From: Caballeronia calidae
Lineage (GTDB): Bacteria; Pseudomonadota; Gammaproteobacteria; Burkholderiales; Burkholderiaceae
Reading direction: 5' to 3'
Length of the DNA stretch: 64,000 nucleotides
NCBI RefSeq assembly: GCF_900044055.2
Contig: NZ_FCOX02000035.1
Location: forward strand, 1 to 64,000
Shown: positions 1 to 64,000 of the stretch, in pieces
Layout: each line of letters begins with the position of its first letter
Position numbering within the stretch: the first letter of the stretch is position 1
Program-made: the position numbers and the translations under genes
The notes under the pieces: model-generated
Database searches by the model: none
The model's input: the letters and a program-made list of their open reading frames with translations, nothing else
Told to the model about the DNA's origin: nothing

Positions 1-249
1 GGCGTGGCGGCGGCGGGCGAAGAGATCAGCACACGTCCGTTCCAGCTCGTCACGGGCCGCGAATGGAAAGGCTCGGCATTCGGCGGCGCGCGTGGCCGGA
101 CGGATGTGCCGAAGATCGTCGACTGGTACATGGAAGGCAAGATCAACATCGACGATCTGATCACGCATCATCTGCCGCTCGATCGCATCAACGACGGCTT
201 CGATCTGATGAAGAAGGGCGAGTCGATCCGCTCCGTCGTGATCTATTGA
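1..249 (+). CDS. frmA: S-(hydroxymethyl)glutathione dehydrogenase / class III alcohol dehydrogenase, C-terminal fragment
   Basis: The reading frame is open from the first base, so the gene begins left of the window and only the last 82 residues are visible. They match the C-terminal end of zinc-dependent class III alcohol dehydrogenases, which oxidise the formaldehyde-glutathione adduct in the cytoplasm. Recognisable pieces are [12 protein letters not shown], the VDWYMEGKI stretch, and the terminal [18 protein letters not shown]. The catalytic zinc site and NAD fold lie outside the window. A FrmB-type hydrolase would normally be near, but the next gene here is an unrelated convergent regulator, so any partner would lie upstream. 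Confidence 0.9.
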
Positions 250-277
250 TGCACCGTGGGGAAGGCGTGCCGGACGT

Positions 278-1255
278 TCATTCGCGGCCCACGCCGAAGC
301 GTTCCCGATACGTCAACGGCGTAATCCCGAGCGCTTGCTGAAACGCCTTCCGCATTGCCTCATACGTCTTGAAGCCGCTGTTCGCGGCGATGGTCTTGGC
401 GGGCAGATCGCCTTCCTCCAGCAGCCTGCGCGCCGCCTCGATGCGCGCGCGCGTCACGAATGTCGAGGGCGTCGTGCCGGTTTCGCGCTTGAACGAGCGA
501 TTGAAGCTGCGCACGCTCATCGACAGTCGCTCCGCCATCTCGGCCGGCGATAGCTCACGCTGGAGATTGGCGAGGACCCAGTCCTGCACGTCGCGGATGC
601 CGGGATTATGCGTCGCCTGGCTGACGAGATGCGAGCTGAACTGCGACTGTCCGCCGGGCCGCTTGAGATAGACAACGAGGTCTCGCGCGACATCGAGCGC
701 GACGTCCAGCCCGAAGTCCTCTTCGACGAGCGCGAGTGCCAGGTCGATGCCGGCCGTCACGCCCGCCGATGTCCACAGATGGCCTTCGCGGATGAAGATG
801 CAGTCGGCATCGACGCGAATGGCCGGATACCTGGCCTTCAATGCATCGGCGACGGCCCAGTGGGTTGTCGCGCGCTTGCCGTCGAGCAGGCCCGCGGCGG
901 CGAGAAAGAACGCGCCGGAGCAGAGCGCGGCCGTGCGCTCCATGCGGTTCGCGGCGACTTCGACCCATTGCACGATTTCCGGCGCATGGCCTACCGCTTC
1001 CTCAATCTGCCACGCGCCGACGATGATCGCCGTATGCGGCAGCGCGAGCGTATCGATGCGCTTTTCCGCCGTCAGCGACACGCCCGTGTCGGACGCGACT
1101 TCGCCGCGCCGGATCGATGCGAGCTTGACATCGTATCGACCGGGAAGGCCGCGGCGTTCCAGATGAATGTTCGCGTAGGTAAAGACGCTGAGCGAGCCGA
1201 TGGCTTCGAGCGCCTTGAAGCCGTCGTAGATGACGATATCGACCGTCAAAGGCAT
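278..1255 (-). CDS. GlxA-family AraC-type regulator with DJ-1/PfpI-like N-terminal domain
   Basis: About 325 residues. The N-terminal half (roughly 1-190) is a class I glutamine-amidotransferase/DJ-1-like sensor fold, with the nucleophile-elbow-like segment AALCSGAFFLAAAGLL and a following TTHW. The C-terminal 100 residues hold two AraC helix-turn-helix motifs (MAERLSMSVRSFNRSFKRE and TIAANSGFKTYEAMRKAF). I start it at the ATG at 1255 because AAGGGA lies six bases upstream. An ATG at 1273 would overlap the stop of the preceding AsnC-type gene as ATGA and is a real alternative. The tight spacing implies co-transcription with that gene. The ligand is unknown; relatives control arginine, carnitine or glycine betaine catabolism. 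Confidence 0.85.
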   Translation of the reverse strand: MPLTVDIVIYDGFKALEAIGSLSVFTYANIHLERRGLPGRYDVKLASIRRGEVASDTGVSLTAEKRIDTLALPHTAIIVGAWQIEEAVGHAPEIVQWVEVAANRMERTAALCSGAFFLAAAGLLDGKRATTHWAVADALKARYPAIRVDADCIFIREGHLWTSAGVTAGIDLALALVEEDFGLDVALDVARDLVVYLKRPGGQSQFSSHLVSQATHNPGIRDVQDWVLANLQRELSPAEMAERLSMSVRSFNRSFKRETGTTPSTFVTRARIEAARRLLEEGDLPAKTIAANSGFKTYEAMRKAFQQALGITPLTYRERFGVGRE

Positions 1256-1269
1256 GCGTGTTCCCTTCG

Positions 1270-1749
1270 TCATTCGTCCACCGCATCCACAGGCACGCTC
1301 AGCCCCACCTTCACGCGGTTCATGCTCACGAGCGTGCTGAAGCGTTTCACGTTGTTGCTGGAAAAGAAGAGCTGGCGCGTGAGCGTGTTGTATTGGTCCA
1401 TGTCGCGCACGGTCAGCACCAGAACGAAGTCCGATTCGCCCGCGACGTAATGGCACTGTTGAACCTGCGGGCATTGCGCGAACGTGTGCTTCATCGAATC
1501 GAGAAGATCGATCTGCTCGCTTTCGACTTCGATCATCACGATGATGGTTAGCGGATGATCCACTTTCTCGGGCGCGACGATGGCTGCATAGCGATCGATC
1601 ACGCCTTCGTCGAGAAGACGCCGCAAGCGCCGGTTGACGGCCGCGGTCGAAAGATCGACGCGCGCGCCGAGTTCGTGTTGCGGCGTCTGCGCATTGCGCT
1701 GGACTTCGTCGAGAAGTTTGCGATCAAAGCTGTCGAGGTTGGAGGTCAT
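1270..1749 (-). CDS. Lrp/AsnC-family transcriptional regulator
   Basis: 159 residues, the normal length for the family. An N-terminal helix-turn-helix begins after FDRKLLDEVQRNAQTPQHELG and continues through STAAVNRRLRRLLDEGVI. The C-terminal RAM/AsnC ligand-binding domain includes VQQCHYVAGESDFVLVL and the DMDQYN segment. The start at 1749 gives the usual short N-terminus and has GA-rich sequence upstream. It is followed immediately by the GlxA-type regulator and lies head-to-head with the degraded diaminopropionate ammonia-lyase gene. Its ancestral target was therefore probably that gene, which is an inference from the divergent arrangement. Confidence 0.88.
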   Translation of the reverse strand: MTSNLDSFDRKLLDEVQRNAQTPQHELGARVDLSTAAVNRRLRRLLDEGVIDRYAAIVAPEKVDHPLTIIVMIEVESEQIDLLDSMKHTFAQCPQVQQCHYVAGESDFVLVLTVRDMDQYNTLTRQLFFSSNNVKRFSTLVSMNRVKVGLSVPVDAVDE

Positions 1750-1788
1750 GTCGTGCTCTCGAAGATCGAGAGATTTTTGCATAAGTGA

Positions 1789-2243
1789 CTCGTCGACGGC
1801 CAATACGCGGCGATGCTCGCGAGCCTGACCGTCATCAGCGCGACGGACGGCAATCACGGCAAGGCGCTCGCCGCAGCCGCGCAAAGTTTCGGCTGCGCGA
1901 GCGTGGTCGGCTTGCGTGGCGCGTGCTCGAACGCTGCATCGATCGCTTCATGCTCATCGACGACAGCGATGCAATCGACGCGATGAAAACGCTCGCGCAA
2001 GGCGTCGGTCACGATGTGCCGATCGTCGCGGGGGAATCGGGCGCGGCGGGATTCGCGGGGCTCGTCGTGTCGATGCGCGATCGCGAACTGGCGCGTTCGA
2101 TCGGGCTCGATGCGAAGGCGCGCGTGCTCGTCATCAACACGGAGGGCGCGACGGCGCCTGGCGTGTACGCGCGACTCGTCGGAGCATCGGCCGAGGAGGT
2201 ATCGGCACGTCAGCGCGAGTGGCTGAAACGCGCGGCCGGATGA
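1789..2243 (+). pseudogene. dpaL: diaminopropionate ammonia-lyase remnant (5' truncated, internal deletion, frameshift)
   Basis: Two pieces of one PLP enzyme lie side by side in different frames. From about 1825 to 1910 the first frame reads LTVISATDGNHGKALAAAA, the phosphate-loop region of the fold-type II PLP domain. From about 1912 to the stop at 2243 the third frame reads AWRVLERCIDRFMLIDD, then PIVAGESGAAGFAGL and VLVINTEGATAPGVYARLV, the C-terminal region of diaminopropionate ammonia-lyase (2,3-diaminopropionate to pyruvate and ammonia). The N-terminal region with the PLP lysine and the central part of the protein are missing. Intact enzymes have about 400 residues, so this is inactive. 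No start codon with a ribosome site is apparent. Confidence 0.8.
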
Positions 2244-2292
2244 GCGAGGAGATCCGGCATTATCATCTGGACTTCCCGACGATGTCCCCGCC

Positions 2293-3900
2293 ATGGAGCC
2301 ACAGAAGGAACCGACCTTGGCCAGCCCGCCTCTCGACAGCCGGAAACGCGCACACGCCGTGGCGTCGCAGGCGAGCCCTTGCGATGCGCTCGTCATTCGC
2401 GCACAGCCCGTCGCGGCGGGCGAGCCATGCCCGCGCAAGCGCCTCGCCTTGTCCGCGACGATCCTCGGCTCCAGCATGGCCTTCATCGACGGCTCGGTCG
2501 TCAACGTCGCATTGCCTTCGATACAGAGCGAGCTCGGCGCGGGCATCGCGGCGATGCAGTGGGTCGTCAACGCGTATCTGCTGTTTCTCGGCGCGCTCGT
2601 GCTCGTTGGCGGGTCGATGGGCGACAAGCTCGGACGGCGCAAGGTGTTCATCGCGGGCATCGCGATTTTCACGGCGGCATCGGCGGCGTGCGGCGCGGCG
2701 CCCGGCATGGGCTGGCTCATCGCGGCGCGCGCGTTGCAGGGTATCGGCGCGGCGCTGCTCGTGCCGGGCAGCCTCGCGATCATCGGCGCGGTGTTCGACG
2801 GCGAAGCCCGTGGACGCGCGATCGGCACGTGGGCGGGCGTCGGCGCGATCACGTCGTCGGTCGGGCCGGCGGCGGGCGGCTGGCTCGTCGACGCATTCTC
2901 CTGGCGTGCGATCTTCTTCCTGAATCTGCCGCTCGCCGCCGCGACGATCGCGCTGGCAATGGCGTCCGTGCCCGACAGCCATGACGCCGATGCGCCGCAG
3001 ACGCTCGACTGGCCCGGCGCCGCGAGCACGGCGGCGGGCCTCGCGGCGCTGACCTACGGCCTCACGGAAGCGCCGTCGCGCGGTTTCGCCGATCCGCTCG
3101 TCCTCGCGATGATCGTCGCGGGCGCGCTGCTGCTCGCCGCGTTCGTCGCGATCGAAGCGAAATCCCGCGATCCGATGGTCCCGCTCGACATCTTCCGCTC
3201 GCGCGATTTCAGCGGCGCCAATCTCGTCACGCTGCTGCTGTACTTCGGCCTCGGCGGCGTGCTGTTCTTCCTGCCGTTCACGCTGATTCGCGCGTATGGC
3301 TACACCGCGACGCAAGCCGGCGCCGCCGTGCTGCCGATGCCGCTCATCATCGGCTTGCTGTCGCGCTTCACCGGCGGGATGACGAGCCGCTTCGGCGCGC
3401 GGCTGCTGCTGATCGCCGGGCCGTGCGTCGCGGGCCTCGGCTTCGCGATGCTCGCGCTGCCGTTCGCCGGCGGTTACTGGGCCCGTTTTCTTCCCGCGCT
3501 GGTCGTGCTCGGGCTCGGCATGACGATCACCGTCGCGCCGCTGACCACGACCGTGATGGCATCGGTGGGCAGCGGGCGCGCGGGCGTCGCGTCCGGCATC
3601 AACAATGCGGTGGCGCGCGTGGCGGGCCTGCTGGCGATCGCCGTGCTGGGCATCGTGTTCGTGCGGTCGCACGACGCGGCGCTGGCGGCGCGGCTCGATC
3701 GGCTGCATCTGCCGCATCAGGACATGCGTATCGCCGATGCGGACGTGACACCCACGACACCCACGGCGCCATCGACACCGCTCGCCCGCGCACGGTCCGA
3801 TGCCATCGCCGATGCATTGCGCGCGGTCGCGCTCTTGTCCGCCGCGTGCGCGTTCGGGGCCGCGGGCGCGGCGGCGGCGACCATCCGCCGCAAACAATAA
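2293..3900 (+). CDS. MFS transporter, DHA2 (EmrB/QacA) family
   Basis: 535 residues with about 14 hydrophobic segments, the DHA2 number, so probably a proton-driven efflux pump in the inner membrane. The first helix carries the family signature FIDGSVVNVALPSIQ. The loop 2-3 motif is GSMGDKLGRRKVF, and motif C lies near ALQGIGAALLVPGSLAII. The first 45 residues are hydrophilic and poorly supported: the ATG at 2293 lacks a clear ribosome site, while a TTG at 2317 has AGAAGGA eight bases upstream. It follows the dpaL remnant and ends at a strong hairpin. No EmrA-like adaptor is adjacent, so the substrate cannot be named. Confidence 0.88.
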   Translation: MEPQKEPTLASPPLDSRKRAHAVASQASPCDALVIRAQPVAAGEPCPRKRLALSATILGSSMAFIDGSVVNVALPSIQSELGAGIAAMQWVVNAYLLFLGALVLVGGSMGDKLGRRKVFIAGIAIFTAASAACGAAPGMGWLIAARALQGIGAALLVPGSLAIIGAVFDGEARGRAIGTWAGVGAITSSVGPAAGGWLVDAFSWRAIFFLNLPLAAATIALAMASVPDSHDADAPQTLDWPGAASTAAGLAALTYGLTEAPSRGFADPLVLAMIVAGALLLAAFVAIEAKSRDPMVPLDIFRSRDFSGANLVTLLLYFGLGGVLFFLPFTLIRAYGYTATQAGAAVLPMPLIIGLLSRFTGGMTSRFGARLLLIAGPCVAGLGFAMLALPFAGGYWARFLPALVVLGLGMTITVAPLTTTVMASVGSGRAGVASGINNAVARVAGLLAIAVLGIVFVRSHDAALAARLDRLHLPHQDMRIADADVTPTTPTAPSTPLARARSDAIADALRAVALLSAACAFGAAGAAAATIRRKQ

Positions 3901-3938
3901 AAATCCCGATGCCGGTTGTGAGCCGGTCATCGGGATTC
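3901..3938. terminator. hairpin terminator between convergent genes
   Basis: AATCCCGAT (3902-3910) pairs with ATCGGGATT (3929-3937), and CCGG pairs with CCGG inside it. The hairpin starts directly after the MFS stop codon and faces the convergent hydroxylase gene, so it could serve both strands. Confidence 0.7.
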
Positions 3939-3962
3939 GGAAGTACAGCTTCGATGCCGTTC

Positions 3963-4889
3963 TTAGTGGCCAGCGTGGGCCGGTTGTTGTTCGATCGCAC
4001 TGGATGCGCGCTTCTGCAACTCTTCCGTCGTCTGACCTTCGCCGTTCGGCAGCCAGCCCGGAGGACGCAGCAGGAAGCCGAGCGCATCCGACACGCTCTT
4101 CGCGTTGAACATGTCCTTCGCGAGGCTGACCCAGTGCTGGAACTCGACGACGAGCGGGTTATGCGAAGTCACCGGTGTCGTGAGACCGTAGACGCAGGGT
4201 TCGTCCGCGCGCTCTTCCACATAGGTGCCGAACAGGCGGTCGAAGACGATCAGCACGCCGCCGAAGTTCGCATCGAGATACGTCGCGTTCGATGCATGGT
4301 GCACACGATGTGCCGACGGCGTGTTCAACACATATTCGAGCCAGCCGAGCTTCGGAATCCACGTCGCATGCAGCCAGAACTGATAGAGCAGGTTGATCGA
4401 CACGACCGCGAGCACCACCTCCGGCTTCACACCGAACCACACGAGCGGGGTGAAGAAGACTGACGAGCCCATGAACTTGGTGAACCAGCCGAGACGATAT
4501 GCGGACGACAGCGTCAACTGGTTCGGCGAGTGATGGACCGCGTGATTCGCCCAGAAGAAGCGGATCGTGTGCGAGAAGCGGTGATACCAGTAGTAGCAGA
4601 ACTCCTGTCCGATGAAGAGCAGGAAGACCGTGAGCGCCGTGCTCGTCGTGACGGTGTGGATGCGATGCTCCCAGGCGAAGTTGAGCACCGGCGTCGCGAG
4701 CGTGAACGGAATCAGGCTGAGCAGCTTGTGGCCGACGAGATCGACGAGCGAAAGCCAGGTCTCGTGCCAGTCGAAGGGCTTGTCGGTGCCCTTTTGCTTG
4801 AAGTGCAGGACGACGGCTTCGATCATCGACGCCGCGAGGACGATGCCCATCGCGTACAGCGAGATTTTTCCGAGCAGTTCCAGATCCAT
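3963..4889 (-). CDS. sterol desaturase / fatty acid hydroxylase superfamily membrane protein
   Basis: 308 residues with about five hydrophobic segments and the three histidine boxes of the non-haem di-iron hydroxylase superfamily: WYHRFSH, WANHAVHHS and SAHRVHHASN. These residues ligate two irons at the cytoplasmic face of the inner membrane. The family inserts oxygen into C-H bonds of lipids; bacterial members act on fatty acids, carotenoids or hopanoid-like substrates. The ATG at 4889 was preferred over an upstream in-frame ATG because the earlier 24 residues (NRADRQNGFIRNHPPRR) are not family-like. The C-terminal 40 residues are hydrophilic. It appears monocistronic and convergent with the MFS gene; the substrate is unknown. 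Confidence 0.85.
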   Translation of the reverse strand: MDLELLGKISLYAMGIVLAASMIEAVVLHFKQKGTDKPFDWHETWLSLVDLVGHKLLSLIPFTLATPVLNFAWEHRIHTVTTSTALTVFLLFIGQEFCYYWYHRFSHTIRFFWANHAVHHSPNQLTLSSAYRLGWFTKFMGSSVFFTPLVWFGVKPEVVLAVVSINLLYQFWLHATWIPKLGWLEYVLNTPSAHRVHHASNATYLDANFGGVLIVFDRLFGTYVEERADEPCVYGLTTPVTSHNPLVVEFQHWVSLAKDMFNAKSVSDALGFLLRPPGWLPNGEGQTTEELQKRASSAIEQQPAHAGH

Positions 4890-5100
4890 GGTGGTTCGCC
4901 TTGGTGGGTGGTTGCGAATGAACCCATTCTGGCGATCGGCCCGGTTAAAAACCACGCACAAACTATTTCACGGAATGTCACGGCCCGCCCGCAGAGCCTT
5001 GTCGCACAAGGAGCGGGCGTGTCGGGCGAGTTATGTCGATGTATGTCGCGCGGCGATTCGACCCGTCGCGCAAAACATGGGTAAGCAGCTTACGAGAAGC

Positions 5101-5149
5101 TTGTGCGGCCGGTCGGTGCTCGTTATAATTGCGAACAATTCCTATTTAC
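5101..5149 (+). promoter_or_regulatory. promoter with Fur-like box upstream of the PepSY gene
   Basis: TTGTGC (5101-5106), a 17-base spacer and TATAAT (5124-5129) make a plausible sigma-70 promoter. Overlapping its downstream side at 5127-5149 is an AT-rich element ending CCTATTTAC. Sixteen of its 23 positions match the element upstream of the TonB receptor (6507-6529). That sharing suggests one common regulator, most likely Fur given the two targets. The match to the textbook Fur consensus is only partial. Confidence 0.55.
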
Positions 5150-5207
5150 ATCGCATTGTCAAGATGATCGCCGTCGCGCACGACTATCGCTCCGAGGACT
5201 CGCGGGC

Positions 5208-6422
5208 ATGAGACCGGTTCTGGTTCGCCTGCATCGCTGGCTCGGCGTCGCGACCGCGCTCTTTCTGTTCGTGTCGGGTCTCACGGGCGCGTTGATCGCG
5301 TGGGATCACGAAATCGACGCGCTCCTCAATCCGACGTTCTTCCACGCCCGTACCGATGGTCCCGCGCTGCCGCCGCTCGAACTGGCGCGGCGCGTCGAGG
5401 CCGCCGATCCGCGCGTCGAAGTGACGTATATGCCGCTCGGCGTCGAGCCGGGGCACACCGCGCAGATGATGGTGATGCCGCGCACGAATCCCGCGACGAA
5501 CGCGCCGTTCGATGTCGCGTATAACCAGATCGCCGTCGATCCCGCGACCGGCCAGGTACAGGCGCAGCGCATGTGGGGCGCGGTGTCGCTCGCGCGCATC
5601 GACCTGATGCCGTTCCTCTACAAGCTGCATTACACGCTGCATCTGCCGATCGTCGGCGGCTTCGATATCGGCACGTGGCTGATCGGCATCGTCGGCATCC
5701 TGTGGTTCTTCGACAGCGGCATCGCGCTGATTCTGTCGTTTCCGAGCGTGAAGGCATGGCGCAAGTCGTTCGCGTTTCGCGTGAAGCGCGGCGGTTACGC
5801 GCTCACGTTCGACCTGCATCGCTCGGGCGGCGTGTGGATCTGGGGCCTGCTGCTGGTCATGGCGCTGACGTCCATTTCGATGAATCTCGCCGAACCGGTG
5901 ATGCGCCCCGTCGTGTCGATGTTCTCGAAGCTCCAGCCGTCGTTCACGGAAAACGCCGATCTGTTGCGCGCCGGGCCGCCCGGCCAGCCGCTCGCCACGC
6001 GCGAGCAGATTCTCGCCGCAGCCGCCCGCGACGCGCAGCGCGAACACCTGACCGAACCGATGGGCGCGCTTTACTTCGCACCGATGTTCAAGGCCTACGG
6101 CGTGGGCTTCTTCGCGCCCGGCCGCGATCACGGCGACGTGGGACTCGGCAACGCCTGGCTCTACTACAACGGCCGGACGGGCACGCTCGCGGGATCGTCG
6201 ATTCCGGGCCGCGGCTCCGCCGGCGACATCTTCATGCAGGCGCAGTTTCCGCTGCACTCCGGGCGCATCGCGGGTATCGGCGGACGCATCCTCGTGAGCG
6301 CGATGGGCATCGCGGTCGCGGTGCTCAGCGCGACGGGCCTCATCATCTGGTTCAGGAAGCGGTCAGCGCGCCGTCATTCGGCGGCGGTAGCGAATGCGCG
6401 GACTGCCGCAGGCGCTCGCTAA
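5208..6422 (+). CDS. PepSY-associated TM protein (PiuB-like, iron-regulated membrane protein)
   Basis: 404 residues. The N-terminus LVRLHRWLGVATALFLFVSG is the first of four or five transmembrane helices, with the histidine typical of haem-liganding PepSY_TM proteins. Large periplasmic PepSY-type segments separate it from a helix at about residues 160-185, one near 215-235 (RSGGVWIWGLLLVMALTSIS) and a final helix near 365-390. These proteins accompany siderophore receptors and are thought to act as inner-membrane ferric-siderophore reductases; that role is family inference. The ATG at 5208 excludes an upstream extension that would run through the promoter. It precedes the TonB receptor, and both have the same putative regulatory element. 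Confidence 0.85.
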   Translation: MRPVLVRLHRWLGVATALFLFVSGLTGALIAWDHEIDALLNPTFFHARTDGPALPPLELARRVEAADPRVEVTYMPLGVEPGHTAQMMVMPRTNPATNAPFDVAYNQIAVDPATGQVQAQRMWGAVSLARIDLMPFLYKLHYTLHLPIVGGFDIGTWLIGIVGILWFFDSGIALILSFPSVKAWRKSFAFRVKRGGYALTFDLHRSGGVWIWGLLLVMALTSISMNLAEPVMRPVVSMFSKLQPSFTENADLLRAGPPGQPLATREQILAAAARDAQREHLTEPMGALYFAPMFKAYGVGFFAPGRDHGDVGLGNAWLYYNGRTGTLAGSSIPGRGSAGDIFMQAQFPLHSGRIAGIGGRILVSAMGIAVAVLSATGLIIWFRKRSARRHSAAVANARTAAGAR

Positions 6423-6504
6423 GTAAGCGAGCCGTCATCGAATAAAGCTCGACGAGCACCCCCGAATCGGGTGGGATGTTGCGCGCAGACAAATCGTTTC
6501 ATTC

Positions 6505-6537
6505 TTGAATGATAACGACTCTTATTTACCCTATAAT
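6505..6537 (+). promoter_or_regulatory. Fur-like box and promoter upstream of the TonB receptor
   Basis: An element at 6507-6529 contains AATGATAACGACTCTTATTT and resembles a Fur box. It shares 16 of 23 positions with the element before the PepSY gene. A perfect TATAAT follows at 6532-6537; no good -35 hexamer sits at 17 bases, so the promoter may rely on the AT-rich context. Confidence 0.6.
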
Positions 6538-6662
6538 GCGCGCATAACGAAGTCCCGCCGTCACGCGCTCTCGCGACCGGTCTTGCGACTCACCACAATG
6601 CCGCCCGGATTCCATACGCGCCCCGGGACGGAAGACCGACCAACATCGTAGTTTCCGCATCC

Positions 6663-8870
6663 ATGTCCGTTTCCCGTCGTCACACCTCGCAGGCCGCGCC
6701 TGTGAAGGCGCTCGCTCGTCGCGCCGCCATCGCCGCCGCCGTCGCGACGGTCTTTTCGCTTTCTGCCCACGCGCAATCCGCCGACACCGGCAACAACGAC
6801 GCCACCGCGCTGCAGGAGAGCGCGCTGCCGGCCGTCAAGGTCCAGGCGTCGAAAGAACAACTGCCCGGCGATCTCGCGCCGACCTTCGCTGGCGGCCAGG
6901 TCGCGCGCGGCGCCGACTTCGGCGTGCTCGGCCAGCAGAGGATGATCGATGTCCCGTTCAGCATGACGACGTATACGTCGAAGCTGATCGAGGACCAGCA
7001 GGCGCGCACGATCGGCGACGTCCTCGCGAACGATCCGTCCGTTCGCACTGCCTATGGCTTCGGCAATTTCGCGGAAACATACGTCATTCGCGGCTTCCAG
7101 CTTCAGGGCGACGACGTATCGCTGAACGGTCTCTACGGCATCACGCCGCGCCAGCTCGTCGCGACCGACGCGCTCGAACGCGTCGACGTGTTCAAGGGCG
7201 CGAATGCGTTTCTGAATGGCGCATCGCCGACCGGTTCCTCGGTGGGCGGCGGGCTGAACCTGCAACTGAAGCGCGCGGACGACAAGCCGCTCACGCGCGT
7301 GACGTTCGACGGCTCGGCGTCGGGCGAGATCGGCGCGCATGTCGACATCGGCCGGCGCTTCGGCAGCGAAGGGCAGTTCGGCATCCGCGTGAATCAGGCG
7401 AATCACGACGGCGAAACGAGCATCGACGGCGAACATCGCCGCGACAACACGACGGCCGTGTCGCTCGACTGGCGCGGCGACAAGCTGCGTCTCTACGGCG
7501 ATTTCCTGTATCAGCGCCAGCGCATCAACGGCGGGCGGCCGACCGTCAACGACTTCGCGAACTTCATTCCGGAGCCGCCGTCGGCCACGTATAACTACGC
7601 GCAAACCTGGAGCTTCAGCTCGATCGAGGACACGGTCGGCATCCTGCGCGCCGAGTACGATTTCCTGCCCGGCTGGACCGCGTATATCACGGGCGGCGCG
7701 CGTCACACCGACGAGCACGGCCAGTACTCGTCGCCGAACATTCAGGCGGACGGCAGCACCGACGCCACGGCGCTCGGCGTGCCGCACAAGGAAGACGGCA
7801 CGTCCGCCGAAGCGGGCGTGCGCGGCCACTTCAACACCGGGCCGGTGTCGCACTTCGTGACGGCGGGCGCGTCGATCGTGCGCGTGGAGTCGAAGTCGGC
7901 GTTCACCTTCAGCAGCGCGTTCCCGACGAGCATCTACGACACGCCGCAAGTGCCGCTTCCGCCGACCATCCTGACGGGCGGCAATCTCTCGGACCCGCAG
8001 ACGACGTCGCTCAATCTGATGCGCAGCGTCGCGGTGTCGGACACGCTCGGCTTCCTCAACGATCGCGTGTTGTTCACGATCGGCGCGCGCTATCAGGAGC
8101 TGCTGACGAACAACTACGACTACACGGGCGTGCAGACGAAGAACTACAACGACTCGATCACGACGCCGGTCTTCGGTCTCGTCGTCAAGCCGATGAAGGA
8201 TGTCGCGCTGTTCGCGAATCACAGCGAGGCGCTGACGATCGGCGATACCGCGCCCAACACCGCGTTGAACTTCGGCGAGCAGTTGCCGCCCGCAAAGTCG
8301 AAGCAATGGGAAGTAGGCGCGAAGTACGACAACGGCCAGTATGGCGCGTCGTTTGCGGCGTTCCAGATCGACAAGCCGCTGACCTTCGTGAACAGCGCGA
8401 ACATCTTCGTCGCGGACGGCACGCAACGGCATCGCGGGCTGGAAGCGTCGATCTACGGCGAGCCGGTGCACGGCGTGCGCCTGATCGCGGGCGCGACGTA
8501 TATCCACGCGACGCAATACGACACCAACGCGGGCACGACGGACGGCAACAAGCCGATCGGCGTTCCGACGATGATGTTCAACGTCAACGCGGAATACGAC
8601 GTGCCGGTGCTGAACGGTCTCACGTTGACGGCGCGCTGGATCCACACGGGCCCGCAATATCTGAACGTGACGAACACGCTGTCGATTCCCGCGTGGGATC
8701 GCTTCGATCTCGGCGCGCGTTATGCGACCGTGCTGTTCGGCAAGCCGACGACCTTCCGCGCGAGCGTGCTGAACGTGGCGAACAAGTCGTACTGGTCGTC
8801 GACGATCGGCGGTTATCTGACGCAGGGCGCGCCGCGCACCGTGCTTCTCTCGATGACGACGGATTTCTGA
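6663..8870 (+). CDS. TonB-dependent siderophore receptor
   Basis: 735 residues. A signal peptide (ALARRAAIAAAVATVFSLSAHAQ) is followed by the plug domain at about 70-200, with PFSMTTYTSKLIEDQQART, the conserved FAETYVIRGFQL and LERVDVFKGANAFLNGA. A beta-barrel of about 500 residues ends in the outer-membrane signature phenylalanine (LLSMTTDF). The domain order is that of FhuE/FoxA/FpvA-like ferric-siderophore receptors. No siderophore synthesis genes lie nearby, so it probably takes up a xenosiderophore. The preceding gene encodes a PepSY inner-membrane protein, and both have the same AT-rich regulatory element. The leader between 6538 and 6662 holds no other gene. Confidence 0.92.
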   Translation: MSVSRRHTSQAAPVKALARRAAIAAAVATVFSLSAHAQSADTGNNDATALQESALPAVKVQASKEQLPGDLAPTFAGGQVARGADFGVLGQQRMIDVPFSMTTYTSKLIEDQQARTIGDVLANDPSVRTAYGFGNFAETYVIRGFQLQGDDVSLNGLYGITPRQLVATDALERVDVFKGANAFLNGASPTGSSVGGGLNLQLKRADDKPLTRVTFDGSASGEIGAHVDIGRRFGSEGQFGIRVNQANHDGETSIDGEHRRDNTTAVSLDWRGDKLRLYGDFLYQRQRINGGRPTVNDFANFIPEPPSATYNYAQTWSFSSIEDTVGILRAEYDFLPGWTAYITGGARHTDEHGQYSSPNIQADGSTDATALGVPHKEDGTSAEAGVRGHFNTGPVSHFVTAGASIVRVESKSAFTFSSAFPTSIYDTPQVPLPPTILTGGNLSDPQTTSLNLMRSVAVSDTLGFLNDRVLFTIGARYQELLTNNYDYTGVQTKNYNDSITTPVFGLVVKPMKDVALFANHSEALTIGDTAPNTALNFGEQLPPAKSKQWEVGAKYDNGQYGASFAAFQIDKPLTFVNSANIFVADGTQRHRGLEASIYGEPVHGVRLIAGATYIHATQYDTNAGTTDGNKPIGVPTMMFNVNAEYDVPVLNGLTLTARWIHTGPQYLNVTNTLSIPAWDRFDLGARYATVLFGKPTTFRASVLNVANKSYWSSTIGGYLTQGAPRTVLLSMTTDF

Positions 8871-8897
8871 CCGGTCTTATCTTATTCAGAGCGGCAA

Positions 8898-8936
8898 AAA
8901 CGCCGCGCGTTCGCAGGAACGCGCGGCGTTTGCTTT
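8898..8936 (+). terminator. rho-independent terminator after the TonB receptor
   Basis: A perfect 15-bp stem, AAACGCCGCGCGTTC (8898-8912) with its complement at 8917-8931, closes a four-base loop and is followed by TGCTTTT. Confidence 0.85.
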
Positions 8937-8981
8937 TGGCGCGCCCGATCGTTCAGGTCCGGCGATTCGGGCTTATCGCTA

Positions 8982-9010
8982 TCGAGATAGCTTTGCAATG
9001 ACGCTATAGT
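8982..9010 (+). promoter_or_regulatory. sigma-70-like promoter for the binding-protein gene
   Basis: TCGAGA (8982-8987), a 17-base spacer and TATAGT (9005-9010) lie about 110 bases before the binding-protein start. Four and five of six consensus positions match respectively. Confidence 0.45.
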
Positions 9011-9120
9011 GAGCCGAATCGCAAGCGTTATGAACGAAAGGTTCATCCGATGCTTAATCCGGTCCAGGCATCGTGATGTCGGCTCGAACGTATGACTTCC
9101 TCTGAACGGAGTGCTCGGTC

Positions 9121-10257
9121 ATGAAAACGCTTCTTTCCCTCATCGCGGCATCGGCGCTCTGTCTCGCGCCGCTCGTCGCCGGCGCACAGCAAAGCGTTCG
9201 CATCGGCGTTTCCGCGCCGCTCACCGGTTTGGGCGCGGCCAATGGCAAGGACATAGAAAACGGCGTGCGTCTGGCCGTGGAAGAGGCGAACGGCCAGAAC
9301 ATCAAGATCGACGGGCAGCCGGTCAAGTTCGAGCTCGTATCCGTCGACGATCAGGGCGATCCGCGCATAGGCGTTCAGGTGGCGCAGAAGCTCGTCGACG
9401 ATGGCGTCGTTGCCGTCGTCGGCTATTACAACTCCGGCGTCGCGCTGCCATCCTCGCCCATCTTCGCGAAAGCGGGCATTCCGCTGATCGATCCGGCGGC
9501 GACGAATCCGGCGATCACGCGCCAGGGCTTGAACAACGTGTTCCGCATCATCGCGACCGATACGCAGAATTCCGGCAACGCCGGCACCTACGCCGTGAAG
9601 GTCACGAAGGCGAAGCGGATCGCGGTCATGGACGACCGGACGGCCTTCGGACAAGGCGCGGTCGAAGAGTTCAAGAAGGCCGTGAAGGCGGCCGGCGGCC
9701 AGGTCGTGTCCGAGGAATACACCAACGACAAGGCCGTCGAGTTCAATGCCCAACTGACGAACATCAAGGCCGCCAACGCCGATCTTCTCTATTTCGGCGG
9801 GCTCGATGGCCAGGCGGGCCTCATCGTCAAGCGCATGAAGCAGCTCGGCATTCGCGCGCAGTTCGTCGGAAGCGGCGGGATCGCCGATAGCGTCTTCATC
9901 AGTTCGGCGGGACCCGCGGCCGAAGGCGCGATGGCGTGGGAATACGGCCGGCCCGTCGATTCATTGCCCGAAGGCCGCGCGTTTGCGGAGAAGTTCAAGA
10001 AGCGCTTCGGCGCGGATACGCTGACCTATGCGCCGTTCGCGTATGACTGCGCGTGGCTCGCCATCACCGCCATGAAACAGGCGAATTCCGTGAAGCCCGC
10101 TGTCTTCATGCAAACAATGCGCACGATGCAATACAACGGCATCACCGGGCATATCTCGTTCGATAAATACGGGGACCTGAATAATCCGACATCGACGCTG
10201 TATCAGGTCAAGTCGATGAAATGGCAACCGGTGACGACCATCGGCGCGGAGAAGTGA
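9121..10257 (+). CDS. branched-chain amino acid type ABC transporter substrate-binding protein (LivK-like)
   Basis: 378 residues with a clear signal peptide (MKTLLSLIAASALCLAPLVAGAQQ) and a periplasmic binding fold type I. The mature start is VRIGVSAPLTGLGAANGKDIENG. Family landmarks include NPAITRQGLNNVFRIIATD and RIAVMDDRTAFGQGAVEEFKK. It has no permease or ATPase genes beside it, so it must use a transporter encoded elsewhere or be a solo receptor. The next gene, a flavodoxin, begins 22 bases downstream and is probably co-transcribed. The ligand could be a branched-chain or other amino acid; it cannot be decided from sequence alone. Confidence 0.9.
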   Translation: MKTLLSLIAASALCLAPLVAGAQQSVRIGVSAPLTGLGAANGKDIENGVRLAVEEANGQNIKIDGQPVKFELVSVDDQGDPRIGVQVAQKLVDDGVVAVVGYYNSGVALPSSPIFAKAGIPLIDPAATNPAITRQGLNNVFRIIATDTQNSGNAGTYAVKVTKAKRIAVMDDRTAFGQGAVEEFKKAVKAAGGQVVSEEYTNDKAVEFNAQLTNIKAANADLLYFGGLDGQAGLIVKRMKQLGIRAQFVGSGGIADSVFISSAGPAAEGAMAWEYGRPVDSLPEGRAFAEKFKKRFGADTLTYAPFAYDCAWLAITAMKQANSVKPAVFMQTMRTMQYNGITGHISFDKYGDLNNPTSTLYQVKSMKWQPVTTIGAEK

Positions 10258-10279
10258 AGAGGATCGCACCTGAGCGCTT

Positions 10280-10771
10280 ATGAAGACGTTGTTGATCGTC
10301 TATCACACGATGACCGGCGGCACGCGGCAAATGGCCGAAGCCGCCGCGAGCGGCGCGCGCGGCGAGCCTGATGTTTCGGTCGAATTGAAGCCGGCCGTCG
10401 AAACCGGACCGGACGACGTCCTCTCGGCAAGTGCGTATCTATTCGCAACGCCGGAAAACCTCGCGACGATGTCGGGCCTGATGAAAGACTTCTTCGATCG
10501 CTGCTATTACCCGGCACTCGATCGTGTGAACGGCCGCCCCTATGCGGCGATGATCTGCGCAGGCAGCGACGGACAAGGCGCATTGCGCCAGATCGAACGC
10601 ATCGCCACAGGATGGCGTCTCAACGCGGTGGCGCCAGCCATCATCGTCTGCACGCATGCACAGACGCCCGAGCGCATTCTGGCGCCCAAGGTCATCGGTA
10701 GCGCCGACCTCGCGCGCTGCGCGGAGCTTGGCGCGGGGTTGGCGGCTGGCTTATCGCTCGGCGTGTTTTAG
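10280..10771 (+). CDS. flavodoxin-family protein / NAD(P)H-dependent oxidoreductase
   Basis: 163 residues with a flavodoxin-like fold. The N-terminal strand MKTLLIVYHTMTGGTRQMAEA holds the FMN phosphate loop (HTMTGGT). A second flavin-contacting loop is likely at FATPENLATMSGLMKDFFDR, and YAAMICAGSDGQGALRQIER forms the later strand and helix. The length matches short-chain flavodoxin and WrbA/NADPH-dependent FMN reductase relatives. It starts 22 bases after the LivK-like gene. The physiological partner is unknown. Confidence 0.8.
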   Translation: MKTLLIVYHTMTGGTRQMAEAAASGARGEPDVSVELKPAVETGPDDVLSASAYLFATPENLATMSGLMKDFFDRCYYPALDRVNGRPYAAMICAGSDGQGALRQIERIATGWRLNAVAPAIIVCTHAQTPERILAPKVIGSADLARCAELGAGLAAGLSLGVF

Positions 10772-11058
10772 CGCAGCGGCTGAACCGAACGCAGTGTCGG
10801 CAACAGGCATGTCCCGATGCGTCGACTTCGGCAGCAACACCACGCAAGCACAATGCAATACACTTCGTCTCTTTCATAAACGCCCGGGCCGGAAGATCGG
10901 TCACGTCAATACAGAGCTGGCGCCATCCTGAAAGCGGCGCTTCTCCCATCGACCTTACATCGCGCTGACGGCGGCAGCCTGCTGCCGGAACGTGGGCCAC
11001 GCGCAGGCCGGATGCGAAGTGCACGCGTCGGGAAAGCCAGTCAAACCAAGACCCATTC

Positions 11059-12456
11059 ATGACCTATCTGGATATACAGCTGTTGCTGACCGCGCTGGTC
11101 AGCGTGTTGGTGCTGGTCGCACTCATCGTGTCGCGCATCAAGATGCACCCGCTGCTTGCCTTGCTCGTCGTTTCCCTTGGCGTGGGCTTTGCAACCGGCA
11201 TGGAGCCGGAGAGCATCGTCAAACACTTGATCAATGGCGCGGGAAAAACATTGGGCGCGGTGGGCATCGTGATCGCGCTGGGCGCCATGCTCGGCAAGAT
11301 TCTTGCCGATGCCGGCATCACCGAGCAAATCGCCGAAGCCATCCTGAGGCACGCCTCGGATCGGATGATCCCTTGGGCCATGACGCTGGTTGCGTTTATC
11401 GTTGGTATTCCTATGTTTTTCGAAGTGGGTCTGGTGGTCATGCTGCCGCTCATATTCAGCGTGGCGCGCAAGCTGGAAAGCCACGCCCGCTTCAAAGGCT
11501 CCGCTTACGTGTACGTCGGCGTTCCCGTGATCTCGGCTCTCGCCGCGATGCATGGCATGGTGCCGCCCCACCCAGGCCCTCTGACAGCCATCGCCACCCT
11601 CAAGACCTCGGTCGGCCCGACCATGTTGTATGGCTTTCTGGCGGCCATTCCGGCCATGATTCTGGGCGGTTCGCTCTATGGCGCATTCATTTCGCCGCGC
11701 ATGAGCACCAGACCCGATCAGGCCTTGCTGGACCAGTTCACGGTCGCCGAGAAGGCCGGCAGCGGCCAGCGGCCCGGCGTCGGGGTCGGCGTGCTGGCAG
11801 CCTTGCTACCGGCCATCCTCATGCTGGTTCATGCCGTCGCCGAAATGGCGCTGCCGAAAGGTAGTCCGATCCTGCATGTGGCCAGCTTCCTGGGCAACCC
11901 CTTGGTCGCCATGCTGCTGGGTGTGCTGTTCGCCATCGTCGCGCTGGTCGTCGCGCGCGGAGGCGATGCCGAAAAGCTGCGCGACGCGCTGGGCAAGAGT
12001 CTCAAGCCCATCGCGTCGATCATCATGATCATCGCGGGAGGCGGCGCCTTTCAGCAAATGCTGACCAGTGCCAAGGTGGGCGATGCAATCGTTCATCTGA
12101 CGCAGCAGTTTGCCTTTCCCCCGCTGATTCTGGGCTGGCTGATCGCCATGCTGCTCTCCGTCTCCACCGGTTCGGCCACCGTGGGTATCGTGGGCGCAGC
12201 CGGCCTGCTCGCGCCGCTGGCCGGCGCCGATCCCAGCCTGAATCTGCCTTTGCTGGCCTTGTCCATTGGCTGCGGCTCGCTGTTTTTCAATTACGCCAAC
12301 CACGCCGGTTTCTGGATGGTGAAGGAATCCTTTGGCATGACCATGGGTGAAGCTATGGGTGAAGCTACCAAGACGATCTCGGTGGTTCAATCCATCGTGG
12401 CGGTAGTGGGCTTGATCATGGTGTTGATTTTCAACGCGGCCATTCCTGTTCACTGA
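11059..12456 (+). CDS. GntP-family permease (gluconate/organic-acid proton symporter)
   Basis: 465 residues, about 12-14 hydrophobic segments and the GntP signatures: GMVPPHPGPLTAI after helix 5, GSATVGIVGAAGLLAPL late in the protein, and NHAGFWMVKESFGMT near the C-terminus. The family imports gluconate, glycerate, 3-hydroxybutyrate or related hydroxy acids across the inner membrane. Near the end MGEAMGEA is an exact 12-base duplication. By eye the gene uses GCC, CTG and TTG more than its neighbours, which favour GCG and CTC, hinting at a different origin. It precedes the oxalate genes but has its own upstream region; glycerate would fit oxalate-derived glyoxylate metabolism, though this is speculative. 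Confidence 0.88.
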   Translation: MTYLDIQLLLTALVSVLVLVALIVSRIKMHPLLALLVVSLGVGFATGMEPESIVKHLINGAGKTLGAVGIVIALGAMLGKILADAGITEQIAEAILRHASDRMIPWAMTLVAFIVGIPMFFEVGLVVMLPLIFSVARKLESHARFKGSAYVYVGVPVISALAAMHGMVPPHPGPLTAIATLKTSVGPTMLYGFLAAIPAMILGGSLYGAFISPRMSTRPDQALLDQFTVAEKAGSGQRPGVGVGVLAALLPAILMLVHAVAEMALPKGSPILHVASFLGNPLVAMLLGVLFAIVALVVARGGDAEKLRDALGKSLKPIASIIMIIAGGGAFQQMLTSAKVGDAIVHLTQQFAFPPLILGWLIAMLLSVSTGSATVGIVGAAGLLAPLAGADPSLNLPLLALSIGCGSLFFNYANHAGFWMVKESFGMTMGEAMGEATKTISVVQSIVAVVGLIMVLIFNAAIPVH

Positions 12457-12806
12457 ATCGGGATTCACTCGGTGAACGGCTCCGCCAAATGGCTTCGGCC
12501 TTGAGATTCGAGGCTCGGCAAGACGCGGACAGGTCGCGGCAATAAGACCGTCGCAGATCTCTCGCATGCCCTGTGCGAGAGACTGCCGAGGCGCGTTCGA
12601 ACGTATCTTCGCCGTCAAGGTCGTCGTCGGTCGCGGTATGTCCGTCGATAGCACCGGTCAACAAAATCTCCAGGTAAGTTCCGACAGTGAACCGTTTGTG
12701 AATAACAGCGGCGCGCTGAACGTGACCCTGCGACCGCATCGACGCCGAGACGCGATAACGACGTCTGCTGCGACGTTGTTCGCAAGCTTATTGTTCAAGC
12801 CGCGCC

Positions 12807-12816
12807 GGGTATACCC
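12807..12816. promoter_or_regulatory. candidate GntR operator upstream of oxlT
   Basis: GGGTATACCC is a perfect 10-base palindrome, and its GGTATACC core is typical of FadR/VanR-type GntR operators. It lies in a 776-base region (12457-13232) between the GntP permease and oxlT that holds no convincing gene. The GGTAT half-site recurs before oxc. Confidence 0.4.
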
Positions 12817-12870
12817 AACCCTGAGACCTGTCGCGAAACGTCGCTCGACCGGTCCCCTAGGCGTTCATCC

Positions 12871-12886
12871 ATTCACGATAGTGAAT
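12871..12886. promoter_or_regulatory. inverted repeat in the oxlT upstream region
   Basis: ATTCAC, a four-base spacer and GTGAAT form an inverted repeat directly before an AT-rich stretch (12886-12930) where a promoter is likely. The regulator is unknown. Confidence 0.3.
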
Positions 12887-13232
12887 CAAAACCGTAATTT
12901 TTTATAACTTTCCCTTATATCTTTTCTCCCGCACGATGCTCCCATCTTTATCGGCAAATGCCAGGAGGAGTGGGCGGCAAGGTTCAACGCACGACGGCGC
13001 GTCCCAGTTCGAAGACGCTGGTAATCGCGGTTTTGCATGAGGCTGCATGTACTGTCCGGCCTTCATCGCGAATCGCCCATCGAGAGCAATCGTTGCCTCG
13101 TTGGCTCAGTACTCGCGTGCGCGACGACTGGGCGTTCCCGTGCAAGACGCTCTCGCGAGCGACGTAACGCATCGGTTTTTCAGCACTACATCAAGCGCCG
13201 AACGAGCGCAATGACACATAACGGAGACAGAC

Positions 13233-14585
13233 ATGGTGAGCGTAGATCCGACGGTAGCCGGGCAGTCGCACGGGCGTCGTCAAAACAGGTGGGTGCAGTT
13301 GGTGATCGGCATCGTCTGCATGGGGCTTGTCGCCAATTTCCAGTACGCGTGGACGTTGTTCGTCATGCCGATGGACGCAAAGCACCATTGGGGACAGGCG
13401 GCGATTCAAACCGCCTTCACGATCTTCATCGTTACAGAGACGTGGCTCGTGCCCGTCGAGGGCTGGCTCGTCGATAAATTCGGACCGCGCCCGGTGGTGA
13501 TGGGCGGCGCGATCTTCGCTGCGATCGGCTGGATCATCGACGCCCATGCGACCACGCTCATGCATTTATACATCGCCGCAGTGGTCGCGGGCATCGGCGC
13601 GGGTTGCGTGTATGGCACCTGCGTCGGCACGGCGCTGAAGTGGTTTCCGGACAAGCGTGGTCTCGCGGCCGGTCTGACGGCGGCGGGCTTCGGCGCGGGC
13701 GCAGCCGTGACCGTGATCCCGATCTCCAACATGATCCAGAACTCCGGCTACGAAAGCGCGTTCATGTTCTTCGGCATTCTGCAAGGCGCCGTCATTTTCG
13801 TGCTGGCGCTGTTGCTCGTGCGGCCGAATCCGCCGAAGGACATCGTGCCGACCAAGCGCATCGTGGCGACCAAGATCGACTATACGACCGGACAGATGGT
13901 GCGAGCGCCTATCTTCTGGGTGCTGTACATGATGTTCGTCGCGGTGGCGGCGGGCGGTGTGATCGCCACTGCGCAGTTCGGGCCGATCGCCAAGGAATAC
14001 GGCTTCGCGAGCTTGCCGGTTAGCCTCTTCGGTGCGACTTTGCCGCTGCTCGCGATGACGCTGTCCATCGATAACCTGTGCAACGGCTTCACGCGTCCGC
14101 TGTGCGGCTTCATCTCCGACAAGATCGGCCGCGAGAACACCATGTTCATCATCTTTCTGGGCGAAGGCGTCGCGCTGCTCGGGTTGATGCAGTTCGGACA
14201 GAATCCCTACCTGTTCATGCTGTTCGCGGCGCTGACGTTCCTGTGCTGGGGCGAGATTTTCTCGATCTTCCCGGCGACCTGCGCGGACACGTTCGGCAGC
14301 AAGTACGCCGCCGCCAACGCAGGCACGCTGTACACGGCCAAGGGGACGGCTTCGATGCTGGTGCCGCTCGCGTCGGTGCTGGCGTCGCTCGGCTCGTGGA
14401 ATGCCGTGTTCATCGCGACTGCGATCACGTCGATCGCGGCGGGCGTGTGCGCGAAGTTCGTACTCGCGCCAATGCGCCGCCGCTGGATAGAGAACACGGT
14501 CACGCAGACTTCGTCGCAGCCCTATATCGACTTGCCGTTTCAGACTGACTGGACGGATGCGCCGAGCAAGTCGTCAACTCGATGA
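13233..14585 (+). CDS. oxlT: oxalate/formate antiporter (MFS, OxlT family)
   Basis: 450 residues with 12 transmembrane helices. It begins RWVQLVIGIVCMGLVANFQY and contains the family pieces PVEGWLVDKFGPRPVVMGG, CVGTALKWFPDKRGLAAGL and GFTRPLCGFISDKIGRENTM. Two charged residues fit the oxalate-binding pair known in Oxalobacter OxlT: an arginine at about 288 (GFTRP) and a lysine at about 370 (LYTAKGTAS), 82 residues apart as against 83 in the reference protein. It would bring divalent oxalate in and release formate, an electrogenic exchange that with internal decarboxylation generates proton motive force. GGAG eight bases before the ATG supports the start. It precedes the GntR gene and the oxc-frc operon. 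Confidence 0.92.
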   Translation: MVSVDPTVAGQSHGRRQNRWVQLVIGIVCMGLVANFQYAWTLFVMPMDAKHHWGQAAIQTAFTIFIVTETWLVPVEGWLVDKFGPRPVVMGGAIFAAIGWIIDAHATTLMHLYIAAVVAGIGAGCVYGTCVGTALKWFPDKRGLAAGLTAAGFGAGAAVTVIPISNMIQNSGYESAFMFFGILQGAVIFVLALLLVRPNPPKDIVPTKRIVATKIDYTTGQMVRAPIFWVLYMMFVAVAAGGVIATAQFGPIAKEYGFASLPVSLFGATLPLLAMTLSIDNLCNGFTRPLCGFISDKIGRENTMFIIFLGEGVALLGLMQFGQNPYLFMLFAALTFLCWGEIFSIFPATCADTFGSKYAAANAGTLYTAKGTASMLVPLASVLASLGSWNAVFIATAITSIAAGVCAKFVLAPMRRRWIENTVTQTSSQPYIDLPFQTDWTDAPSKSSTR

Positions 14586-14790
14586 AGAAGAACGCCAGCA
14601 CGCGTGTGCTTTGTCGTTGCACCCGTTGACGCTGCTTGTCACGTCCGCGCAGCATCGCGGCTTCATGCGAGCGGACGATGACCCGGGTCATCGCACGGCC
14701 GGCGTTCGTCGAAGCGTCGACTTCGCAAACACCGTGCGATCGGCCCGCGCGTCGTCTGGCAACGGTGCGGTTCGGCTGTCATTCCGCATA

Positions 14791-14838
14791 ACTTCACCGT
14801 CAATTTCACCGTCAATTTCACCGTCAATTTCACCGTCA
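14791..14838. repeat. four tandem copies of a 12-bp repeat
   Basis: ATTTCACCGTCA occurs four times head to tail (the first copy begins ACTT). The array lies in the 486-base gap between oxlT and the GntR regulator, where I see no gene. The period is close to one helical turn plus a base, so it could be a multi-site protein-binding array or simple slippage. Confidence 0.85.
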
Positions 14839-15071
14839 TAGGGAGCCTGGCGCACGGGGTCAGCCTTGTACTGAATGGATAAAAGGGGAGTGTCGGCCGC
14901 ATGTGCATGAAAGCCCTGACCAGAAGCTGTTAAGGAGCCTTCGCTGGCAGTCGGAGGAGCCGCAGGACAGGCTCCGCCGCGCGGGGCGCTACAGTCGCCA
15001 TGGCGATCCGGCAAGCGGTCGATGCACGCACATCAACCAAGGCATGTCCGCAGTGGGGAATCAAGCAATCC

Positions 15072-15803
15072 ATGCCATCTGAAACTCAAACCCCGCAAGG
15101 GGCCGAGACTGGCTCCGGCGGACTGACGCTGTCGCTGGAACCCATCGGCGCGACCGCGTCGCTTCGCGATCAGGCTTACATGAAATTACGCCAGGTGATC
15201 GACGAAGCCGATATCTACCATTCGCGAAGTGAAATTCGCCTTGACGAAAGAGAGCTGACGGAAGCGCTCGGCGTGTCGCGTACACCGATCCGCGAAGCCA
15301 TGGCGCGGCTCCTGCAGGAAGGGTTTCTGCGCGCCGGATCCCGTCGCGGTGTCTACATCCTGCGCAAAACCAAGCGCGAGATCGTCGAGATGATTCACAT
15401 GTGGGCCGCACTCGAGAGCGCTGCGGCGCAACTCGCCATCCAGCGTGCGACCGACGAGGAAATCGCTCAGCTTCGCCGGATGTTCGACGACTTCCGCGAT
15501 TCGACACCCGCCGAGCATATCGACGAGTATTCGGCAGCGAACATCGCGTTCCATTCGGCCGTCGTGAGGCTGTCGAAGTCGAAAGTCATCTTCGACACGA
15601 TCGAGAATATCTTCGCGCACGTGCGCGCCATTCGTAAGATGACGCTCCCTCAGAGCGACCGCGCGTCGCGTTCGATCGTCGATCACATGCGGATCATCGA
15701 GGCGCTCGAATCTAGAGACACGGAACTGGCCGAGCGCCTCGTGAAGCATCACTCGCTCGACCTTGCCGCCTTCGTCGAAGCCAATTGCGATTTTCTTGAT
15801 TGA
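15072..15803 (+). CDS. GntR-family regulator with FCD domain, probable regulator of the oxalate genes
   Basis: 243 residues. The N-terminal winged helix-turn-helix (about 30-95) includes RDQAYMKLRQVIDEADIY and the recognition region ALGVSRTPIREAMARLLQEG. The C-terminal all-helical FCD ligand domain includes ANIAFHSAVV and the histidine-bearing VDHMRIIEALESRD, LVKHHSLDL; such histidines bind a metal that coordinates carboxylate ligands. The ATG at 15072 is preferred over one at 15000, whose extra 24 residues are not family-like. Position between oxlT and oxc, with GGTAT-type palindromes before both, makes it the likely local regulator, sensing oxalate, oxalyl-CoA or a product. That assignment is inference. 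Confidence 0.85.
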   Translation: MPSETQTPQGAETGSGGLTLSLEPIGATASLRDQAYMKLRQVIDEADIYHSRSEIRLDERELTEALGVSRTPIREAMARLLQEGFLRAGSRRGVYILRKTKREIVEMIHMWAALESAAAQLAIQRATDEEIAQLRRMFDDFRDSTPAEHIDEYSAANIAFHSAVVRLSKSKVIFDTIENIFAHVRAIRKMTLPQSDRASRSIVDHMRIIEALESRDTELAERLVKHHSLDLAAFVEANCDFLD

Positions 15804-15828
15804 ACTGCGGGTTCGCCACCCGATAGGA

Positions 15829-15857
15829 AAGGCCGCGTGACGGGTGTCCGCGGCCTT
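15829..15857 (+). terminator. hairpin after the GntR gene
   Basis: AAGGCCGCG (15829-15837) pairs with CGCGGCCTT (15849-15857) around an 11-base loop, 26 bases after the stop codon. There is no long T-run. Confidence 0.55.
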
Positions 15858-15990
15858 GTCACGCCTCGCGCGATCCATCGCTGGCAAGGACACGTACGCA
15901 GCCGTTCCATGGCGCTCCGGCTCGTTGATGACGCCACCTCCCGTGCAACCCTCTAATGGTTCATCCCTATGCCGGACTGACAATAAAGCT

Positions 15991-16022
15991 TTGACAAATA
16001 CCGTATCTGGTATCTAGTATAT
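15991..16022 (+). promoter_or_regulatory. oxc-frc promoter with embedded GntR-type operator
   Basis: A perfect TTGACA (15991-15996) and TAGTAT (16015-16020) are separated by 18 bases. The spacer carries ATACC (15998-16002) and GGTAT (16009-16013) as an inverted repeat, so a bound repressor would block RNA polymerase. The half-site matches the palindrome before oxlT. GGGGGAG follows ahead of the oxc start. Confidence 0.6.
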
Positions 16023-16054
16023 CACCAACACAACCGGCCCTCTGGGGGAGACAA

Positions 16055-17797
16055 ATGGCAGACGTACTCGAGGCAAGAACACAGGAAGCCGCTGAAGTGA
16101 AGGCGCCGCAGTTGACCGACGGTTTCCATCTCGTCATCGATGCCCTGAAGCTGAACGACATCGACACGATCTTCGGCCTCGTCGGGATTCCTATCACCGA
16201 CCTTGCGCGACTCGCTCAGGCTGAAGGCATGCGCTTCATCGGTTTTCGCCATGAGCAGCATGCAGGCAACGCGGCCGCGATCGCCGGCTACATGACGCAG
16301 AAGCCGGGCATCTGCCTGACCGTGTCGGCGCCGGGCTTCCTGAACGGCCTGACCGCGCTTGCCAATGCGACCACCAACTGCTTCCCGATGATCCTGATCA
16401 GCGGCTCGAGCGAGCGGGAGATCGTCGATCTGCAGCAGGGCGATTACGAAGAGATGGACCAGCTGAACGCGGCAAAGCCGTATGCGAAGGCTGCCTACCG
16501 CGTGCTGCATGCGGAGGACATCGGCATCGGCATCGCGCGTGCGATCCGCGCGGCTGTATCGGGCCGTCCGGGCGGCGTGTATCTCGATCTGCCGGCCAAG
16601 CTGCTGTCGCAGACGATGGACGCGCTCAAGGGCCAGCAATCGCTCATCAAGGTCGTCGATGCCGCGCCGCGTCAGTTGCCGTCGCCGGATTCGGTGAAGC
16701 GCGCCCTCGACGTGATCAAAAACGCGAAGCGTCCGCTGATCCTGCTGGGCAAGGGCGCAGCCTACGCGCAAGCCGACGCGCAGATTCGCGAGCTGGTGGA
16801 GAAGAGCGGCATTCCGTATCTGCCGATGTCGATGGCCAAGGGCCTGTTGCCGGACACGCATGCGCAATCGGCGTCGGCGGCGCGTTCGTTCGTGCTGCAG
16901 GAAGCGGATTGTGTCGTGCTGATCGGCGCGCGTCTGAACTGGCTGCTCGCGCACGGCAAGGGCAAGACCTGGGGCGCAGCGCCCAAGCAGTTCGTGCAGA
17001 TCGACATCTCGCCGACCGAAATCGACAGCAACGTCGCGATCGCCGCACCGGTGATCGGTGACATCGGCTCATGCGTGTCGGCGCTCGTCGAAGGCATCGG
17101 CGCGGGCTTTCCGAAGCCGTCGAGCGAATGGACGGGCGCGATCAACGAGCGCAAGAACAAGAACCTCGAAAAGATGGCGGCGACGCTCGCGAAGAATCCG
17201 TCGCCGATGAACTTCCACAGCGCGCTGCGCGCCATCCGCGACGTGTTGAAGACGCGCCCGGACATCAACGTCGTCAACGAAGGCGCGAACACGCTCGACT
17301 ATGCGCGCAGCATCATCGACATGTACGAGCCGCGCAAGCGTTTCGATTCGGGCACGTGGGGGATCATGGGCATCGGCATGGGCTTCTCGATCGGCGCGGC
17401 GGTGACGAGCGGCAAGCAGGTCGTCGCGATCGAAGGCGACAGCGCGTTCGGCTTCAGCGGCATGGAACTCGAAACCATCTGCCGATACGACTTGCCGGTC
17501 TGCACCATCGTCTTCAACAACAACGGCGTGTATCGCGGCACCGATGTGAATCCCACCGGCGGCAAGGATGTCGCGCCGACCGTGTTCGTGAAGAACGCAC
17601 GCTACGACAAGATGATCGAGGCATTCGGCGGCATCGGCTTCAACGCGACGACGCCGGAAGAGCTCACGCATGCACTCGAAGAGGCGATCAAGTCCGGCAA
17701 GCCGACGCTGATCAACGCTGTCATCGACGAGACGGCCGGCACGGAGAGCGGTCGCCTGACGAATCTGAACCCGCAAAGCGCGGCATCGAAAAAGTAA
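16055..17797 (+). CDS. oxc: oxalyl-CoA decarboxylase
   Basis: 580 residues, within the usual 565-580. This thiamine diphosphate enzyme splits oxalyl-CoA into formyl-CoA and carbon dioxide in the cytoplasm. The cofactor-activating glutamate is at about residue 67 ([16 protein letters not shown]). The thiamine/magnesium motif runs from [13 protein letters not shown] (near 461) to FNNNG. Oxc-type segments include [20 protein letters not shown] and [18 protein letters not shown] strong ribosome site (GGGGGAG) precedes the ATG. Frc follows after 28 bases, so both form one operon, preceded by a TTGACA promoter with a GntR-type palindrome. Confidence 0.96.
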
Positions 17798-17825
17798 CCA
17801 AGACGAGCCACCCAGGAGAATCCCC

Positions 17826-19079
17826 TTGAGCAACAAACCACTCGAAGGCATCAAGATCATCGACTTCACGCACGTGCAGGCCGGTCCCGCATGCACCCAG
17901 ATGCTGGCATGGTTCGGCGCGGACGTGATCAAGGTCGAGCGTCCCGGTTCGGGCGACGTCACGCGTAACCAGTTGCGCGACATTCCGGACGCGGATGCGC
18001 TGTACTTCACGATGCTCAACAGCAACAAGCGCTCGTTGACGCTCGATACGAAGAAGCCCGAAGGCAAGGAAGTGCTGACCAAGCTGATCAAGGAATCGGA
18101 CGTGCTGGTCGAGAATTTCGGGCCGGGCGCGCTGGACCGGATGGGTTTCTCCTGGGAAAACATCAAGGCGCTGAATCCGAAGATGATCGTGGCGTCCGTC
18201 AAGGGCTTCAGCGACGGCCACCACTACGACGACCTGAAAGTCTACGAAAACGTCGCGCAATGCGCGGGTGGCGCGGCATCGACCACGGGCTTCTGGGACG
18301 GCCCGCCGACCATCAGCGCGGCGGCGCTCGGCGACAGCAACACCGGCATGCACCTCGCGATCGGCATCCTGACGGCGATCATCGGCCGTCAGCAAACGGG
18401 CAAGGGGCAGAAGGTTGCCGTGTCGATGCAGGACAGCGTGCTCAATCTGTGCCGCGTGAAGCTGCGCGACCAGCAACGCCTGGATCGCGTCGGCTATCTC
18501 GAGGAATATCCGCAGTATCCGCACGGCACGTTCAGCGACGTCGTGCCGCGTGGCGGCAATGCGGGCGGCGGCGGGCAGCCGGGCTGGGTGCTCAAGTGCA
18601 AGGGCTGGGAAACCGATCCGAACGCCTACATCTACTTCACGATTCAGGGCCACGCGTGGGCGCCGATCTGCCGTGCAATCGGCAAGGAGCAATGGATCGA
18701 AGACCCGGACTACAACACGGCCGAAGCGCGCCAGTCGCACATCTTCGATATCTTCGGCAAGATCGAAGACTGGCTCGCCGACAAGACCAAGTTCGAAGCC
18801 GTCGATATCCTGCGCAAGTTCGATATTCCGTGCGCGCCGGTGCTGACGATGAAGGAACTCGCGAACGACGAGTCGTTGCGCAAGAGCGGTTCCATCGTCG
18901 AAGTGGATCACAAGGTCCGCGGCAAGTACCTCACGGTCGGCAGCCCGATCAAGTTCTCGGAGCTGAAGCCGGAAATCACGAGCTCGCCGCTGCTGGGCGA
19001 GCACACCGAGGAAGTGCTGCGCGAGCTTGGCTATAGCACGGAGCAGGTTGCGCTCATGCAGAAAGCGGGCGCCGTTTGA
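17826..19079 (+). CDS. frc: formyl-CoA:oxalate CoA-transferase
   Basis: 417 residues, a class III CoA-transferase that moves CoA from formyl-CoA to oxalate, regenerating oxalyl-CoA for Oxc. The catalytic aspartate is residue 170 counting Met1 (LGDSNTGMH), matching Asp169 of the Oxalobacter enzyme. The mobile glycine loop is [10 protein letters not shown]. The N-terminus [19 protein letters not shown] is characteristic. The start codon is TTG, supported by AGGAGA seven to eight bases upstream and by the conserved N-terminus. The gene is the second in the oxc operon and ends at a long inverted repeat. Confidence 0.96.
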
Positions 19080-19106
19080 CGTAGTCGTCCTGGCAGGTAA
19101 AGGTGA

Positions 19107-19177
19107 GCGCTGCCTTCTACGGTCTTTCTTTTTCGCGGCAGTGGTGCGAAAAAGCCAAGGTGAAAGAACGGCAGCGC
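19107..19177 (+). terminator. long interrupted hairpin after frc
   Basis: Three nested stems: GCGCTGCC (19107-19114) with GGCAGCGC (19170-19177), TCTTTC with GAAAGA, and TTTTTCGC (19129-19136) with GCGAAAAA (19146-19153). The whole 71 bases can fold back on itself. It separates the oxc-frc operon from the PAS gene and probably stops or attenuates transcription. Confidence 0.55.
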
Positions 19178-19244
19178 CCCTTCGAATAGACTGGATCGAT
19201 TCGAGCCCGAGCTTCAATCGATACCCCACGATCCGGATGACATC

Positions 19245-19676
19245 ATGACCCACACCATCGACTACGAACAACTCGTCAATGCGATCGGCGACGCCGTCAT
19301 CATTTCGGATGCGAGCGGCGCGATCACACTATGGAATCCGGCGGCGGAACGCATGTTCGGCTTCACCCAAAGCGAAGCATTGGGTCAGTCGCTGGATCTG
19401 ATCATTCCGGAACGCCTGCGCGGTCGTCATTGGGACGGCTATCACAAGACGATGGCGACTGGCGAGACGCGTTATGGACACGATCTGCTCAAGGTGCCCG
19501 CCGTCGATAAAGCCGGACGCGCGATGTCGATTGCGTTCACCGTCGCGCTGTTGCATTCGCCGCAAGGCGAATTGAACGGCATCGTCGCGATCGTCCGCGA
19601 TGAAACGGCGCGGTTTCAGGAAGATCGCGCACTGCGCAAGCGTATCGCCGAGCTGGAGGCAAACGCCAACGCCTGA
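19245..19676 (+). CDS. single-domain PAS sensor protein
   Basis: 143 residues forming one PAS domain (about 8-120) and a short coiled-coil tail (EDRALRKRIAELEANA). No kinase, GGDEF or DNA-binding output is attached. The segment RLRGRHWDGYHKTMATGET aligns by eye with the F-helix of FixL-type haem PAS domains, placing His62 at the haem-ligand position. The FixL distal arginine is not conserved. The domain might therefore bind haem and sense oxygen or redox state, or another small ligand. It lies between frc and the FAH-family gene on the same strand, bounded by hairpins on both sides. The partner protein is unknown. Confidence 0.8.
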   Translation: MTHTIDYEQLVNAIGDAVIISDASGAITLWNPAAERMFGFTQSEALGQSLDLIIPERLRGRHWDGYHKTMATGETRYGHDLLKVPAVDKAGRAMSIAFTVALLHSPQGELNGIVAIVRDETARFQEDRALRKRIAELEANANA

Positions 19677-19766
19677 GCATTCACTGATTCAGAGAACGAA
19701 AAAGCAACCAGGAGAATACAGCTGCGCCCGCGCACCAAAAAATGCGCACGGGCGTAGCTGAGTAAG

Positions 19767-19796
19767 GAAGCGGCCACTCATCCCACCGGCCGCTTC
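19767..19796 (+). terminator. hairpin terminator after the PAS gene
   Basis: GAAGCGGCC (19767-19775) pairs perfectly with GGCCGCTTC (19788-19796) around a 12-base loop. There is no T-run. Confidence 0.5.
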
Positions 19797-19955
19797 ACTC
19801 GATGCCCGTATTCGCGGCTGACCGACCAGGAAACTGACCATCATTCGTACCTCGCGCCAGCTTCGTGCTGATGCGAGGCGCAAGCGGCTGCGTGCGTGCA
19901 TATGACATCGCCGCATCAGCGCGAAAAGGTTTTGCGACATCGGGAAAAAACGATT

Positions 19956-20765
19956 ATGAGCTTGTGGATCCGCTATACGCGCGCGACGGCCAAGGATGAC
20001 GGCCGCACTGGTTTCGGCTTGCTCGAGGACGGGCGCGTGATCGAATACGAAGGAGACATGTTCGCTTCGCCGCGTCGGACAGGACGGACGTTCGACCTCG
20101 AAGAGATTTCGCTGACGAGTCCGTGCGTGCCGAGCCGGATCGTCGCGTTATGGAACAACTTTCATGCGCTCTCCGCGAAGCTGGGCAAGGCGCTGCCCGC
20201 ACACCCGCTGTTTCTCATCAAGCCTTCGACATCCCTCGCAGGACCCGGCGACACGATCCGGCGCCCCGTGGGATACGACGGCAAGATCGTCTATGAAGGC
20301 GAACTCGGCATCGTGATCGGAAAGCGGTGCAGCAATGTGAGTATCGAAGAAGCGGCCGATTACGTGTTCGGCTATACGTGCGTGAACGACGTCACAGCCG
20401 CCGAGCTGCTGTTCGAGGATGCCAACTTTCCGCAATGGTGCCGCGCGAAAGGCTACGACACCTTCGGCTGCATCGGTCCTGCGATCGCAACCGGGCTCGA
20501 CTGGCAAAACACGCACGTCGTGACGACGCTGGACGGCGTCGAGCGACAGAACTATCCGCTTGCCGACATGGCGTTTTCGCCACTGGAACAGGTGAGCCGC
20601 ATTTCCCGCGATATGACCTTGCTGCCAGGCGACGTCATCGCATGCGGCACTTCGCTGGGCGTGGGTTCGATGCGCGACGGCGCGACGGTCGAGGTCTCGA
20701 TCGAAGGCATCGGCACATTGACGAACCACGTGTCCGAAGTCCTCGCGACGGCTGAAGCACGATAA
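19956..20765 (+). CDS. fumarylacetoacetate hydrolase (FAH) family protein
   Basis: 269 residues. The C-terminal FAH domain (from about 60) carries the metal-binding acids: YEGELGIVIGK and, about 30 residues later, CVNDVTAAELLFED. The substrate loop is PQWCRAKGYDTFGCIGPAI, and the end is GDVIACGTSLGVGSMRDGATVEV. Family members hydrolyse or decarboxylate beta-keto acids and isomerise dienoates; some, such as FAHD1, decarboxylate oxaloacetate. Placement between the oxalate operon and pntAB suggests a role in C2-C4 acid metabolism, but the substrate is open. The ATG at 19956 is preferred over an earlier ATG at 19896 because the family N-terminus starts WIRYTRA. Confidence 0.82.
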   Translation: MSLWIRYTRATAKDDGRTGFGLLEDGRVIEYEGDMFASPRRTGRTFDLEEISLTSPCVPSRIVALWNNFHALSAKLGKALPAHPLFLIKPSTSLAGPGDTIRRPVGYDGKIVYEGELGIVIGKRCSNVSIEEAADYVFGYTCVNDVTAAELLFEDANFPQWCRAKGYDTFGCIGPAIATGLDWQNTHVVTTLDGVERQNYPLADMAFSPLEQVSRISRDMTLLPGDVIACGTSLGVGSMRDGATVEVSIEGIGTLTNHVSEVLATAEAR

Positions 20766-20840
20766 GCCTTCTCAGGCGCAATCAGGCGCATCCAGGCGTG
20801 CGCCACTCAAGAATACAAACCGTCGATTGGGAACACAGTC

Positions 20841-22400
20841 ATGCCAATGATGATTGCTGTGCCACGGGAGCGCTATCCCGGGGAGCGTCGCGTCGCGTTG
20901 ACGCCAGAAGTAGTCGGGCACCTGCTGAAGCTCGGTTTCGAGGTTACCGTCGAGGCCGGCGCGGGTGAGCTTGCCGCATTCGCCGACGATGCCTATCGCG
21001 CCGCGGGTGCGCACATCGCCAAGGATGCGCCATCGCTCTATGCAGGCGCGGATATCGTCGTGAAAGTGCGTGCGCCTTCCATCGCGCCTGAATCCGATGA
21101 AGTCGAGTGGCTGCGCGCAGGGTCGACGCTGATCAGCTTTGTCTGGCCGGCGCAGAACGCGGCGCTATTGACGCGCCTGAGCGCGCGCAACGTCACCGTG
21201 CTCGCGATGGACTGCGTGCCGCGCATTTCGCGCGCGCAAAAGCTCGATGCATTGAGTTCGATGGCCAATATGGCGGGCTATCGCGCGGTCATCGAAGCTG
21301 CGCACGGGTTCGGCCGCGGTTTCATGGGACAGATCACGGCGGCAGGCAAGATCGCGCCGGCGAAAGTGATGGTGATCGGCGCCGGCGTGGCGGGACTGGC
21401 GGCGATCGGCGCGGCGCGCAGTCTTGGCGCGATCGTCCGTGCGTTCGATACGAGGCCCGAAGTGCGGCAGCAGGTCGAGAGCATGGGCGCCGAGTTTCTC
21501 GAGCTCGACTATGTCGAGGACGGCAGCGGCAACGGCGGCTACGCCAAAGAGATGAGCCCCGAATTCATCGCTGCTGAAATGGCGCTCTTTGCCGCGCAAG
21601 CGAAGGAAGTCGACATCATCGTGACGACCGCGCTGATCCCCGGTAAGCCCGCGCCGAAACTGATCACCGCCGACATGGTGCGCAGCATGCGCCAGGGCAG
21701 CGTGATCGTCGACATGGCGGCGGAGCAGGGCGGCAACTGCGAACTGACGCAGCCGGGCGAGGCGGCATCCGTGGAAGGCGTCACGATCGTCGGCTATACG
21801 GATCTCCCGTCGCGCATGGCAACGCAATCGAGCCAGCTGTACGGCACGAATCTGCGGCATCTGCTGACCGATCTGACGCCGCAGAAGAACGGCGAGATCG
21901 TGCTCGATACCGCTGACGAGGTGATCGGCGGCGTAACGGTGGTGCTGCGCGGCGAAGTGAAGTGGCCGCCGCCCAAGAGACCCGAGCCCGCGGTTGCCCC
22001 GCCCGCTGCCGCAAAGCCCGCAGCGCCGATTGTCGTGACCGTCGAACAGAAGCGCCGCGCAGGATGGATCGGCGTGGCCGGGCTCGTTATTTCAGCGGCA
22101 TTGCTTGCGGCGCTGGGCGCCGTTGCTCCGCCTGCGTTCGTCGCGCACTTCACCGTGTTCGTGCTGGCCATCTTCATCGGCTTCCAGGTCGTGTGGAACG
22201 TGACGCCCGCCTTGCACACGCCGCTGATGAGCGTGACGAATGCGGTCAGTGGAATCATCGTGACGGGCGCGCTGCTGCAGGTCGGCACGCCGCATCATCT
22301 GGTCGCGATTCTCGCCGGCCTCGCGATATTGGTCGCGACGATCAACATCGCTGGTGGATTTCTCGTCACTCAACGCATGTTGAACATGTTCCAGCGCTAA
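20841..22400 (+). CDS. pntA: proton-translocating NAD(P) transhydrogenase, alpha subunit
   Basis: 519 residues, the single-chain form as in E. coli (about 510), with NAD-binding domain I at 1-380 and four membrane helices at 405-519. Domain I starts [19 protein letters not shown]. It has the Rossmann motif [20 protein letters not shown] and the mobile-loop region [21 protein letters not shown] proline/alanine-rich linker (near 375-395) joins the two parts. With PntB it uses proton flow across the inner membrane to reduce NADP with NADH. pntB follows after 10 bases. The position downstream of oxc-frc suggests NADPH supply for reductive assimilation of oxalate. Confidence 0.95.
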
Positions 22401-22410
22401 GGAGATCGAC

Positions 22411-23808
22411 ATGCAAAACGGAATCGGAAGCATCGCCTATCTGGCGGCGAGCGTGCTGTTCATCCTGAGCCTGCGCGGGCTCAGCCATCCATCGACGGCG
22501 CGGCGCGGCAACCTCTATGGCGTCGTCGGCATGGCCATCGCCATCGTCACCACGCTATGGCTCAACGGCGGGGCCGCGTTGCCGGTCGTCGTCGTGCTGA
22601 TGACGATCGGCATAGCGGGCGGCGCGATACTTGCGCGGCGCGTCGAGATGACACAGATGCCGCAGCTCGTCGCGGCGTTGCACAGTTTCGTGGGTCTGGC
22701 GGCCGTGCTGGTCGCCATTGCGAGCTACCTGTCGCCGGCAGTCGACGCGGAGTCGGGTGGCGTGGCGCAATCGGTCCACAATGTCGAGATTTATCTCGGC
22801 GTGTTCATCGGCGCGATAACGTTCACGGGGTCTATCGCTGCGTTCCTGAAGTTGCAGGGTGTGGTGGGCGGCAAGCCGCTGTTGCTGCCGATGCGGCACA
22901 CGCTGAATCTCGTGGGCGTGTTTGCGTGCATTGCGCTCGGCTATGTGTTCCTCACAGCGCCCGACGCGGAGGTGGGCATCAGCTCGCTGCTTACGATGAC
23001 CGCGATCGCCGCGCTGATCGGCGTGCATCTGGTGATGGCGATCGGCGGCGCGGACATGCCGGTGGTCGTGTCGATGCTGAACAGCTACTCGGGGTGGGCC
23101 GCCGCTGCGACCGGCTTCATGCTCAGCAATGATCTGTTGATCGTGACCGGAGCGCTGGTCGGATCGAGCGGGGCGATTCTGAGCTACATCATGTGCCGCG
23201 CGATGAACCGCAAATTCCTCGCCGTGATTCTGGGCGGGTTCGGCACGGCGACGTCGACCGCAGCGAAGGCGATCGAAGGGGAAGTCGCGCCGGTCACTGT
23301 CGACGAAGTCGGCTCGCTGCTGCGCGATGCGTCGGAAGTCGTCATCGTGCCCGGCTACGGCATGGCGGTCGCGCAGGCTCAGGCGACGATCAGCGAGATC
23401 ACGAAGAAGCTGCGCAGCAAAGGCGTGAACGTGCGATTCGGCATTCACCCGGTGGCGGGCCGCTTGCCGGGGCACATGAACGTACTGCTGGCAGAGGCGA
23501 AGGTGCCCTACGACATCGTCCTCGAGATGGATGAGATCAACGACGACTTCTCCAACACGGATGTCGTGCTCGTGATCGGCGCAAACGACATCGTGAATCC
23601 TGGCGCGCTCGAGGACCCGGGCAGCCCGATCGCCGGCATGCCTGTGCTCGAAGTGTGGAAGGCGCGCACCGTGGTCGTGTCCAAACGAAGCATGGCAGCA
23701 GGCTACGCCGGTGTCGACAACCCGCTTTTCTATAAAGAAAACACGCGGATGCTCTTCGGCGATGCGAAGGGCAGTGTCGATGCGCTGCTCAGTCATCTTG
23801 CCGCCTGA
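22411..23808 (+). CDS. pntB: NAD(P) transhydrogenase, beta subunit
   Basis: 465 residues, full length. Eight or nine membrane helices occupy about residues 1-260. The NADP-binding domain III occupies the C-terminal 175, with [31 protein letters not shown], the conserved [20 protein letters not shown] and [17 protein letters not shown]. The [14 protein letters not shown] helix segment ([14 protein letters not shown]) belongs to the proton channel. It is the second gene of the pnt operon, with a GGAG-type site before the ATG. The PanE-family gene begins 112 bases later and may be co-transcribed. Confidence 0.95.
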
Positions 23809-23920
23809 GACGGATCGACGGCGAAGACAAAGCACTGCATATGGGAAAGGCCTGGCCTTGGCGGCTGAAACGAAAACGTGTTTCAGCGCCCGGCATTCTT
23901 GACGTGTAACGGGAGTAACG

Positions 23921-24940
23921 ATGAAGATCTGTGTCTATGGCGCCGGTGCAATCGGTGCATACCTTGGCGCGCAGCTGGCATCTGCCGGCGCTGACGTGAG
24001 CTTCGTTGCGCGTGGTCCGCACCTCGCAGCGATGCAGGAGAACGGCGTGCGGTTGCAAATCGATGGCGGGGAACGTGTCGTCAGGGTCCGGTGCGCGTCG
24101 GATCCGCGCGAGCTCGGTCCGCAGGATTACGTGATCGTCGCGTTGAAAGCGCATTCAGTGCCCGGTGTCGTCGATCAGATTCAGACTTTGCTCGGGCCGG
24201 AGACGGCCATCGTCACGGCGGTCAACGGGATTCCCTATTGGTACTTCTACAAGCACGGAGGCGAGCTGGAAGGGTCCACGCTCGATAGCGTCGATCCCGG
24301 GGGAAAGCAATGGAACGCGCTCGGACCGGAGCGTGCGATCGGTTGCGTGGTGTACCCGGCGGCGGAAGTCGTGGCACCAGGTGTGATCCGCCATGTATAT
24401 GGCAAGAAGTTTCCGATCGGCGAACCCAATGGAGAGCGCAGCGGCCGCATTCAAAAGCTGCATGAAATCATGAGCGCGGCGGATCTGGATGCGCCCATCC
24501 GCGAGTCTATCCGTGATGAAATCTGGCTGAAGCTCTGGGGTAATCTCTGTTTCAACCCGATCAGCGCATTGACCCATGCCACGCTCGATGTCATTACGAG
24601 TAATCCGGCTACGCGAGCCGTGTCGAAGGCCATGATGCTGGAGGCGAAAGCGATTGCCGATCGCTTCGACGTGCATTTCCGTGTGGACGTCGAAAGGCGT
24701 ATCGACGGCGCGGGGGCAGTCGGCGCGCATAAGACGTCGATGCTCCAGGATCTCGAGGCAAACAGGCCGATGGAGATCGATCCGCTCCTCACCGTCGTGC
24801 AGGAAATGGGGCGTCTTGTCGGGCAAGCGACACCGACGATCGATACGGTGCTCGCGCTCATCAAGCTGCGAGGACAGATTGCGGAGCAATCGCCCCGATC
24901 AACGGCAAAATCGGCGCCTGTCGTCGAAACGACTTCATAG
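23921..24940 (+). CDS. PanE-family (2-dehydropantoate 2-reductase-like) NADPH reductase, candidate oxalyl-CoA reductase
   Basis: 339 residues, somewhat longer than classical ApbA/PanE (about 300). The N-terminal Rossmann motif is GAGAIGAYLGAQLA (residues 7-20), and DYVIVALKAHSVP is the following conserved strand. The helical C-terminal domain contains EIWLKLWGNLCFNPISALTH and HKTSMLQDLEANRPMEIDPL, with the ketopantoate-reductase type lysine and acidic residues. The family uses NADPH. Association with oxc-frc and pntAB makes a role in oxalate assimilation more likely than pantothenate synthesis: I recall, unverified, a PanE-family protein being assigned as oxalyl-CoA reductase in a methylotroph. 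Annotating it plainly as panE could mislead. Confidence 0.75.
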   Translation: MKICVYGAGAIGAYLGAQLASAGADVSFVARGPHLAAMQENGVRLQIDGGERVVRVRCASDPRELGPQDYVIVALKAHSVPGVVDQIQTLLGPETAIVTAVNGIPYWYFYKHGGELEGSTLDSVDPGGKQWNALGPERAIGCVVYPAAEVVAPGVIRHVYGKKFPIGEPNGERSGRIQKLHEIMSAADLDAPIRESIRDEIWLKLWGNLCFNPISALTHATLDVITSNPATRAVSKAMMLEAKAIADRFDVHFRVDVERRIDGAGAVGAHKTSMLQDLEANRPMEIDPLLTVVQEMGRLVGQATPTIDTVLALIKLRGQIAEQSPRSTAKSAPVVETTS

Positions 24941-25106
24941 ACGTGCTATGGCGAGACGCTCGGGCGAGGACACTCGAGCTATGCTATTCGTCTGAATCGG
25001 GTCATTGCCGAACAAGCACGAGCGGCCGATCTCTCGTCTTCCCATTCGAGCCGTCGAAAGGGCCGGCGATGGAGGAGCTGAATCCGCAATGACCCTATCG
25101 GCATTG

Positions 25107-26294
25107 CTAACTTGCGACGGCGAGCGATTCGAGCGCGACCTCCATCTCCGCCTCCACCTCCACCCGATTACGACCATTGCCCTTCGCACGATACAGCGCG
25201 TGGTCTGCATGCTTCAATAATTGTTCGATGGTCGCTTCGCGCGCATTGAGACATGCAATTCCGATGCTACAGGTATATGAAGGCAAGGCTGAGCCGTCCG
25301 TCCATGCGATACGTGCCTGCAGTGCACGGGCGAGGCCGAGCGGTTCATCGACGATCTTGCAAGGGAGAAGCACCGCGAACTCCTCTCCGCCCCAGCGCGC
25401 GAAGTGAGCGTGCTGGGGGAGCGCGAGAGCAGCGCGTCGCGCGAAATCCACCAGGATGTCGTCACCCATCGAGTGACCGTAGGTGTCGTTGATTCTTTTG
25501 AAATGGTCGAGGTCGATCAGCAGCAGTGACAGGTAGGGTCCCGTCCGGCGAGGCGCTTCCCTCGCAATCTTGTGGGCCTCCAGAAGAGCGCGGCGATTGA
25601 GGAGGCCAGTGAGCGGATCGATGAGAGAAAGTTGTTCGAGATGAATTCGAAGTCTATTCACTGCTGTCAGCATGAATCCCACCGTTATGCTGAGGGACAT
25701 GAATGCGCCGCTGCTCAGGTAAATCAGTTGCACCAGATCCTGCGCGTATAAGCCTTCGTGCGCGGATCCCGGTTTTAGCGACGTCACGATTCTCGTTAAA
25801 GTTATGAGCGTCTCGACTGCAAACATGGAGCCTACGACCTTCGCGCCATTATCCCTTTGCCCGAACCTCAGTAGTTCATAAGCTAAAAGGGCGAAAAGCA
25901 GTGCAAGAATGACATTCGTGCACAGGGAGCGCCCGTAAGGGGCGAAGTCGATCCATGTCATCCAGCTAAGGCAGACCGCATCGATCACAGTCAACGCTGA
26001 GACGAACCGGACAAAAGGTACTCGGCCGAAGTAGCGCTGACTGCCAATGAGCCAAAGTCCTATACCGCCGACGATACATATATTGCCGCAGATGACCGAG
26101 AGCCAGTCCGGAAGCGTATCGCGCAGCGCCATGAGGAATGTGGCAGCCGAAAAGACAAGTGAGCCCTGCGCCCATTGCGCTACACCGCGAATGCTTCTGG
26201 GAAATGTTCTGCCTATCGAAAACATCACTAGCGCCATCAGTCCGGGCATCACGGATGCCATCAGCAGGACGGTACGCAGGTCAAACGTGGGCAT
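25107..26294 (-). CDS. membrane-bound diguanylate cyclase (GGDEF)
   Basis: 395 residues. About six hydrophobic helices occupy residues 5-215 as a membrane sensor. They are followed by a catalytic GGDEF domain (about 235-385) with DPLTGLLNRRALLEAH, LLLIDLDHFKRINDTYGHS, the active-site WGGEEFAVLLPC and YTCSIGIACL. It should make cyclic di-GMP from two GTP. The allosteric inhibition site (RxxD five residues before GGEEF) is absent; the sequence there is PQHAHFAR. The ATG at 26294 was chosen because the in-frame extension upstream is hydrophilic and arginine-rich. It stands alone between non-coding gaps. Confidence 0.87.
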   Translation of the reverse strand: MPTFDLRTVLLMASVMPGLMALVMFSIGRTFPRSIRGVAQWAQGSLVFSAATFLMALRDTLPDWLSVICGNICIVGGIGLWLIGSQRYFGRVPFVRFVSALTVIDAVCLSWMTWIDFAPYGRSLCTNVILALLFALLAYELLRFGQRDNGAKVVGSMFAVETLITLTRIVTSLKPGSAHEGLYAQDLVQLIYLSSGAFMSLSITVGFMLTAVNRLRIHLEQLSLIDPLTGLLNRRALLEAHKIAREAPRRTGPYLSLLLIDLDHFKRINDTYGHSMGDDILVDFARRAALALPQHAHFARWGGEEFAVLLPCKIVDEPLGLARALQARIAWTDGSALPSYTCSIGIACLNAREATIEQLLKHADHALYRAKGNGRNRVEVEAEMEVALESLAVAS

Positions 26295-26840
26295 GATTGG
26301 CTTGTTGGAGCGCGATGTACCGCAGTTTTCAAAGCGTAGTGACGTTGCCGCGTCGAAAGCCCTGCGTCGCGACAGCGCGGGCGGTGGCTGCCGAGTGAGC
26401 GGCAACCGACGGTTGAATTTGGTCGCTAAGCTGCTAATCGAGTCGATAGACCCACTGTCGATCAACATCGAATAACGGCGCGCGATTGCAAAACTTTAGA
26501 GAATTGCGGGCCGATTCCAACAAATAACGGCACCGACTTGTTGTCGACTTCAATCATTCAGTAGAGCCGGGAGGGTGCGCGGGGCCATGCGCTACCGGCG
26601 TTGCGTGCGCTTGCGCCATTCGTCCAGTATCTTCAACGTTGCCTGCATTGACGGCTAAGGCGGGCGTTTGCACGACGTGGTTTCGCCCGCATTATCCGCT
26701 CGCGGCGGCCGAGTCACGTGAATGAAGCAGGATGCGTCGAAAGCGACGCGCATCGCGTCGCTTACCGGCGAACGGCCGCATCATGCGAGAAGCGTCGCGC
26801 TATCTCGATGATGTCGGACGCACATTCGATCAGGACACTT
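26295..26840. other. 546-base gap without a convincing gene
   Basis: Only short overlapping frames with arginine-rich translations occur here. I see no hairpin with a T-run, no repeat and no RNA gene. It probably holds the promoter of the diguanylate cyclase gene and the 3' region of the sulfoxide-synthase gene. Confidence 0.5.
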
Positions 26841-28148
26841 TCACCTGTCACCCTTCACGCACCGGAACCCGGCATACACATACTGATAATGCGCCTGGAA
26901 CCAGTTGCGAAAACTCGGCCGCAGCATGCATGCCGCCGTGCGCGGCGAGCCGCCCTTGATGACGAAGTGCTTGCCGTCGAAGAAATTCGCCGAATAGCCG
27001 AGGTAAAACGGAAACGGCTCGAATCCGTTCAGCGGGCCGAATTCCGTCGACGTCCATTCCCAGCCATTGCCGAACTGTCCCTCGACGCCGAACTCGCTGC
27101 GATTCTCCGGATGCGCCTGCACCGGCGACGGGTCCCATCGGCGGAAATCGAAGTTGCCTTCGGTGACGTGCGGCGCGCCCATCGCCGCGCGCTGCCACTG
27201 CGCCTCGGTCGGCAACGATTTGCCGGCCCAGCGCGCGTACGCTTTCGCTTCCGCGTGGCTCACATACACGGGCCAGTCGGGCGGCAGGGGAATTTCGTCG
27301 AACATGGTGCGCAGCTTCCACGCGCCTTCTCCGTCGTCGCCGTCGAACGGAATCCAGAAGGCCGGATGCGCAATGCGCTGTTCCTCTTTCCAGTCCCAGT
27401 CGGCGTCGTCCCAATGCGCGCGGTTCCAGTAGCCGCCCGCGTCGATGAAGCGCAGATACTCGGCGTTCGTGACCATATAGCGGTCGATTTCGAACGCGGG
27501 CACGTCGATGCGTTCCTCGCCGAACTCGTTGTCCCATCCGAACAGACCGCTTTCGCGCGTCAGGCCGAGCGTCGCGCTGCCGGCCGGCACGCGCACCGAT
27601 TCGTGCACGAGCGCGCGATCCGACTCGCGCTCCGAACGCGCGTCCGATGGTGCATTTTTTTCATCGATCGGCAATTGATGCAGCATGTACGCCAGCGTTT
27701 CGGCATGCATCAGCCGATGCTCGATCGCGACTTCGAGCAGCTTCGCGGGCGATTCGTCGGTGCAAAGCGGCTCGACGGCGATCTTGATCGGATCGAAGTG
27801 CGCGTCGATGTCGGCGCGAAGCGTGTCCCGGTACGCGTGCACTTCGTCGAGGGTCGGCCAGTCGGACGGCTGATCGGTCGGCAGGCCGCCGTCCACCGGA
27901 TCGATGCCGAACGCGAATAGCTCGTCGTAGCGGGGATTCGGGCTCGGCAGATCGAAGAGCCGCTTGTCGAACAGATTGCGGTCGAATGCTTCGAGATGCC
28001 CGATATAGAACACGATGCGATGCCGCTCGGCGATCGGCCTGTCGTAAAGGTGCTCGCGCCTGACGACGTCGAAGAGCTCGTCGGTGACCCGGCGCGCCTC
28101 GGCGAGGCGCTCGAGCAGCGGATGACGCAGGGAAGGTTCGCGGTTCAT
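26841..28148 (-). CDS. EgtB/OvoA/SenA-type non-haem iron sulfoxide synthase
   Basis: 435 residues. An N-terminal DinB-like helical domain (about 10-170) carries the iron ligands: a histidine in YIGHLEAFDRNLF and the HX3HXE motif EHRLMHAETLAYM. The C-terminal formylglycine-generating-enzyme-like domain (about 190-435) includes GLFGWDNEFGEERIDV, GKSLPTEAQWQRAA, NGWEWTSTEF and YSANFFDGKHFV. The family joins cysteine, glutamyl-cysteine or a selenosugar to histidine derivatives, giving ergothioneine, ovothiol or selenoneine. No EgtD methyltransferase, SenB or SenC is adjacent and no methyltransferase domain is fused, so the product is unresolved. The ATG at 28148 matches the family start. Confidence 0.82.
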   Translation of the reverse strand: MNREPSLRHPLLERLAEARRVTDELFDVVRREHLYDRPIAERHRIVFYIGHLEAFDRNLFDKRLFDLPSPNPRYDELFAFGIDPVDGGLPTDQPSDWPTLDEVHAYRDTLRADIDAHFDPIKIAVEPLCTDESPAKLLEVAIEHRLMHAETLAYMLHQLPIDEKNAPSDARSERESDRALVHESVRVPAGSATLGLTRESGLFGWDNEFGEERIDVPAFEIDRYMVTNAEYLRFIDAGGYWNRAHWDDADWDWKEEQRIAHPAFWIPFDGDDGEGAWKLRTMFDEIPLPPDWPVYVSHAEAKAYARWAGKSLPTEAQWQRAAMGAPHVTEGNFDFRRWDPSPVQAHPENRSEFGVEGQFGNGWEWTSTEFGPLNGFEPFPFYLGYSANFFDGKHFVIKGGSPRTAACMLRPSFRNWFQAHYQYVYAGFRCVKGDR

Positions 28149-28312
28149 GTCGCCCAATCTCCGTGGCTGGCCAATGGCTCGCATCGGCCAAGGCAAACGC
28201 CGGGCGCTCGCTTTGGCCGAACAAAAGAGACTAAACCGTAGCGAACGGCGTGCCAACCGAAATATGGGCGGCTATTATTCGCGAAAGCGCAATAATCGCG
28301 GGTAATGCAGCG

Positions 28313-29044
28313 TCAGACGGCGCGCAGGGCGTCGAAGTCGCGGATGCGGATGAACTTGCCCTGCGTCTCGATGAGTCCCGCCTTGTCGAAACGCGACAGC
28401 GTGCGGCTCACGGTTTCGAGCGTCATGCCGAGATAGCTGCCCATGTCGTCGCGCGTCATGCGCAGCGTGAACTCGGACGACGCATAGCCGCGCTTGGAAA
28501 GCCGCGAGGACAGATCGAGCAGCAGCCGCGCGACGCGCTCATCGGCGCGCAGCATGCCGAGCCTCGTGACGTGACTCGCCTCGCGATTCACCGCGTGGCT
28601 CATCATGCGATGCAGACGGCGCTGGAGCGCGTCGGTTTCGCGGCACATGCGCTCGAAGAGCGTATAGGGCACGACGCAGACTGAACTGTCTTCCAGCGCA
28701 ATGGCATCGCACGTATGCTCGCCTTCCTCGATGCCTTCGAAGCCGAGGGCATCGCCCGCGAGCAAAAGACCCGTGACCTGCTCCCGGCCGCCGTCGTGCG
28801 TGACGACCGTCTTGATCGACCCGGAGCGCACCGCGAACAGCGACTCGAAGCGGTCGCCGGTGCGAAAGAGCGCATCGCCGCGCTTGATCTTGCGCGAAAC
28901 GGAGATGATGTTCTCCAGTTTCGCGATGTCATTGGCACAGAGGCCCTCGGGCATGCAGAGATGACGCATTGCACAGGTCGAGCAGTGCGCCGCGTTGCGC
29001 CGCGCGTGGGAAGAGTCGGACAAGGCGGTCATTTTGGGCTTCAT
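28313..29044 (-). CDS. FNR-type oxygen-sensing transcriptional regulator (Crp/Fnr family)
   Basis: 243 residues. Cys21, Cys24 and Cys30 (HCSTCAMRHLC) and Cys123 (DSSVCVVPY) fall at almost exactly the positions of the four iron-sulfur ligands of E. coli FNR (20, 23, 29, 122), so it should carry an oxygen-labile 4Fe-4S cluster. A cyclic-nucleotide-like beta roll follows (about 45-160). The C-terminal helix-turn-helix includes MGSYLGMTLETVSRTLSRF with the FNR-type glutamate, serine and arginine DNA contacts. An ATG at 29032 is an alternative start. A near-FNR-box sits four bases upstream of the chosen start. The neighbouring universal stress gene is a common FNR partner. Confidence 0.9.
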   Translation of the reverse strand: MKPKMTALSDSSHARRNAAHCSTCAMRHLCMPEGLCANDIAKLENIISVSRKIKRGDALFRTGDRFESLFAVRSGSIKTVVTHDGGREQVTGLLLAGDALGFEGIEEGEHTCDAIALEDSSVCVVPYTLFERMCRETDALQRRLHRMMSHAVNREASHVTRLGMLRADERVARLLLDLSSRLSKRGYASSEFTLRMTRDDMGSYLGMTLETVSRTLSRFDKAGLIETQGKFIRIRDFDALRAV

Positions 29045-29048
29045 TTTG

Positions 29049-29062
29049 TTGATGAATGACAA
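29049..29062 (-). promoter_or_regulatory. FNR-box-like site at the 5' end of the fnr-type gene
   Basis: On the minus strand TTGTC-ATTC-ATCAA differs from the FNR consensus TTGAT-N4-ATCAA at two positions. It ends four bases before the likely ATG, so autoregulation is possible, with transcription beginning upstream. Confidence 0.4.
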
Positions 29063-29151
29063 AACGATTGTCCCATAGGCCATTCGCCCGGCCGCGTGGA
29101 AAAATGACGCAGACAGGCAATCCGTCAAAGTTTCTTGCCGTGGGCAGTTGC

Positions 29152-29613
29152 TTATTCGGATGCCCCGCCCGCGGCCGATGGGATGAGCAGCACGGGCACG
29201 GTCGCCTGACGCAGACACCGCTCGGCCACGCTGCCGAGAATCAACCGCTGAAAGCCCTTGCGCCCGTGCGTGCCCATGATCAGCAGATCGGCATTGAAGG
29301 CGTTCGCCGCCTTGATGACGAGCGTGGCGACGTCGTCGCTCGCGGTCGCTTCCACGGTCACGACTCCCCCGGCGACGCCGCGCGCCTTCATCCGGTCGGT
29401 GGCGTCGTGCGCGAGCGCCGCGCCTTGCTCCATCAGGCTCGTGTGCAGCGACGAGGGATCGTAGCCGGGCACGTCGAGATACATCGGTCCGGCCTCGACG
29501 ACGTAATACGGCTGCACGATCGCCTGGTGCGTGACGGCGAGATCGAGGGCGGCCTCGAAGGCGCGCTCGGAAGTCCGGCTGCCGTCGATGGCGACGAGAA
29601 TGCGTTTGAACAT
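29152..29613 (-). CDS. universal stress protein, UspA family
   Basis: 153 residues, one Usp domain. It begins FKRILVAIDGSRTSERAFEAA, with the adenine-binding strand and aspartate. It ends with the ATP-binding pattern G-x2-G-x9-G-S in GTHGRKGFQRLILGSVAE followed by PVLLIP, so it belongs to the nucleotide-binding subgroup. These cytoplasmic proteins accumulate under oxygen limitation or starvation. It is transcribed in the same direction as the FNR-type gene, 107 bases further upstream, and may share its regulon. Confidence 0.92.
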   Translation of the reverse strand: MFKRILVAIDGSRTSERAFEAALDLAVTHQAIVQPYYVVEAGPMYLDVPGYDPSSLHTSLMEQGAALAHDATDRMKARGVAGGVVTVEATASDDVATLVIKAANAFNADLLIMGTHGRKGFQRLILGSVAERCLRQATVPVLLIPSAAGGASE

Positions 29614-29816
29614 GGCGATTTCCTCAAAGTGCGGGCGACCTGCGAAGCATGCCCCGCATCATAGGGCGATGCGTTGCAGCGCAGCATCGCTTTTTTGCGA
29701 TAAGTCGATCCAGCGCAAGCCAGGCCGTACAATTCGTGGTTCTTCGACGTCAGCGCCCGCTTAAAACTCCGGCGGCGCGCGCTCTTTTTAGCACTTCTCC
29801 AGCCTTCCCGCCGATC

Positions 29817-31394
29817 GTGACCCAAACGCCGCCTGCTTTACCGTTCAGAACCGCTCTCTACGCGATGCTCGGCATCGGCCTCGTCAACATGCTGGTCGCG
29901 CTCGACCAGACGGTGGTCAGCACCGCGCTGCCGTCGATCGTCGCGGAGCTGCACGGCTTCGAGTTCTACGCGTGGATCGCAAGCGCCTATCTGCTCGCGT
30001 CGGTCGTCACGGTGCCGGTGTTCGGGCGGCTCGGCGATTACTTCGGGCGCAAGCGCTTCGTGATCGCGGCGGTGATCACGTTCACGGTCGCGTCGGTGCT
30101 CTGCGGGCTCGCCCCCAGCATGCTGTTTCTCGTGCTCGCGCGCGGGTTGCAGGGCGTCGGCGGCGGGATGATGGTGGGCACCGCGTTCGCATCGATTCCC
30201 GATCTGTTCCCCGATCCGCGCACGCGCGTGCGCTGGCAGGTCGTGCTGGCGGCGGCGTATGGAATCGGCACGGCGGCGGGGCCGTCGCTCGGCGGCTGGA
30301 TGAGCCAGCACTGGGGCTGGCGTTCGACCTTCCTCGTCAATCTGCCGGTCGGCGCGGCGGCGCTCTACTTCATCTGGTCGCATCTGCCGAACCTCCACAG
30401 AGCGCGCGAGGGCGGCGTGAAGATCGACTGGACGGGCGCCGTGCTCGTCGCGCTCGTGCTCGGCGGCTTTCAGGCGCTGATCGAAGCGCTGCCGCAGGAC
30501 GGCCTCACGACCGGCAATATCGCGCTCGGCATCGGCGTGGCGGTGTGCGCCGTCGCGCTGCTGATCTGCGAGCGCCGCGCGACGCATCCGATCATCCCGC
30601 TCGATATCTTCCGCGACGCGCAGCTCAACACGCTGTTCACGCTGTCTTTCATGGCGGGCTTCGTGATGTTCTCGCTGATCTTCTTCGCGCCGCTCATGCT
30701 GCAGGGCGGCTTCGGTCTGTCGCCGCAGGAAGCGGGTCTGCTCGCGACGCCGATCGCCGCGTGCATCGCGCTCGGCAGCTTCATCAACACGCGCATCGTC
30801 ATTCACATGAAGAAGCCGGTGAACATTCTGTCGATCGGCTTCACGCTGCTTCTCTTCGCGTCGATCGCGCTGGCGTTCGCGCGCGCCTCGACGCCGCACG
30901 TGTGGATCGAGCTGCCGATGGCCGCGACCGGCATCGGCCTGGGCTTCATCCTGAACAACATGAACATCTTCGGGCAGGAGATCGCGGGGCGCGAGCGCTT
31001 CGGCATCACGACGGCGCTTCTGCAATCCACGCGCATGGTCGGCGGGATGATGGGCACGAGCATCGTCGGGACGATCGTCGCGCATCACTATGCGAACGTC
31101 GTCGGGCGCACGGTCAGCGTGCTCGGCGAGCCGGTCTCGACGCAATGGCTGCCGCGCCTGTCGGACCCGCGCATACTCGTCGACGAAGCCTTGCGCGAGC
31201 GCATTCTCGGCGAATTGAAAGCCGCCGGCCTCGATGCGCCCGCGCTTTTCGACGCCGCGCGCGACGCGCTCGTGCAATCGATCCACATCGGCGTGATGCT
31301 GACGGCCGTCGCGGCGCTCGTGGCGGTGCTGCTGGTGCGGCGCATCGCGCATATCACGTTCAGGAAGCACGCGACGCCCGTGCCGAAGTCCTGA
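29817..31394 (+). CDS. MFS transporter, DHA2 family (14 TM)
   Basis: 525 residues from a GTG start, with about 14 hydrophobic segments. Helix 1 contains NMLVALDQTVVSTALPSIV, which has the acidic DQT signature of proton-coupled DHA2 pumps. Loop 2-3 is GRLGDYFGRKRFV, and the motif C region is LQGVGGGMMVGTAFASIPDL. An upstream in-frame ATG at 29649 would add 56 residues that are not family-like; the GTG at 29817 lacks a good ribosome site, so the start is uncertain. It reads divergently from the universal stress gene. The substrate is unknown. Confidence 0.88.
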   Translation: MTQTPPALPFRTALYAMLGIGLVNMLVALDQTVVSTALPSIVAELHGFEFYAWIASAYLLASVVTVPVFGRLGDYFGRKRFVIAAVITFTVASVLCGLAPSMLFLVLARGLQGVGGGMMVGTAFASIPDLFPDPRTRVRWQVVLAAAYGIGTAAGPSLGGWMSQHWGWRSTFLVNLPVGAAALYFIWSHLPNLHRAREGGVKIDWTGAVLVALVLGGFQALIEALPQDGLTTGNIALGIGVAVCAVALLICERRATHPIIPLDIFRDAQLNTLFTLSFMAGFVMFSLIFFAPLMLQGGFGLSPQEAGLLATPIAACIALGSFINTRIVIHMKKPVNILSIGFTLLLFASIALAFARASTPHVWIELPMAATGIGLGFILNNMNIFGQEIAGRERFGITTALLQSTRMVGGMMGTSIVGTIVAHHYANVVGRTVSVLGEPVSTQWLPRLSDPRILVDEALRERILGELKAAGLDAPALFDAARDALVQSIHIGVMLTAVAALVAVLLVRRIAHITFRKHATPVPKS

Positions 31395-31405
31395 AGGCCG
31401 CGCCT

Positions 31406-31433
31406 TTGACAAGCGGTTCGTCCGGCCTATAGT
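31406..31433 (+). promoter_or_regulatory. near-consensus sigma-70 promoter
   Basis: A perfect TTGACA (31406-31411), a 16-base spacer and TATAGT (31428-31433, five of six). It lies 12 bases after the MFS stop codon and about 190 bases before the semialdehyde dehydrogenase gene, leaving a long leader. Confidence 0.65.
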
Positions 31434-31620
31434 TTTTGCGTCGCGGCGCGGACCGCTTTCGCGCCGCGGGCTCGCGTCCGGACCGACCGCGCACCGCATT
31501 TGCTTCACCGCCCTCGACGGCGGCTCGCGCGGAACGCTTGCGCGGGCAGCGAGTCACTCGCATTGAGGACGGCCGCGCGACGTGAGCGCCGTTCATCGCC
31601 AACAGAGATGAGGAGCTGAC

Positions 31621-33198
31621 ATGAAGATCACCGGAGACATGCTGATCGGCGCATCGGCCGTGCGGGGCACCGACGCCACGCTCCGCGCGTTCGACCCCGC
31701 GCGCAATGCCGATCTCGAGCCCGCGTTCGGCGGCGGCGGCGCGGCGGACGTCGCGCGCGCGTGCGAGCTCGCGGAGGCCGCTTTCGACGACTACCGCCAC
31801 GCGCCGCTCGAAACGCGCGCGCAGTTTCTGGAGGCGATCGCGGACAACATCATCGCGCTCGGCGACGCGCTGATCGAGCGCGCGATGGCCGAATCGGCGC
31901 TGCCGAAGGCGCGTCTCGAGGGCGAACGCGCCCGCACGGTCGGACAGTTGCGCCTGTTCGCATCGCTCGTGCGCGAGGGCCGCTGGCTCGCCGCCACGCT
32001 CGATTCGGCGCAGCCGGACAGAAAACCGCTGCCGCGTTCCGACCTGCGTTTGCAAAAGATTCCGGTCGGGCCGGTCGCCGTGTTCGGCGCGAGCAACTTC
32101 CCGCTGGCGTTTTCGGTGGCGGGCGGCGATACCGCGTCCGCGTTCGCGGCGGGGTGTCCGGTCGTCGTGAAGTCGCATCCGGCGCATCTGGGCACGTCCG
32201 AGCTCGTCGGGCGCGCGGTGCAGAAGGCGGTCGCGGACAGCGGCTTGCCCGAGGGCGTGTTCTCGCTCGTCGTCGGCGAGGGCAATGCGATCGGCGAGGC
32301 GCTCGTCGCGCATCCGGCCATCCAGTCGGTGGGCTTCACCGGCTCGCGGCGCGGCGGCCTCGCGCTCGTCGATATCGCGTCGAAGCGCCCGGTGCCGATT
32401 CCCGTCTACGCCGAGATGAGCAGCGTGAACCCGGTATTCGCGCTGCCGCAGGCGCTGGCCGCGAAGGGCGACAAGCTGGCGGTCGCCTACATCGATTCGG
32501 TGACGCTCGGCGTCGGCCAGTTCTGCACGAACCCGGGCCTCGTGATCGCGCTGGAAGGCCCGGATCTCGACGACTTCATCGATCTCGCCGCCACCGCGAT
32601 CATGAAGAAGGAGACGCAGACGATGCTCACCGCGCAGATCGCGGCGGCGTATGGCAGCGGCATCGACGAGCGCAACACTACGCCCGCACACTGCATCGCG
32701 ACGGGCGTGAAGGGGACGGCCGGGAGCGGCGCGCTGCCGGCGCTGTATCGCGTGAACGCGGACGAGTTTCTCGCGACGCCCGCGCTCTCGGGCGAGATTT
32801 TCGGGCCGACCTCGGTGATCGTCGTGTGCCGCGACGAGGACGAGATGATCGCCGTCGCGCGCCATCTCGAAGGCCAGCTGACCGCGACGCTGCTCATGGA
32901 AAAGGACGATGTCGAGCTCGCGCGGCGCCTGCTGCCGGTGCTCGAGCGCAAGGCCGGGCGGATTCTGGCGAACGGCTTTCCGACGGGCGTCGAAGTGTCC
33001 TACGCGATGGTGCACGGCGGACCTTTCCCGGCGACATCCGACAGCCGCTCGACATCGGTCGGCGCGATGGCGATCGAACGCTTCCTGCGGCCCGTGTGCT
33101 ATCAGGACTTGCCGGCGGCGCTGCTGCCGGAGGCGCTCGCGGAGGACAATCCGCTCTCGCTCTGGCGTCTGAGGGATGGGGAACTGGGGCCGAACTGA
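31621..33198 (+). CDS. aldehyde dehydrogenase, alpha-ketoglutaric semialdehyde (2,5-dioxovalerate) dehydrogenase type
   Basis: 525 residues, an NAD(P)-dependent aldehyde dehydrogenase of the long subgroup that oxidises 2,5-dioxopentanoate to 2-oxoglutarate. The cofactor region is GPVAVFGASNFPLAFSVAGG. The general base is Glu265 (VYAEMSSVNPVF) and the catalytic nucleophile is Cys302 (GQFCTNPGLV). The C-terminal part FPTGVEVSYAMVHGGPFPAT is typical of this subgroup. The enzyme ends oxidative pentose, sugar-acid and hydroxyproline pathways. The SMP-30 lactonase gene follows after 111 bases, fitting a sugar-lactone route, but no dehydratase is present here. A near-consensus promoter lies upstream. 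Confidence 0.88.
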   Translation: MKITGDMLIGASAVRGTDATLRAFDPARNADLEPAFGGGGAADVARACELAEAAFDDYRHAPLETRAQFLEAIADNIIALGDALIERAMAESALPKARLEGERARTVGQLRLFASLVREGRWLAATLDSAQPDRKPLPRSDLRLQKIPVGPVAVFGASNFPLAFSVAGGDTASAFAAGCPVVVKSHPAHLGTSELVGRAVQKAVADSGLPEGVFSLVVGEGNAIGEALVAHPAIQSVGFTGSRRGGLALVDIASKRPVPIPVYAEMSSVNPVFALPQALAAKGDKLAVAYIDSVTLGVGQFCTNPGLVIALEGPDLDDFIDLAATAIMKKETQTMLTAQIAAAYGSGIDERNTTPAHCIATGVKGTAGSGALPALYRVNADEFLATPALSGEIFGPTSVIVVCRDEDEMIAVARHLEGQLTATLLMEKDDVELARRLLPVLERKAGRILANGFPTGVEVSYAMVHGGPFPATSDSRSTSVGAMAIERFLRPVCYQDLPAALLPEALAEDNPLSLWRLRDGELGPN

Positions 33199-33309
33199 CA
33201 TGGCCGGCATTGACGGATATCGGTGTGACGAATATCGTGCGTTCGTTCGCCAGGCCGATGTCCGTCACGCAAGGCCATGCGCTCACTCACAACCCGGAGA
33301 CAAGAAAAA

Positions 33310-34248
33310 ATGACAAGCGACTCGCGCCGCTATCCCGACCCCGCCGTGCGCGTGCTGGACCCGCGCTTCAACGCGCTGCGCATCGCATCGGCTTCGGTGG
33401 AATGTCTGTTCCAGGGCGCGCGCTGGTCCGAAGGGCCGGTCTGGTTCGGCGACGGCCGCTATCTGCTGTGGAGCGACATCCCGAACAACCGCATCCTGCG
33501 CTGGGACGAGGAGAGCGGCCAGGTCGGCGTATTTCGCAAGCCGTCGAACCATGCGAACGGCAACACGCGCGACCGCGAAGGGCGGCTCGTGACCTGCGAG
33601 CATCTGACACGGCGCGTGACGCGCACCGAGTACGACGGCTCCATCACCGTGCTCGCGGACGGCTACGACGGCAAGCCGCTCAATTCGCCGAACGATGTCG
33701 TCGTGAAGTCGGACGGATCGATCTGGTTCACCGATCCGACCTTCGGCATCGACGGCTTCTACGAGGGCGAGAAGAACGAGGCGCAACTGAAGCCATGCGT
33801 GTATCGCGTCGATGGCCAGAGCGGCGAGATCACGATGATGATCGATGACTTCATCGGCCCGAATGGCCTCGCGTTCTCGCCGGATGAATCGGTGCTGTAT
33901 GTGGTCGAGTCGCGCTCGACGCCGCGCAAGATCTATGCGTTCGACGTGCTCGACGGCGGCCGCAGGCTCGGCGAGCCGCGTCCCCTGATCGATGCCGGCG
34001 CGGGCACGCCCGACGGCTTTCGCGTCGATATCCACGGCAATCTGTGGTGCGGCTGGGGCATGGGCGACGCCGAGCTCGACGGCGTGCGCGTGTTCACGCC
34101 GCAAGGCGAAGCGATCGGTCACATCGACTTGCCGGAGCGCTGCGCGAACGTGTGCTTCGGCGGACGGCATCGCAATCGCCTGTTCATGGCGGCGAGCCAC
34201 GGGCTCTATTCGATTTACGTCAACACGCAGGGCGTAAAAGGCGGCTAA
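33310..34248 (+). CDS. SMP-30/gluconolactonase family lactone hydrolase
   Basis: 312 residues, a six-bladed beta-propeller. The metal-binding glutamate is in ARWSEGPVWFGDGRYLLWSD. Further ligands are in SPNDVVVKSDGSIWFTDPTF, and GPNGLAFSPDESVLYVVES carries another blade signature. These enzymes open sugar lactones to acids using a divalent metal. The start at 33310 follows GGAG by ten bases and gives the family N-terminus; an upstream ATG at 33277 is less likely. With the preceding dehydrogenase it makes a small sugar-acid oxidation unit. The last four bases overlap the convergent acetyltransferase gene. Confidence 0.88.
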   Translation: MTSDSRRYPDPAVRVLDPRFNALRIASASVECLFQGARWSEGPVWFGDGRYLLWSDIPNNRILRWDEESGQVGVFRKPSNHANGNTRDREGRLVTCEHLTRRVTRTEYDGSITVLADGYDGKPLNSPNDVVVKSDGSIWFTDPTFGIDGFYEGEKNEAQLKPCVYRVDGQSGEITMMIDDFIGPNGLAFSPDESVLYVVESRSTPRKIYAFDVLDGGRRLGEPRPLIDAGAGTPDGFRVDIHGNLWCGWGMGDAELDGVRVFTPQGEAIGHIDLPERCANVCFGGRHRNRLFMAASHGLYSIYVNTQGVKGG

Positions 34249-34670
34249 GCCTTTCCGATCCTCTCCATGATGCGCTCGGGATGCCTGCTCGCCGCGAAGC
34301 CGTGGCGCGCATAAAGCCCGTGCGCATCGGACGTGACGAGCATCATGCGGCGCAGCCCTTGCAGGTCGGGATGCGCCATCACGCATTCCATCATCCATTT
34401 GCCGAGGCCCGCGCCCTGATGCTCGGGCAGCACGAATACATCGGCGAGATAGGCGAAGGTCGCGGTGTCGGTGATCATGCGCGCATAGCCGATCTGCGCG
34501 TCGCGCAGAAAGAGCCCGAACGCGAGCGAATGCCGCGCGGCGCGCTCGACCTTTTCGCGCGCGATGCCCGGCGACCAGTGCGCCACTTCGCTCAGGTAAC
34601 GATGCACGACATCGAAGTCGAATTCATCGATGTCCGTGCTCAGCCGATAGTCGTTGCGCGTCCATTGCAT
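34245..34670 (-). CDS. GNAT-family N-acetyltransferase
   Basis: 141 residues, one GNAT domain. The central strand TFAYLADVFVLPEHQGAGLG includes the acetyl-CoA pyrophosphate loop (QGAGLGKWMM), and the C-terminal strand and helix are RRMMLVTSDAHGLYARHGF. It resembles the YhbS/ElaA-like small acetyltransferases; the acceptor is unknown. It converges on and overlaps the end of the lactonase gene by four bases. Confidence 0.85.
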   Translation of the reverse strand: MQWTRNDYRLSTDIDEFDFDVVHRYLSEVAHWSPGIAREKVERAARHSLAFGLFLRDAQIGYARMITDTATFAYLADVFVLPEHQGAGLGKWMMECVMAHPDLQGLRRMMLVTSDAHGLYARHGFAASRHPERIMERIGKA

Positions 34671-34790
34671 CGCGCCGCTCCATGACGTTCATGAAGCGCC
34701 GAGCATAAGCGATCCATGCGCCGTGCTCCATGCACACTTCGCGCCTGTCAGTGTCAGTGCGCGGATTGCAAAAACCGGCGGTGTCGAACG

Positions 34791-35246
34791 CTATTGGCGG
34801 ACGATGCGCGGAGGCATCGGCGACAGCAGATAGAGCGCCGCCGCGAACTTGCAGACGAGGCCCACGCCGCACACGAACGCGCCGGCGGGGAAGACGTGCC
34901 ATTGCAACGCGAGCGTCGGCGCGACGAGCGCAACCGATACCAGCCCCAGCACGATGGTGAGCCAGCGTGCCCATTGCAGCCGCGAAGCAACGCAGATGTA
35001 CAGCAAACCGACGAGCACGCGCGAAGCAATGGACGCAGCGATCGGATGGCTCGACGTATCGCCGGGCAGGCCGATCGCGAGCGTCAGCGCGAACTCGGCC
35101 CACGACAGCGCCCATGCAGCGCCGAGACACGCAATCGCGGAGGTGAAGCGCTGCTCGGGCGTGACCGCGTGACGTTCCGTCGTCTGAAGTTCGGGCGCTT
35201 CATCGGGCTCGTGCGGGTACGCGTCGTAGCTGTGGAGGGTCGTCAT
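34791..35246 (-). CDS. small membrane protein of unknown function
   Basis: 151 residues. A 40-residue acidic cytoplasmic N-terminus (YDAYPHEPDEAPELQ) precedes four hydrophobic helices: ACLGAAWALSWAEFALTLAI, ASRVLVGLLYICVASRL, WLTIVLGLVSVALVAPTLAL and GVGLVCKFAAALYLL. The ATG at 35246 has AAGGGG upstream and gives a plausible start; the longer frame is not coding-like. I do not recognise the family. It stands divergent from the 50-residue protein gene. Confidence 0.6.
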   Translation of the reverse strand: MTTLHSYDAYPHEPDEAPELQTTERHAVTPEQRFTSAIACLGAAWALSWAEFALTLAIGLPGDTSSHPIAASIASRVLVGLLYICVASRLQWARWLTIVLGLVSVALVAPTLALQWHVFPAGAFVCGVGLVCKFAAALYLLSPMPPRIVRQ

Positions 35247-35406
35247 CTGGCCTTTCCCCTTTATCGATGCCGGGCGCTGCCCGGTGGTCTTGTCGGCCGC
35301 TTCTCGCATAGGGCGTTTGCTGCGCTGCGGCGCATCATCGCCGTGGGGATACGCATACGCCGTGCCCGCTTCGAGGAACGCGCGTTGCTTCACATCGGAT
35401 CGATGA

Positions 35407-35580
<174 letters not shown>

Positions 35581-35604
35581 AACGGAGAGGCGCAATGAAG
35601 TGAG

Positions 35605-35636
35605 AAGAGCCGCATATTCCATGCGGCTCTTTGCTT
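35605..35636 (+). terminator. rho-independent terminator after the 50-residue gene
   Basis: AAGAGCCGCAT (35605-35615) pairs with ATGCGGCTCTT (35621-35631) around a five-base loop and is followed by TGCTT. It also faces the convergent hypothetical gene. Confidence 0.8.
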
Positions 35637-35673
35637 ATGCATAACCGGCATGAATGCCCGGCATGCGCCTCTT

Positions 35674-36282
35674 TCAACTGCGCTCGAGTTCGAACAGCCG
35701 CGACGGTCGCAGATGATTGAGCGCGTAGTGCTTGCGCCCTCGCAACGTGTGGCCGTGCGGATCGCGCCCTTCGAAGCGCACCTTGTCTTCGACCTCCGGC
35801 ACCGTCGGCGCAACCATGCCGCGATCGATCAGGCGATAGCCGCGCTCGAGCGCGAGGAGCACGCCATTGCGGCCGGGACGGCTGTCGAAGCCGCCGAGGC
35901 CGTCGCCCGGTTCGGGCACATAGTTCACCGGCGTCGCATTCGAATTGATGACGGAGTCCGGCTCGCGCGCGCGCATCTCCGCTTCACGCCGCGCATGAAT
36001 GCTCTTTGCGTCGGCATCGACGGTGTCGTCGAGGCCGTCGTCGTTGGCGACGTCCACGCCGCGCGGCGGCTTTTCATAGAGACCTTGCGGACCGACATGC
36101 ATGCCGCCCTTCGATGTCTCCGTTTTCGCGCCCGCGCCCGCATGGGCCTCGCCGCCCGATGCGGCCTTCATCGCGTCGCTCATCTTCACATGAGCTGTTT
36201 CCGCCGCCGGTGTCTTGATCGGGCTTTCGGCGGTGCGCTGGGTCTGCTTGCCTTGCGGCTCGTTTGCTTCAGCGTTGTTCAT
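35674..36282 (-). CDS. hydrophilic protein of unknown function
   Basis: 202 residues without membrane segment or signal peptide. The first 65 residues are low-complexity (A, K, E, T, G). The rest looks folded or at least conserved: VDADAKSIHARREAEMRARE, then NATPVNYVPEPGDGLGGFDS and VRFEGRDPHGHTLRGRKHYA. It resembles Burkholderia-restricted families of unknown function, possibly DUF3005-like, which I cannot confirm. It is convergent with the 50-residue gene and separated from the next gene by 278 bases (36283-36560) in which I see nothing definite. Confidence 0.65.
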   Translation of the reverse strand: MNNAEANEPQGKQTQRTAESPIKTPAAETAHVKMSDAMKAASGGEAHAGAGAKTETSKGGMHVGPQGLYEKPPRGVDVANDDGLDDTVDADAKSIHARREAEMRAREPDSVINSNATPVNYVPEPGDGLGGFDSRPGRNGVLLALERGYRLIDRGMVAPTVPEVEDKVRFEGRDPHGHTLRGRKHYALNHLRPSRLFELERS

Positions 36283-36560
36283 CGCATGCTCCGTTGACCT
36301 GAACTGACCAAACCCTCCCGCAAGACTCGTTCCGGCTTTATGGCGACGGAACCGCGAGCCTTGCCTGAGGGCGCCTTAACGGATACCTAATATTTCGGAC
36401 CTTTTTTCAACCCCAAGCCGATTTCCTGCAAGTATTATTTGGAACCTGTCGGCGGCAAAGTGCAACAGGCGAGACGCGAGCAATCAGGAGAACGTGTCTG
36501 TTGCCGTCGAACAAGAGCAATGCGATTCGAACGAGCAGGGCACTTTCACACAGGTGACTC

Positions 36561-36794
36561 ATGCAACACGATGCAGCCTTTTCACATCGAGGCTACCTTC
36601 TGAACTGCGCGCCCGCCCGGGCCGGAGATGGCAGCTACCAGCCGTATGTGGTGATCTCGCGATCGAGCGATGGCGAACTCGTCGCGAACCGTTTCTTTCC
36701 GTCCGACCTGCGATTCCGCAACGAGGGCGATGCCATCGCGCACGCGCGCGACTGGGCCGTGCGATGGATCGACGCAAGCAACGTCACCGTGTGA
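36561..36794 (+). CDS. 77-residue conserved-type hypothetical protein
   Basis: The protein reads FSHRGYLLNCAPARAGDGSY, then QPYVVISRSSDGELVANRFF, and ends with an amphipathic helix (DAIAHARDWAVRWIDAS). The mix of predicted strands then a helix suggests a small double-stranded fold. AGGTG lies six bases before the ATG. Similar short proteins are common in Burkholderiaceae, but I know no function. It is followed after 126 bases by the serine acetyltransferase-like gene. Confidence 0.6.
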   Translation: MQHDAAFSHRGYLLNCAPARAGDGSYQPYVVISRSSDGELVANRFFPSDLRFRNEGDAIAHARDWAVRWIDASNVTV

Positions 36795-36920
36795 GCGATA
36801 CCCGCATGACGCATCGGGCACGCCGGCGCGCGAGCCGCCGGGCGGCACGCTTCTCCAAAACCGGTTACGCTTGACGTTTCATCCGTCGTGCGCGAGTGCG
36901 GCGGCCGCTTCTCTCGCATC

Positions 36921-37922
36921 ATGGCCGACATGCAGAACACGCCCACGCCTGGCTTCATACCGCCGCTCGAATCTTCCAACGACACCACGCGCGACATGCC
37001 GCAGGAATGGGGCCTCGCACGCATCGTCGCGGACTTGCGCGAATCGCGCGAGGAACTGCATCGCACGCGGCATCCGCTCGGCATACGCGAACTGCCTTCG
37101 CGCGAGGCGATCGTCAGGATCGTCAACGGCCTGCGCTCCGCGCTTTTTCCCACGCATTACGGCGCGCCCGATCTGACCGCCGAGAGCGTCGACTATTACG
37201 TCGGGCAGACGCTCGAAAGCACCTTGCGTCTGCTGCACGAGCAGATTCGCCGCGCGCTGCGCTTCCTGCCCGAGCATCGCGAGACGAACGAAGCCGATCT
37301 TTCGGCACGGGCATTCGCCATCGCGCGCGAGTTCGGCATGCAGTTGCCGCAGATCCGCGCGCTGCTGGTCAGCGATATCCAGGCCGCTTTCACGGGCGAC
37401 CCGGCCGCGCAGCACATTACCGAAATTCTGCTGTGCTATCCGGGCGTCTGGGCGATGACGCATCATCGCCTCGCGCATGCGTTGCACAGGCTCGGCGTGC
37501 CGCTGCTCGCACGCTTCATCAACGAGATCGCGCATTCGCTGACGGGTATCGACATCCATCCGGGCGCGACGATCGGGCCGAGCTTCTTCATCGATCACGG
37601 CACGGGCGTCGTGATCGGCGAGACGGCGGTGATCGGGCAGCATGTGCGCGTGTATCAGGCCGTGACGCTCGGCGCGAAGAGCTTTCCTTCGACCAGCGAC
37701 GGCACGCTCGTCAAGGGCAACGCGCGGCATCCGATCGTCGAGGACGATGTCGTCATCTACGCGGGCGCGACGATTCTCGGGCGCGTGACCATCGGCAAGG
37801 GCTCGGTCATCGGCGGCAATGTGTGGCTCACGCATAGCGTGCCGCCGGGGAGCAACGTGTCGCAGGGCAAGGTTCGCGAAGGCTCCGGCCCCGACGGGCC
37901 GGGCAATGGTTTCGGCGCATGA
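36921..37922 (+). CDS. serine O-acetyltransferase, EpsC-like
   Basis: 333 residues. A long helical N-terminus (about 1-190) precedes a left-handed beta-helix of hexapeptide repeats: GIDIHPGATIGPSFFIDHGT, VVIGETAVIGQHVRVYQAVT, then HPIVEDDVVIYAGATILGRV. The catalytic histidine/aspartate region FIDHGTGVVIGET is conserved. The enzyme transfers acetyl from acetyl-CoA to serine, the first step of cysteine synthesis. The length exceeds CysE (273), matching the EpsC/SatA group. An ATG at 36930 is a close alternative start. No cysteine synthase gene is adjacent. Confidence 0.85.
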   Translation: MADMQNTPTPGFIPPLESSNDTTRDMPQEWGLARIVADLRESREELHRTRHPLGIRELPSREAIVRIVNGLRSALFPTHYGAPDLTAESVDYYVGQTLESTLRLLHEQIRRALRFLPEHRETNEADLSARAFAIAREFGMQLPQIRALLVSDIQAAFTGDPAAQHITEILLCYPGVWAMTHHRLAHALHRLGVPLLARFINEIAHSLTGIDIHPGATIGPSFFIDHGTGVVIGETAVIGQHVRVYQAVTLGAKSFPSTSDGTLVKGNARHPIVEDDVVIYAGATILGRVTIGKGSVIGGNVWLTHSVPPGSNVSQGKVREGSGPDGPGNGFGA

Positions 37923-37929
37923 AATGACG

Positions 37930-37958
37930 AAAGGGCCGCGAGGCCCTTTCTTTCTGTT
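37930..37958. terminator. rho-independent terminator
   Basis: AAAGGGCC (37930-37937) pairs with GGCCCTTT (37942-37949) around GCGA, followed by CTTTCTGTT. It begins seven bases after the acetyltransferase stop and lies between convergent genes. Confidence 0.8.
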
Positions 37959-37984
37959 GCGTGCGCTGCCGCGTTCGTGCGGCG

Positions 37985-38635
37985 TCAGGTATTCGACACG
38001 CTGAACGCGCTCTGATCGCCGACGATGGCAAGAAACTCGCGGCGCGTCGATGGATCGTCCCGGAACGAGCCGAGCATGCGCGACGTGACCATCGCAACGC
38101 CCGCCTTATGGACGCCGCGTGTCGACATGCATTGATGCGCGGCTTCGAGAATCACGCCCACGCCGAGCGGCTGCAGCACTTCGTTCAGCGTATCGGCGAT
38201 CTGCGCGGTCATCTTCTCCTGAATCTGCAGACGCTTCGCGAATGCATCGACGAGACGCGCGAGCTTGGAAATGCCGACTACGCGCTTGTTCGGCAGATAA
38301 GCCACATGCGCGCGGCCGATGATCGGCACCATGTGATGCTCGCAATAACTTTCGAAACGAATGTCCTTCAGGACGATCATTTCGTCATAGCCCTGCACTT
38401 CGGAAAACGTGCGCGCGAGGATGTCGTGCGGGTTCTGCGCATAGCCCGCGAAGAATTCCTCGTAGGCGCGCACGACGCGCCCCGGCGTATCGCGCAGGCC
38501 TTCGCGGCGCGGGTCGTCGCCCGCCCAGCGCAAAAGAACACGCACGGCGGCTTCGGCTTCCTCGCGGGTCGGACGATCGGCTTGGTCAGCAGGCATGTCC
38601 GAGCCTGAAAAATGGTTTTTGCGCGGGGCGCTCAT
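37985..38635 (-). CDS. folE: GTP cyclohydrolase I
   Basis: 216 residues. It converts GTP to 7,8-dihydroneopterin triphosphate, the first step of folate synthesis. Zinc ligands are Cys98 and His101 ([15 protein letters not shown]) and Cys169 ([13 protein letters not shown]). The conserved [20 protein letters not shown] and [12 protein letters not shown] lie between them. The N-terminal 20 residues are family-variable, and ATGs at 38635 or 38596 are both possible starts. This may be one of several FolE paralogues; nothing around it is folate-related. Confidence 0.93.
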
Positions 38636-38717
38636 TGAAAGCTCCTGTCAGTCAAGGTGCAATTGGTGCATTCGGCACCCCGCCATTGTTCCACGTTTCC
38701 GATGGTCGATATGAGTG

Positions 38718-38921
38718 TCAGGTTTTTCCGCCTCCATCGATGCCCGAACCGGTGCGCCAGACCTGCTTGCCTTCCTCCGTCAGCACGCCGCTGCTGTGAT
38801 CCTTGTCGGGTTCCGTGCCGGGCTCGGCCATGGAGCCGCCCGGCTGTTCCTGCGACGTTTGCGTGATGCCCTTGCGCTGTGCGATACGGTCTTCCTGGGA
38901 ACGTCCGGCGTAGTTGCTCAT
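38718..38921 (-). CDS. 67-residue hydrophilic protein of unknown function
   Basis: The sequence begins SNYAGRSQEDRIAQRKGITQ, continues through TSQEQPGGSMAEPGTEPDKD and ends in VWRTGSGIDGGGKT. It is glycine- and glutamate-rich with no hydrophobic segment and is likely disordered. AAAGGAG ahead of the ATG is a strong ribosome site, which is the main support. It lies downstream of the VOC-protein gene on the same strand. Confidence 0.55.
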   Translation of the reverse strand: MSNYAGRSQEDRIAQRKGITQTSQEQPGGSMAEPGTEPDKDHSSGVLTEEGKQVWRTGSGIDGGGKT

Positions 38922-38992
38922 GTCGCGTCTCCTTTCGAATGGTGCGATGAAAGGCGCGCAAGCGGCGTACCAGCCGGGCGTTTGGACGCGCG

Positions 38993-39436
38993 TTAAGCGG
39001 GCTTGCCCTCGACGCCGCCGAGCACCATCCACGACACGCCGAACTTGTCGGCCACCATGCCGAAGCGCTTCGCGAAGAAGGTCTGCGTCATCGGCATCTG
39101 GACCTGGCCGCCGTTGGACAGCGCGTTGAAGTATTTTTCCGCCTGCTGTTCGTCGTTGGCCGTGAGCGAGAGCGAAACGCCCTTGAAGTCGGGCTTGCCG
39201 CTGCACATGCCGTCCGAGCCCATCAGCATGGAGTCGCCGATGGTGAAAGCCGAATGCATGATCTTGTTCTCGGACCCCGGCGGAATGCCGCAGCCGCTCG
39301 CCGTCTCTGCCTTGCCGGCTTCGGGATTTTCGCTGTAGCGCATCATCATGACGACTTGCGCGCCCAGATTCTCGCGGTAGAACGTGATCGCCTCTTCGCA
39401 GCGGCCTTCGAAAAACAGATAGGGTTGCACTTGCAT
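38993..39436 (-). CDS. VOC-family (PhnB-like) glyoxalase-fold protein
   Basis: 147 residues. The start MQVQPYLFFEGRCEEAITFY and the region AFTIGDSMLMGSDGM are the PhnB/YjdN type of vicinal-oxygen-chelate fold. The end is FAKRFGMVADKFGVSWMVLG. Many members have lost metal binding and their roles are unclear. It follows the SnoaL-like gene after 14 bases, so the two probably form one transcript, divergent from the TetR gene. Confidence 0.85.
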   Translation of the reverse strand: MQVQPYLFFEGRCEEAITFYRENLGAQVVMMMRYSENPEAGKAETASGCGIPPGSENKIMHSAFTIGDSMLMGSDGMCSGKPDFKGVSLSLTANDEQQAEKYFNALSNGGQVQMPMTQTFFAKRFGMVADKFGVSWMVLGGVEGKPA

Positions 39437-39450
39437 GTCTGCTCCTTGCG

Positions 39451-39882
39451 TTATGACTTTTCGTCGGGGTCCATATCCATCATGAGCGGCACCGATGCGT
39501 GCTCGTGCACGACACGCCAGTCGCCGCCGATCTTCCTGAAACACACGGTGGCGCGCACGATGTCCTCCTGCTCGCCTACGGCGACGTGGTTGACGGAGTG
39601 CGCATAAGCCAGATCGCCGCTCGCGGCGACTTGCACGTCCCGCATCTCGAACGTGAGCGGGCCTTTCATGCTGTCGAACCAGCGCCGCCAGTTCTCGCGA
39701 TAGGGCTCGACGCCCGTGAGCGATGCGGGCGGCACGACATCGAACACGACGACATCCGGCGCGTAATGACTGACGAGCGCGTCGACATCCTTCGCGAGCA
39801 CGGCCTGCCGCCACGCTTCGATCAGTTCGCGAATGCGGGCGGCATCTTCACTCTCTTGCGCACGAACGTTCGGATGGGTCAT
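39451..39882 (-). CDS. SnoaL-like (nuclear transport factor 2 fold) protein
   Basis: 143 residues. The pattern IRELIEAWRQAVLAKDVDAL, VSHYAPDVVVFDVVPP and DWRVVHEHASVPLMMD marks the SgcJ/EcaC/SnoaL_3 type of cone-shaped alpha-beta fold. Catalytic function is not predictable. CTGGAGG sits ahead of the ATG. With the VOC gene it forms a two-gene unit that reads away from a TetR-type regulator, which probably represses it. Confidence 0.82.
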   Translation of the reverse strand: MTHPNVRAQESEDAARIRELIEAWRQAVLAKDVDALVSHYAPDVVVFDVVPPASLTGVEPYRENWRRWFDSMKGPLTFEMRDVQVAASGDLAYAHSVNHVAVGEQEDIVRATVCFRKIGGDWRVVHEHASVPLMMDMDPDEKS

Positions 39883-39975
39883 GGCTGCCTCCAGTGAGTT
39901 GGCCTGCATTGCACACGATGCCGCCGCGTCGTGACAAAGCAACGGCAAGCACCGATGCAGAACTATTTTTCGTGT

Positions 39976-40022
39976 TGTGTACACCGTCCACAAAAAGTAG
40001 CAGAGATAATGGACAGTGTCCA
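39976..40022. promoter_or_regulatory. probable TetR operators between the SnoaL and tetR genes
   Basis: TGGACAGTGTCCA (40010-40022) is a 13-base palindrome. TGTGTACACCGTCCACA (39976-39992) contains GTGTACAC and a second GTCCA half-site. Both lie between divergent starts, so one regulator could control both directions. Confidence 0.5.
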
Positions 40023-40048
40023 CATAAGGGAAAGCCCGACGAATCAAA

Positions 40049-40684
40049 ATGACAAATGGCAAGCCGCGCAGCACATACCGACATGGCGATTTGCGCCGCG
40101 CGCTGATCGACGCGGGCATTGAACTGGCGCGCGAGGGCGGTCCGGATGCGATCGTGCTGCGCGAGGCGACGCGCCGCGCGGGCGTCGTGCCGAACGCGGC
40201 CTATCGGCACTTCGAGAGCCGTCAGGAATTGCTGTCGGCGGTGCGATCGGCGGCGCTGTCGTTCGTCGCGCAGGCGATGGAAAACGAGCTGGCCGCGCGC
40301 CCGAAAAAGCGTCGGCGGGCGGACGCGGCGCGCGCGGGTTTGCGGGCCATCGGCGCGGGTTATCTGCGCTTCGCGCAAACGGAGACGGGACTGTTTCGCA
40401 CGGCGTTTGCCGCGCCTCAAGCCGAGTGGGGCGAGCACGATGCGCCCTATGGCGCGGGACCAGGCGGCCTCGATCCATTTCAACTGCTGAGCCGCGCGCT
40501 GGATGAAATGACGGAGACGGGCGCGCTCGATGCGAAGCGCCGGTCCGATGCGGAATATCTCGCGTGGAGCGCGGTGCATGGCTTCGCGCTGCTGCTGATC
40601 GAAGGTCCGTTGCAGGGTCTGAAGCCCGCGCAGATCGAGCCGCTCGCCGCCCGTCTGCTCGACATGGTCGAGAACGGTCTTTGA
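40049..40684 (+). CDS. TetR/AcrR-family transcriptional regulator
   Basis: 211 residues. The N-terminal helix-turn-helix (about 10-58) contains LRRALIDAGIELAREGGPDA and RRAGVVPNAAYRHFESRQEL. The C-terminal part is a TetR_C-type ligand domain with FAQTETGLFRTAF and an EYLAWSAVHGFALLLIEGPL helix. It lies divergent from the SnoaL-VOC unit across two palindromes, so local autoregulation is likely. The inducer is unknown. Confidence 0.87.
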   Translation: MTNGKPRSTYRHGDLRRALIDAGIELAREGGPDAIVLREATRRAGVVPNAAYRHFESRQELLSAVRSAALSFVAQAMENELAARPKKRRRADAARAGLRAIGAGYLRFAQTETGLFRTAFAAPQAEWGEHDAPYGAGPGGLDPFQLLSRALDEMTETGALDAKRRSDAEYLAWSAVHGFALLLIEGPLQGLKPAQIEPLAARLLDMVENGL

Positions 40685-40690
40685 AATGCA

Positions 40691-40717
40691 AATCGCGCCG
40701 CACGAGGCGGCGCGATT
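40691..40717. terminator. bidirectional hairpin between convergent genes
   Basis: AATCGCGCCGC (40691-40701) pairs with GCGGCGCGATT (40707-40717) around a five-base loop, between the tetR stop and the convergent MFS gene. Confidence 0.7.
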
Positions 40718-40733
40718 CGTCTGATCCATTCGA

Positions 40734-42116
40734 TTACTTCGCCGGCCGCTTCTCTTCGGCTATCGGCTCCACGACGCTGATGAGCAACAGCAGACACAGC
40801 GTCGCCGTTCCGACCATGTACAGGAACACCGCGGTCCAGCTATAGCTGTCGAGCAGAAGACCGACCGCGAGCGGGGCGCATGCGCCGCCGATCTGCCCGA
40901 CCGAGTTCACGATGCCGAACGCCGTCGGATAGGTGGCCTTTGTTGCAAGCCCCATCGGATACGCGGAGTAGCCCGCGAAGCCGATGCCGAGCATCAGACC
41001 GGCCAGCATCAGCGCACCGCCGAGATACGCGACGCTGTCGGGCGCATCGATCAGGAGGAAGGTCATGATCATCGTGCCGAGCGCGCCGAGCATCATCATC
41101 GGCTTGCGGCGGCCGCCGAGCAGGCGATCCGAGATGATGCCGCCCAGCATGTTGCCCGTCACCGCGCCGATGAAGGGCGCCGAAGCGAGAAAGCCCATCT
41201 TCACCGAAGCGAAGCCCTTCACCGTGACGAGATAAGTGGGAATCCAGGAGATGAAGATATTGCTGATGCCGATCATGCAGCCATAGCCCAGCGCGATGCC
41301 GAAGATATTCCACGAGCCGAATACCTGGCGAACCGTCTCGAGTTGCGGCACGCGCTTCGTGCGATTGAACGCATCGAGCCGGGGCATCGGCGTCATCCGT
41401 GCGCGGGAGAGCGGCTTGCCGCCGTTGCCGTCGACGGTCGTTTCATCGGCGATGTAGCGGCGCTCGGCGGGCGAGCAGAAACGGTTCTCGCCCGGCGAGT
41501 TCGTCACGAACACGAGCCACACGAGTGCGAGCACGATGCCCGGCACCGCGAACACGTAGAAGATCTCGCGCCATCCCCACAGCTGGATCACGATGATGCA
41601 CACCGAAGGCACGATGAGCGGCCCGAGCTTCGATGCGGCGATCCACAGGCCGGTCGCGGTGCCTTTTTCCTTCGCGGGAAACCAGCGATTGATGACGTTC
41701 GTGCAGCCGATGCCGAGCGGCCCTTCCGACAAGCCGAGCCCGACGCGATATGCCATCAGCAAGAATACCGATGACGTGGTGCCCATCAATCCGGTGAAGA
41801 CCGAAGTCAGGATCATGAAGACGGAGAACAGCAAGCCCGTGGTCTTTTCGCTGAGCCGCTTGTAAAGCAGGCCGACGGGAATCTGCACGAAGCCATAAGC
41901 GAACGAGAACAGGCTCACGATCAGGCCGGCCTCGGTATTGGTGATGTGATATTCCTTCTTCAGATAAGGCAGCGCGATGCCGAAGTTCGCGCGATCCGCA
42001 CATGCGATCGCCCAGATGCAGAAGATCAGTCCCATCACGACCCAGCGATGCTTCGTGCGCTTCTCCGCGATGGGTTCGGCTTGTGAGGAAGCGATGATGC
42101 CGTCAGCGTTGCTCAT
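40734..42116 (-). CDS. MFS transporter, anion:cation symporter (ACS) family
   Basis: 460 residues with 12 helices. The N-terminus RWVVMGLIFCIWAIACADRANFG has the conserved D-R-x-N of ACS transporters for organic anions (galactonate, glucarate, phthalate, tartrate). Loop 2-3 is PVGLLYKRLSEKTTGLLF, and GLGLSEGPLGIGCTNVINRWF follows. It is divergent from the D-2-hydroxyacid dehydrogenase gene, which suggests uptake of a hydroxy or keto acid, such as a sugar acid, used by that enzyme. That link is inferred from position. Confidence 0.88.
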   Translation of the reverse strand: MSNADGIIASSQAEPIAEKRTKHRWVVMGLIFCIWAIACADRANFGIALPYLKKEYHITNTEAGLIVSLFSFAYGFVQIPVGLLYKRLSEKTTGLLFSVFMILTSVFTGLMGTTSSVFLLMAYRVGLGLSEGPLGIGCTNVINRWFPAKEKGTATGLWIAASKLGPLIVPSVCIIVIQLWGWREIFYVFAVPGIVLALVWLVFVTNSPGENRFCSPAERRYIADETTVDGNGGKPLSRARMTPMPRLDAFNRTKRVPQLETVRQVFGSWNIFGIALGYGCMIGISNIFISWIPTYLVTVKGFASVKMGFLASAPFIGAVTGNMLGGIISDRLLGGRRKPMMMLGALGTMIMTFLLIDAPDSVAYLGGALMLAGLMLGIGFAGYSAYPMGLATKATYPTAFGIVNSVGQIGGACAPLAVGLLLDSYSWTAVFLYMVGTATLCLLLLISVVEPIAEEKRPAK

Positions 42117-42314
42117 CGCGATGCCTCCATTCCTGCGTGCGTGGCAGCTTGAAGGAGGCGAATCGATGGATTGCGGGTAGGGCGCAGGCTCACGCTGTTG
42201 TCTCCGATTTAATTTTCAAGGCTTTATTGTCGATATGCCTTCCGATGCTTCGAATTGTGGGGACGGCCCGCAAGAGCGTCCAATCTTTTATTGCTATTAC
42301 CTGATTCCCGGATT

Positions 42315-42364
42315 GAATCGATCGGAGCGCGGTGAATGTCGGTTCGATTCGTGGATCAATTGAT
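42315..42364. promoter_or_regulatory. palindromic elements between the ACS transporter and hydroxyacid dehydrogenase genes
   Basis: GAATCGA (42315-42321) and TCGATTC (42344-42350) form an inverted repeat, and ATCAATTGAT (42355-42364) is a perfect palindrome. They lie in the 329-base divergent region (42117-42445), which holds no gene; the downstream LysR regulator is a candidate binder. Confidence 0.35.
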
Positions 42365-42445
42365 AGCCTTTTGGGATTGGACGTCATCGGCAAAAGCAGA
42401 CATCATCCGCTCCACATCGGAAACGAACACCACGGAGCACGCGAA

Positions 42446-43399
42446 TTGAAGCCGAGCATTCTGCAACTGAACCCCATCCTCGTACCGGCCATCAACGACA
42501 AGCTGGATACGCTCTACACGATGCATCGCCTGTTCGAGCAGGACGACAAGGAAGCGTATATCCGCGAGCACGGCGCGTCGATTCGCGGCGTGATCACCGG
42601 CGGGCATACGGGCATTTCGAATGAGCTGATCGAGCGCCTGCCGGCATTGCAGGTGATCGCGGTGAACGGCGTGGGCACCGATGCCGTCGACCTCGAATTC
42701 GCGCGTTCGCGCGGCATGCCGGTGACGGGCACGTTCGGCGCATTGACCGAGGACGTGGCCGATCTCGCGATCGGTTTGATCCTCACGACGCTGCGCGAGA
42801 TCTGCCCCGGCAACGCGTTCGTGAAGAACGGCAAGTGGGTGACGAACCCGAGCCCGAGCGCGATTCCGTTGTCGCGCCGCTTCAGCGGCAAGCGCGTGGG
42901 CATCGTGGGCCTCGGCAAGGTGGGCCGCGCGATCGCGCAGCGTGCCGCCGCGTTCGGCTGCCCGATCGCCTACACCGACGTGCGCGCGATGGACGATGTC
43001 GACTATCGCTTCGTGCCGGATCTGCTGTCGCTCGCGCGTGAGAGCGATATCCTCGTGCTCGCCGCCGCCGCCGATAAAGCGAAGGGCATCGTGAACGCCG
43101 CCGTGCTCGATGCATTGGGCAAGGACGGTTATCTCATCAACATCGCGCGCGGCAAGCTCGTGGTGGAAAGCGACCTCGTCGAAGCGCTGTCGCGCGGCGC
43201 GATCGCGGGCGCGGGCCTCGACGTGTTCGTCGATGAACCCAATGTGCCCGTCGAATTGTTCGAGATGGATAACGTCGTGCTGCAGGCGCATCGCGCGAGC
43301 GCCACGGTCGAATCGCGCACGGCGATGGGCGAGATGGTGCTCGCGAGCCTTGCACAGGGTCTCGCGGGACAGCGTCCCGAAGGCAGCCTGACGACCTGA
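42446..43399 (+). CDS. D-2-hydroxyacid dehydrogenase (glyoxylate/hydroxypyruvate reductase type)
   Basis: 317 residues from a TTG start with CGGAG about nine bases upstream; the earlier ATG at 42332 lies inside the regulatory region. The NAD(P) motif is GIVGLGKVGRAIAQRAAAFG. The catalytic arginine is in INIARGKLVV, the glutamate in GLDVFVDEPNVP and the histidine in VVLQAHRASATVESR. The enzyme reduces 2-keto acids such as glyoxylate, hydroxypyruvate or 2-ketogluconate, or runs in reverse. Partner genes are the divergent ACS transporter and the LysR regulator 67 bases downstream. Confidence 0.87.
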   Translation: MKPSILQLNPILVPAINDKLDTLYTMHRLFEQDDKEAYIREHGASIRGVITGGHTGISNELIERLPALQVIAVNGVGTDAVDLEFARSRGMPVTGTFGALTEDVADLAIGLILTTLREICPGNAFVKNGKWVTNPSPSAIPLSRRFSGKRVGIVGLGKVGRAIAQRAAAFGCPIAYTDVRAMDDVDYRFVPDLLSLARESDILVLAAAADKAKGIVNAAVLDALGKDGYLINIARGKLVVESDLVEALSRGAIAGAGLDVFVDEPNVPVELFEMDNVVLQAHRASATVESRTAMGEMVLASLAQGLAGQRPEGSLTT

Positions 43400-43466
43400 C
43401 GCACGCGTATGAGCCTGTGCGGGACGAACATATAATGATCGGCTATCACTTCAACGTCGATTACGA

Positions 43467-44363
43467 ATGCTCGATCTCGGACAAGTGCGTTGCTTCGTCG
43501 CCGCCGCGACGGAGCTGAACTTCAGGCGCGCGGCCTCATTGCTCAACATGACGCAGCCGCCGCTTTCCAGGCAGATTCATCTGCTCGAAGAGAACCTGGG
43601 CGTGAAGCTGTTCGAGCGCGTCGGCCGCACGGTCAAGCTGACCACGGAAGGGCGCGTGTTTCTCGCGGACGCGACGCGCCTGCTGAATCTCTCGGAGCAG
43701 GCCGAAAGCACCGTGCGGCGCGCGAGCAAGGGCAAGACGGGACGCGTGCGCATCGGCTTCACGGGAGCGGCGGGATACGAGCTGATTCCGGAGTTGCTCG
43801 TCGCGGCGAAGCATGATCTGCCGGATATCGATGTCGTCCTGCTCGAAATGATCTCCGTCGCGCAGATCGAAGCATTCGAGGCGAATGCCATCGACCTCGG
43901 TTTCATGCGGCCGTTGCCGTCGCGGCAGAAAGTGGAGTTTCTTCTCGTCGATCGCGAGCCGCTGATCGTCGCGCTGCCTGCGGGACATGCGCTATGCCGC
44001 TTCGATCGACTGGAACTGAAGCACTTGCATGAGCAGGCGTTCATCATGCATTCGCCCACGCACGGCAAGTACTTCTACGACCGCATCATGAGCATGCTCG
44101 TCGCGGATGAAGTGAAGCCGCATTTCACGCAATACATCGATCAGACGCCGACCATTCTGTCGCTCGTTCGCGCGGGATTGGGCGTGTCCATTCTTCCGGC
44201 ATCGTCGCAACGGTTTCACTACGACAATGTCGAGTTCAGGGACATCGCCGGCCATGCCGTTCAGGCGGAAATGAGCATGGCGTGGCGCACCGATCAGGAC
44301 AATCCCGCCGTCACGGCCTTCCGGCACATGGCGGCGGAATACTTCGCTAAGCGGCGCGCGTGA
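43467..44363 (+). CDS. LysR-family transcriptional regulator
   Basis: 298 residues, normal family length. The N-terminal helix-turn-helix is FRRAASLLNMTQPPLSRQIH followed by LLEENLGVKLFER. The C-terminal inducer domain includes VRIGFTGAAGYELIPELLVA and LSLVRAGLGVSILPASSQR, resembling CatR/BenM-like effector domains. It follows the hydroxyacid dehydrogenase on the same strand and probably regulates the transporter/dehydrogenase pair. Its 3' end overlaps the convergent aminotransferase gene by 17 bases. Confidence 0.9.
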   Translation: MLDLGQVRCFVAAATELNFRRAASLLNMTQPPLSRQIHLLEENLGVKLFERVGRTVKLTTEGRVFLADATRLLNLSEQAESTVRRASKGKTGRVRIGFTGAAGYELIPELLVAAKHDLPDIDVVLLEMISVAQIEAFEANAIDLGFMRPLPSRQKVEFLLVDREPLIVALPAGHALCRFDRLELKHLHEQAFIMHSPTHGKYFYDRIMSMLVADEVKPHFTQYIDQTPTILSLVRAGLGVSILPASSQRFHYDNVEFRDIAGHAVQAEMSMAWRTDQDNPAVTAFRHMAAEYFAKRRA

Positions 44364-45723
44364 TTGCGCGTGCCGTGGCGTCGATCGCGGCGCTCGCTTT
44401 ATCGACGATTTCATCGATCTCATCATGCGTGACGACGAGCGGCGGCGACAGCAACATGCGATCGTGGCTCGCGCGCATCACGAGATTGCCCGCGAACGAG
44501 AAGTCGCGGCATATCGTGCCGATGTCGTCGCCATTGGCGAAGCGCGTGCGTGCCGCACGATCTTCGGCAAGCTGAATGCCCGCGACCAGCCCCGTGCCCG
44601 CGATCTCGCCGACCATCGCATGATTGCCCAACGCTTCGCGCAATCGCCGCTGAAAATAGGGCCCTGCATCGTCCTTCGCGCGCGCGACGATGCCTTCGTC
44701 TCGCAGCAGCTTCAGATTGGCCACAGCGACCGCCGCCGCGACCGGATGCCCCGAATACGTGAAGCCGTGATTGAACTCGCCGTGGTTCACGATCGCATCC
44801 GCGATGGCATCCGATAGCGCGACCGCGCCCATCGGCACATAGCCGCTCGTGAGGCCCTTGGCCATCGTGATGACATCCGGCTCGAAGCCGAAGTGCTCAT
44901 GCGCGAACCATTCGCCCGTGCGCCCGAATCCGCCGATGACTTCATCGGCAATGAGCAGCACATCGTGCTTGCGGCAGATGCGCTCGATCTCGGGCCAGTA
45001 GCTCGATGGCGGAAAGATCACGCCGCCCGCGCCCTGAAACGGCTCACCGATGAATGCCGCGACGTTCTCCGCGCCGAGCTCCAGAATCTTCGCTTCGAGC
45101 TGACGCGCACGCGCGAGACCGAATGCGTCGGCGTCCAGCGCGCCGCCTTCGCCGAACCAGTACGGCTGATCGATATGCGCGACGTGCTCCATCTTCGACG
45201 GCATCTGCTCGTGCATATAACTCATGCCGCCGAGCGTGGCGCCCGCGATGGTCGAGCCGTGATACGCATTCACGCGCGCGATCACATGACGCTTCTGCGG
45301 CTTGCCTTGCACGGCCCAATAGCGATGCACCGCGCGCAGCGCCGTATCGTTCGCTTCCGAGCCGCTGTTGCAATAGAGAAAGCGGTTGAATTTCGCGGGC
45401 GCGAGTTCCGCGAGCAACGCGGAAAGCTCGATCACCGGCGGATGCGTCGTCTTGAAGAAGGTGTTGTAGTAGGGCAGTTCCTGCATCTGCTTCAGCGCGG
45501 CATCGGCGAGTTCACGGCGGCCATAGCCCACATTGACGCACCATAGCCCGGCCATGCCGTCGATGATGCGATTGCCCTCCGAGTCCCACAGATACACGCC
45601 CTCGGCCCTCACGATCACGCGGCTGCCCGCGCGATTGAGCGCGCCCATGTCGGAGAACGGATGCAGATGATGCGCGGCATCGAGCGCGCGGTAATGTGCC
45701 GTCGAATCGATTCGATCGTTCAT
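44347..45723 (-). CDS. class III aminotransferase, omega-amino acid/polyamine type (SpuC-like)
   Basis: 458 residues. The PLP lysine is about residue 289 (TMAKGLTSGYVPMGAVA). The cofactor phosphate site is YCNSGSEANDTALR, and the aspartate is in DVLLIADEVIGGFGRTGEWF. The N-terminus HPFSDMGALNRAGSRVI is characteristic of putrescine- and omega-amino-acid:pyruvate aminotransferases. The gene lies 17 bases downstream of the glutamine synthetase-like gene, so the pair probably degrades polyamines or another amine. The ATG at 45723 is supported by the family N-terminus. Confidence 0.9.
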   Translation of the reverse strand: MNDRIDSTAHYRALDAAHHLHPFSDMGALNRAGSRVIVRAEGVYLWDSEGNRIIDGMAGLWCVNVGYGRRELADAALKQMQELPYYNTFFKTTHPPVIELSALLAELAPAKFNRFLYCNSGSEANDTALRAVHRYWAVQGKPQKRHVIARVNAYHGSTIAGATLGGMSYMHEQMPSKMEHVAHIDQPYWFGEGGALDADAFGLARARQLEAKILELGAENVAAFIGEPFQGAGGVIFPPSSYWPEIERICRKHDVLLIADEVIGGFGRTGEWFAHEHFGFEPDVITMAKGLTSGYVPMGAVALSDAIADAIVNHGEFNHGFTYSGHPVAAAVAVANLKLLRDEGIVARAKDDAGPYFQRRLREALGNHAMVGEIAGTGLVAGIQLAEDRAARTRFANGDDIGTICRDFSFAGNLVMRASHDRMLLSPPLVVTHDEIDEIVDKASAAIDATARAITRAA

Positions 45724-45740
45724 GTCGTCGTCTCCCGATA

Positions 45741-47075
45741 TCAAACGTGGAGCAGCAGATGCTTGCGTTCCCACGAACTGATCACGCGGAAGAACGCTTC
45801 GTATTCGGTTTCCTTCAGCGCGAGATACGCGCGCACGAACTTCTCGCCGAACATGTCGGCGAGCGGCTCGCAAGCGCCCATCAGCGCGAGGCCTTCATCG
45901 AGATTGCGCGGCAACTGATAGGGCTGGCGATAGCCGTCGCTCGCGAGCGGCTCGGTCGGTTCGAGATGCTGCGTCATGCCGAGATAGCCCGCGGCCAGCG
46001 TCGCCGCGAGCGCGAGATACGGATTGCAGTCCACGCCCGGAATGCGGTTCTCGATGCGCCGTGCCTGCGGCGACGAATGCGGCACGCGAAAGCCCACGGT
46101 GCGGTTGTCGTAGCCCCATTGCACGTTGATCGGCGCGGCCATGAAGCGCGAGAGCCTGCGATACGAATTGATATACGGCGCGAAGATCGGCATGAGCGCG
46201 GGCGTGTATTTCTGCAGGCCCGCGATATAGCTATAGAACAGGCCGGTCGGTTCGCCTTCGCGGCTGGTGAAGAGATTGCGCCCCGTCTCTTCATCGACGA
46301 TGCTCTGATGCACGTGCATGGCCGAGCCGGGCTCGCTTTCCATCGGCTTGGCCATGAAGGTCGCGTACATCTTGTGACGCAGCGCCGCTTCGCGCACCGT
46401 GCGCTTGAAGAGAAACACGGCGTCGGCGAGATTGAGCGCATCGCCGTGCATGAAATTGATCTCCATCTGCGCCGCGCCGACTTCATGAATCAGCGTGTCG
46501 ACTTCGAGTTCCTGCACCTCGCAGTACGCGTAGATGTCTTCGAAGAGCGGATCGAACTCGTTCACGGCATCGATCGAATACGCCTGGCGTCCCGTTTCCG
46601 CGCGCCCCGTTCTGCCGACGGGCGGTTGCAACGGCAAGTCCGGATCGCGGTTCATATCGACGAGAAAGAACTCGAGCTCGGGCGCGACGACCGGACGCCA
46701 GCCCTTCGCCGCGAACTTCTGCAGCACTTGCCGCAGCACGCCGCGCGGCGAAATCGCGACGGGCGTGCCGTCGAAATGCACGCAATCGTGGATGACCTGC
46801 GCGGTCGGATCGACGGCCCATGGAATCAGACGGATCGTCGCGGGATCGGGCACGCAGACCATGTCGGGATCGGTGAGACCGGTGAAGCTGCCATCGTCGG
46901 GATAGTCGCCGGTGACGGTCTGGATCATCACGGCTTGCGGCAGGCGCATCGATTCGCCGGATTCGAACTTGCTGCGCGGAATGATCTTGCCGCGCGCGGT
47001 GCCTGCCATGTCGGGAATGATTGCTTCAATCTCGGTGATGTGATGCTTTCGCAGGAATTCGTCGATGCGTTCCAT
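45741..47075 (-). CDS. glutamine synthetase family protein (gamma-glutamylputrescine synthetase-like)
   Basis: 444 residues, the short GS type rather than the 470-residue assimilatory GlnA. Recognisable parts are VAPELEFFLVDMNRDPD with the metal glutamates, EVGAAQMEINFMHGDAL, SGSAMHVHQS-like GSAMHVHQSIVDEETGRNLF, and NRTVGFRVPHSSPQARRIEN. The C-terminal EYEAFFRVISSWERKHLLLH is that of PuuA-type enzymes, which glutamylate putrescine with ATP. It is the first gene of a unit with the aminotransferase. The 599-base region upstream (47076-47674) has no convincing gene. Confidence 0.88.
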   Translation of the reverse strand: MERIDEFLRKHHITEIEAIIPDMAGTARGKIIPRSKFESGESMRLPQAVMIQTVTGDYPDDGSFTGLTDPDMVCVPDPATIRLIPWAVDPTAQVIHDCVHFDGTPVAISPRGVLRQVLQKFAAKGWRPVVAPELEFFLVDMNRDPDLPLQPPVGRTGRAETGRQAYSIDAVNEFDPLFEDIYAYCEVQELEVDTLIHEVGAAQMEINFMHGDALNLADAVFLFKRTVREAALRHKMYATFMAKPMESEPGSAMHVHQSIVDEETGRNLFTSREGEPTGLFYSYIAGLQKYTPALMPIFAPYINSYRRLSRFMAAPINVQWGYDNRTVGFRVPHSSPQARRIENRIPGVDCNPYLALAATLAAGYLGMTQHLEPTEPLASDGYRQPYQLPRNLDEGLALMGACEPLADMFGEKFVRAYLALKETEYEAFFRVISSWERKHLLLHV

Positions 47076-47674
47076 TTTCGTTCTCTCGTTTTGAACAGGC
47101 GCACGTTTCCCGGCCTTTGCGACGCATCGCAAAGGCGCGAAGAAAGAACGCGCGCGCAATCACGCGTGCAGGCGCACGCGCGCGAACCGGTCAGCAGGCG
47201 TTGAAAAGAGAGAAGAGGCGCTACGGCAGCAGCGAAGCCGCGCCGACGCAATGCACGGCGATGAACGCGCGCGCGGAAACGGCATTACGACGCCGCACGC
47301 TGCGGCAGGACAGAATGGTGGAATCCGACAGGAAGCGGCAATCGGGAATCATGCCGCAGCGATCGGCGCAGGAGCGTTGCGTGCTCCGACGTGCCAGAGG
47401 GCTTTGGGCTTTCACGATAACACTCGTTTGGCGAGTTGATTGGCAGAGCAATGCCGATGCCGACAATTGCCCTTCGACGAGGATATACGAGTGACGGATG
47501 CCGTCAAGACGGGATTTCGCGGAGCAGACGGTGTGAGCGGAGATACGGGAAAGGGCGCGCTAATGGAGCGCGACCCCGTGACCTGAAGTCTGCGTCAGAG
47601 CCTGAAAACGCTCATGCGGAGCAGGAAATGCTCGAAGACACCGAATCAGAGTACCGGTGCCGGACTACCTCTGT
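47076..47674. other. 599-base intergenic region
   Basis: Only short arginine-rich frames occur here, none with a ribosome site and a family-like product. It should contain the promoter of the glutamine synthetase unit. No RNA gene, repeat or obvious terminator was seen. Confidence 0.5.
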
Positions 47675-47863
47675 TTAAAGTTGACCGATCCCGATCGTGA
47701 TGTCGACCGTGTTCGTGTTGTTCGTTTGACTCGGCGGCTGCGTGCTGACGTCGCCGATCGTGATGTTGCCCATTCCGACGTTGCCGCTGTTCTCCACCTT
47801 GGCCGCGCCGCCAGCCAGCGGATGAGCCGACTTCACGAGTTCCGAGCGTTTGATCTTGTACAT
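47675..47863 (-). CDS. 62-residue orphan peptide with Gly/Asn-rich C-terminal half
   Basis: The basic N-terminus MYKIKRSELVKSAHPLAGG ends in a double glycine. The rest, starting AAKVENSGNVGMGNITIGDV and containing TNNTNTVDITIGIGQL, is rich in G, N, T and I with two ITIG units and no cysteine. A clear ribosome site (AAGAGGAA) precedes the ATG. The surroundings (47870-47960) are distinctly AT-rich compared with the window. It might be a double-glycine leader peptide with a beta-forming core, or a small aggregating or secreted protein. No maturation or export gene is next to it. I do not recognise a family. The 325 bases upstream to the Liv operon hold no other gene. Confidence 0.6.
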   Translation of the reverse strand: MYKIKRSELVKSAHPLAGGAAKVENSGNVGMGNITIGDVSTQPPSQTNNTNTVDITIGIGQL

Positions 47864-48188
47864 GATTGTTCCTCTTGGAAAGCAAGAAATAAGAATCTGA
47901 TTCGGCCAATTAATTAGCAATCTGAACGAATCGAAATCAGTCTAGCATTCAATTTAAAAGGAACGTGAGCCGTAAAATCCGATCTTTGATTGCCAGTCTT
48001 AGTTATCCAGTTGACTTCGTGCATCCGATCATTCGATTGCAAATGCGGATATCAAGAAACGACGATGAACGGTTGCAATGGGTCATCACTCGCGTACGCG
48101 TTGCAAGGGGTTTTTGCATATCGGCAAGGGCGCCGTGCGGATCACCGATAATGTCGGATCTCACGCACCCGTGCCGCCCTTTCACCCG

Positions 48189-50069
48189 ATGCTCTCCAAC
48201 CTGCTCGTCCAACTCGTCAACGGCTTAGCCGACGCCTGCGCGCTCTTTCTCGTCGCCTCGGGCCTGTCGCTCATCTTCGGCGTCACGCGCATCGTCAACT
48301 TCGCGCATGGCTCGCTGTACATGCTCGGCGTGTATGTCGCGTATAGCCTGACGAGCCGTTTCGGCGAAAGCGTCGCGGGCTTCTGGGCGTCGGTTGCCGG
48401 GGCGGCGCTGTTCGTCGGCGCGATCGGCGCGGCGATCGAAGTGAGCGTGCTGAGGCGCATCTATCGTGCGCCCGAACTCTTTCATCTGCTCGCCACGTTC
48501 GCGCTCGTGCTGATCATTCGCGATGCCGCGCTCTGGCTGTGGGGGCCGGAAGACCTGTTCGGCCCGCGCGCGCCGCATCTCGAAGGCGCCGTGCAGATGC
48601 TCGGCCATCCGCTGCCCGCGTACGATCTCGCGCTGATCGTCATCGGGCCGCTCGTGCTGCTCGCGCTCTGGTATGCGCTCACGCGCACGCGCTGGGGCAC
48701 GCTCGTGCGGGCGGCGAGCGCGGACCGGGAGATGCTCGGCGCACTCGGCGTCAATCAGGCGTGGCTCTTCACCGGCGTGTTCTTCGTCGGCGCGTTGCTC
48801 GCGGGACTGGGCGGCGCGCTGCAGGTGCCGCGTATGTCCGCGAATCTGTCGCTCGATCTGGAGACCATCGGCAATGCGTTCGTCGTCGTCGTGGTCGGCG
48901 GCATGGGCTCGATTCCGGGCGCATTCGTCGCGGCATTGCTGATCGCCGAAATCAAGGCGATGTGCATCGGCATCGGGCACGTGTCGATCGCGGGCATCGA
49001 CTTCTCCTTGTCGAAGTTCACGCTCGTCGCGGAGTTCGTCGTGATGGCCGTCGTGCTCGTGCTGCGTCCGTGGGGGCTCTTCGGCCGCGCGCAGGCGATC
49101 GCGCGTTCCGCCGCGCCCGCCGATCAGCCCCTTCGCCCCGCGACACGCAAGATGAAGCTCGCCGCGCTCATCGTCGTGATCGCGCTTGCGCTCGCGCCGC
49201 TCGCCGCCGATGCGTTTCCGTACATGCCCGTGCTCTTCGTCGAGATCATGATCGCGGTGCTGTTCGCCGCGAGCCTGCACTTCATCATGGGACCGGGCGG
49301 CATGCACTCGTTCGGGCATGCGGCGTACTTCGGCCTCGGCGCATACGGCGCGGCGTTGTTCCTCAAGGTCTTCGCGATGCCGATGGAAGCCGCGCTCGTA
49401 CTCGGCCCGCTCATCGCGGGCATCGGCGCGCTCGTGTTCGGCTGGTTCTGCGTGCGCCTGTCGGGCGTTTATCTCGCGATGCTCACGCTTGCGTTCGCGC
49501 AGATCGTCTGGTCGGTCGTCTTTCAATGGGATGCGGTCACGGGCGGCAGCAACGGCATACTGGGCATCTGGCCCGCGCCGTGGCTATCGTCGCCCGTCGC
49601 GTTCTATTACCTCACGCTCGTGTTCGCCGTGCTCGGCGTCTGGCTGTTGCGCCGCATGGTGTTCTCCCCGCTCGGCCTCGCGATGCGCGCGGGCCGCGAC
49701 TCCCCGTTGCGCGCCGAAGCGATCGGCGTGAACGTCGCGCGCGTGCAGTGGGCCGCGTTCGTCGTCGCCGCGCTCGTATGCGGCCTCGCGGGCTCGCTCT
49801 ATGCGTTCTCGAAGGGCAATATCTCGCCCGAAGCGATCAGCGTGGGCCGCTCCGTCGATGGCCTCGTGATGGTCCTGCTCGGCGGCATACAGACGCTCGC
49901 CGGTCCGATCGTCGGCGCGAGCGTGTTCACGTGGCTGCAGGACACGGTCGCGCGGCAGACCGATTACTGGCAGGCGCTGCTCGGCGGCGCGATCCTGATA
50001 CTCGTCATCGCGTTTCCGCAAGGCCTCGCGGGCTTCGTGCGCGAGCGCTTCTTCAGGGAGGCGCAATGA
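48189..50069 (+). CDS. branched-chain amino acid type ABC permease, fused LivH-LivM
   Basis: 626 residues. The first half (1-290) is LivH-like, with LVNGLADACALFLVASGLSL, GVTRIVNFAHGSLYMLGVYV and VVVVGGMGSIPGAFVAALLI. The second half (from about 320) is LivM-like, with GPGGMHSFGHAAYFGLGAYG, the coupling region AEAIGVNVARVQWAAFVVAA and VMVLLGGIQTLAGPIVGAS. These proteins are usually two separate chains, so this is a natural fusion with about 17 membrane helices. The ATG at 48189 begins the LivH homology; the ribosome site is weak. LivG follows with an ATGA overlap. Confidence 0.9.
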   Translation: MLSNLLVQLVNGLADACALFLVASGLSLIFGVTRIVNFAHGSLYMLGVYVAYSLTSRFGESVAGFWASVAGAALFVGAIGAAIEVSVLRRIYRAPELFHLLATFALVLIIRDAALWLWGPEDLFGPRAPHLEGAVQMLGHPLPAYDLALIVIGPLVLLALWYALTRTRWGTLVRAASADREMLGALGVNQAWLFTGVFFVGALLAGLGGALQVPRMSANLSLDLETIGNAFVVVVVGGMGSIPGAFVAALLIAEIKAMCIGIGHVSIAGIDFSLSKFTLVAEFVVMAVVLVLRPWGLFGRAQAIARSAAPADQPLRPATRKMKLAALIVVIALALAPLAADAFPYMPVLFVEIMIAVLFAASLHFIMGPGGMHSFGHAAYFGLGAYGAALFLKVFAMPMEAALVLGPLIAGIGALVFGWFCVRLSGVYLAMLTLAFAQIVWSVVFQWDAVTGGSNGILGIWPAPWLSSPVAFYYLTLVFAVLGVWLLRRMVFSPLGLAMRAGRDSPLRAEAIGVNVARVQWAAFVVAALVCGLAGSLYAFSKGNISPEAISVGRSVDGLVMVLLGGIQTLAGPIVGASVFTWLQDTVARQTDYWQALLGGAILILVIAFPQGLAGFVRERFFREAQ

Positions 50070-50851
50070 CACTGCTTTCCATTGCGCATCTCTCGAAGTC
50101 TTTCGACGGCGTGCAGGCCGTCGACGATGTCACGTTCGATCTCGAAGCAGGGCAGTTGCTCGCGCTCATCGGCCCGAACGGCGCGGGCAAGTCGACGTGC
50201 TTCAACATGATCAACGGACAACTGAGGCCGACATCGGGCGCGATCCGTTTAGACGGCCACGATATCGTCGGCATGCGTCCGCGCGATATCTGGCGTCGCG
50301 GCGTGGGCCGCACGTTTCAGATCGCCGCGACCTTCAATTCGATGACCGTGCTCGAAAACGTCCAGATGGCGTTGCTTTCGCAGGAACGGCGCGTCTACAG
50401 TCTGTTCGGCCGCGTTGTGTCATGGAAGGAAGATGAAGCGATGGCCCTGCTCGATCTCGTCGGCATGGCCGGGCACGCGCAGCGCAGTTGCGCGGTGCTC
50501 GCCTATGGGGACGTGAAGCGCGTCGAGCTGGCGATCGCGCTTGCGAACCGTCCGAAGCTTTTGTTGATGGACGAGCCGACCGCGGGCATGGCGCCGCAGG
50601 AACGCAACGCGCTGATGGCGCTCACCGCGCGTCTCGCGAAGGAGCGCAACATCGGCGTGCTGTTCACCGAGCACAGCATGGACGTGGTGTTCTCTCATGC
50701 GGACAGGCTGATCGTGCTGGCACGCGGCCGCCTCATCGCACAAGGCGATGCCGAAACGATCCGCAACGATCCGCGCGTGCGCGAGGTGTATCTCGGCACG
50801 GGCGCATCGTTTGCGCCGCGCGCGGTGCTGGGCACGGGAGCATCGTCATGA
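50066..50851 (+). CDS. livG: ABC transporter ATP-binding protein LivG
   Basis: 261 residues. Walker A is GPNGAGKST (residues about 37-45), and Walker B with the catalytic glutamate is LLLMDEPTAGMAP. The signature motif is degenerate: VLAYGDVKRVELAIAL stands where LSYGEQR is usual, as in other LivG proteins. The H-loop is FTEHSMDVVFSHADR. ATGA overlaps at both ends show translational coupling to the fused permease and LivF. The C-terminal 15 residues are an extra small tail. Confidence 0.93.
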   Translation: MTLLSIAHLSKSFDGVQAVDDVTFDLEAGQLLALIGPNGAGKSTCFNMINGQLRPTSGAIRLDGHDIVGMRPRDIWRRGVGRTFQIAATFNSMTVLENVQMALLSQERRVYSLFGRVVSWKEDEAMALLDLVGMAGHAQRSCAVLAYGDVKRVELAIALANRPKLLLMDEPTAGMAPQERNALMALTARLAKERNIGVLFTEHSMDVVFSHADRLIVLARGRLIAQGDAETIRNDPRVREVYLGTGASFAPRAVLGTGASS

Positions 50852-51555
50852 CGCTGCTGAAAGTCGACGCGCTGAATGCGTTTTATGGCCGCGCGCAGAT
50901 CCTCTTCGATGTCGGCTTCGAAGTCGGGCATGGCGAAGTCGTCGCGCTGATGGGCCGCAACGGCGCGGGCAAATCCACGACGATGAAGGCCGTGATGGGC
51001 CTCTTGCCGCGCATTTCGGGCGCGGTGTCGTTCCTGGGCGAGAACATCGCCGGCTTGGCGCCGCACCGCATCGCGCGAAAGGGTTTGGGCTACGTTCCCG
51101 AGGATCGCCGCGTGTTCGGCGATCTGACCGTGATGGAGAATCTCGACACGGGCCGCCAGCCGCCGCGCGAGCACGCGCCGCTCTGGACGCCGGACAAGCT
51201 CTTTCGCGTGTTCCCGAATCTCGGCGCGATGCGCAATCGCCGCGCGAGCCGCATGAGCGGCGGCGAGCAGCAAATGCTGACGGTCTCCCGCACGCTGATG
51301 GGCAATCCGCGCCTGGTATTGCTCGACGAGCCATCGGAAGGCGTCGCGCCCGTGATCGTCGAGCAGATGGCCGATATGATTCTCGAGCTGAAGCGCGAAG
51401 GACTCGCGATTCTTTTGTCCGAGCAGAACCTGCACTTCGCGGAACTCGTCAGCGACCGCGTCTATGTGCTGGAGAAAGGACAGGTGCGCCATGAAGGCGC
51501 GATGAGCGCATTCGCCCGCGACGATGTCGCGCGCCGCGCGTTTCTGGGTGTTTGA
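50848..51555 (+). CDS. livF: ABC transporter ATP-binding protein LivF
   Basis: 235 residues. Walker A is GRNGAGKSTTMKAVMG, the signature is MSGGEQQMLTVSRTLMG, Walker B is LVLLDEPSEGVAP and the H-loop region is LSEQNLHFAELVSDR. It pairs with LivG to energise the fused permease. It starts inside the livG stop (ATGA) and is followed after 27 bases by the binding-protein gene. Confidence 0.94.
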   Translation: MTLLKVDALNAFYGRAQILFDVGFEVGHGEVVALMGRNGAGKSTTMKAVMGLLPRISGAVSFLGENIAGLAPHRIARKGLGYVPEDRRVFGDLTVMENLDTGRQPPREHAPLWTPDKLFRVFPNLGAMRNRRASRMSGGEQQMLTVSRTLMGNPRLVLLDEPSEGVAPVIVEQMADMILELKREGLAILLSEQNLHFAELVSDRVYVLEKGQVRHEGAMSAFARDDVARRAFLGV

Positions 51556-51582
51556 AACGAATTCGAAAGAGGAGATGACTAC

Positions 51583-52788
51583 ATGACGATCCGCGCAGGC
51601 ACGACGATGCGCCTCACCATTCTGGCAACGGCGGCGAGCCTGACGTTTGCCGCGCACGCCGACACCATCAAGATCGGCGAGATCAACAGCTACAAGGCGC
51701 AGCCTGCGTTTCTCCTGCCGTACAAGAACGGCTGGAATCTCGCGCTCGACGAGATCAACGCGGCGGGCGGCATCAACGGCAACAAGCTCGAAGTCGTCTC
51801 GCGCGACGACAACGGCAATCCCGGCGACACCGTTCGCGTCGCGCAGGAGCTCGTCACGCGCGAGCAGGTGAAGCTCTTGTTCGGCGGCTATCTGTCGAAC
51901 ACGGGTCTCGCGCTCGCGGATTATGCGAAGCAGCGGCGCATCTTCTTTCTCGCGGCCGAGCCGCTCACCGACAAGATCGTCTGGCAGGACGGCAACAAGT
52001 ACACGTATCGCCTGCGCCCGTCGACGTATATGCAGGTCGCGATGCTCGTGCCCGAAGCCGCGAAGCTCAGGAAGAAGCGCTGGGCGCTCGTGTATCCGAA
52101 CTATGAATACGGGCAGTCGGCGGTGGCCACGTTCAAGCGCTTGCTGAAGGCCGCGCAGCCGGATGTCGAATTCGTCGCGGAGCAGGCGACGCCGCTCGGC
52201 AACATCGATGCGGGCGCCGTGACGCAGGCACTCGCCGACGCGAAACCAGACGCCATCTTCAACGTGCTCTTCAGCGCGGACCTCGGCAAGTTCGTGCGCG
52301 AGGGCAACACGCGCGGGCTCTTCAAGGATCGCGCGGTCGTGTCGCTGCTGACGGGCGAGCCGGACTATCTCGATCCGCTCGGCAAGGAAGCGCCGGTCGG
52401 CTGGATCGTGACGGGCTATCCGTGGTATTCGATCGATACGCCCGCGAACAGGAAATTCGTCGCCGCGTATCAGGCGAAGTATCACGACTATCCGCGCCTG
52501 GGCTCGGTCGTCGGCTATACGGCGATGATGTCGATCGCCAATGGCCTCAAGAAGTCCGGCTCGCCCGATGCCGACAAGCTCGCCGCCGCGTTCAAGGGCC
52601 TGCCCGTCGATACGCCGTTCGGCCCGATCACGTACCGCAAGCAGGACAATCAATCGACGATGGGCGCGTATGTCGGGGTGACGGGCCTGAAGGACGGCAA
52701 GGGCGTGATGACGTCGTTCCGCTACGTCGACGGCGCGAGCGTGCAGCCGTCGGACGAAGAAGTGAAGAAGCTGCGCCCGGCGGACTAA
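51583..52788 (+). CDS. ABC transporter substrate-binding protein of the Liv operon
   Basis: 401 residues with a signal peptide ([19 protein letters not shown]) and a type I periplasmic binding fold. The mature start is [20 protein letters not shown], and landmarks include [20 protein letters not shown] and [20 protein letters not shown]. This sequence group departs from typical LivK and may bind an amide, aromatic or other non-branched ligand. The nearby glutamine synthetase/aminotransferase pair makes an amine-derived ligand conceivable. The last four bases overlap the convergent glycosylase gene. Confidence 0.9.
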
Positions 52789-53357
52789 CTCTTAGGGAAG
52801 GGCTTGCTGAAGAATCTGGAGCCGGCAAGCCCGAAGCGCCACGGCACGTCCATCGCCTTGCTGATGCCGATGCGCGGTCCGTGGACGATGGCGAAATCTT
52901 CCTCCGGCGGCTCGATATGAAACGGCGCTTCGAGCAGCGACATGCCGTTGTTCCTGTGCGTGACGCCGAGCGCCTGCGCGACGCGGCCCGGCCCCGAGCA
53001 TAGAAGCCTGATCGGCTCCAGCCCGCGCCGCTCGCGCATTGCGTCGATGCCGACGAGCGGCTCGATCGCGCGGATCAGCACCCCGGCGCCGTGGCCCGCT
53101 TCGCGGCACACGAAGTTCAGGCACCAGTGAATGCCGTAGGAGCGGTAGACGTAGGCATGGGCGGGCGGCCCGAACATTGCTGCGTTGCGCGGTGTCGGAC
53201 CGGAAAAGCTGTGCGAGGCGGGATCCTCGCGGTCATACGCTTCCGTTTCGACGATGCGGCCGCCGACTCCGTCGACGGTCACGATCGCGCCGATCAGGCG
53301 TTGTGCGACTTCGTCGGACGGCGCGCGGAAATCGATGGGTTTGGGCTTCTTGTTCAC
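52785..53357 (-). CDS. alkyladenine (3-methyladenine) DNA glycosylase, AAG/Mpg family
   Basis: 190 residues from a GTG start. It removes alkylated purines in base excision repair. The catalytic glutamate region is [20 protein letters not shown], and the family pieces [40 protein letters not shown] and [14 protein letters not shown] are present. An ATG at 53438 would add 27 residues that overlap the divergent promoter region; the GTG start (NKKPKPIDF) is preferred. Confidence 0.9.
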
Positions 53358-53415
53358 AAGCGTTATTCTAGCCGCGCCGTCCGGCAACAGACCCCCGACG
53401 ATCAGGAGACGCCGA

Positions 53416-53847
53416 ATGAAAACTTCGTGGTTCCTCAAGTTCTCGAATGCGCTCGCGCAAATGGCGGGCCGCGCATCGACCTTCGTGATCGCGGTGCTGC
53501 TCGTGATCGTCTGGGGCCTGTCCGGGCCGCTCTTTCACTTCAGCGATACATGGCAGCTCGTCATCAACACGTCGACGACCATCGTGACGTTTCTGATGGT
53601 CTTTTTGATCCAGAACACGCAAAACCGCGATACCGCCGCGATGCAGATCAAGCTCGACGAACTCATTCGCGCGGTCGACAAGGCGCATAACGCGCTGCTC
53701 GATCTGGAAGAGCTCGATGAGAAGGAGCTCGTCGTTTTTCGCAAGCGCTATGAGAAGCTCGCGCAGGAGGCGCGCGATAACTTTCGTTCGGCAAGCCGCG
53801 ATATTGAAATGCCCGCTTTCCCGCAAGACGGCAAACGCGATGACTAA
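53416..53847 (+). CDS. low-affinity iron permease family membrane protein
   Basis: 143 residues. Two helices, [20 protein letters not shown] and a second in [20 protein letters not shown], are followed by a cytoplasmic helical tail ([20 protein letters not shown], then [19 protein letters not shown]). [17 protein letters not shown] is the conserved signature of this family, named from the yeast Fet4 permease; transport by the bacterial proteins is not established. AGGAG lies ten bases before the ATG. It is divergent from the glycosylase gene. Confidence 0.85.
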
Positions 53848-53962
53848 AGCTTGCATGGAAAGATCTGGCGATGAAACTCCGGACACTTTGCTTGCGGGCC
53901 GCGCAAACTAGGTGACAAAACCGGGCAAAGGAAGGTAAGCTCGGGTTCTTCGCCGCAGCGCT

Positions 53963-54031
53963 CCGGCTGCGCGCCGCGCAGCCGGCCTCGCGCGGTCAGC
54001 CCGGCCCTCGGGCCGCATCCTTGCGGATGTC
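53963..54031. other. cluster of three adjacent hairpins upstream of flp
   Basis: CCGGCTGCGCG (53963-53973) and its perfect complement (53975-53985), then GGCCC/GGGCC (54003-54014), then CATCC/GGATG (54016-54029). They occupy the start of a 476-base gene-free region (53848-54323) before the Flp pilus operon. They may terminate the upstream gene or form a structured leader. A further weak stem, CCCGG/CCGGG, lies at 54267-54288 just before flp. Confidence 0.55.
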
Positions 54032-54323
54032 GTTCCGCGAACCTCCGCAAAATTTTTCGCAAAAATCGCTAAAGAAATCCAAACCGATTTTGCGCCCGCT
54101 GCGATCGGGCAAGCAAACGCGAAAAAGAAAAATTCCGCTCCCTAAAGTTATTCGAATCGTTGCCGAAAAGGGCGCGTCGCAGGCTTTTCGAAAGCCCGGT
54201 AAGAGGCCATTTCCGGCCTTTAATTGGCGAAGTTATTTCTTTCCGAACTGGCTAGGATGTGTCGTGCCCGGTAATCCTTTTTGCCGGGTCCACACCTACC
54301 TAAACCCCTTGAAGGAAAGAAAA

Positions 54324-54515
54324 ATGCGCAAACTGATGAAGGCTTTCGTGCGCGATGAGCGCGGTGTCAGCGCGATGGAATACGCGGTCCTCGCCGGGAT
54401 CGTCGTGGTTGCGCTGGCTGCAATGGCAAGCCAGTTCAGCACCGGCTTCTCGACCCTGTTCACGAACATGTTCAACAAGGTCACTTCTACGGCCAGCAGC
54501 AGCAGCGGCAGCTGA
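54324..54515 (+). CDS. flp: Flp/Fap-type pilin
   Basis: 63 residues. The short basic leader MRKLMKAFVRDERG ends at the prepilin cleavage site after glycine. VSAMEYAVLAGIVVVALAAM follows, with Glu5 of the mature protein and the hydrophobic assembly helix. The C-terminus is serine-rich (TSTASSSSGS). AAGGAAAG precedes the ATG. It is the major subunit of the adhesive Flp/Tad pilus, the first gene of the operon, and likely the most highly expressed. Confidence 0.93.
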   Translation: MRKLMKAFVRDERGVSAMEYAVLAGIVVVALAAMASQFSTGFSTLFTNMFNKVTSTASSSSGS

Positions 54516-54551
54516 TAGCGGTCTTTCCCGCGCACAAAAAACAAGACCATC

Positions 54552-55061
54552 GTGCAGCTCCTGTCCCTTGCCATTCGCCTGATCGTGCTCTGCGTGCTGC
54601 TCTGGCTCGCGGTCATCGACGTGCGCTCCCGACGCCTGCCGACCAAAATCGTGCTGTCCGTCGGAGCGCTTTTCTTTGTCGATGCCCTGGCTCGCCGCAT
54701 GCCGATCGACGATGTCATCGTTCATCTGCTGCTCGCGCTTGGCGTGTTCGTGTTCTGCGCCGTGTTGTTCGCGGCGAAGATGCTGGGCGGAGGCGATGCA
54801 AAACTCGCCTCCGTGATTTTTCTCTGGGCCGGCCTCGCGTTGTCCTTGCCCGCCTTAACCCTGATTTCCGTGATCGGGACCGTCGTGTCGCTGATCAGTC
54901 TCGCGACGCGCCACATGAATCCGGTGCAACGATTCATGCCGATGCAGGCGCTCGCCCTGTTCTCCGGCACGCGCGGGGTGCCCTACGGCGTGGCTCTCGC
55001 GCTCGGCGGCGGTCTCGTGATCGTGCTGCCGGCGCTCCTGCCTTTCTTTGCGACCCGATAG
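54552..55061 (+). CDS. cpaA: prepilin peptidase CpaA/TadV
   Basis: 169 residues from a GTG start. This inner-membrane aspartyl protease has six hydrophobic segments. The active aspartates are in AVIDVRSRRLPTK and in the GxGD-type motif KMLGGGDAKLASV. It lacks the methyltransferase domain of PilD, as usual for Tad peptidases. It matures Flp and the TadE-type minor pilins. It lies 36 bases after flp. Confidence 0.9.
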   Translation: MQLLSLAIRLIVLCVLLWLAVIDVRSRRLPTKIVLSVGALFFVDALARRMPIDDVIVHLLLALGVFVFCAVLFAAKMLGGGDAKLASVIFLWAGLALSLPALTLISVIGTVVSLISLATRHMNPVQRFMPMQALALFSGTRGVPYGVALALGGGLVIVLPALLPFFATR

Positions 55062-55073
55062 GACGGCGCGCTC

Positions 55074-56027
55074 ATGTCCAACATCATCAAGTTCGCCGTG
55101 CTGCTCGTCGGCGCTTTGCTCATCGCGCTCATCGTGCGCGTCGTCGTGGCGAACGCGTCGCGCCCGGCGGAACATGTCGTCACCACCGAGAAGGTGCAGG
55201 TGAGCGCGGCCGAATTGCCGCAAGGCCTGCTGCTGCGCGATGAAGACCTCACGTGGAAGTCGGTTCCGGTCTCGCAGCTGCCGCCCAATGCGATCGTCTC
55301 GGGCGCGCAGAACGCGGTCGACATCAAGGGCGCGCTGCTGCGTCATCCGGTCGAGAGCGGCGCGGTGCTCACCTCCGCCGACGTCATCCTGCCGAGCGCG
55401 CCGGGCTTTCTCGCCGCGACGCTCAAGCCCGACATGCGCGCCGTGTCGGTCGCGGTGGACGACGTCTCCGGCAACGCCGGCCTCATCCAGCCGGGCGATT
55501 ACGTCGACCTGCTTCTGACGCAGCAAATGGAGCGTCGCACCGATTCGCCGGACCTCGCCGTATCGAGCGAGACCGTGGTCGAGCATGTGCGCGTGCTCGC
55601 GGTCGGCTCCGAGATCAAGCGGCCGAAGAACACCGGCGACACCACCGAAATCGTCACGCGCGCCCGCACGGTGACGCTCGAAGTGACGCCGCGCATGGGC
55701 GAGGTCGTCGCGGTGGCGGCGCGTCTCGGCTCGCTGTCGCTCGCGCTGCGCAGCTTCGCAACCGATACGCGCGACCCGCTGGCATCGGCGGCGATCGCGG
55801 CATCGTCGACGCCGCGCGCGCCGATCTGGGCCGGCGACATTTCGCGCGCCGTGCGCGATCTGCCGCGCTCGCGGCCCGCACAGGCCGGCGCGGCGCCGCG
55901 CGCGCCGGCGCCCGCACGCCCGGTCACGATCTATCGCGGCTCGGACAAGAGCGAAGCCGGCTCGACGGTCGCGCAAGTGGGCGCATCGTCGGACGCGCCG
56001 CCCCTGCCGAGCGTGCCCGCGCGATGA
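55074..56027 (+). CDS. cpaB: Flp pilus assembly protein CpaB/RcpC
   Basis: 317 residues. An N-terminal membrane anchor (FAVLLVGALLIALIVRVVVA) precedes the SAF domain (about 35-105: QVSAAELPQGLLLRDEDLTW and GALLRHPVESGAVLTSADVI) and the RcpC/CpaB domain with VDDVSGNAGLIQPGDYVDLL. It is a periplasmic component linked to the secretin. The C-terminal 70 residues are low-complexity (A, P, R, S). Its stop overlaps the next start as ATGA. Confidence 0.9.
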   Translation: MSNIIKFAVLLVGALLIALIVRVVVANASRPAEHVVTTEKVQVSAAELPQGLLLRDEDLTWKSVPVSQLPPNAIVSGAQNAVDIKGALLRHPVESGAVLTSADVILPSAPGFLAATLKPDMRAVSVAVDDVSGNAGLIQPGDYVDLLLTQQMERRTDSPDLAVSSETVVEHVRVLAVGSEIKRPKNTGDTTEIVTRARTVTLEVTPRMGEVVAVAARLGSLSLALRSFATDTRDPLASAAIAASSTPRAPIWAGDISRAVRDLPRSRPAQAGAAPRAPAPARPVTIYRGSDKSEAGSTVAQVGASSDAPPLPSVPAR

Positions 56028-57658
56028 ACCAGCAGCGTGCGGCACTCCGGGCAGCGACGAACGCGGCGAGCACGGCGAACACAGCAGCATCAAGTCACGG
56101 CAGCACAGTGCCAGGATCGAATCTCATGAGAACGCAGTTGGACTTCGGCAGCATCGAAAGACGGAGCGCGCGGATCGCGCTCGCGTGGGCGGGCATGCTG
56201 CTGGCAGGGTCCGTGCAGGCGGCGCAGCCGGCCGCGCCGGTGAATCCGTCGAACGACCCGGTCGCGTCGGCGGCTCGCATCGCGCAGGCGCGCACGCGCA
56301 ATCCGGCGCTCGTCAGGACCGCGCTCGCCGCGCCCGGCGTCGAGATCGGACAGGGCGCGCTCACGCTCGACGCGGGCAAGGGCACGATGCTGCGCCTGCC
56401 GGAAGATGCCACCTCGGTGTTCGTCGCCGATCCGTCGATCGCGGACGTGCATGTGCCGTCGCCGAAGACGGTATTCGTGCTCGGCAAGAAGACCGGCACG
56501 ACCTCGCTCTATGTGCTCGGGCCGAACAACAGGACGCTGTTGCAGCGCACGGTGATCGTCGCGCGCGACATGATGGCCGTGCGCAACATGCTCTCGGCGC
56601 GCTTTCCGAACCTGAACGTGCAGGTGACGACGGCTCAGGGCTCGCTGCTCGTGTCGGGCCAGGTGCCGAGCTCCGCCGATGCCGACGCGGTCGTGCAGGC
56701 CGTCACGCCCTTTCTCGCCGACAAGGAAGCGCTGATCAACCGTCTGACGGTGGATCGTCCGTTGCAGGTGCAATTGCGCGTGCGCATCACCGAAGTGGAC
56801 CGCAACGTCACGCAGCAGCTCGGCATCAACTGGCAGGCGCTTGGAACCTCCGGCAACTGGCTCGGCGGCCTCTTCAGCGGCCGTCCGATCCAGAACCTGA
56901 ATCAGCCGATCGCGAACGGCAGCGGCGGCGTGACCTATCCGGTCAACCTCGCGGCCAACAACGCGTTCTCGTTCCTTGCCGGCTTCAAGACGGCCAACAC
57001 CGACATCCGCGCGCTCATCGACGCCCTGAACCAGGAAGGGCTGCTCACCGTGCTCGCGGAGCCGAATCTCGTGGCGATGTCGGGCCAGACGGCGAGCTTC
57101 CTCGCGGGCGGCGAGTTCCCGATTCCGGTGTCGCAGACCAACGGCGCGATCTCGGTGGAGTTCAAGCAGTTCGGCATCAAGCTCGACTTCACGCCGACCG
57201 TGCTGAACGAGCGCCGCATCAGCCTGAAGGTGCGCCCGGAAGTGAGCCAGATCGACACGACCGCGAGCGTGACGACGGGCGGCGTGACCGTGCCGGGCCT
57301 TTCCGTGCGCCGCGCCGACACGACGGTCGAGCTCGCGAGCGGCCAGAGCTTCGCGATCGGCGGCCTCCTGCAAAGCAACACGACGGACATCGTTTCGCAG
57401 GTGCCCGGCATCGGCTCGATACCGGTGCTCGGCAAGCTGTTCTCGTCGTCGAACTATCAGAACAACAAGACCGAGCTCGTCATCATGGTGACGCCGTATC
57501 TCGTCGAGCCGACCGATTCTTCGAAGCTGCGCTCGCCGCTCGATTCGCTGATCTCGCCTTCGAGCGACGTCGAATACAGCTTCCAGCGCAAGTCGGGTAC
57601 AACGCAGCCGTCCGCTTCCGAACCGCGTCTCGTGGGCGCGGCGGGCTACGTCTATTGA
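56024..57658 (+). CDS. cpaC: Flp pilus outer-membrane secretin CpaC/RcpA
   Basis: 544 residues. After an unusually long N-terminal segment and the signal-like IALAWAGMLLAGSVQAAQ comes a pilus-assembly N domain (LTLDAGKGTMLRLPEDATSV, then VLGKKTGTTSLYVLG). A BON-like segment follows, then the secretin domain (about 250-510) with LAEPNLVAMSGQTASFLAGG and VPGIGSIPVLGKLFSS. It forms the outer-membrane channel for the pilus. The ATG at 56024 gives an ATGA overlap with cpaB; an ATG at 56126 nearer the signal peptide is a credible alternative. Confidence 0.9.
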   Translation: MNQQRAALRAATNAASTANTAASSHGSTVPGSNLMRTQLDFGSIERRSARIALAWAGMLLAGSVQAAQPAAPVNPSNDPVASAARIAQARTRNPALVRTALAAPGVEIGQGALTLDAGKGTMLRLPEDATSVFVADPSIADVHVPSPKTVFVLGKKTGTTSLYVLGPNNRTLLQRTVIVARDMMAVRNMLSARFPNLNVQVTTAQGSLLVSGQVPSSADADAVVQAVTPFLADKEALINRLTVDRPLQVQLRVRITEVDRNVTQQLGINWQALGTSGNWLGGLFSGRPIQNLNQPIANGSGGVTYPVNLAANNAFSFLAGFKTANTDIRALIDALNQEGLLTVLAEPNLVAMSGQTASFLAGGEFPIPVSQTNGAISVEFKQFGIKLDFTPTVLNERRISLKVRPEVSQIDTTASVTTGGVTVPGLSVRRADTTVELASGQSFAIGGLLQSNTTDIVSQVPGIGSIPVLGKLFSSSNYQNNKTELVIMVTPYLVEPTDSSKLRSPLDSLISPSSDVEYSFQRKSGTTQPSASEPRLVGAAGYVY

Positions 57659-57668
57659 GCACCACGCC

Positions 57669-58061
57669 ATGAAACACGCACATCGTTCGACTCGTTATCC
57701 GGCACTCGCCGTGCTGCTCGCGCTCGCGCTCGCGTGCGGGCTTTCCGGATGCTTCCAGCCGCCGCGCAATATGCCCAACGACACGGTGATCGACTACGAC
57801 GGCCATAACGCCGTGCCGCCCGATTGCGACGCGCTCACCCGCGCATCGCTTCTGACCGACGCCGGCCGGCGCCGCCCCGCGATGCAATGGGGCTGTGCAA
57901 CCTATACGAACCTCGCGGCGCAGCTCGCGCATCCGGCCGACATCGTCGCGCCGCAGACGCTCGGCCCGGCCAACGGCGCCACGGCGGCGAGCGCGATGCG
58001 CCGCTACGAGACCGGCCGCGTGATCCCGCTCGACACGAGCTCGTCGCGCGAATCGAAGTAG
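57669..58061 (+). CDS. CpaD-like pilus lipoprotein
   Basis: 130 residues. The signal peptide ends in the lipobox LSGC, so the protein is probably an outer-membrane lipoprotein. The segment AMQWGCATYTNLAAQLAHPA is the conserved core of CpaD/TadX-type pilus proteins. It is much shorter than Caulobacter CpaD (over 200 residues) and lacks the N-terminal repeats region. It lies between the secretin and cpaE, the usual CpaD position. Confidence 0.75.
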   Translation: MKHAHRSTRYPALAVLLALALACGLSGCFQPPRNMPNDTVIDYDGHNAVPPDCDALTRASLLTDAGRRRPAMQWGCATYTNLAAQLAHPADIVAPQTLGPANGATAASAMRRYETGRVIPLDTSSSRESK

Positions 58062-58080
58062 CGCCCAACAGACCGACATC

Positions 58081-59301
58081 ATGAGCACCACAGAGATCAG
58101 TTTCTTCAAGGGCAAGCAGGGCGTCCGGGTCGCGGACTTCATCGCGTTCGTGGCGGACCGCAAGACCGAGCAGGTGTTGAAGAGCTTCGTGCTCGAGCAG
58201 GCGATGCCCCACGTGCATATCGCCATGGGCGGCATGGACGACGCCATCGCGCATCTGTCGAAGATCGAGCGTTCGCCGCTCTTTCTGCTCGTGGACCTCG
58301 AAGGGTCGGTGATGCCGCTCTCGGAACTCGGCCGCCTCGCAGAAGTGTGCGAGCCGTCGGTGCAGGTCGTCGCGATCGGCGAGCGCAACGACGTCGGCCT
58401 CTTTCGCAGCCTGCTCAAGATCGGCGTGCGCGATTATCTCGTCAAGCCGCTGACCGTCGAGCTGCTCAAGCGCACCGTCAACGTGTCCGAGGGCAAGGTG
58501 AGCCCGGTCACGCTGGCGCGCGCGGGCAAGACCATCGCGTTCGCGGGTGCGCGCGGGGGCGTCGGCGTGACGACGCTCGCGCTCAATCTCGCGCGCTATC
58601 TCGCGGAAGACACGCATCGCCGCGTCGCGTATGTCGACCTGAAGCTGTGCGGCGGCGCCGCCAACAGCATGCTCGGCACGCAGAGCAACAACGGTCTCGT
58701 CGACGTGCTGCAGAACGTGCATCGCCTCGATCCGCAATATGTGGAGCGCACGCTGGTCGCGAACGGCAGCCGCCTCTTCGTGCTGTCGGCGGATATCGAC
58801 TACGGCTCGACCAAGGCGTTCGAGCCGGGCGCGCTGCGCCGCGTGGTCGAACTGCTGTGCGACAGCTTCCATTACGTGATTCTCGATATCGGCGATCCGA
58901 GCGACGCGCTCGCCGCCGAAGCGCTGGATCACGCGTCGCGCGTGTATCTCGTCGCGGACCGCTCGGTGCATGCGACGCGCGAGACCATTCGCCTCCTGCG
59001 CTATGTCGAGGACCGCGACAACAACCCGCCGACTTCCGTCCTGCTCAACAACCCGAACGCCGCGACCGCGGGCAAGGTGCAGCCGGCCGATTTCATGACC
59101 GCCGTGGGCCGCACCGTGCTGCACGAAGTGCAGTTCGAGCCGAAGGCGCTCGCGACCGCGGAGAACCTGGGCGAAGCGCCGCGCGAGCGCAATCCGAATG
59201 CCTTCATGCAGACCATCGCGCGCATCGCCAACGACCTGACGGGCCAGCATGCCGCCGTCGAGCGCACGTTCCTGAGCAAGTTCAAACTGAGGAGGGCGTG
59301 A
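58081..59301 (+). CDS. cpaE: Flp pilus localisation ATPase CpaE/TadZ
   Basis: 406 residues. The N-terminal atypical receiver-like domain (about 1-140) is followed by a MinD/ParA-type domain (about 150-390). The P-loop is deviant, GARGGVGVTTLALNLARYLA, with valine where MinD has the second lysine, as is common in TadZ proteins. Later pieces are VAYVDLKLCGGAANSML and HYVILDIGDPSDALAAEALD. It positions the pilus machinery. Its last base is shared with the next start codon. Confidence 0.9.
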   Translation: MSTTEISFFKGKQGVRVADFIAFVADRKTEQVLKSFVLEQAMPHVHIAMGGMDDAIAHLSKIERSPLFLLVDLEGSVMPLSELGRLAEVCEPSVQVVAIGERNDVGLFRSLLKIGVRDYLVKPLTVELLKRTVNVSEGKVSPVTLARAGKTIAFAGARGGVGVTTLALNLARYLAEDTHRRVAYVDLKLCGGAANSMLGTQSNNGLVDVLQNVHRLDPQYVERTLVANGSRLFVLSADIDYGSTKAFEPGALRRVVELLCDSFHYVILDIGDPSDALAAEALDHASRVYLVADRSVHATRETIRLLRYVEDRDNNPPTSVLLNNPNAATAGKVQPADFMTAVGRTVLHEVQFEPKALATAENLGEAPRERNPNAFMQTIARIANDLTGQHAAVERTFLSKFKLRRA

Positions 59302-60710
59302 TGTTCGGGCAAAAGCAGGTGCGCGCCACGCCGCCGTCCGAACTCGCGGACGGCGCGCCGCCGCAGGGCGAGGCGGCGCCGCTTGCGCTCGTCGAGAAGC
59401 CTTCCGCGCCCGCGCCCGCGCGTTCGCAACCCGCCGACGGCCACGAATCGCTCGTGCGCTCCGATCTCTTCAGGACGATTCGCGCAGGCGTGTTCGCCGC
59501 GATGAATCCGTCGGCGGCGGTCGGCAAGACGCGCGAGCAGATGAAGCCCGCCGTCGAGACGCTCGTCGTCGATGTCGCGGAGCGCGAGCGCCTCAACGTG
59601 ACGATCGCGGAGCAGGTGCAGATCGTCGGCGAGCTGTTGAACGACATGTTCGGCCTCGGCCCGATCGAGCCCCTGCTCGCCGATGAAACCATCACCGACG
59701 TGCTCGTCAACGGCCCCGATCAGGTCTGGGTCGAGCGGCACGGGCGGCTCGAGCTGACCAACTGCAAGTTCCGCGACAACGCGCATGTGATCAACGTCGC
59801 GCAGCGCATCGCGGCGGGCGTCGGGCGGCGCGTCGACGAAAGCAGCCCGATGGTCGATGCGCGTCTCGCCGACGGCAGCCGCGTGAACGTCGTGCTGCCG
59901 CCGCTCGCGATCCACGGCGCATCGATATCGATCCGCAAGTTTTCGAAGCGCAACATCACGCTGCACCGCATGTCGCAGCAGGGCAACATGTCGGCGGCGA
60001 TGGCGACCGTCCTCAAGCTCGCGAGCACGTGCCGGCTCAACGTCATCGTGTCGGGCGGCACGGGCTCGGGCAAGACGACGCTGCTCAACGCGCTGTCGCA
60101 CTTCATCGGCCACGGCGAGCGCACGGTGACGATCGAGGATGCGGCCGAGCTGCAGCTCGTGCAGCCGCATGTCGTGAGTCTCGAAACGCGGCCGGAAAAC
60201 GCGGAAGGGCTCGGCGCGGTGACGCAGCGCGATCTCGTGCGCAACGCGCTGCGGATGCGCCCGGACCGCATCATTCTGGGCGAGACGCGCGGCGCGGAAG
60301 CCTTCGACGTGCTGCAGGCGATGAACACCGGCCACGACGGCTCGATGACCACGATCCACGCGAACACGCCGCGCGACGGCATCACGCGTCTCGAAAGCAT
60401 GGTGATGATGGCGAACGGCAATCTGCCGCTCCTGTCGATCCGCCGCCAGATCGCGAGCGCGGTGCATCTGATCGTGCAGATCGAGCGGATGCGCGACGGC
60501 ATGCGGCGCGTCACGCGCATCACCGAGCTCGTCGGCATGGAAGGCGACGTCATCATCACGCAGGATCTCTTCGCGTTCCGCTACGACGCGAGCGCCTACA
60601 GCGAGGAAGTGAAGGGCGTGTTCGAGACTGCGGCCGTGCGCCCCGCGTTCGCGCAGCGCGCCGCGTACTACGGTCTCGAGGATGCGCTGCTGGACGCGAT
60701 GAAGCCATGA
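59301..60710 (+). CDS. cpaF: Flp pilus assembly ATPase CpaF/TadA
   Basis: 469 residues, a type II/IV secretion ATPase that powers both pilus assembly and retraction. Walker A is SGGTGSGKTTLLNALSHF (near 250-267). The aspartate box is TVTIEDAAELQLVQPHVVSL, Walker B follows in MRPDRIILGETRGAEAFDVL, and the histidine box is MTTIHANTPRDGITRLE. The N-terminal 65 residues are A/P-rich and variable. Its stop overlaps tadB as ATGA. Confidence 0.95.
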   Translation: MFGQKQVRATPPSELADGAPPQGEAAPLALVEKPSAPAPARSQPADGHESLVRSDLFRTIRAGVFAAMNPSAAVGKTREQMKPAVETLVVDVAERERLNVTIAEQVQIVGELLNDMFGLGPIEPLLADETITDVLVNGPDQVWVERHGRLELTNCKFRDNAHVINVAQRIAAGVGRRVDESSPMVDARLADGSRVNVVLPPLAIHGASISIRKFSKRNITLHRMSQQGNMSAAMATVLKLASTCRLNVIVSGGTGSGKTTLLNALSHFIGHGERTVTIEDAAELQLVQPHVVSLETRPENAEGLGAVTQRDLVRNALRMRPDRIILGETRGAEAFDVLQAMNTGHDGSMTTIHANTPRDGITRLESMVMMANGNLPLLSIRRQIASAVHLIVQIERMRDGMRRVTRITELVGMEGDVIITQDLFAFRYDASAYSEEVKGVFETAAVRPAFAQRAAYYGLEDALLDAMKP

Positions 60711-61681
60711 ACCTCATCAACCTCGTCACCTTCGCCGCGTTCGCATGCGTGCTGCTCGCCGGCGTGATGATCGTGATCGTGCAGGACATGCGCAACGACC
60801 GTCCGCCCGCGCGCATCCGCCAGCGCATGGAGCAGTCGTTCGCGGCGCAGGGCGCGCACGCGGCGCAGGCGAACAAGCTCGATCTCGACATCTTCCAGGT
60901 CAACCGCAAGAACAACGCGCTCACGCGCTGGACCGGGCCGCGTCTCGCGCGCCTGCGCACGGTCGCGGGCGCGAACGGCGTGCGCATCGTGGTCATCGCG
61001 GCGCTCGCGGGCGAACTGGTCGCCGTGCTGATGAACCGCTTCATGCCGATGCCCGATTTCGCGCGGCCGCTCGTGATCATCGGCCTGCCGGTCTTCGCGC
61101 TCGTGCAGTCGTACCGCTTTCTGATCGAGCGTTTTCGCAAGCGCTTCCTCGACGGCTTTCCCGATGTCATCGACATGATCGTGCGCGCCGTGCGCGCGGG
61201 CGTGCCGGTCACGCAGGTGATCGGCTCGGCGGCAGGCGAGTGCCGCGAGCCGCTGAAAAGCGAGTTTCAGTTGATGGCGGACTCGCTGCAAGTGGGCCTC
61301 GATCTGGAAGAAGTGCTCACGGTGGCGATGCGCCGCATCGAGATCGCCGACTTCTCGTTCTTCTGCGTGTGTCTGCTGCTGCAGCGCGAAACCGGCGGGC
61401 AGCTCGGCGAGACGCTGGAAAACCTGTCGGGCATCGTGCGCACGCGCCGTGAGATTCGCCAGAAGACCCGGGCGCTGACCGGCGAGGCGCGCATCACGAC
61501 GAAGATCCTCGCCGCCATTCCCGTGTTCATCATGCTGTCGATGTACGCGCTCAACCGGTCCTATCTGATGGTGCTGTTCACCACCGAATCCGGGCACAAC
61601 CTGCTCACGTTCGGCGCAGTGTCGATCGGCATGGGGCTGTTCGTGATCGGCAAGATGTCGAAGCTCGATACCTCGCGATGA
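60707..61681 (+). CDS. tadB: Flp pilus platform protein TadB
   Basis: 324 residues. An N-terminal helix (INLVTFAAFACVLLAGVMIV), two further helices near 100-140, a T2SSF domain (about 155-285, FPDVIDMIVRAVRAGVPVTQ and QRETGGQLGETLENLS) and C-terminal helices. It is one half of the inner-membrane platform to which the CpaF ATPase docks. ATGA overlaps at both ends indicate tight translational coupling. Confidence 0.93.
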   Translation: MNLINLVTFAAFACVLLAGVMIVIVQDMRNDRPPARIRQRMEQSFAAQGAHAAQANKLDLDIFQVNRKNNALTRWTGPRLARLRTVAGANGVRIVVIAALAGELVAVLMNRFMPMPDFARPLVIIGLPVFALVQSYRFLIERFRKRFLDGFPDVIDMIVRAVRAGVPVTQVIGSAAGECREPLKSEFQLMADSLQVGLDLEEVLTVAMRRIEIADFSFFCVCLLLQRETGGQLGETLENLSGIVRTRREIRQKTRALTGEARITTKILAAIPVFIMLSMYALNRSYLMVLFTTESGHNLLTFGAVSIGMGLFVIGKMSKLDTSR

Positions 61682-62646
61682 ACCCGAACAACGTCGAAAC
61701 CCTCGTCAACCTGCTGATGCTCCTCGGCCTGCTCGCCGCGCTCGCGGTGTGGTGGGCGCACAAGCACGGCGGCAAGCGCGGACGCATCGCGGAGCGCGCG
61801 CGCATGGCCGCGGCCACGCATCGCTTCGAGAGCGCGGCGGCGTCCGACGACGGCGAGAACACGCCGTTCTCCGAGCGCCTGCTGCGGCGTCTCGCGCGCA
61901 TCGGCGACAAGATTCCGCTCTTCGACGCGAAGTACCGCCTCAAGCTGCAAAAGGAAATGGTCAAGAGCGGCTACCGCAGCCATCTCGCGGTGTCGATCCT
62001 GCTCGCGGTGAAGTTCTTCTGCGGGCTCGCGTGCGCCGCCGCGACCGTGATGCTCGGCTCGCGCATTCCGATGATCGGCGCGTATCCGGCGGGGCGCGGC
62101 ATCGCGATGCTGATGGTGTTCATCGTCGGCATGATCGTGCCGGAGTACGTGGTCGCGTTGAAGGCGTCGCGCCGCCGCAAGGCGATGGCCGCCTGCCTGC
62201 CCGATGCGCTCGATCTGCTCGTCATCTGCACGAATGCGGGCAACAGTCTCGGCGTGTCGATCCGGCGCGTGGCCAACGAGCTCGAGACGATCTGTCCGCC
62301 GCTTTCCGACGAGTTCTCGCTCGCCGCCGACGAGCTGAAGCTCTCCGGCGACAGCACGCGCGCGCTCAACAATCTCGCCGAGCGCATCGACCTGCCGTCG
62401 ATTCGCGCGCTCATCTCCACGCTCACGCAGTCGATGCGCTACGGCACGCCCATCACGCAGGCGTTGCGCACGCTTTCGCGCACCGAGCGCGTCGCGCATA
62501 TCGTGTCGCTCGAGGAGAAGGCCGCGAAGCTCGCGCCGAAGATGGTCGTGCCGATGATGCTGTTCATTCTCCCCGCGATCATCGCCATCGCGGCGGGGCC
62601 TGCCGTTATCCAGTTGCTTGCGTTCATCGCGGGAAGTTCGAAATGA
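61678..62646 (+). CDS. tadC: Flp pilus platform protein TadC
   Basis: 322 residues. The N-terminal helix is LVNLLMLLGLLAALAVWWAH, the middle helices lie at about 100-160, and the T2SSF domain is DALDLLVICTNAGNSLGVSI through TLTQSMRYGTPITQALRTLS. The C-terminal helix is MVVPMMLFILPAIIAIAAGP. It forms the second half of the platform with TadB. ATGA overlaps link it to tadB and tadD. Confidence 0.93.
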   Translation: MNPNNVETLVNLLMLLGLLAALAVWWAHKHGGKRGRIAERARMAAATHRFESAAASDDGENTPFSERLLRRLARIGDKIPLFDAKYRLKLQKEMVKSGYRSHLAVSILLAVKFFCGLACAAATVMLGSRIPMIGAYPAGRGIAMLMVFIVGMIVPEYVVALKASRRRKAMAACLPDALDLLVICTNAGNSLGVSIRRVANELETICPPLSDEFSLAADELKLSGDSTRALNNLAERIDLPSIRALISTLTQSMRYGTPITQALRTLSRTERVAHIVSLEEKAAKLAPKMVVPMMLFILPAIIAIAAGPAVIQLLAFIAGSSK

Positions 62647-63539
62647 AGTCATCCATTCAACGTGCCGCACGCTTTGCGGGCCTTGTCTCCACGATCGCGC
62701 TCGTGCTCGCCGCGGCGGGCTGCACGACGACCGTGCGTCAGGTCACCGAAACGCGCCCCGTGCTGCGCAACTCCGCGCCGAGCACGATGAGCGAGCTGCG
62801 CATCGCGGACACGGCGCTCGAATCCGGCAACTTCGATCTCGCGACCTCGCTGTACGAAAAGGCCGTGCAGGCCGATCCGAAGTCCGTGCCCGGCATGACG
62901 GGCCTCGGCAACACGCTGTACAGCGTCGGCGACTACACGCGCGCGGGTGTCTACTATCGGCGCGCGAGCGAGCTCGATGCGAAGGCGACACCGCCGCTCA
63001 TCGGCCTCGCGCGCGTGGCGATTCATCAGCGCCGCTTCGCCGACGCCATCGCCATCTATCGCCGCGTGCTGACGCTCAAGCCGAACGATCCGCTCGCCTG
63101 CGCGGGCCTCGGCGCGGCGCTCGATCTGTCGGGCGATCACGCGCACGCGCAGGCGTTGCTGCGCGAAGCACTGAACGCCAATCCCGGCGATCCGATGCTT
63201 TCGGTGAATCTGGGGCTGTCGCTCACGCTCGCGGGCGATCCGCGTCAGGGCGCGAACGTGCTGCTCGACGTGACGCGCTTTCCCGCCGCGCCGCCGCAGG
63301 CGCGCCAGAATCTCGCGCTCGCCTACGGCCTGCTCGGCAACGAGGATGCGGCCGCGGCGATTCTCTCGCGCGATCTGCCGAAGGCGTCGGTGCAGGACAA
63401 CCTGCGCTACTACGAGCTGCAGCGCGCGCGCGAAGGGCAGGCGGGGCAGCCGGCGCCGGTGACGCGCGCGCAGCCGGCGAAGGGCGTCGACGTGTCGACG
63501 GTCGCGATGCCGAAGGTTCAGACGGCGAGCGTGAAGTGA
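62643..63539 (+). CDS. tadD: TPR lipoprotein TadD
   Basis: 298 residues. The lipobox AAAGC follows a hydrophobic signal segment. The body is a run of tetratricopeptide repeats (about 50-260), for example LATSLYEKAVQADPKSVPGM, RFADAIAIYRRVLTLKPNDP and HAQALLREALNANPGDP. It is the pilotin-like scaffold of Tad systems and is attached to the outer membrane. Its stop overlaps a GTG start of the following pseudopilin gene. Confidence 0.92.
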   Translation: MKSSIQRAARFAGLVSTIALVLAAAGCTTTVRQVTETRPVLRNSAPSTMSELRIADTALESGNFDLATSLYEKAVQADPKSVPGMTGLGNTLYSVGDYTRAGVYYRRASELDAKATPPLIGLARVAIHQRRFADAIAIYRRVLTLKPNDPLACAGLGAALDLSGDHAHAQALLREALNANPGDPMLSVNLGLSLTLAGDPRQGANVLLDVTRFPAAPPQARQNLALAYGLLGNEDAAAAILSRDLPKASVQDNLRYYELQRAREGQAGQPAPVTRAQPAKGVDVSTVAMPKVQTASVK

Positions 63540-64000
63540 CGCTGCGCGCGACATCGCCGCGACGGCAGCGCCTGTTCCGGCGCCTCGCGCGCGACGAACG
63601 CGGCGTGTCGGCGATCGAGTTCGCGCTCGTCGCGCCGCTGGTGTTCATCCTGATCCTCGGCACGGTGGAGGTCGCGCTCGACATGATCGTCGATGCCTCC
63701 GTGCAGTTCGCGGCGCAGCAGGCGTCGCGCGCGGGGCTCACCACCGTGGTGCCGTCGAGCGGCACGCGCGACGCCGAGGCGCGGCGCATCGTCTACACCA
63801 TCCTCGGCGGCTGGCGGAATATCGGCGGCACCGTCGACATCGGGACGCGCGCCTACTCCACCTACAACGACATCGCCGCCGGCAACTACCAGGAAACGAT
63901 GGGCGGCTTCGGCGACGTCGTGCTCTACAACATCAGCGTGACGATGCCGACCTTTTCGGGCATTCCGAAGCTCTTCGGCATCGAGACGATGACCTTCCAA
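63536..64000 (+). CDS. TadE/TadG-like minor pilin, cut by the window end
   Basis: The GTG at 63536 overlaps the tadD stop as GTGA, the same coupling seen through the operon. The first 155 residues are visible. A basic leader (RRQRLFRRLARDERG) is followed by the TadE motif VSAIEFALVAPLVFILILGT, with glutamate at position 5 after the cleavage glycine, and then a periplasmic domain (QFAAQQASRAGLTTVVPSSG). CpaA should process it. It could be TadE or the longer TadG; the end is outside the window. Confidence 0.88.
   Translation, partial: MTLRATSPRRQRLFRRLARDERGVSAIEFALVAPLVFILILGTVEVALDMIVDASVQFAAQQASRAGLTTVVPSSGTRDAEARRIVYTILGGWRNIGGTVDIGTRAYSTYNDIAAGNYQETMGGFGDVVLYNISVTMPTFSGIPKLFGIETMTFQ

Follow-up and report, generated by a model that had tools for sequence, protein, structure and literature searches.

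Standard annotation would give the name panE, that of a ketopantoate reductase, to the gene closing a run of oxalate genes in Caballeronia calidae. This raises the question of whether its product is an ordinary ketopantoate reductase or a reductase acting on oxalyl-CoA. The window, i.e., the whole stretch of 64,000 nucleotides analyzed here, contains what we regard with considerable confidence as an oxalotrophy island made up of two arms, one dissimilatory and the other assimilatory, in which a PanE-family oxalyl-CoA reductase, PntAB and an FAH-family protein would each have a role.

Layout of the island and proposed pathway

Genes were called from open frames together with NCBIfam and Pfam profile matches (Table 1). 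The gene set from oxlT to panE put forward in the earlier note was recovered in full, all of its members lying at the proposed positions as open + strand frames and matching these profiles. OxlT, Oxc and Frc each scored above the NCBIfam equivalog cut-off, so that the decarboxylation module is present. PntA also exceeded its cut-off, and PntB, which is full length, was assigned to its family with a score just below the cut-off of NF006974 (687.7 of 689). Start conservation among relatives points to ATG 19956 as the probable start of the FAH-family gene, rather than GTG 19896. Because gaps of 112–414 bp separate some of the island genes, a single transcript is putative. The candidate oxc promoter and operator are kept in seven aligned sequences, from the window and six Caballeronia loci. 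Scans of the window did not beat chance for promoter-like sites (one against 2.8 expected) or for the operator with three mismatches (one match against 1.08 expected), and nine terminators were found against 9.0 expected.

Table 1. Features of the oxalate island and its borders in the window.
Feature	Position	Strand	Evidence
oxlT, oxalate/formate antiporter (MFS)	13233..14585	+	TIGR04259 632 bits, cut-off 335
GntR/FCD-family regulator	15000..15803	+	PF07729, PF00392
Putative oxc promoter and operator	15991..16026	+	TTGACA-18-TAGTAT (15991-16020) overlapping TCTAGTATATCACC (16013-16026)
oxc, oxalyl-CoA decarboxylase	16055..17797	+	TIGR03254 1001 bits, cut-off 739.4; NF006721 1037.6
frc, formyl-CoA:oxalate CoA-transferase	17826..19079	+	TIGR03253 727.7 bits, cut-off 504.2; TTG start listed
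Single PAS-domain protein, 143 aa	19245..19676	+	PAS S-box TIGR00229, E 8.6e-18
FAH-family protein	19956..20765 (frame opens 19896)	+	FAA_hydrolase PF01557, E 1.2e-58
pntA, transhydrogenase alpha	20841..22400	+	TIGR00561 772.1 bits, cut-off 444.4
pntB, transhydrogenase beta	22411..23808	+	PF02233 653 bits; NF006974 687.7, cut-off 689
PanE/ApbA-family gene (PanE2/ApbA2 type)	23921..24940	+	NF005089 523.3 bits, cut-off 223
GGDEF protein, convergent, island end marker	25107..26468	-	TIGR00254 143 bits

In the proposed pathway, OxlT would bring oxalate in and formate out, Frc would transfer CoA from formyl-CoA onto oxalate, and Oxc would decarboxylate oxalyl-CoA to formyl-CoA. This dissimilatory arm would yield formate, CO2, reducing power and some proton-motive force. 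A share of the oxalyl-CoA would instead be reduced with NADPH to glyoxylate and CoA by the PanE-family enzyme (EC 1.2.1.17). On chemical grounds, the carboxylate-C(=O)-R group of ketopantoate recurs in oxalyl-CoA, with S-CoA as R; a hydride would be delivered to that carbonyl and the resulting hemithioacetal would collapse to glyoxylate. PntAB would use NADH and proton-motive force to provide the NADPH, and the FAH-family protein, a putative enzyme, would genuinely belong to the assimilatory arm. Glyoxylate would then enter the glycerate pathway through gcl-hyi-glxR. These glyoxylate-to-glycerate genes lie on contig C7, apart from the island, and the cassette is thus not self-contained, as had been suggested. 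Contig C5 carries a further island that includes a PanE of its own, and the 30 kb examined there showed no decarboxylase.

Gene neighborhoods and the place of PntAB

Gene neighborhoods were compared in a locus set made of the best 80 of 340 PanE relatives, which are mutually related; 64 of these 80 loci have full flanks, each side extending for 8 kb or more. In all 64, Frc lies no farther than 10.5 kb from PanE; over the same distance, FAH was present in 59, GntR in 58, OxlT in 57, Oxc in 38 and PntAB in 19. Such counts rule out a chance clustering of the island genes. A copy of the PAS protein (63–96% identical) follows an frc in 26 of the best 80 loci, as counted by hand. Among 17 PanE lineages, delimited at below 70% identity, Frc was found within 10.5 kb of PanE in six, OxlT in five, a ThDP lyase in four and Oxc in one, and no oxalate gene was found in reach in six.

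Co-occurrence was considered at several taxonomic levels. Across 200 genomes of the family, PanE and Oxc occurred together in 84, PanE only in 23, Oxc only in 2 and neither in 91 (Fisher p 8e-32, relatedness ignored), the two genes being at most 15 kb apart in 44 of the 84. At the class level (276 genomes), PanE (E ≤ 1e-60) was found in 10 and Oxc (E ≤ 1e-150) in 3, both together only in the genome studied here. At the phylum level, a hand count over 299 genomes gave 19 with both, 26 with PanE only, 6 with Oxc only and 248 with neither.

PntAB is plausibly the NADPH source of the reductase. Since it lies near PanE in only 19 of the 64 full-flank loci, it appears to be an optional element. The genome carries a second full pntB (64–66% identity) as well as a partial pntB located where a contig ends. 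That the island pntAB is a passenger unrelated to the reductase seems unlikely to us: this would fit the failure to find pntAB near PanE in the other 45 of the 64 full-flank loci (from the best 80 of 340) and in the genome's own C5 island, but the island pair is distinct from the other full copy (66%) and has closer relatives (72–97% identical) among the copies linked to PanE in Cupriavidus and other Caballeronia. Besides, a distinct pntAB lineage (53–57%) adjoins PanE in one Azospirillum and one Skermanella locus, both from Azospirillaceae. As for the proton-motive force that PntAB would spend, oxalate/formate exchange is a plausible source, and formate respiration would probably dominate force generation in an aerobe. 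A literature search combining oxalate with pntAB and oxc returned nothing, and one on oxalyl-CoA, glyoxylate, transhydrogenase and oxalate returned only work on hen caeca, judged by its title.

Identity and reaction of the PanE-family protein

The window protein shares 80% identity with the corresponding protein of Cupriavidus necator A5-1, a strain that stands in here for H16, and is hence taken as an ortholog of C. necator ApbA2. The A5-1 copy is 50% identical (67% positive) to the PanE of Methylobacterium bullatum. These values are close to those reported between H16 ApbA2 and M. extorquens PanE2 (51% identity and 66% similarity; Claassens et al., 2020, PMC7486775), as would be expected of putative orthologs. 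The window protein itself is 48% identical to a Methylobacterium copy other than the AM1 PanE2 sequence.

A PanE-family oxalyl-CoA reductase is already in print, and the role is demonstrated in a close relative. According to Claassens et al. (2020), apbA2 of C. necator H16 was found through its identity to M. extorquens PanE2 and adjoins frc-oxc; with oxalate as substrate, cultures doubled in 10 h instead of 6.5 h once it was deleted and in 13 h when the glycerate pathway was removed, and strains lacking frc-oxc did not grow (PMC7486775). As in the window, a PanE-family gene stands by frc-oxc in H16, with the same proposed reaction and the glycerate pathway downstream. Purified PanE of M. extorquens AM1 reportedly carries out this reaction, as assayed with glyoxylate, CoA and NADP+, its Km for glyoxylate being 0.36 mM (PMC9485241). 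PanE2 is described elsewhere as a characterized, putative oxalyl-CoA reductase and was used to convert oxalyl-CoA to glyoxylate (PMC8411744); the original work (Schneider et al., 2012) is cited here through PMC8411744, PMC9485241, PMC3720670 and PMC7486775. M. extorquens PanE2 is the methylotroph enzyme to which the earlier note referred, of the same family and with the same proposed reaction as the window protein. That note also called the reductase missing; in the sense of unknown this does not hold, the role having been published for C. necator apbA2 and M. extorquens PanE.

Judging from its sequence, the product of 23921-24940 is very probably an NADPH-dependent oxalyl-CoA reductase of the PanE2/ApbA2 type, as that note proposed. 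The proposal is supported by the deletion phenotype of the near C. necator relative and by the presence of a separate panE candidate. An enzyme running mainly backwards in vivo, so that glyoxylate from glycolate would be converted to oxalyl-CoA and disposed of through Oxc, is most unlikely. The reaction is described as reversible (PMC9485241), and C. necator without the glycerate pathway is reported to grow more slowly on glycolate after loss of frc-oxc (PMC7486775), but the apbA2 deletion slows growth on oxalate (PMC7486775) and the presence of oxlT and pntAB in the island would point to oxalate as substrate and to a need for NADPH.

Residues N102, K204, S273 and E285 of the window protein are common to canonical PanE, and we take them to be the catalytic Asn, Lys, Ser and Glu from their roles in the E. 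coli enzyme. The predicted structure has a mean pLDDT of 81, and its nearest folds are labeled ketopantoate reductase, with D-mandelate dehydrogenases among the fold matches. This fold, together with a catalytic set that is that of a general 2-oxo-acid reductase, would also suit the reduction of another 2-oxo acid in place of oxalyl-CoA, i.e., of glyoxylate to glycolate, or of hydroxypyruvate or tartronate semialdehyde to glycerate. Such a role is hardly credible, given that the genome already has a tartronate semialdehyde reductase (TIGR01505 402.6 bits) and that the M. extorquens enzyme is reported to have been assayed with CoA, glyoxylate and NADP+ (PMC9485241).

Seven ApbA matches above 80 bits were found in the genome, and the copy on contig C8 (480 bits to the 3HWR ketopantoate reductase) is a separate panE candidate. 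This 3HWR-like copy, and not the window gene, is by sequence match the likely housekeeping panE that was to be sought elsewhere in the genome; the window gene is thus not the sole panE, and its label of ketopantoate reductase is probably wrong, as had been suspected. Following its NG motif, the window protein has some 20 inserted residues, a part of the structure predicted with lower confidence (block means 62 and 73, residues 101-120). An ordinary PanE placed by chance at the end of the oxalate operon, which its full ApbA and ApbA_C domains above cut-off (TIGR00745 171.6 bits over 141.35) and the labels of its nearest folds would allow, is rejected as highly implausible in view of the closer relative of the solved enzyme on C8, the insertion missing from 3HWR and from the four canonical-type copies of the genome, the close pairing with oxalate genes in the family and the oxalate phenotype of the C. 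necator counterpart (PMC7486775).

In the tree, no clean oxalate clade was obtained, as 3GHY, a C5 paralogue (C5:256831) and locus L141 fall between the window clade and the Methylobacterium and Oxalobacter-like branches. No oxalate neighbors were found around the C5 paralogue or L141.

The FAH-family protein

In the distant lineages, the FAH-family gene is the commonest close neighbor of PanE, at most 500 bp away in 8 of the 17, including where oxc is absent from the neighborhood. Three positions that we take to be the metal ligands of the FAH superfamily are conserved among the sequences with letters there (97 aligned), as E (95 of 95), E (95 of 95) and D (94 of 94). Instead, in the NYxxHxxE motif, whose His/Glu pair is presumably catalytic in the superfamily, 94 of 95 sequences with letters (97 aligned) are without both H and E, with L, M or A and K or R in their place. 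In the FAH-family protein of the window the pair is replaced by Leu/Lys while the metal site is kept. The H and E are present in 4PFZ and 4DBF, and the alignment has one exception, L138, a remote FAH that shares 32% identity with the window's. Since the usual motif is lost, a standard FAH hydrolase activity is unlikely, and canonical FAH chemistry (oxaloacetate decarboxylation, tautomerization) was rejected. A review of FAHD1 names K123 and Q109, whereas H30 and E33 did not turn up in its accessible text (PMC12176266).

From these sequence features, we tentatively propose that the protein may be an undescribed enzyme devoted to the reductive assimilation of oxalate, with somewhat less than even confidence. 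Its substrate could be the CoA hemithioacetal leaving the reductase or a glyoxylate adduct; it could also be an oxalyl-CoA thioesterase. If so, OxlT, FAH, PanE and a CoA-transferase, with SucCD or PntAB as options, would form an assimilatory module able to exist without Oxc, for which the C5 island of the same genome would be an example. The terms fumarylacetoacetate and transhydrogenase are absent from the main text of PMC7486775. Both the FAH companion and the association with two different PntAB lineages are offered as testable additions to a pathway with a known core.

Comparison with other oxalate systems

The A5-1 locus (L033) resembles the window in having an Frc-like gene, FAH and pntAB, in the order PanE-GntR-Frc2-FAH-PntAB versus Oxc-Frc-PAS-FAH-PntAB-PanE. 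In Methylobacterium (four genomes, and M. bullatum), PanE stands in an OxlT-FAH-PanE group (L089, L122-L125), oxc being away from panE in four genomes and 7.7 kb from it in another (G751); by hand count, 21 of 60 Methylobacterium genomes with Oxc are without a PanE of the window type. In an Oxalobacter-like genus (g227), PanE is 50–52% identical to the window protein and present in 18 of 18 genomes listed with Oxc, with FAH beside it in the three loci examined. Unlike in the window, it is at least 245 kb from oxc where both are on one contig. The window type is the only strong ApbA match in four of six Oxalobacter-like genomes searched, and PanE may thus do both jobs there.

The closest solved structure is 3GHY, a "ketopantoate reductase" of Ralstonia solanacearum (261.8 bits by sequence; fold match at 43% identity). 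It has the insertion of the window protein and has different residues at 13 positions that the oxalate-linked sets otherwise conserve; around L096, a relative of the 3GHY type in the genome studied here, no oxalate neighbor was found in the 14 kb examined. In Cupriavidus oxalaticus Ox1, from a genus related to that of the window, a putative complete operon for oxalate degradation and assimilation was announced, its genes not being itemized (PMC9476978).

NCBIfam labels the subfamily (NF005089) "2-dehydropantoate 2-reductase", so that the step by which oxalate is assimilated would go unrecognized in many genomes, among them the small Oxalobacter-like ones with Oxc. In a 2026 survey of 536 genomes, the enzymes reportedly taken to represent assimilation are Gcl, hydroxypyruvate reductase and serine-glyoxylate transaminase; its main text does not mention panE (PMC12927642). 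With a corrected label, surveys could separate pure oxalate destroyers from biomass builders.

Finally, a Phyllobacterium plasmid carries panE-FAH followed by bhcR (identified by name) and then by sucCD, frc and a ThDP enzyme. BhcR of Paracoccus is reported to respond to glyoxylate and, in vitro, also to oxalate (PMC11323563), and its gene beside panE-FAH suggests a link to glyoxylate.

Gene content of the island and function of its PanE-family product

Nine plus-strand genes, from oxlT through the PanE-family gene, make up the oxalate island, which lies on contig 35; the genome totals 9.6 Mb in 379 contigs. Open frames and family matches confirmed the gene set and positions that the earlier note had read from the sequence. 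The 143-residue protein encoded directly after frc is scarcely more than a PAS domain and could be a free-standing sensor; by hand count, a counterpart occurs in 26 of the 80 loci (the best 80 of 340 PanE relatives).

Coordinates of the features discussed. Window genes are open frames with family profile matches; L numbers denote loci fetched around PanE relatives, and G000:C5 is contig 5 of the same genome.
Feature	Position	Strand	Remark
oxlT	13233-14585	+	window
gntR	15000-15803	+	window
oxc	16055-17797	+	window
frc	17826-19079	+	window
PAS protein, 143 aa	19245-19676	+	window
FAH-family gene	19896-20765	+	window; likely start 19956
pntA	20841-22400	+	window
pntB	22411-23808	+	window
PanE-family gene	23921-24940	+	window
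GGDEF gene	25107-26468	-	window; convergent to island
Second island	L094 (G000:C5:57000-76999) and L095 (G000:C5:77000-87000)		same genome
ThDP enzyme	L104:14632-16563; also L052, L053, L055, L090, L092, L107, L126, L135		PanE islands without Oxc
14-mer TCTTGTATATCAGA	L094:11266-11279	+	C5 island, exact
14-mer TCTTGTATATCAGA	L094:12355-12368	-	C5 island, exact
14-mer TCTTGTATATCAGA	L094:16659		C5 island, 2 mismatches

The central proposal of that note, that the PanE-family gene encodes an oxalyl-CoA reductase, is very probably right. The closest experimental precedent is apbA2 of C. necator H16, which lies close to frc-oxc and was identified through 51% identity and 66% similarity to Methylobacterium extorquens PanE2 (Claassens et al., 2020; PMC7486775). 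There, cells on oxalate doubled in 6.5 h, in 10 h after deletion of apbA2 and in 13 h after deletion of the glycerate pathway, and deletion of frc-oxc abolished growth on oxalate (PMC7486775). A second study describes purified M. extorquens PanE acting with glyoxylate, CoA and NADP+ as substrates, with a Km for glyoxylate of 0.36 mM (PMC9485241), and PanE2 characterisation also appears in PMC8411744. C. necator strain A5-1, taken as a stand-in for H16, has a copy with 80% identity to the window protein. This copy shares 50% identity and 67% positives with a Methylobacterium bullatum protein, values near those of the published ApbA2/PanE2 pair, which comes from another strain and species. At the top of the best 80 of 340 relatives stands a Caballeronia cordobensis protein, 95% identical to that of the window, and the host is assigned to Caballeronia on this basis. 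Both the reaction and this type of gene are already in print; what the analysis adds is a corrected annotation across the PanE subfamily, a second island in the same genome, FAH as a companion of PanE and the linkage to PntAB.

The second, housekeeping panE that the note had suggested looking for has a likely candidate. Indeed, among seven ApbA matches above 80 bits in the genome, a copy on contig C8 matches 3HWR, labelled ketopantoate reductase of Ralstonia eutropha JMP134, with 480 bits. Residues N102, K204, S273 and E285 of the oxalate-linked proteins, whose roles we take from E. coli PanE, are common to canonical PanE, and an insertion of about 20 residues follows the NG motif in the oxalate-linked proteins. 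These form no clean clade in a tree of 49 rows, where 3GHY, the C5:256831 paralogue and one more protein lie on a long stem between the window branch and the Methylobacterium and Oxalobacter-like branches. The two oxalate-linked sets have 91 conserved positions in common, 13 of which differ in the intervening group and in canonical PanE; the analyst picked the sets from branch and neighbourhood (31 rows, with 3 intervening and 5 canonical-type rows). The predicted structure of the window protein has 3GHY as its best fold match; the matches also include 5AYV, an archaeal ketopantoate reductase with bound coenzyme A, so this fold is able to hold CoA.

Association of PanE with Oxc or a ThDP lyase

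At family level (200 genomes, each at least 90% complete; PanE E<=1e-90, Oxc E<=1e-200), 84 genomes carried both genes, 23 PanE only, 2 Oxc only and 91 neither; tallied by genus, PanE was found in 8/25 and Oxc in 10/25. In the two-gene genomes, the distance was at most 15 kb in 44 (same strand in 24) and larger on one contig in 17, while 23 had the genes on separate contigs. Both genes were present and unlinked in 18 genomes (about 2 Mb) of one genus, probably Oxalobacter. Beyond the family the pairing is less tidy. At class level (n=276), PanE (E<=1e-60) occurred in 10 genomes and Oxc in 3, only the present genome having both. At phylum level (n=299; M. bullatum query for PanE, counted by hand), 19 had both genes, 26 had PanE without Oxc, 6 had Oxc without PanE, and 248 lacked both. 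A hand count of 69 Methylobacterium genomes gave PanE in 40, Oxc in 60 and both in 39.

In some PanE-only genomes the island contains a second ThDP enzyme, of the 2-hydroxyacyl-CoA lyase/oxalyl-CoA decarboxylase group, which accounts for the absence of Oxc there. The enzyme was confirmed directly in genomes G352, G080, G617 and G682, and is indicated in G386, G430 and G460 only by glyoxylate carboligase profile matches at an equal offset from PanE. The L104-type enzyme is close in sequence to 2-hydroxyacyl-CoA lyases (PDB 7PT3, E 2e-80) and scores 232.6 bits against the Oxc profile, far under the 739.4 cut-off; 2 of 16 lyase copies (L064, L071) gave just a few residues. Within 10.5 kb of PanE, the 64 loci with at least 8 kb on each side contained Oxc in 38 cases, the lyase in 10, neither in 16 and both in none. 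The lyase may substitute for Oxc, or join formyl-CoA to glyoxylate.

PntAB, FAH and glyoxylate genes

PntAB lies within 10.5 kb of PanE in 19 of these 64 loci. The pntB of the window shares 66% identity with the other full copy of the genome and 72-97% with those linked to PanE in Cupriavidus and Caballeronia, compared with just 53-57% for the copies neighbouring PanE in one locus each of Skermanella and Azospirillum. Such linkage of two distinct pntAB lineages suggests that the reductase may need a supply of NADPH. PntAB might draw on force from oxalate/formate exchange; respiration is the likelier source in an aerobe. Besides, genes for glyoxylate carboligase, hydroxypyruvate isomerase and tartronate semialdehyde reductase are clustered on contig C7, outside the island, which therefore is not the self-contained oxalotrophy cassette previously proposed.

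Among 17 PanE lineages (below 70% identity, flanked by 6 kb or more on either side), a FAH gene lies within 500 bp of PanE in 8, a low figure because the window-lineage representative, L017, is among the few without a detected FAH. Within 10.5 kb, Frc was found in 6 of these lineages, OxlT in 5, the ThDP lyase in 4 and Oxc in 1; 6 had no oxalate genes in reach. A FAH alignment was made of 97 sequences, many of them closely related: the protein of the window and, from every locus with a hit of at least 100 bits, the top-scoring one. Of the 95 that have letters at the NYxxHxxE motif, 94 lack its His and Glu, replaced by Leu, Met or Ala and by Lys or Arg. The positions that we take to be metal ligands are conserved in every aligned sequence with letters there.

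A second island and a candidate operator

The C5:68313 copy, about 74-75% identical to the window protein, sits in a second oxalate island with genes for aldehyde dehydrogenase, LysR, OxlT, PanE, GntR, SucCD-like proteins, a second Frc-like CoA-transferase (Frc2) and FAH. Identities to the window counterparts are 90% for OxlT, 79% for GntR and 60% for FAH, and Frc2 is 68% identical to Frc. Oxc and the ThDP lyase gave no match within 30 kb (L094 and L095), and the island may be a purely assimilatory module. Since reductive assimilation drains CoA thioester from the Frc cycle, the SucCD-like ligase could restore it as succinyl-CoA for Frc2. SucCD-like genes are near PanE in 26 of the 64 loci, and stand beside it in L094, L104, L090, L092 and L137.

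In the C5 island, panE and gntR are each preceded by an exact copy of the 14-mer TCTTGTATATCAGA, a candidate GntR operator. Of 12 loci checked, 5 have at least 3 sites with up to 2 mismatches (L094, L046, L052, L060, L104), L009 and L045 have one each, and the remaining 5 have none. In the window the sole form has 3 mismatches, lies over the putative -10 region of oxc and is at chance level by number. By match positions, contigs end 0.3-1.8 kb upstream of panE in 13 of the best 80 of 340 loci (L014, L015, L016, L020, L022-L029, L047), a hint of repetitive DNA or gene duplication at this point.
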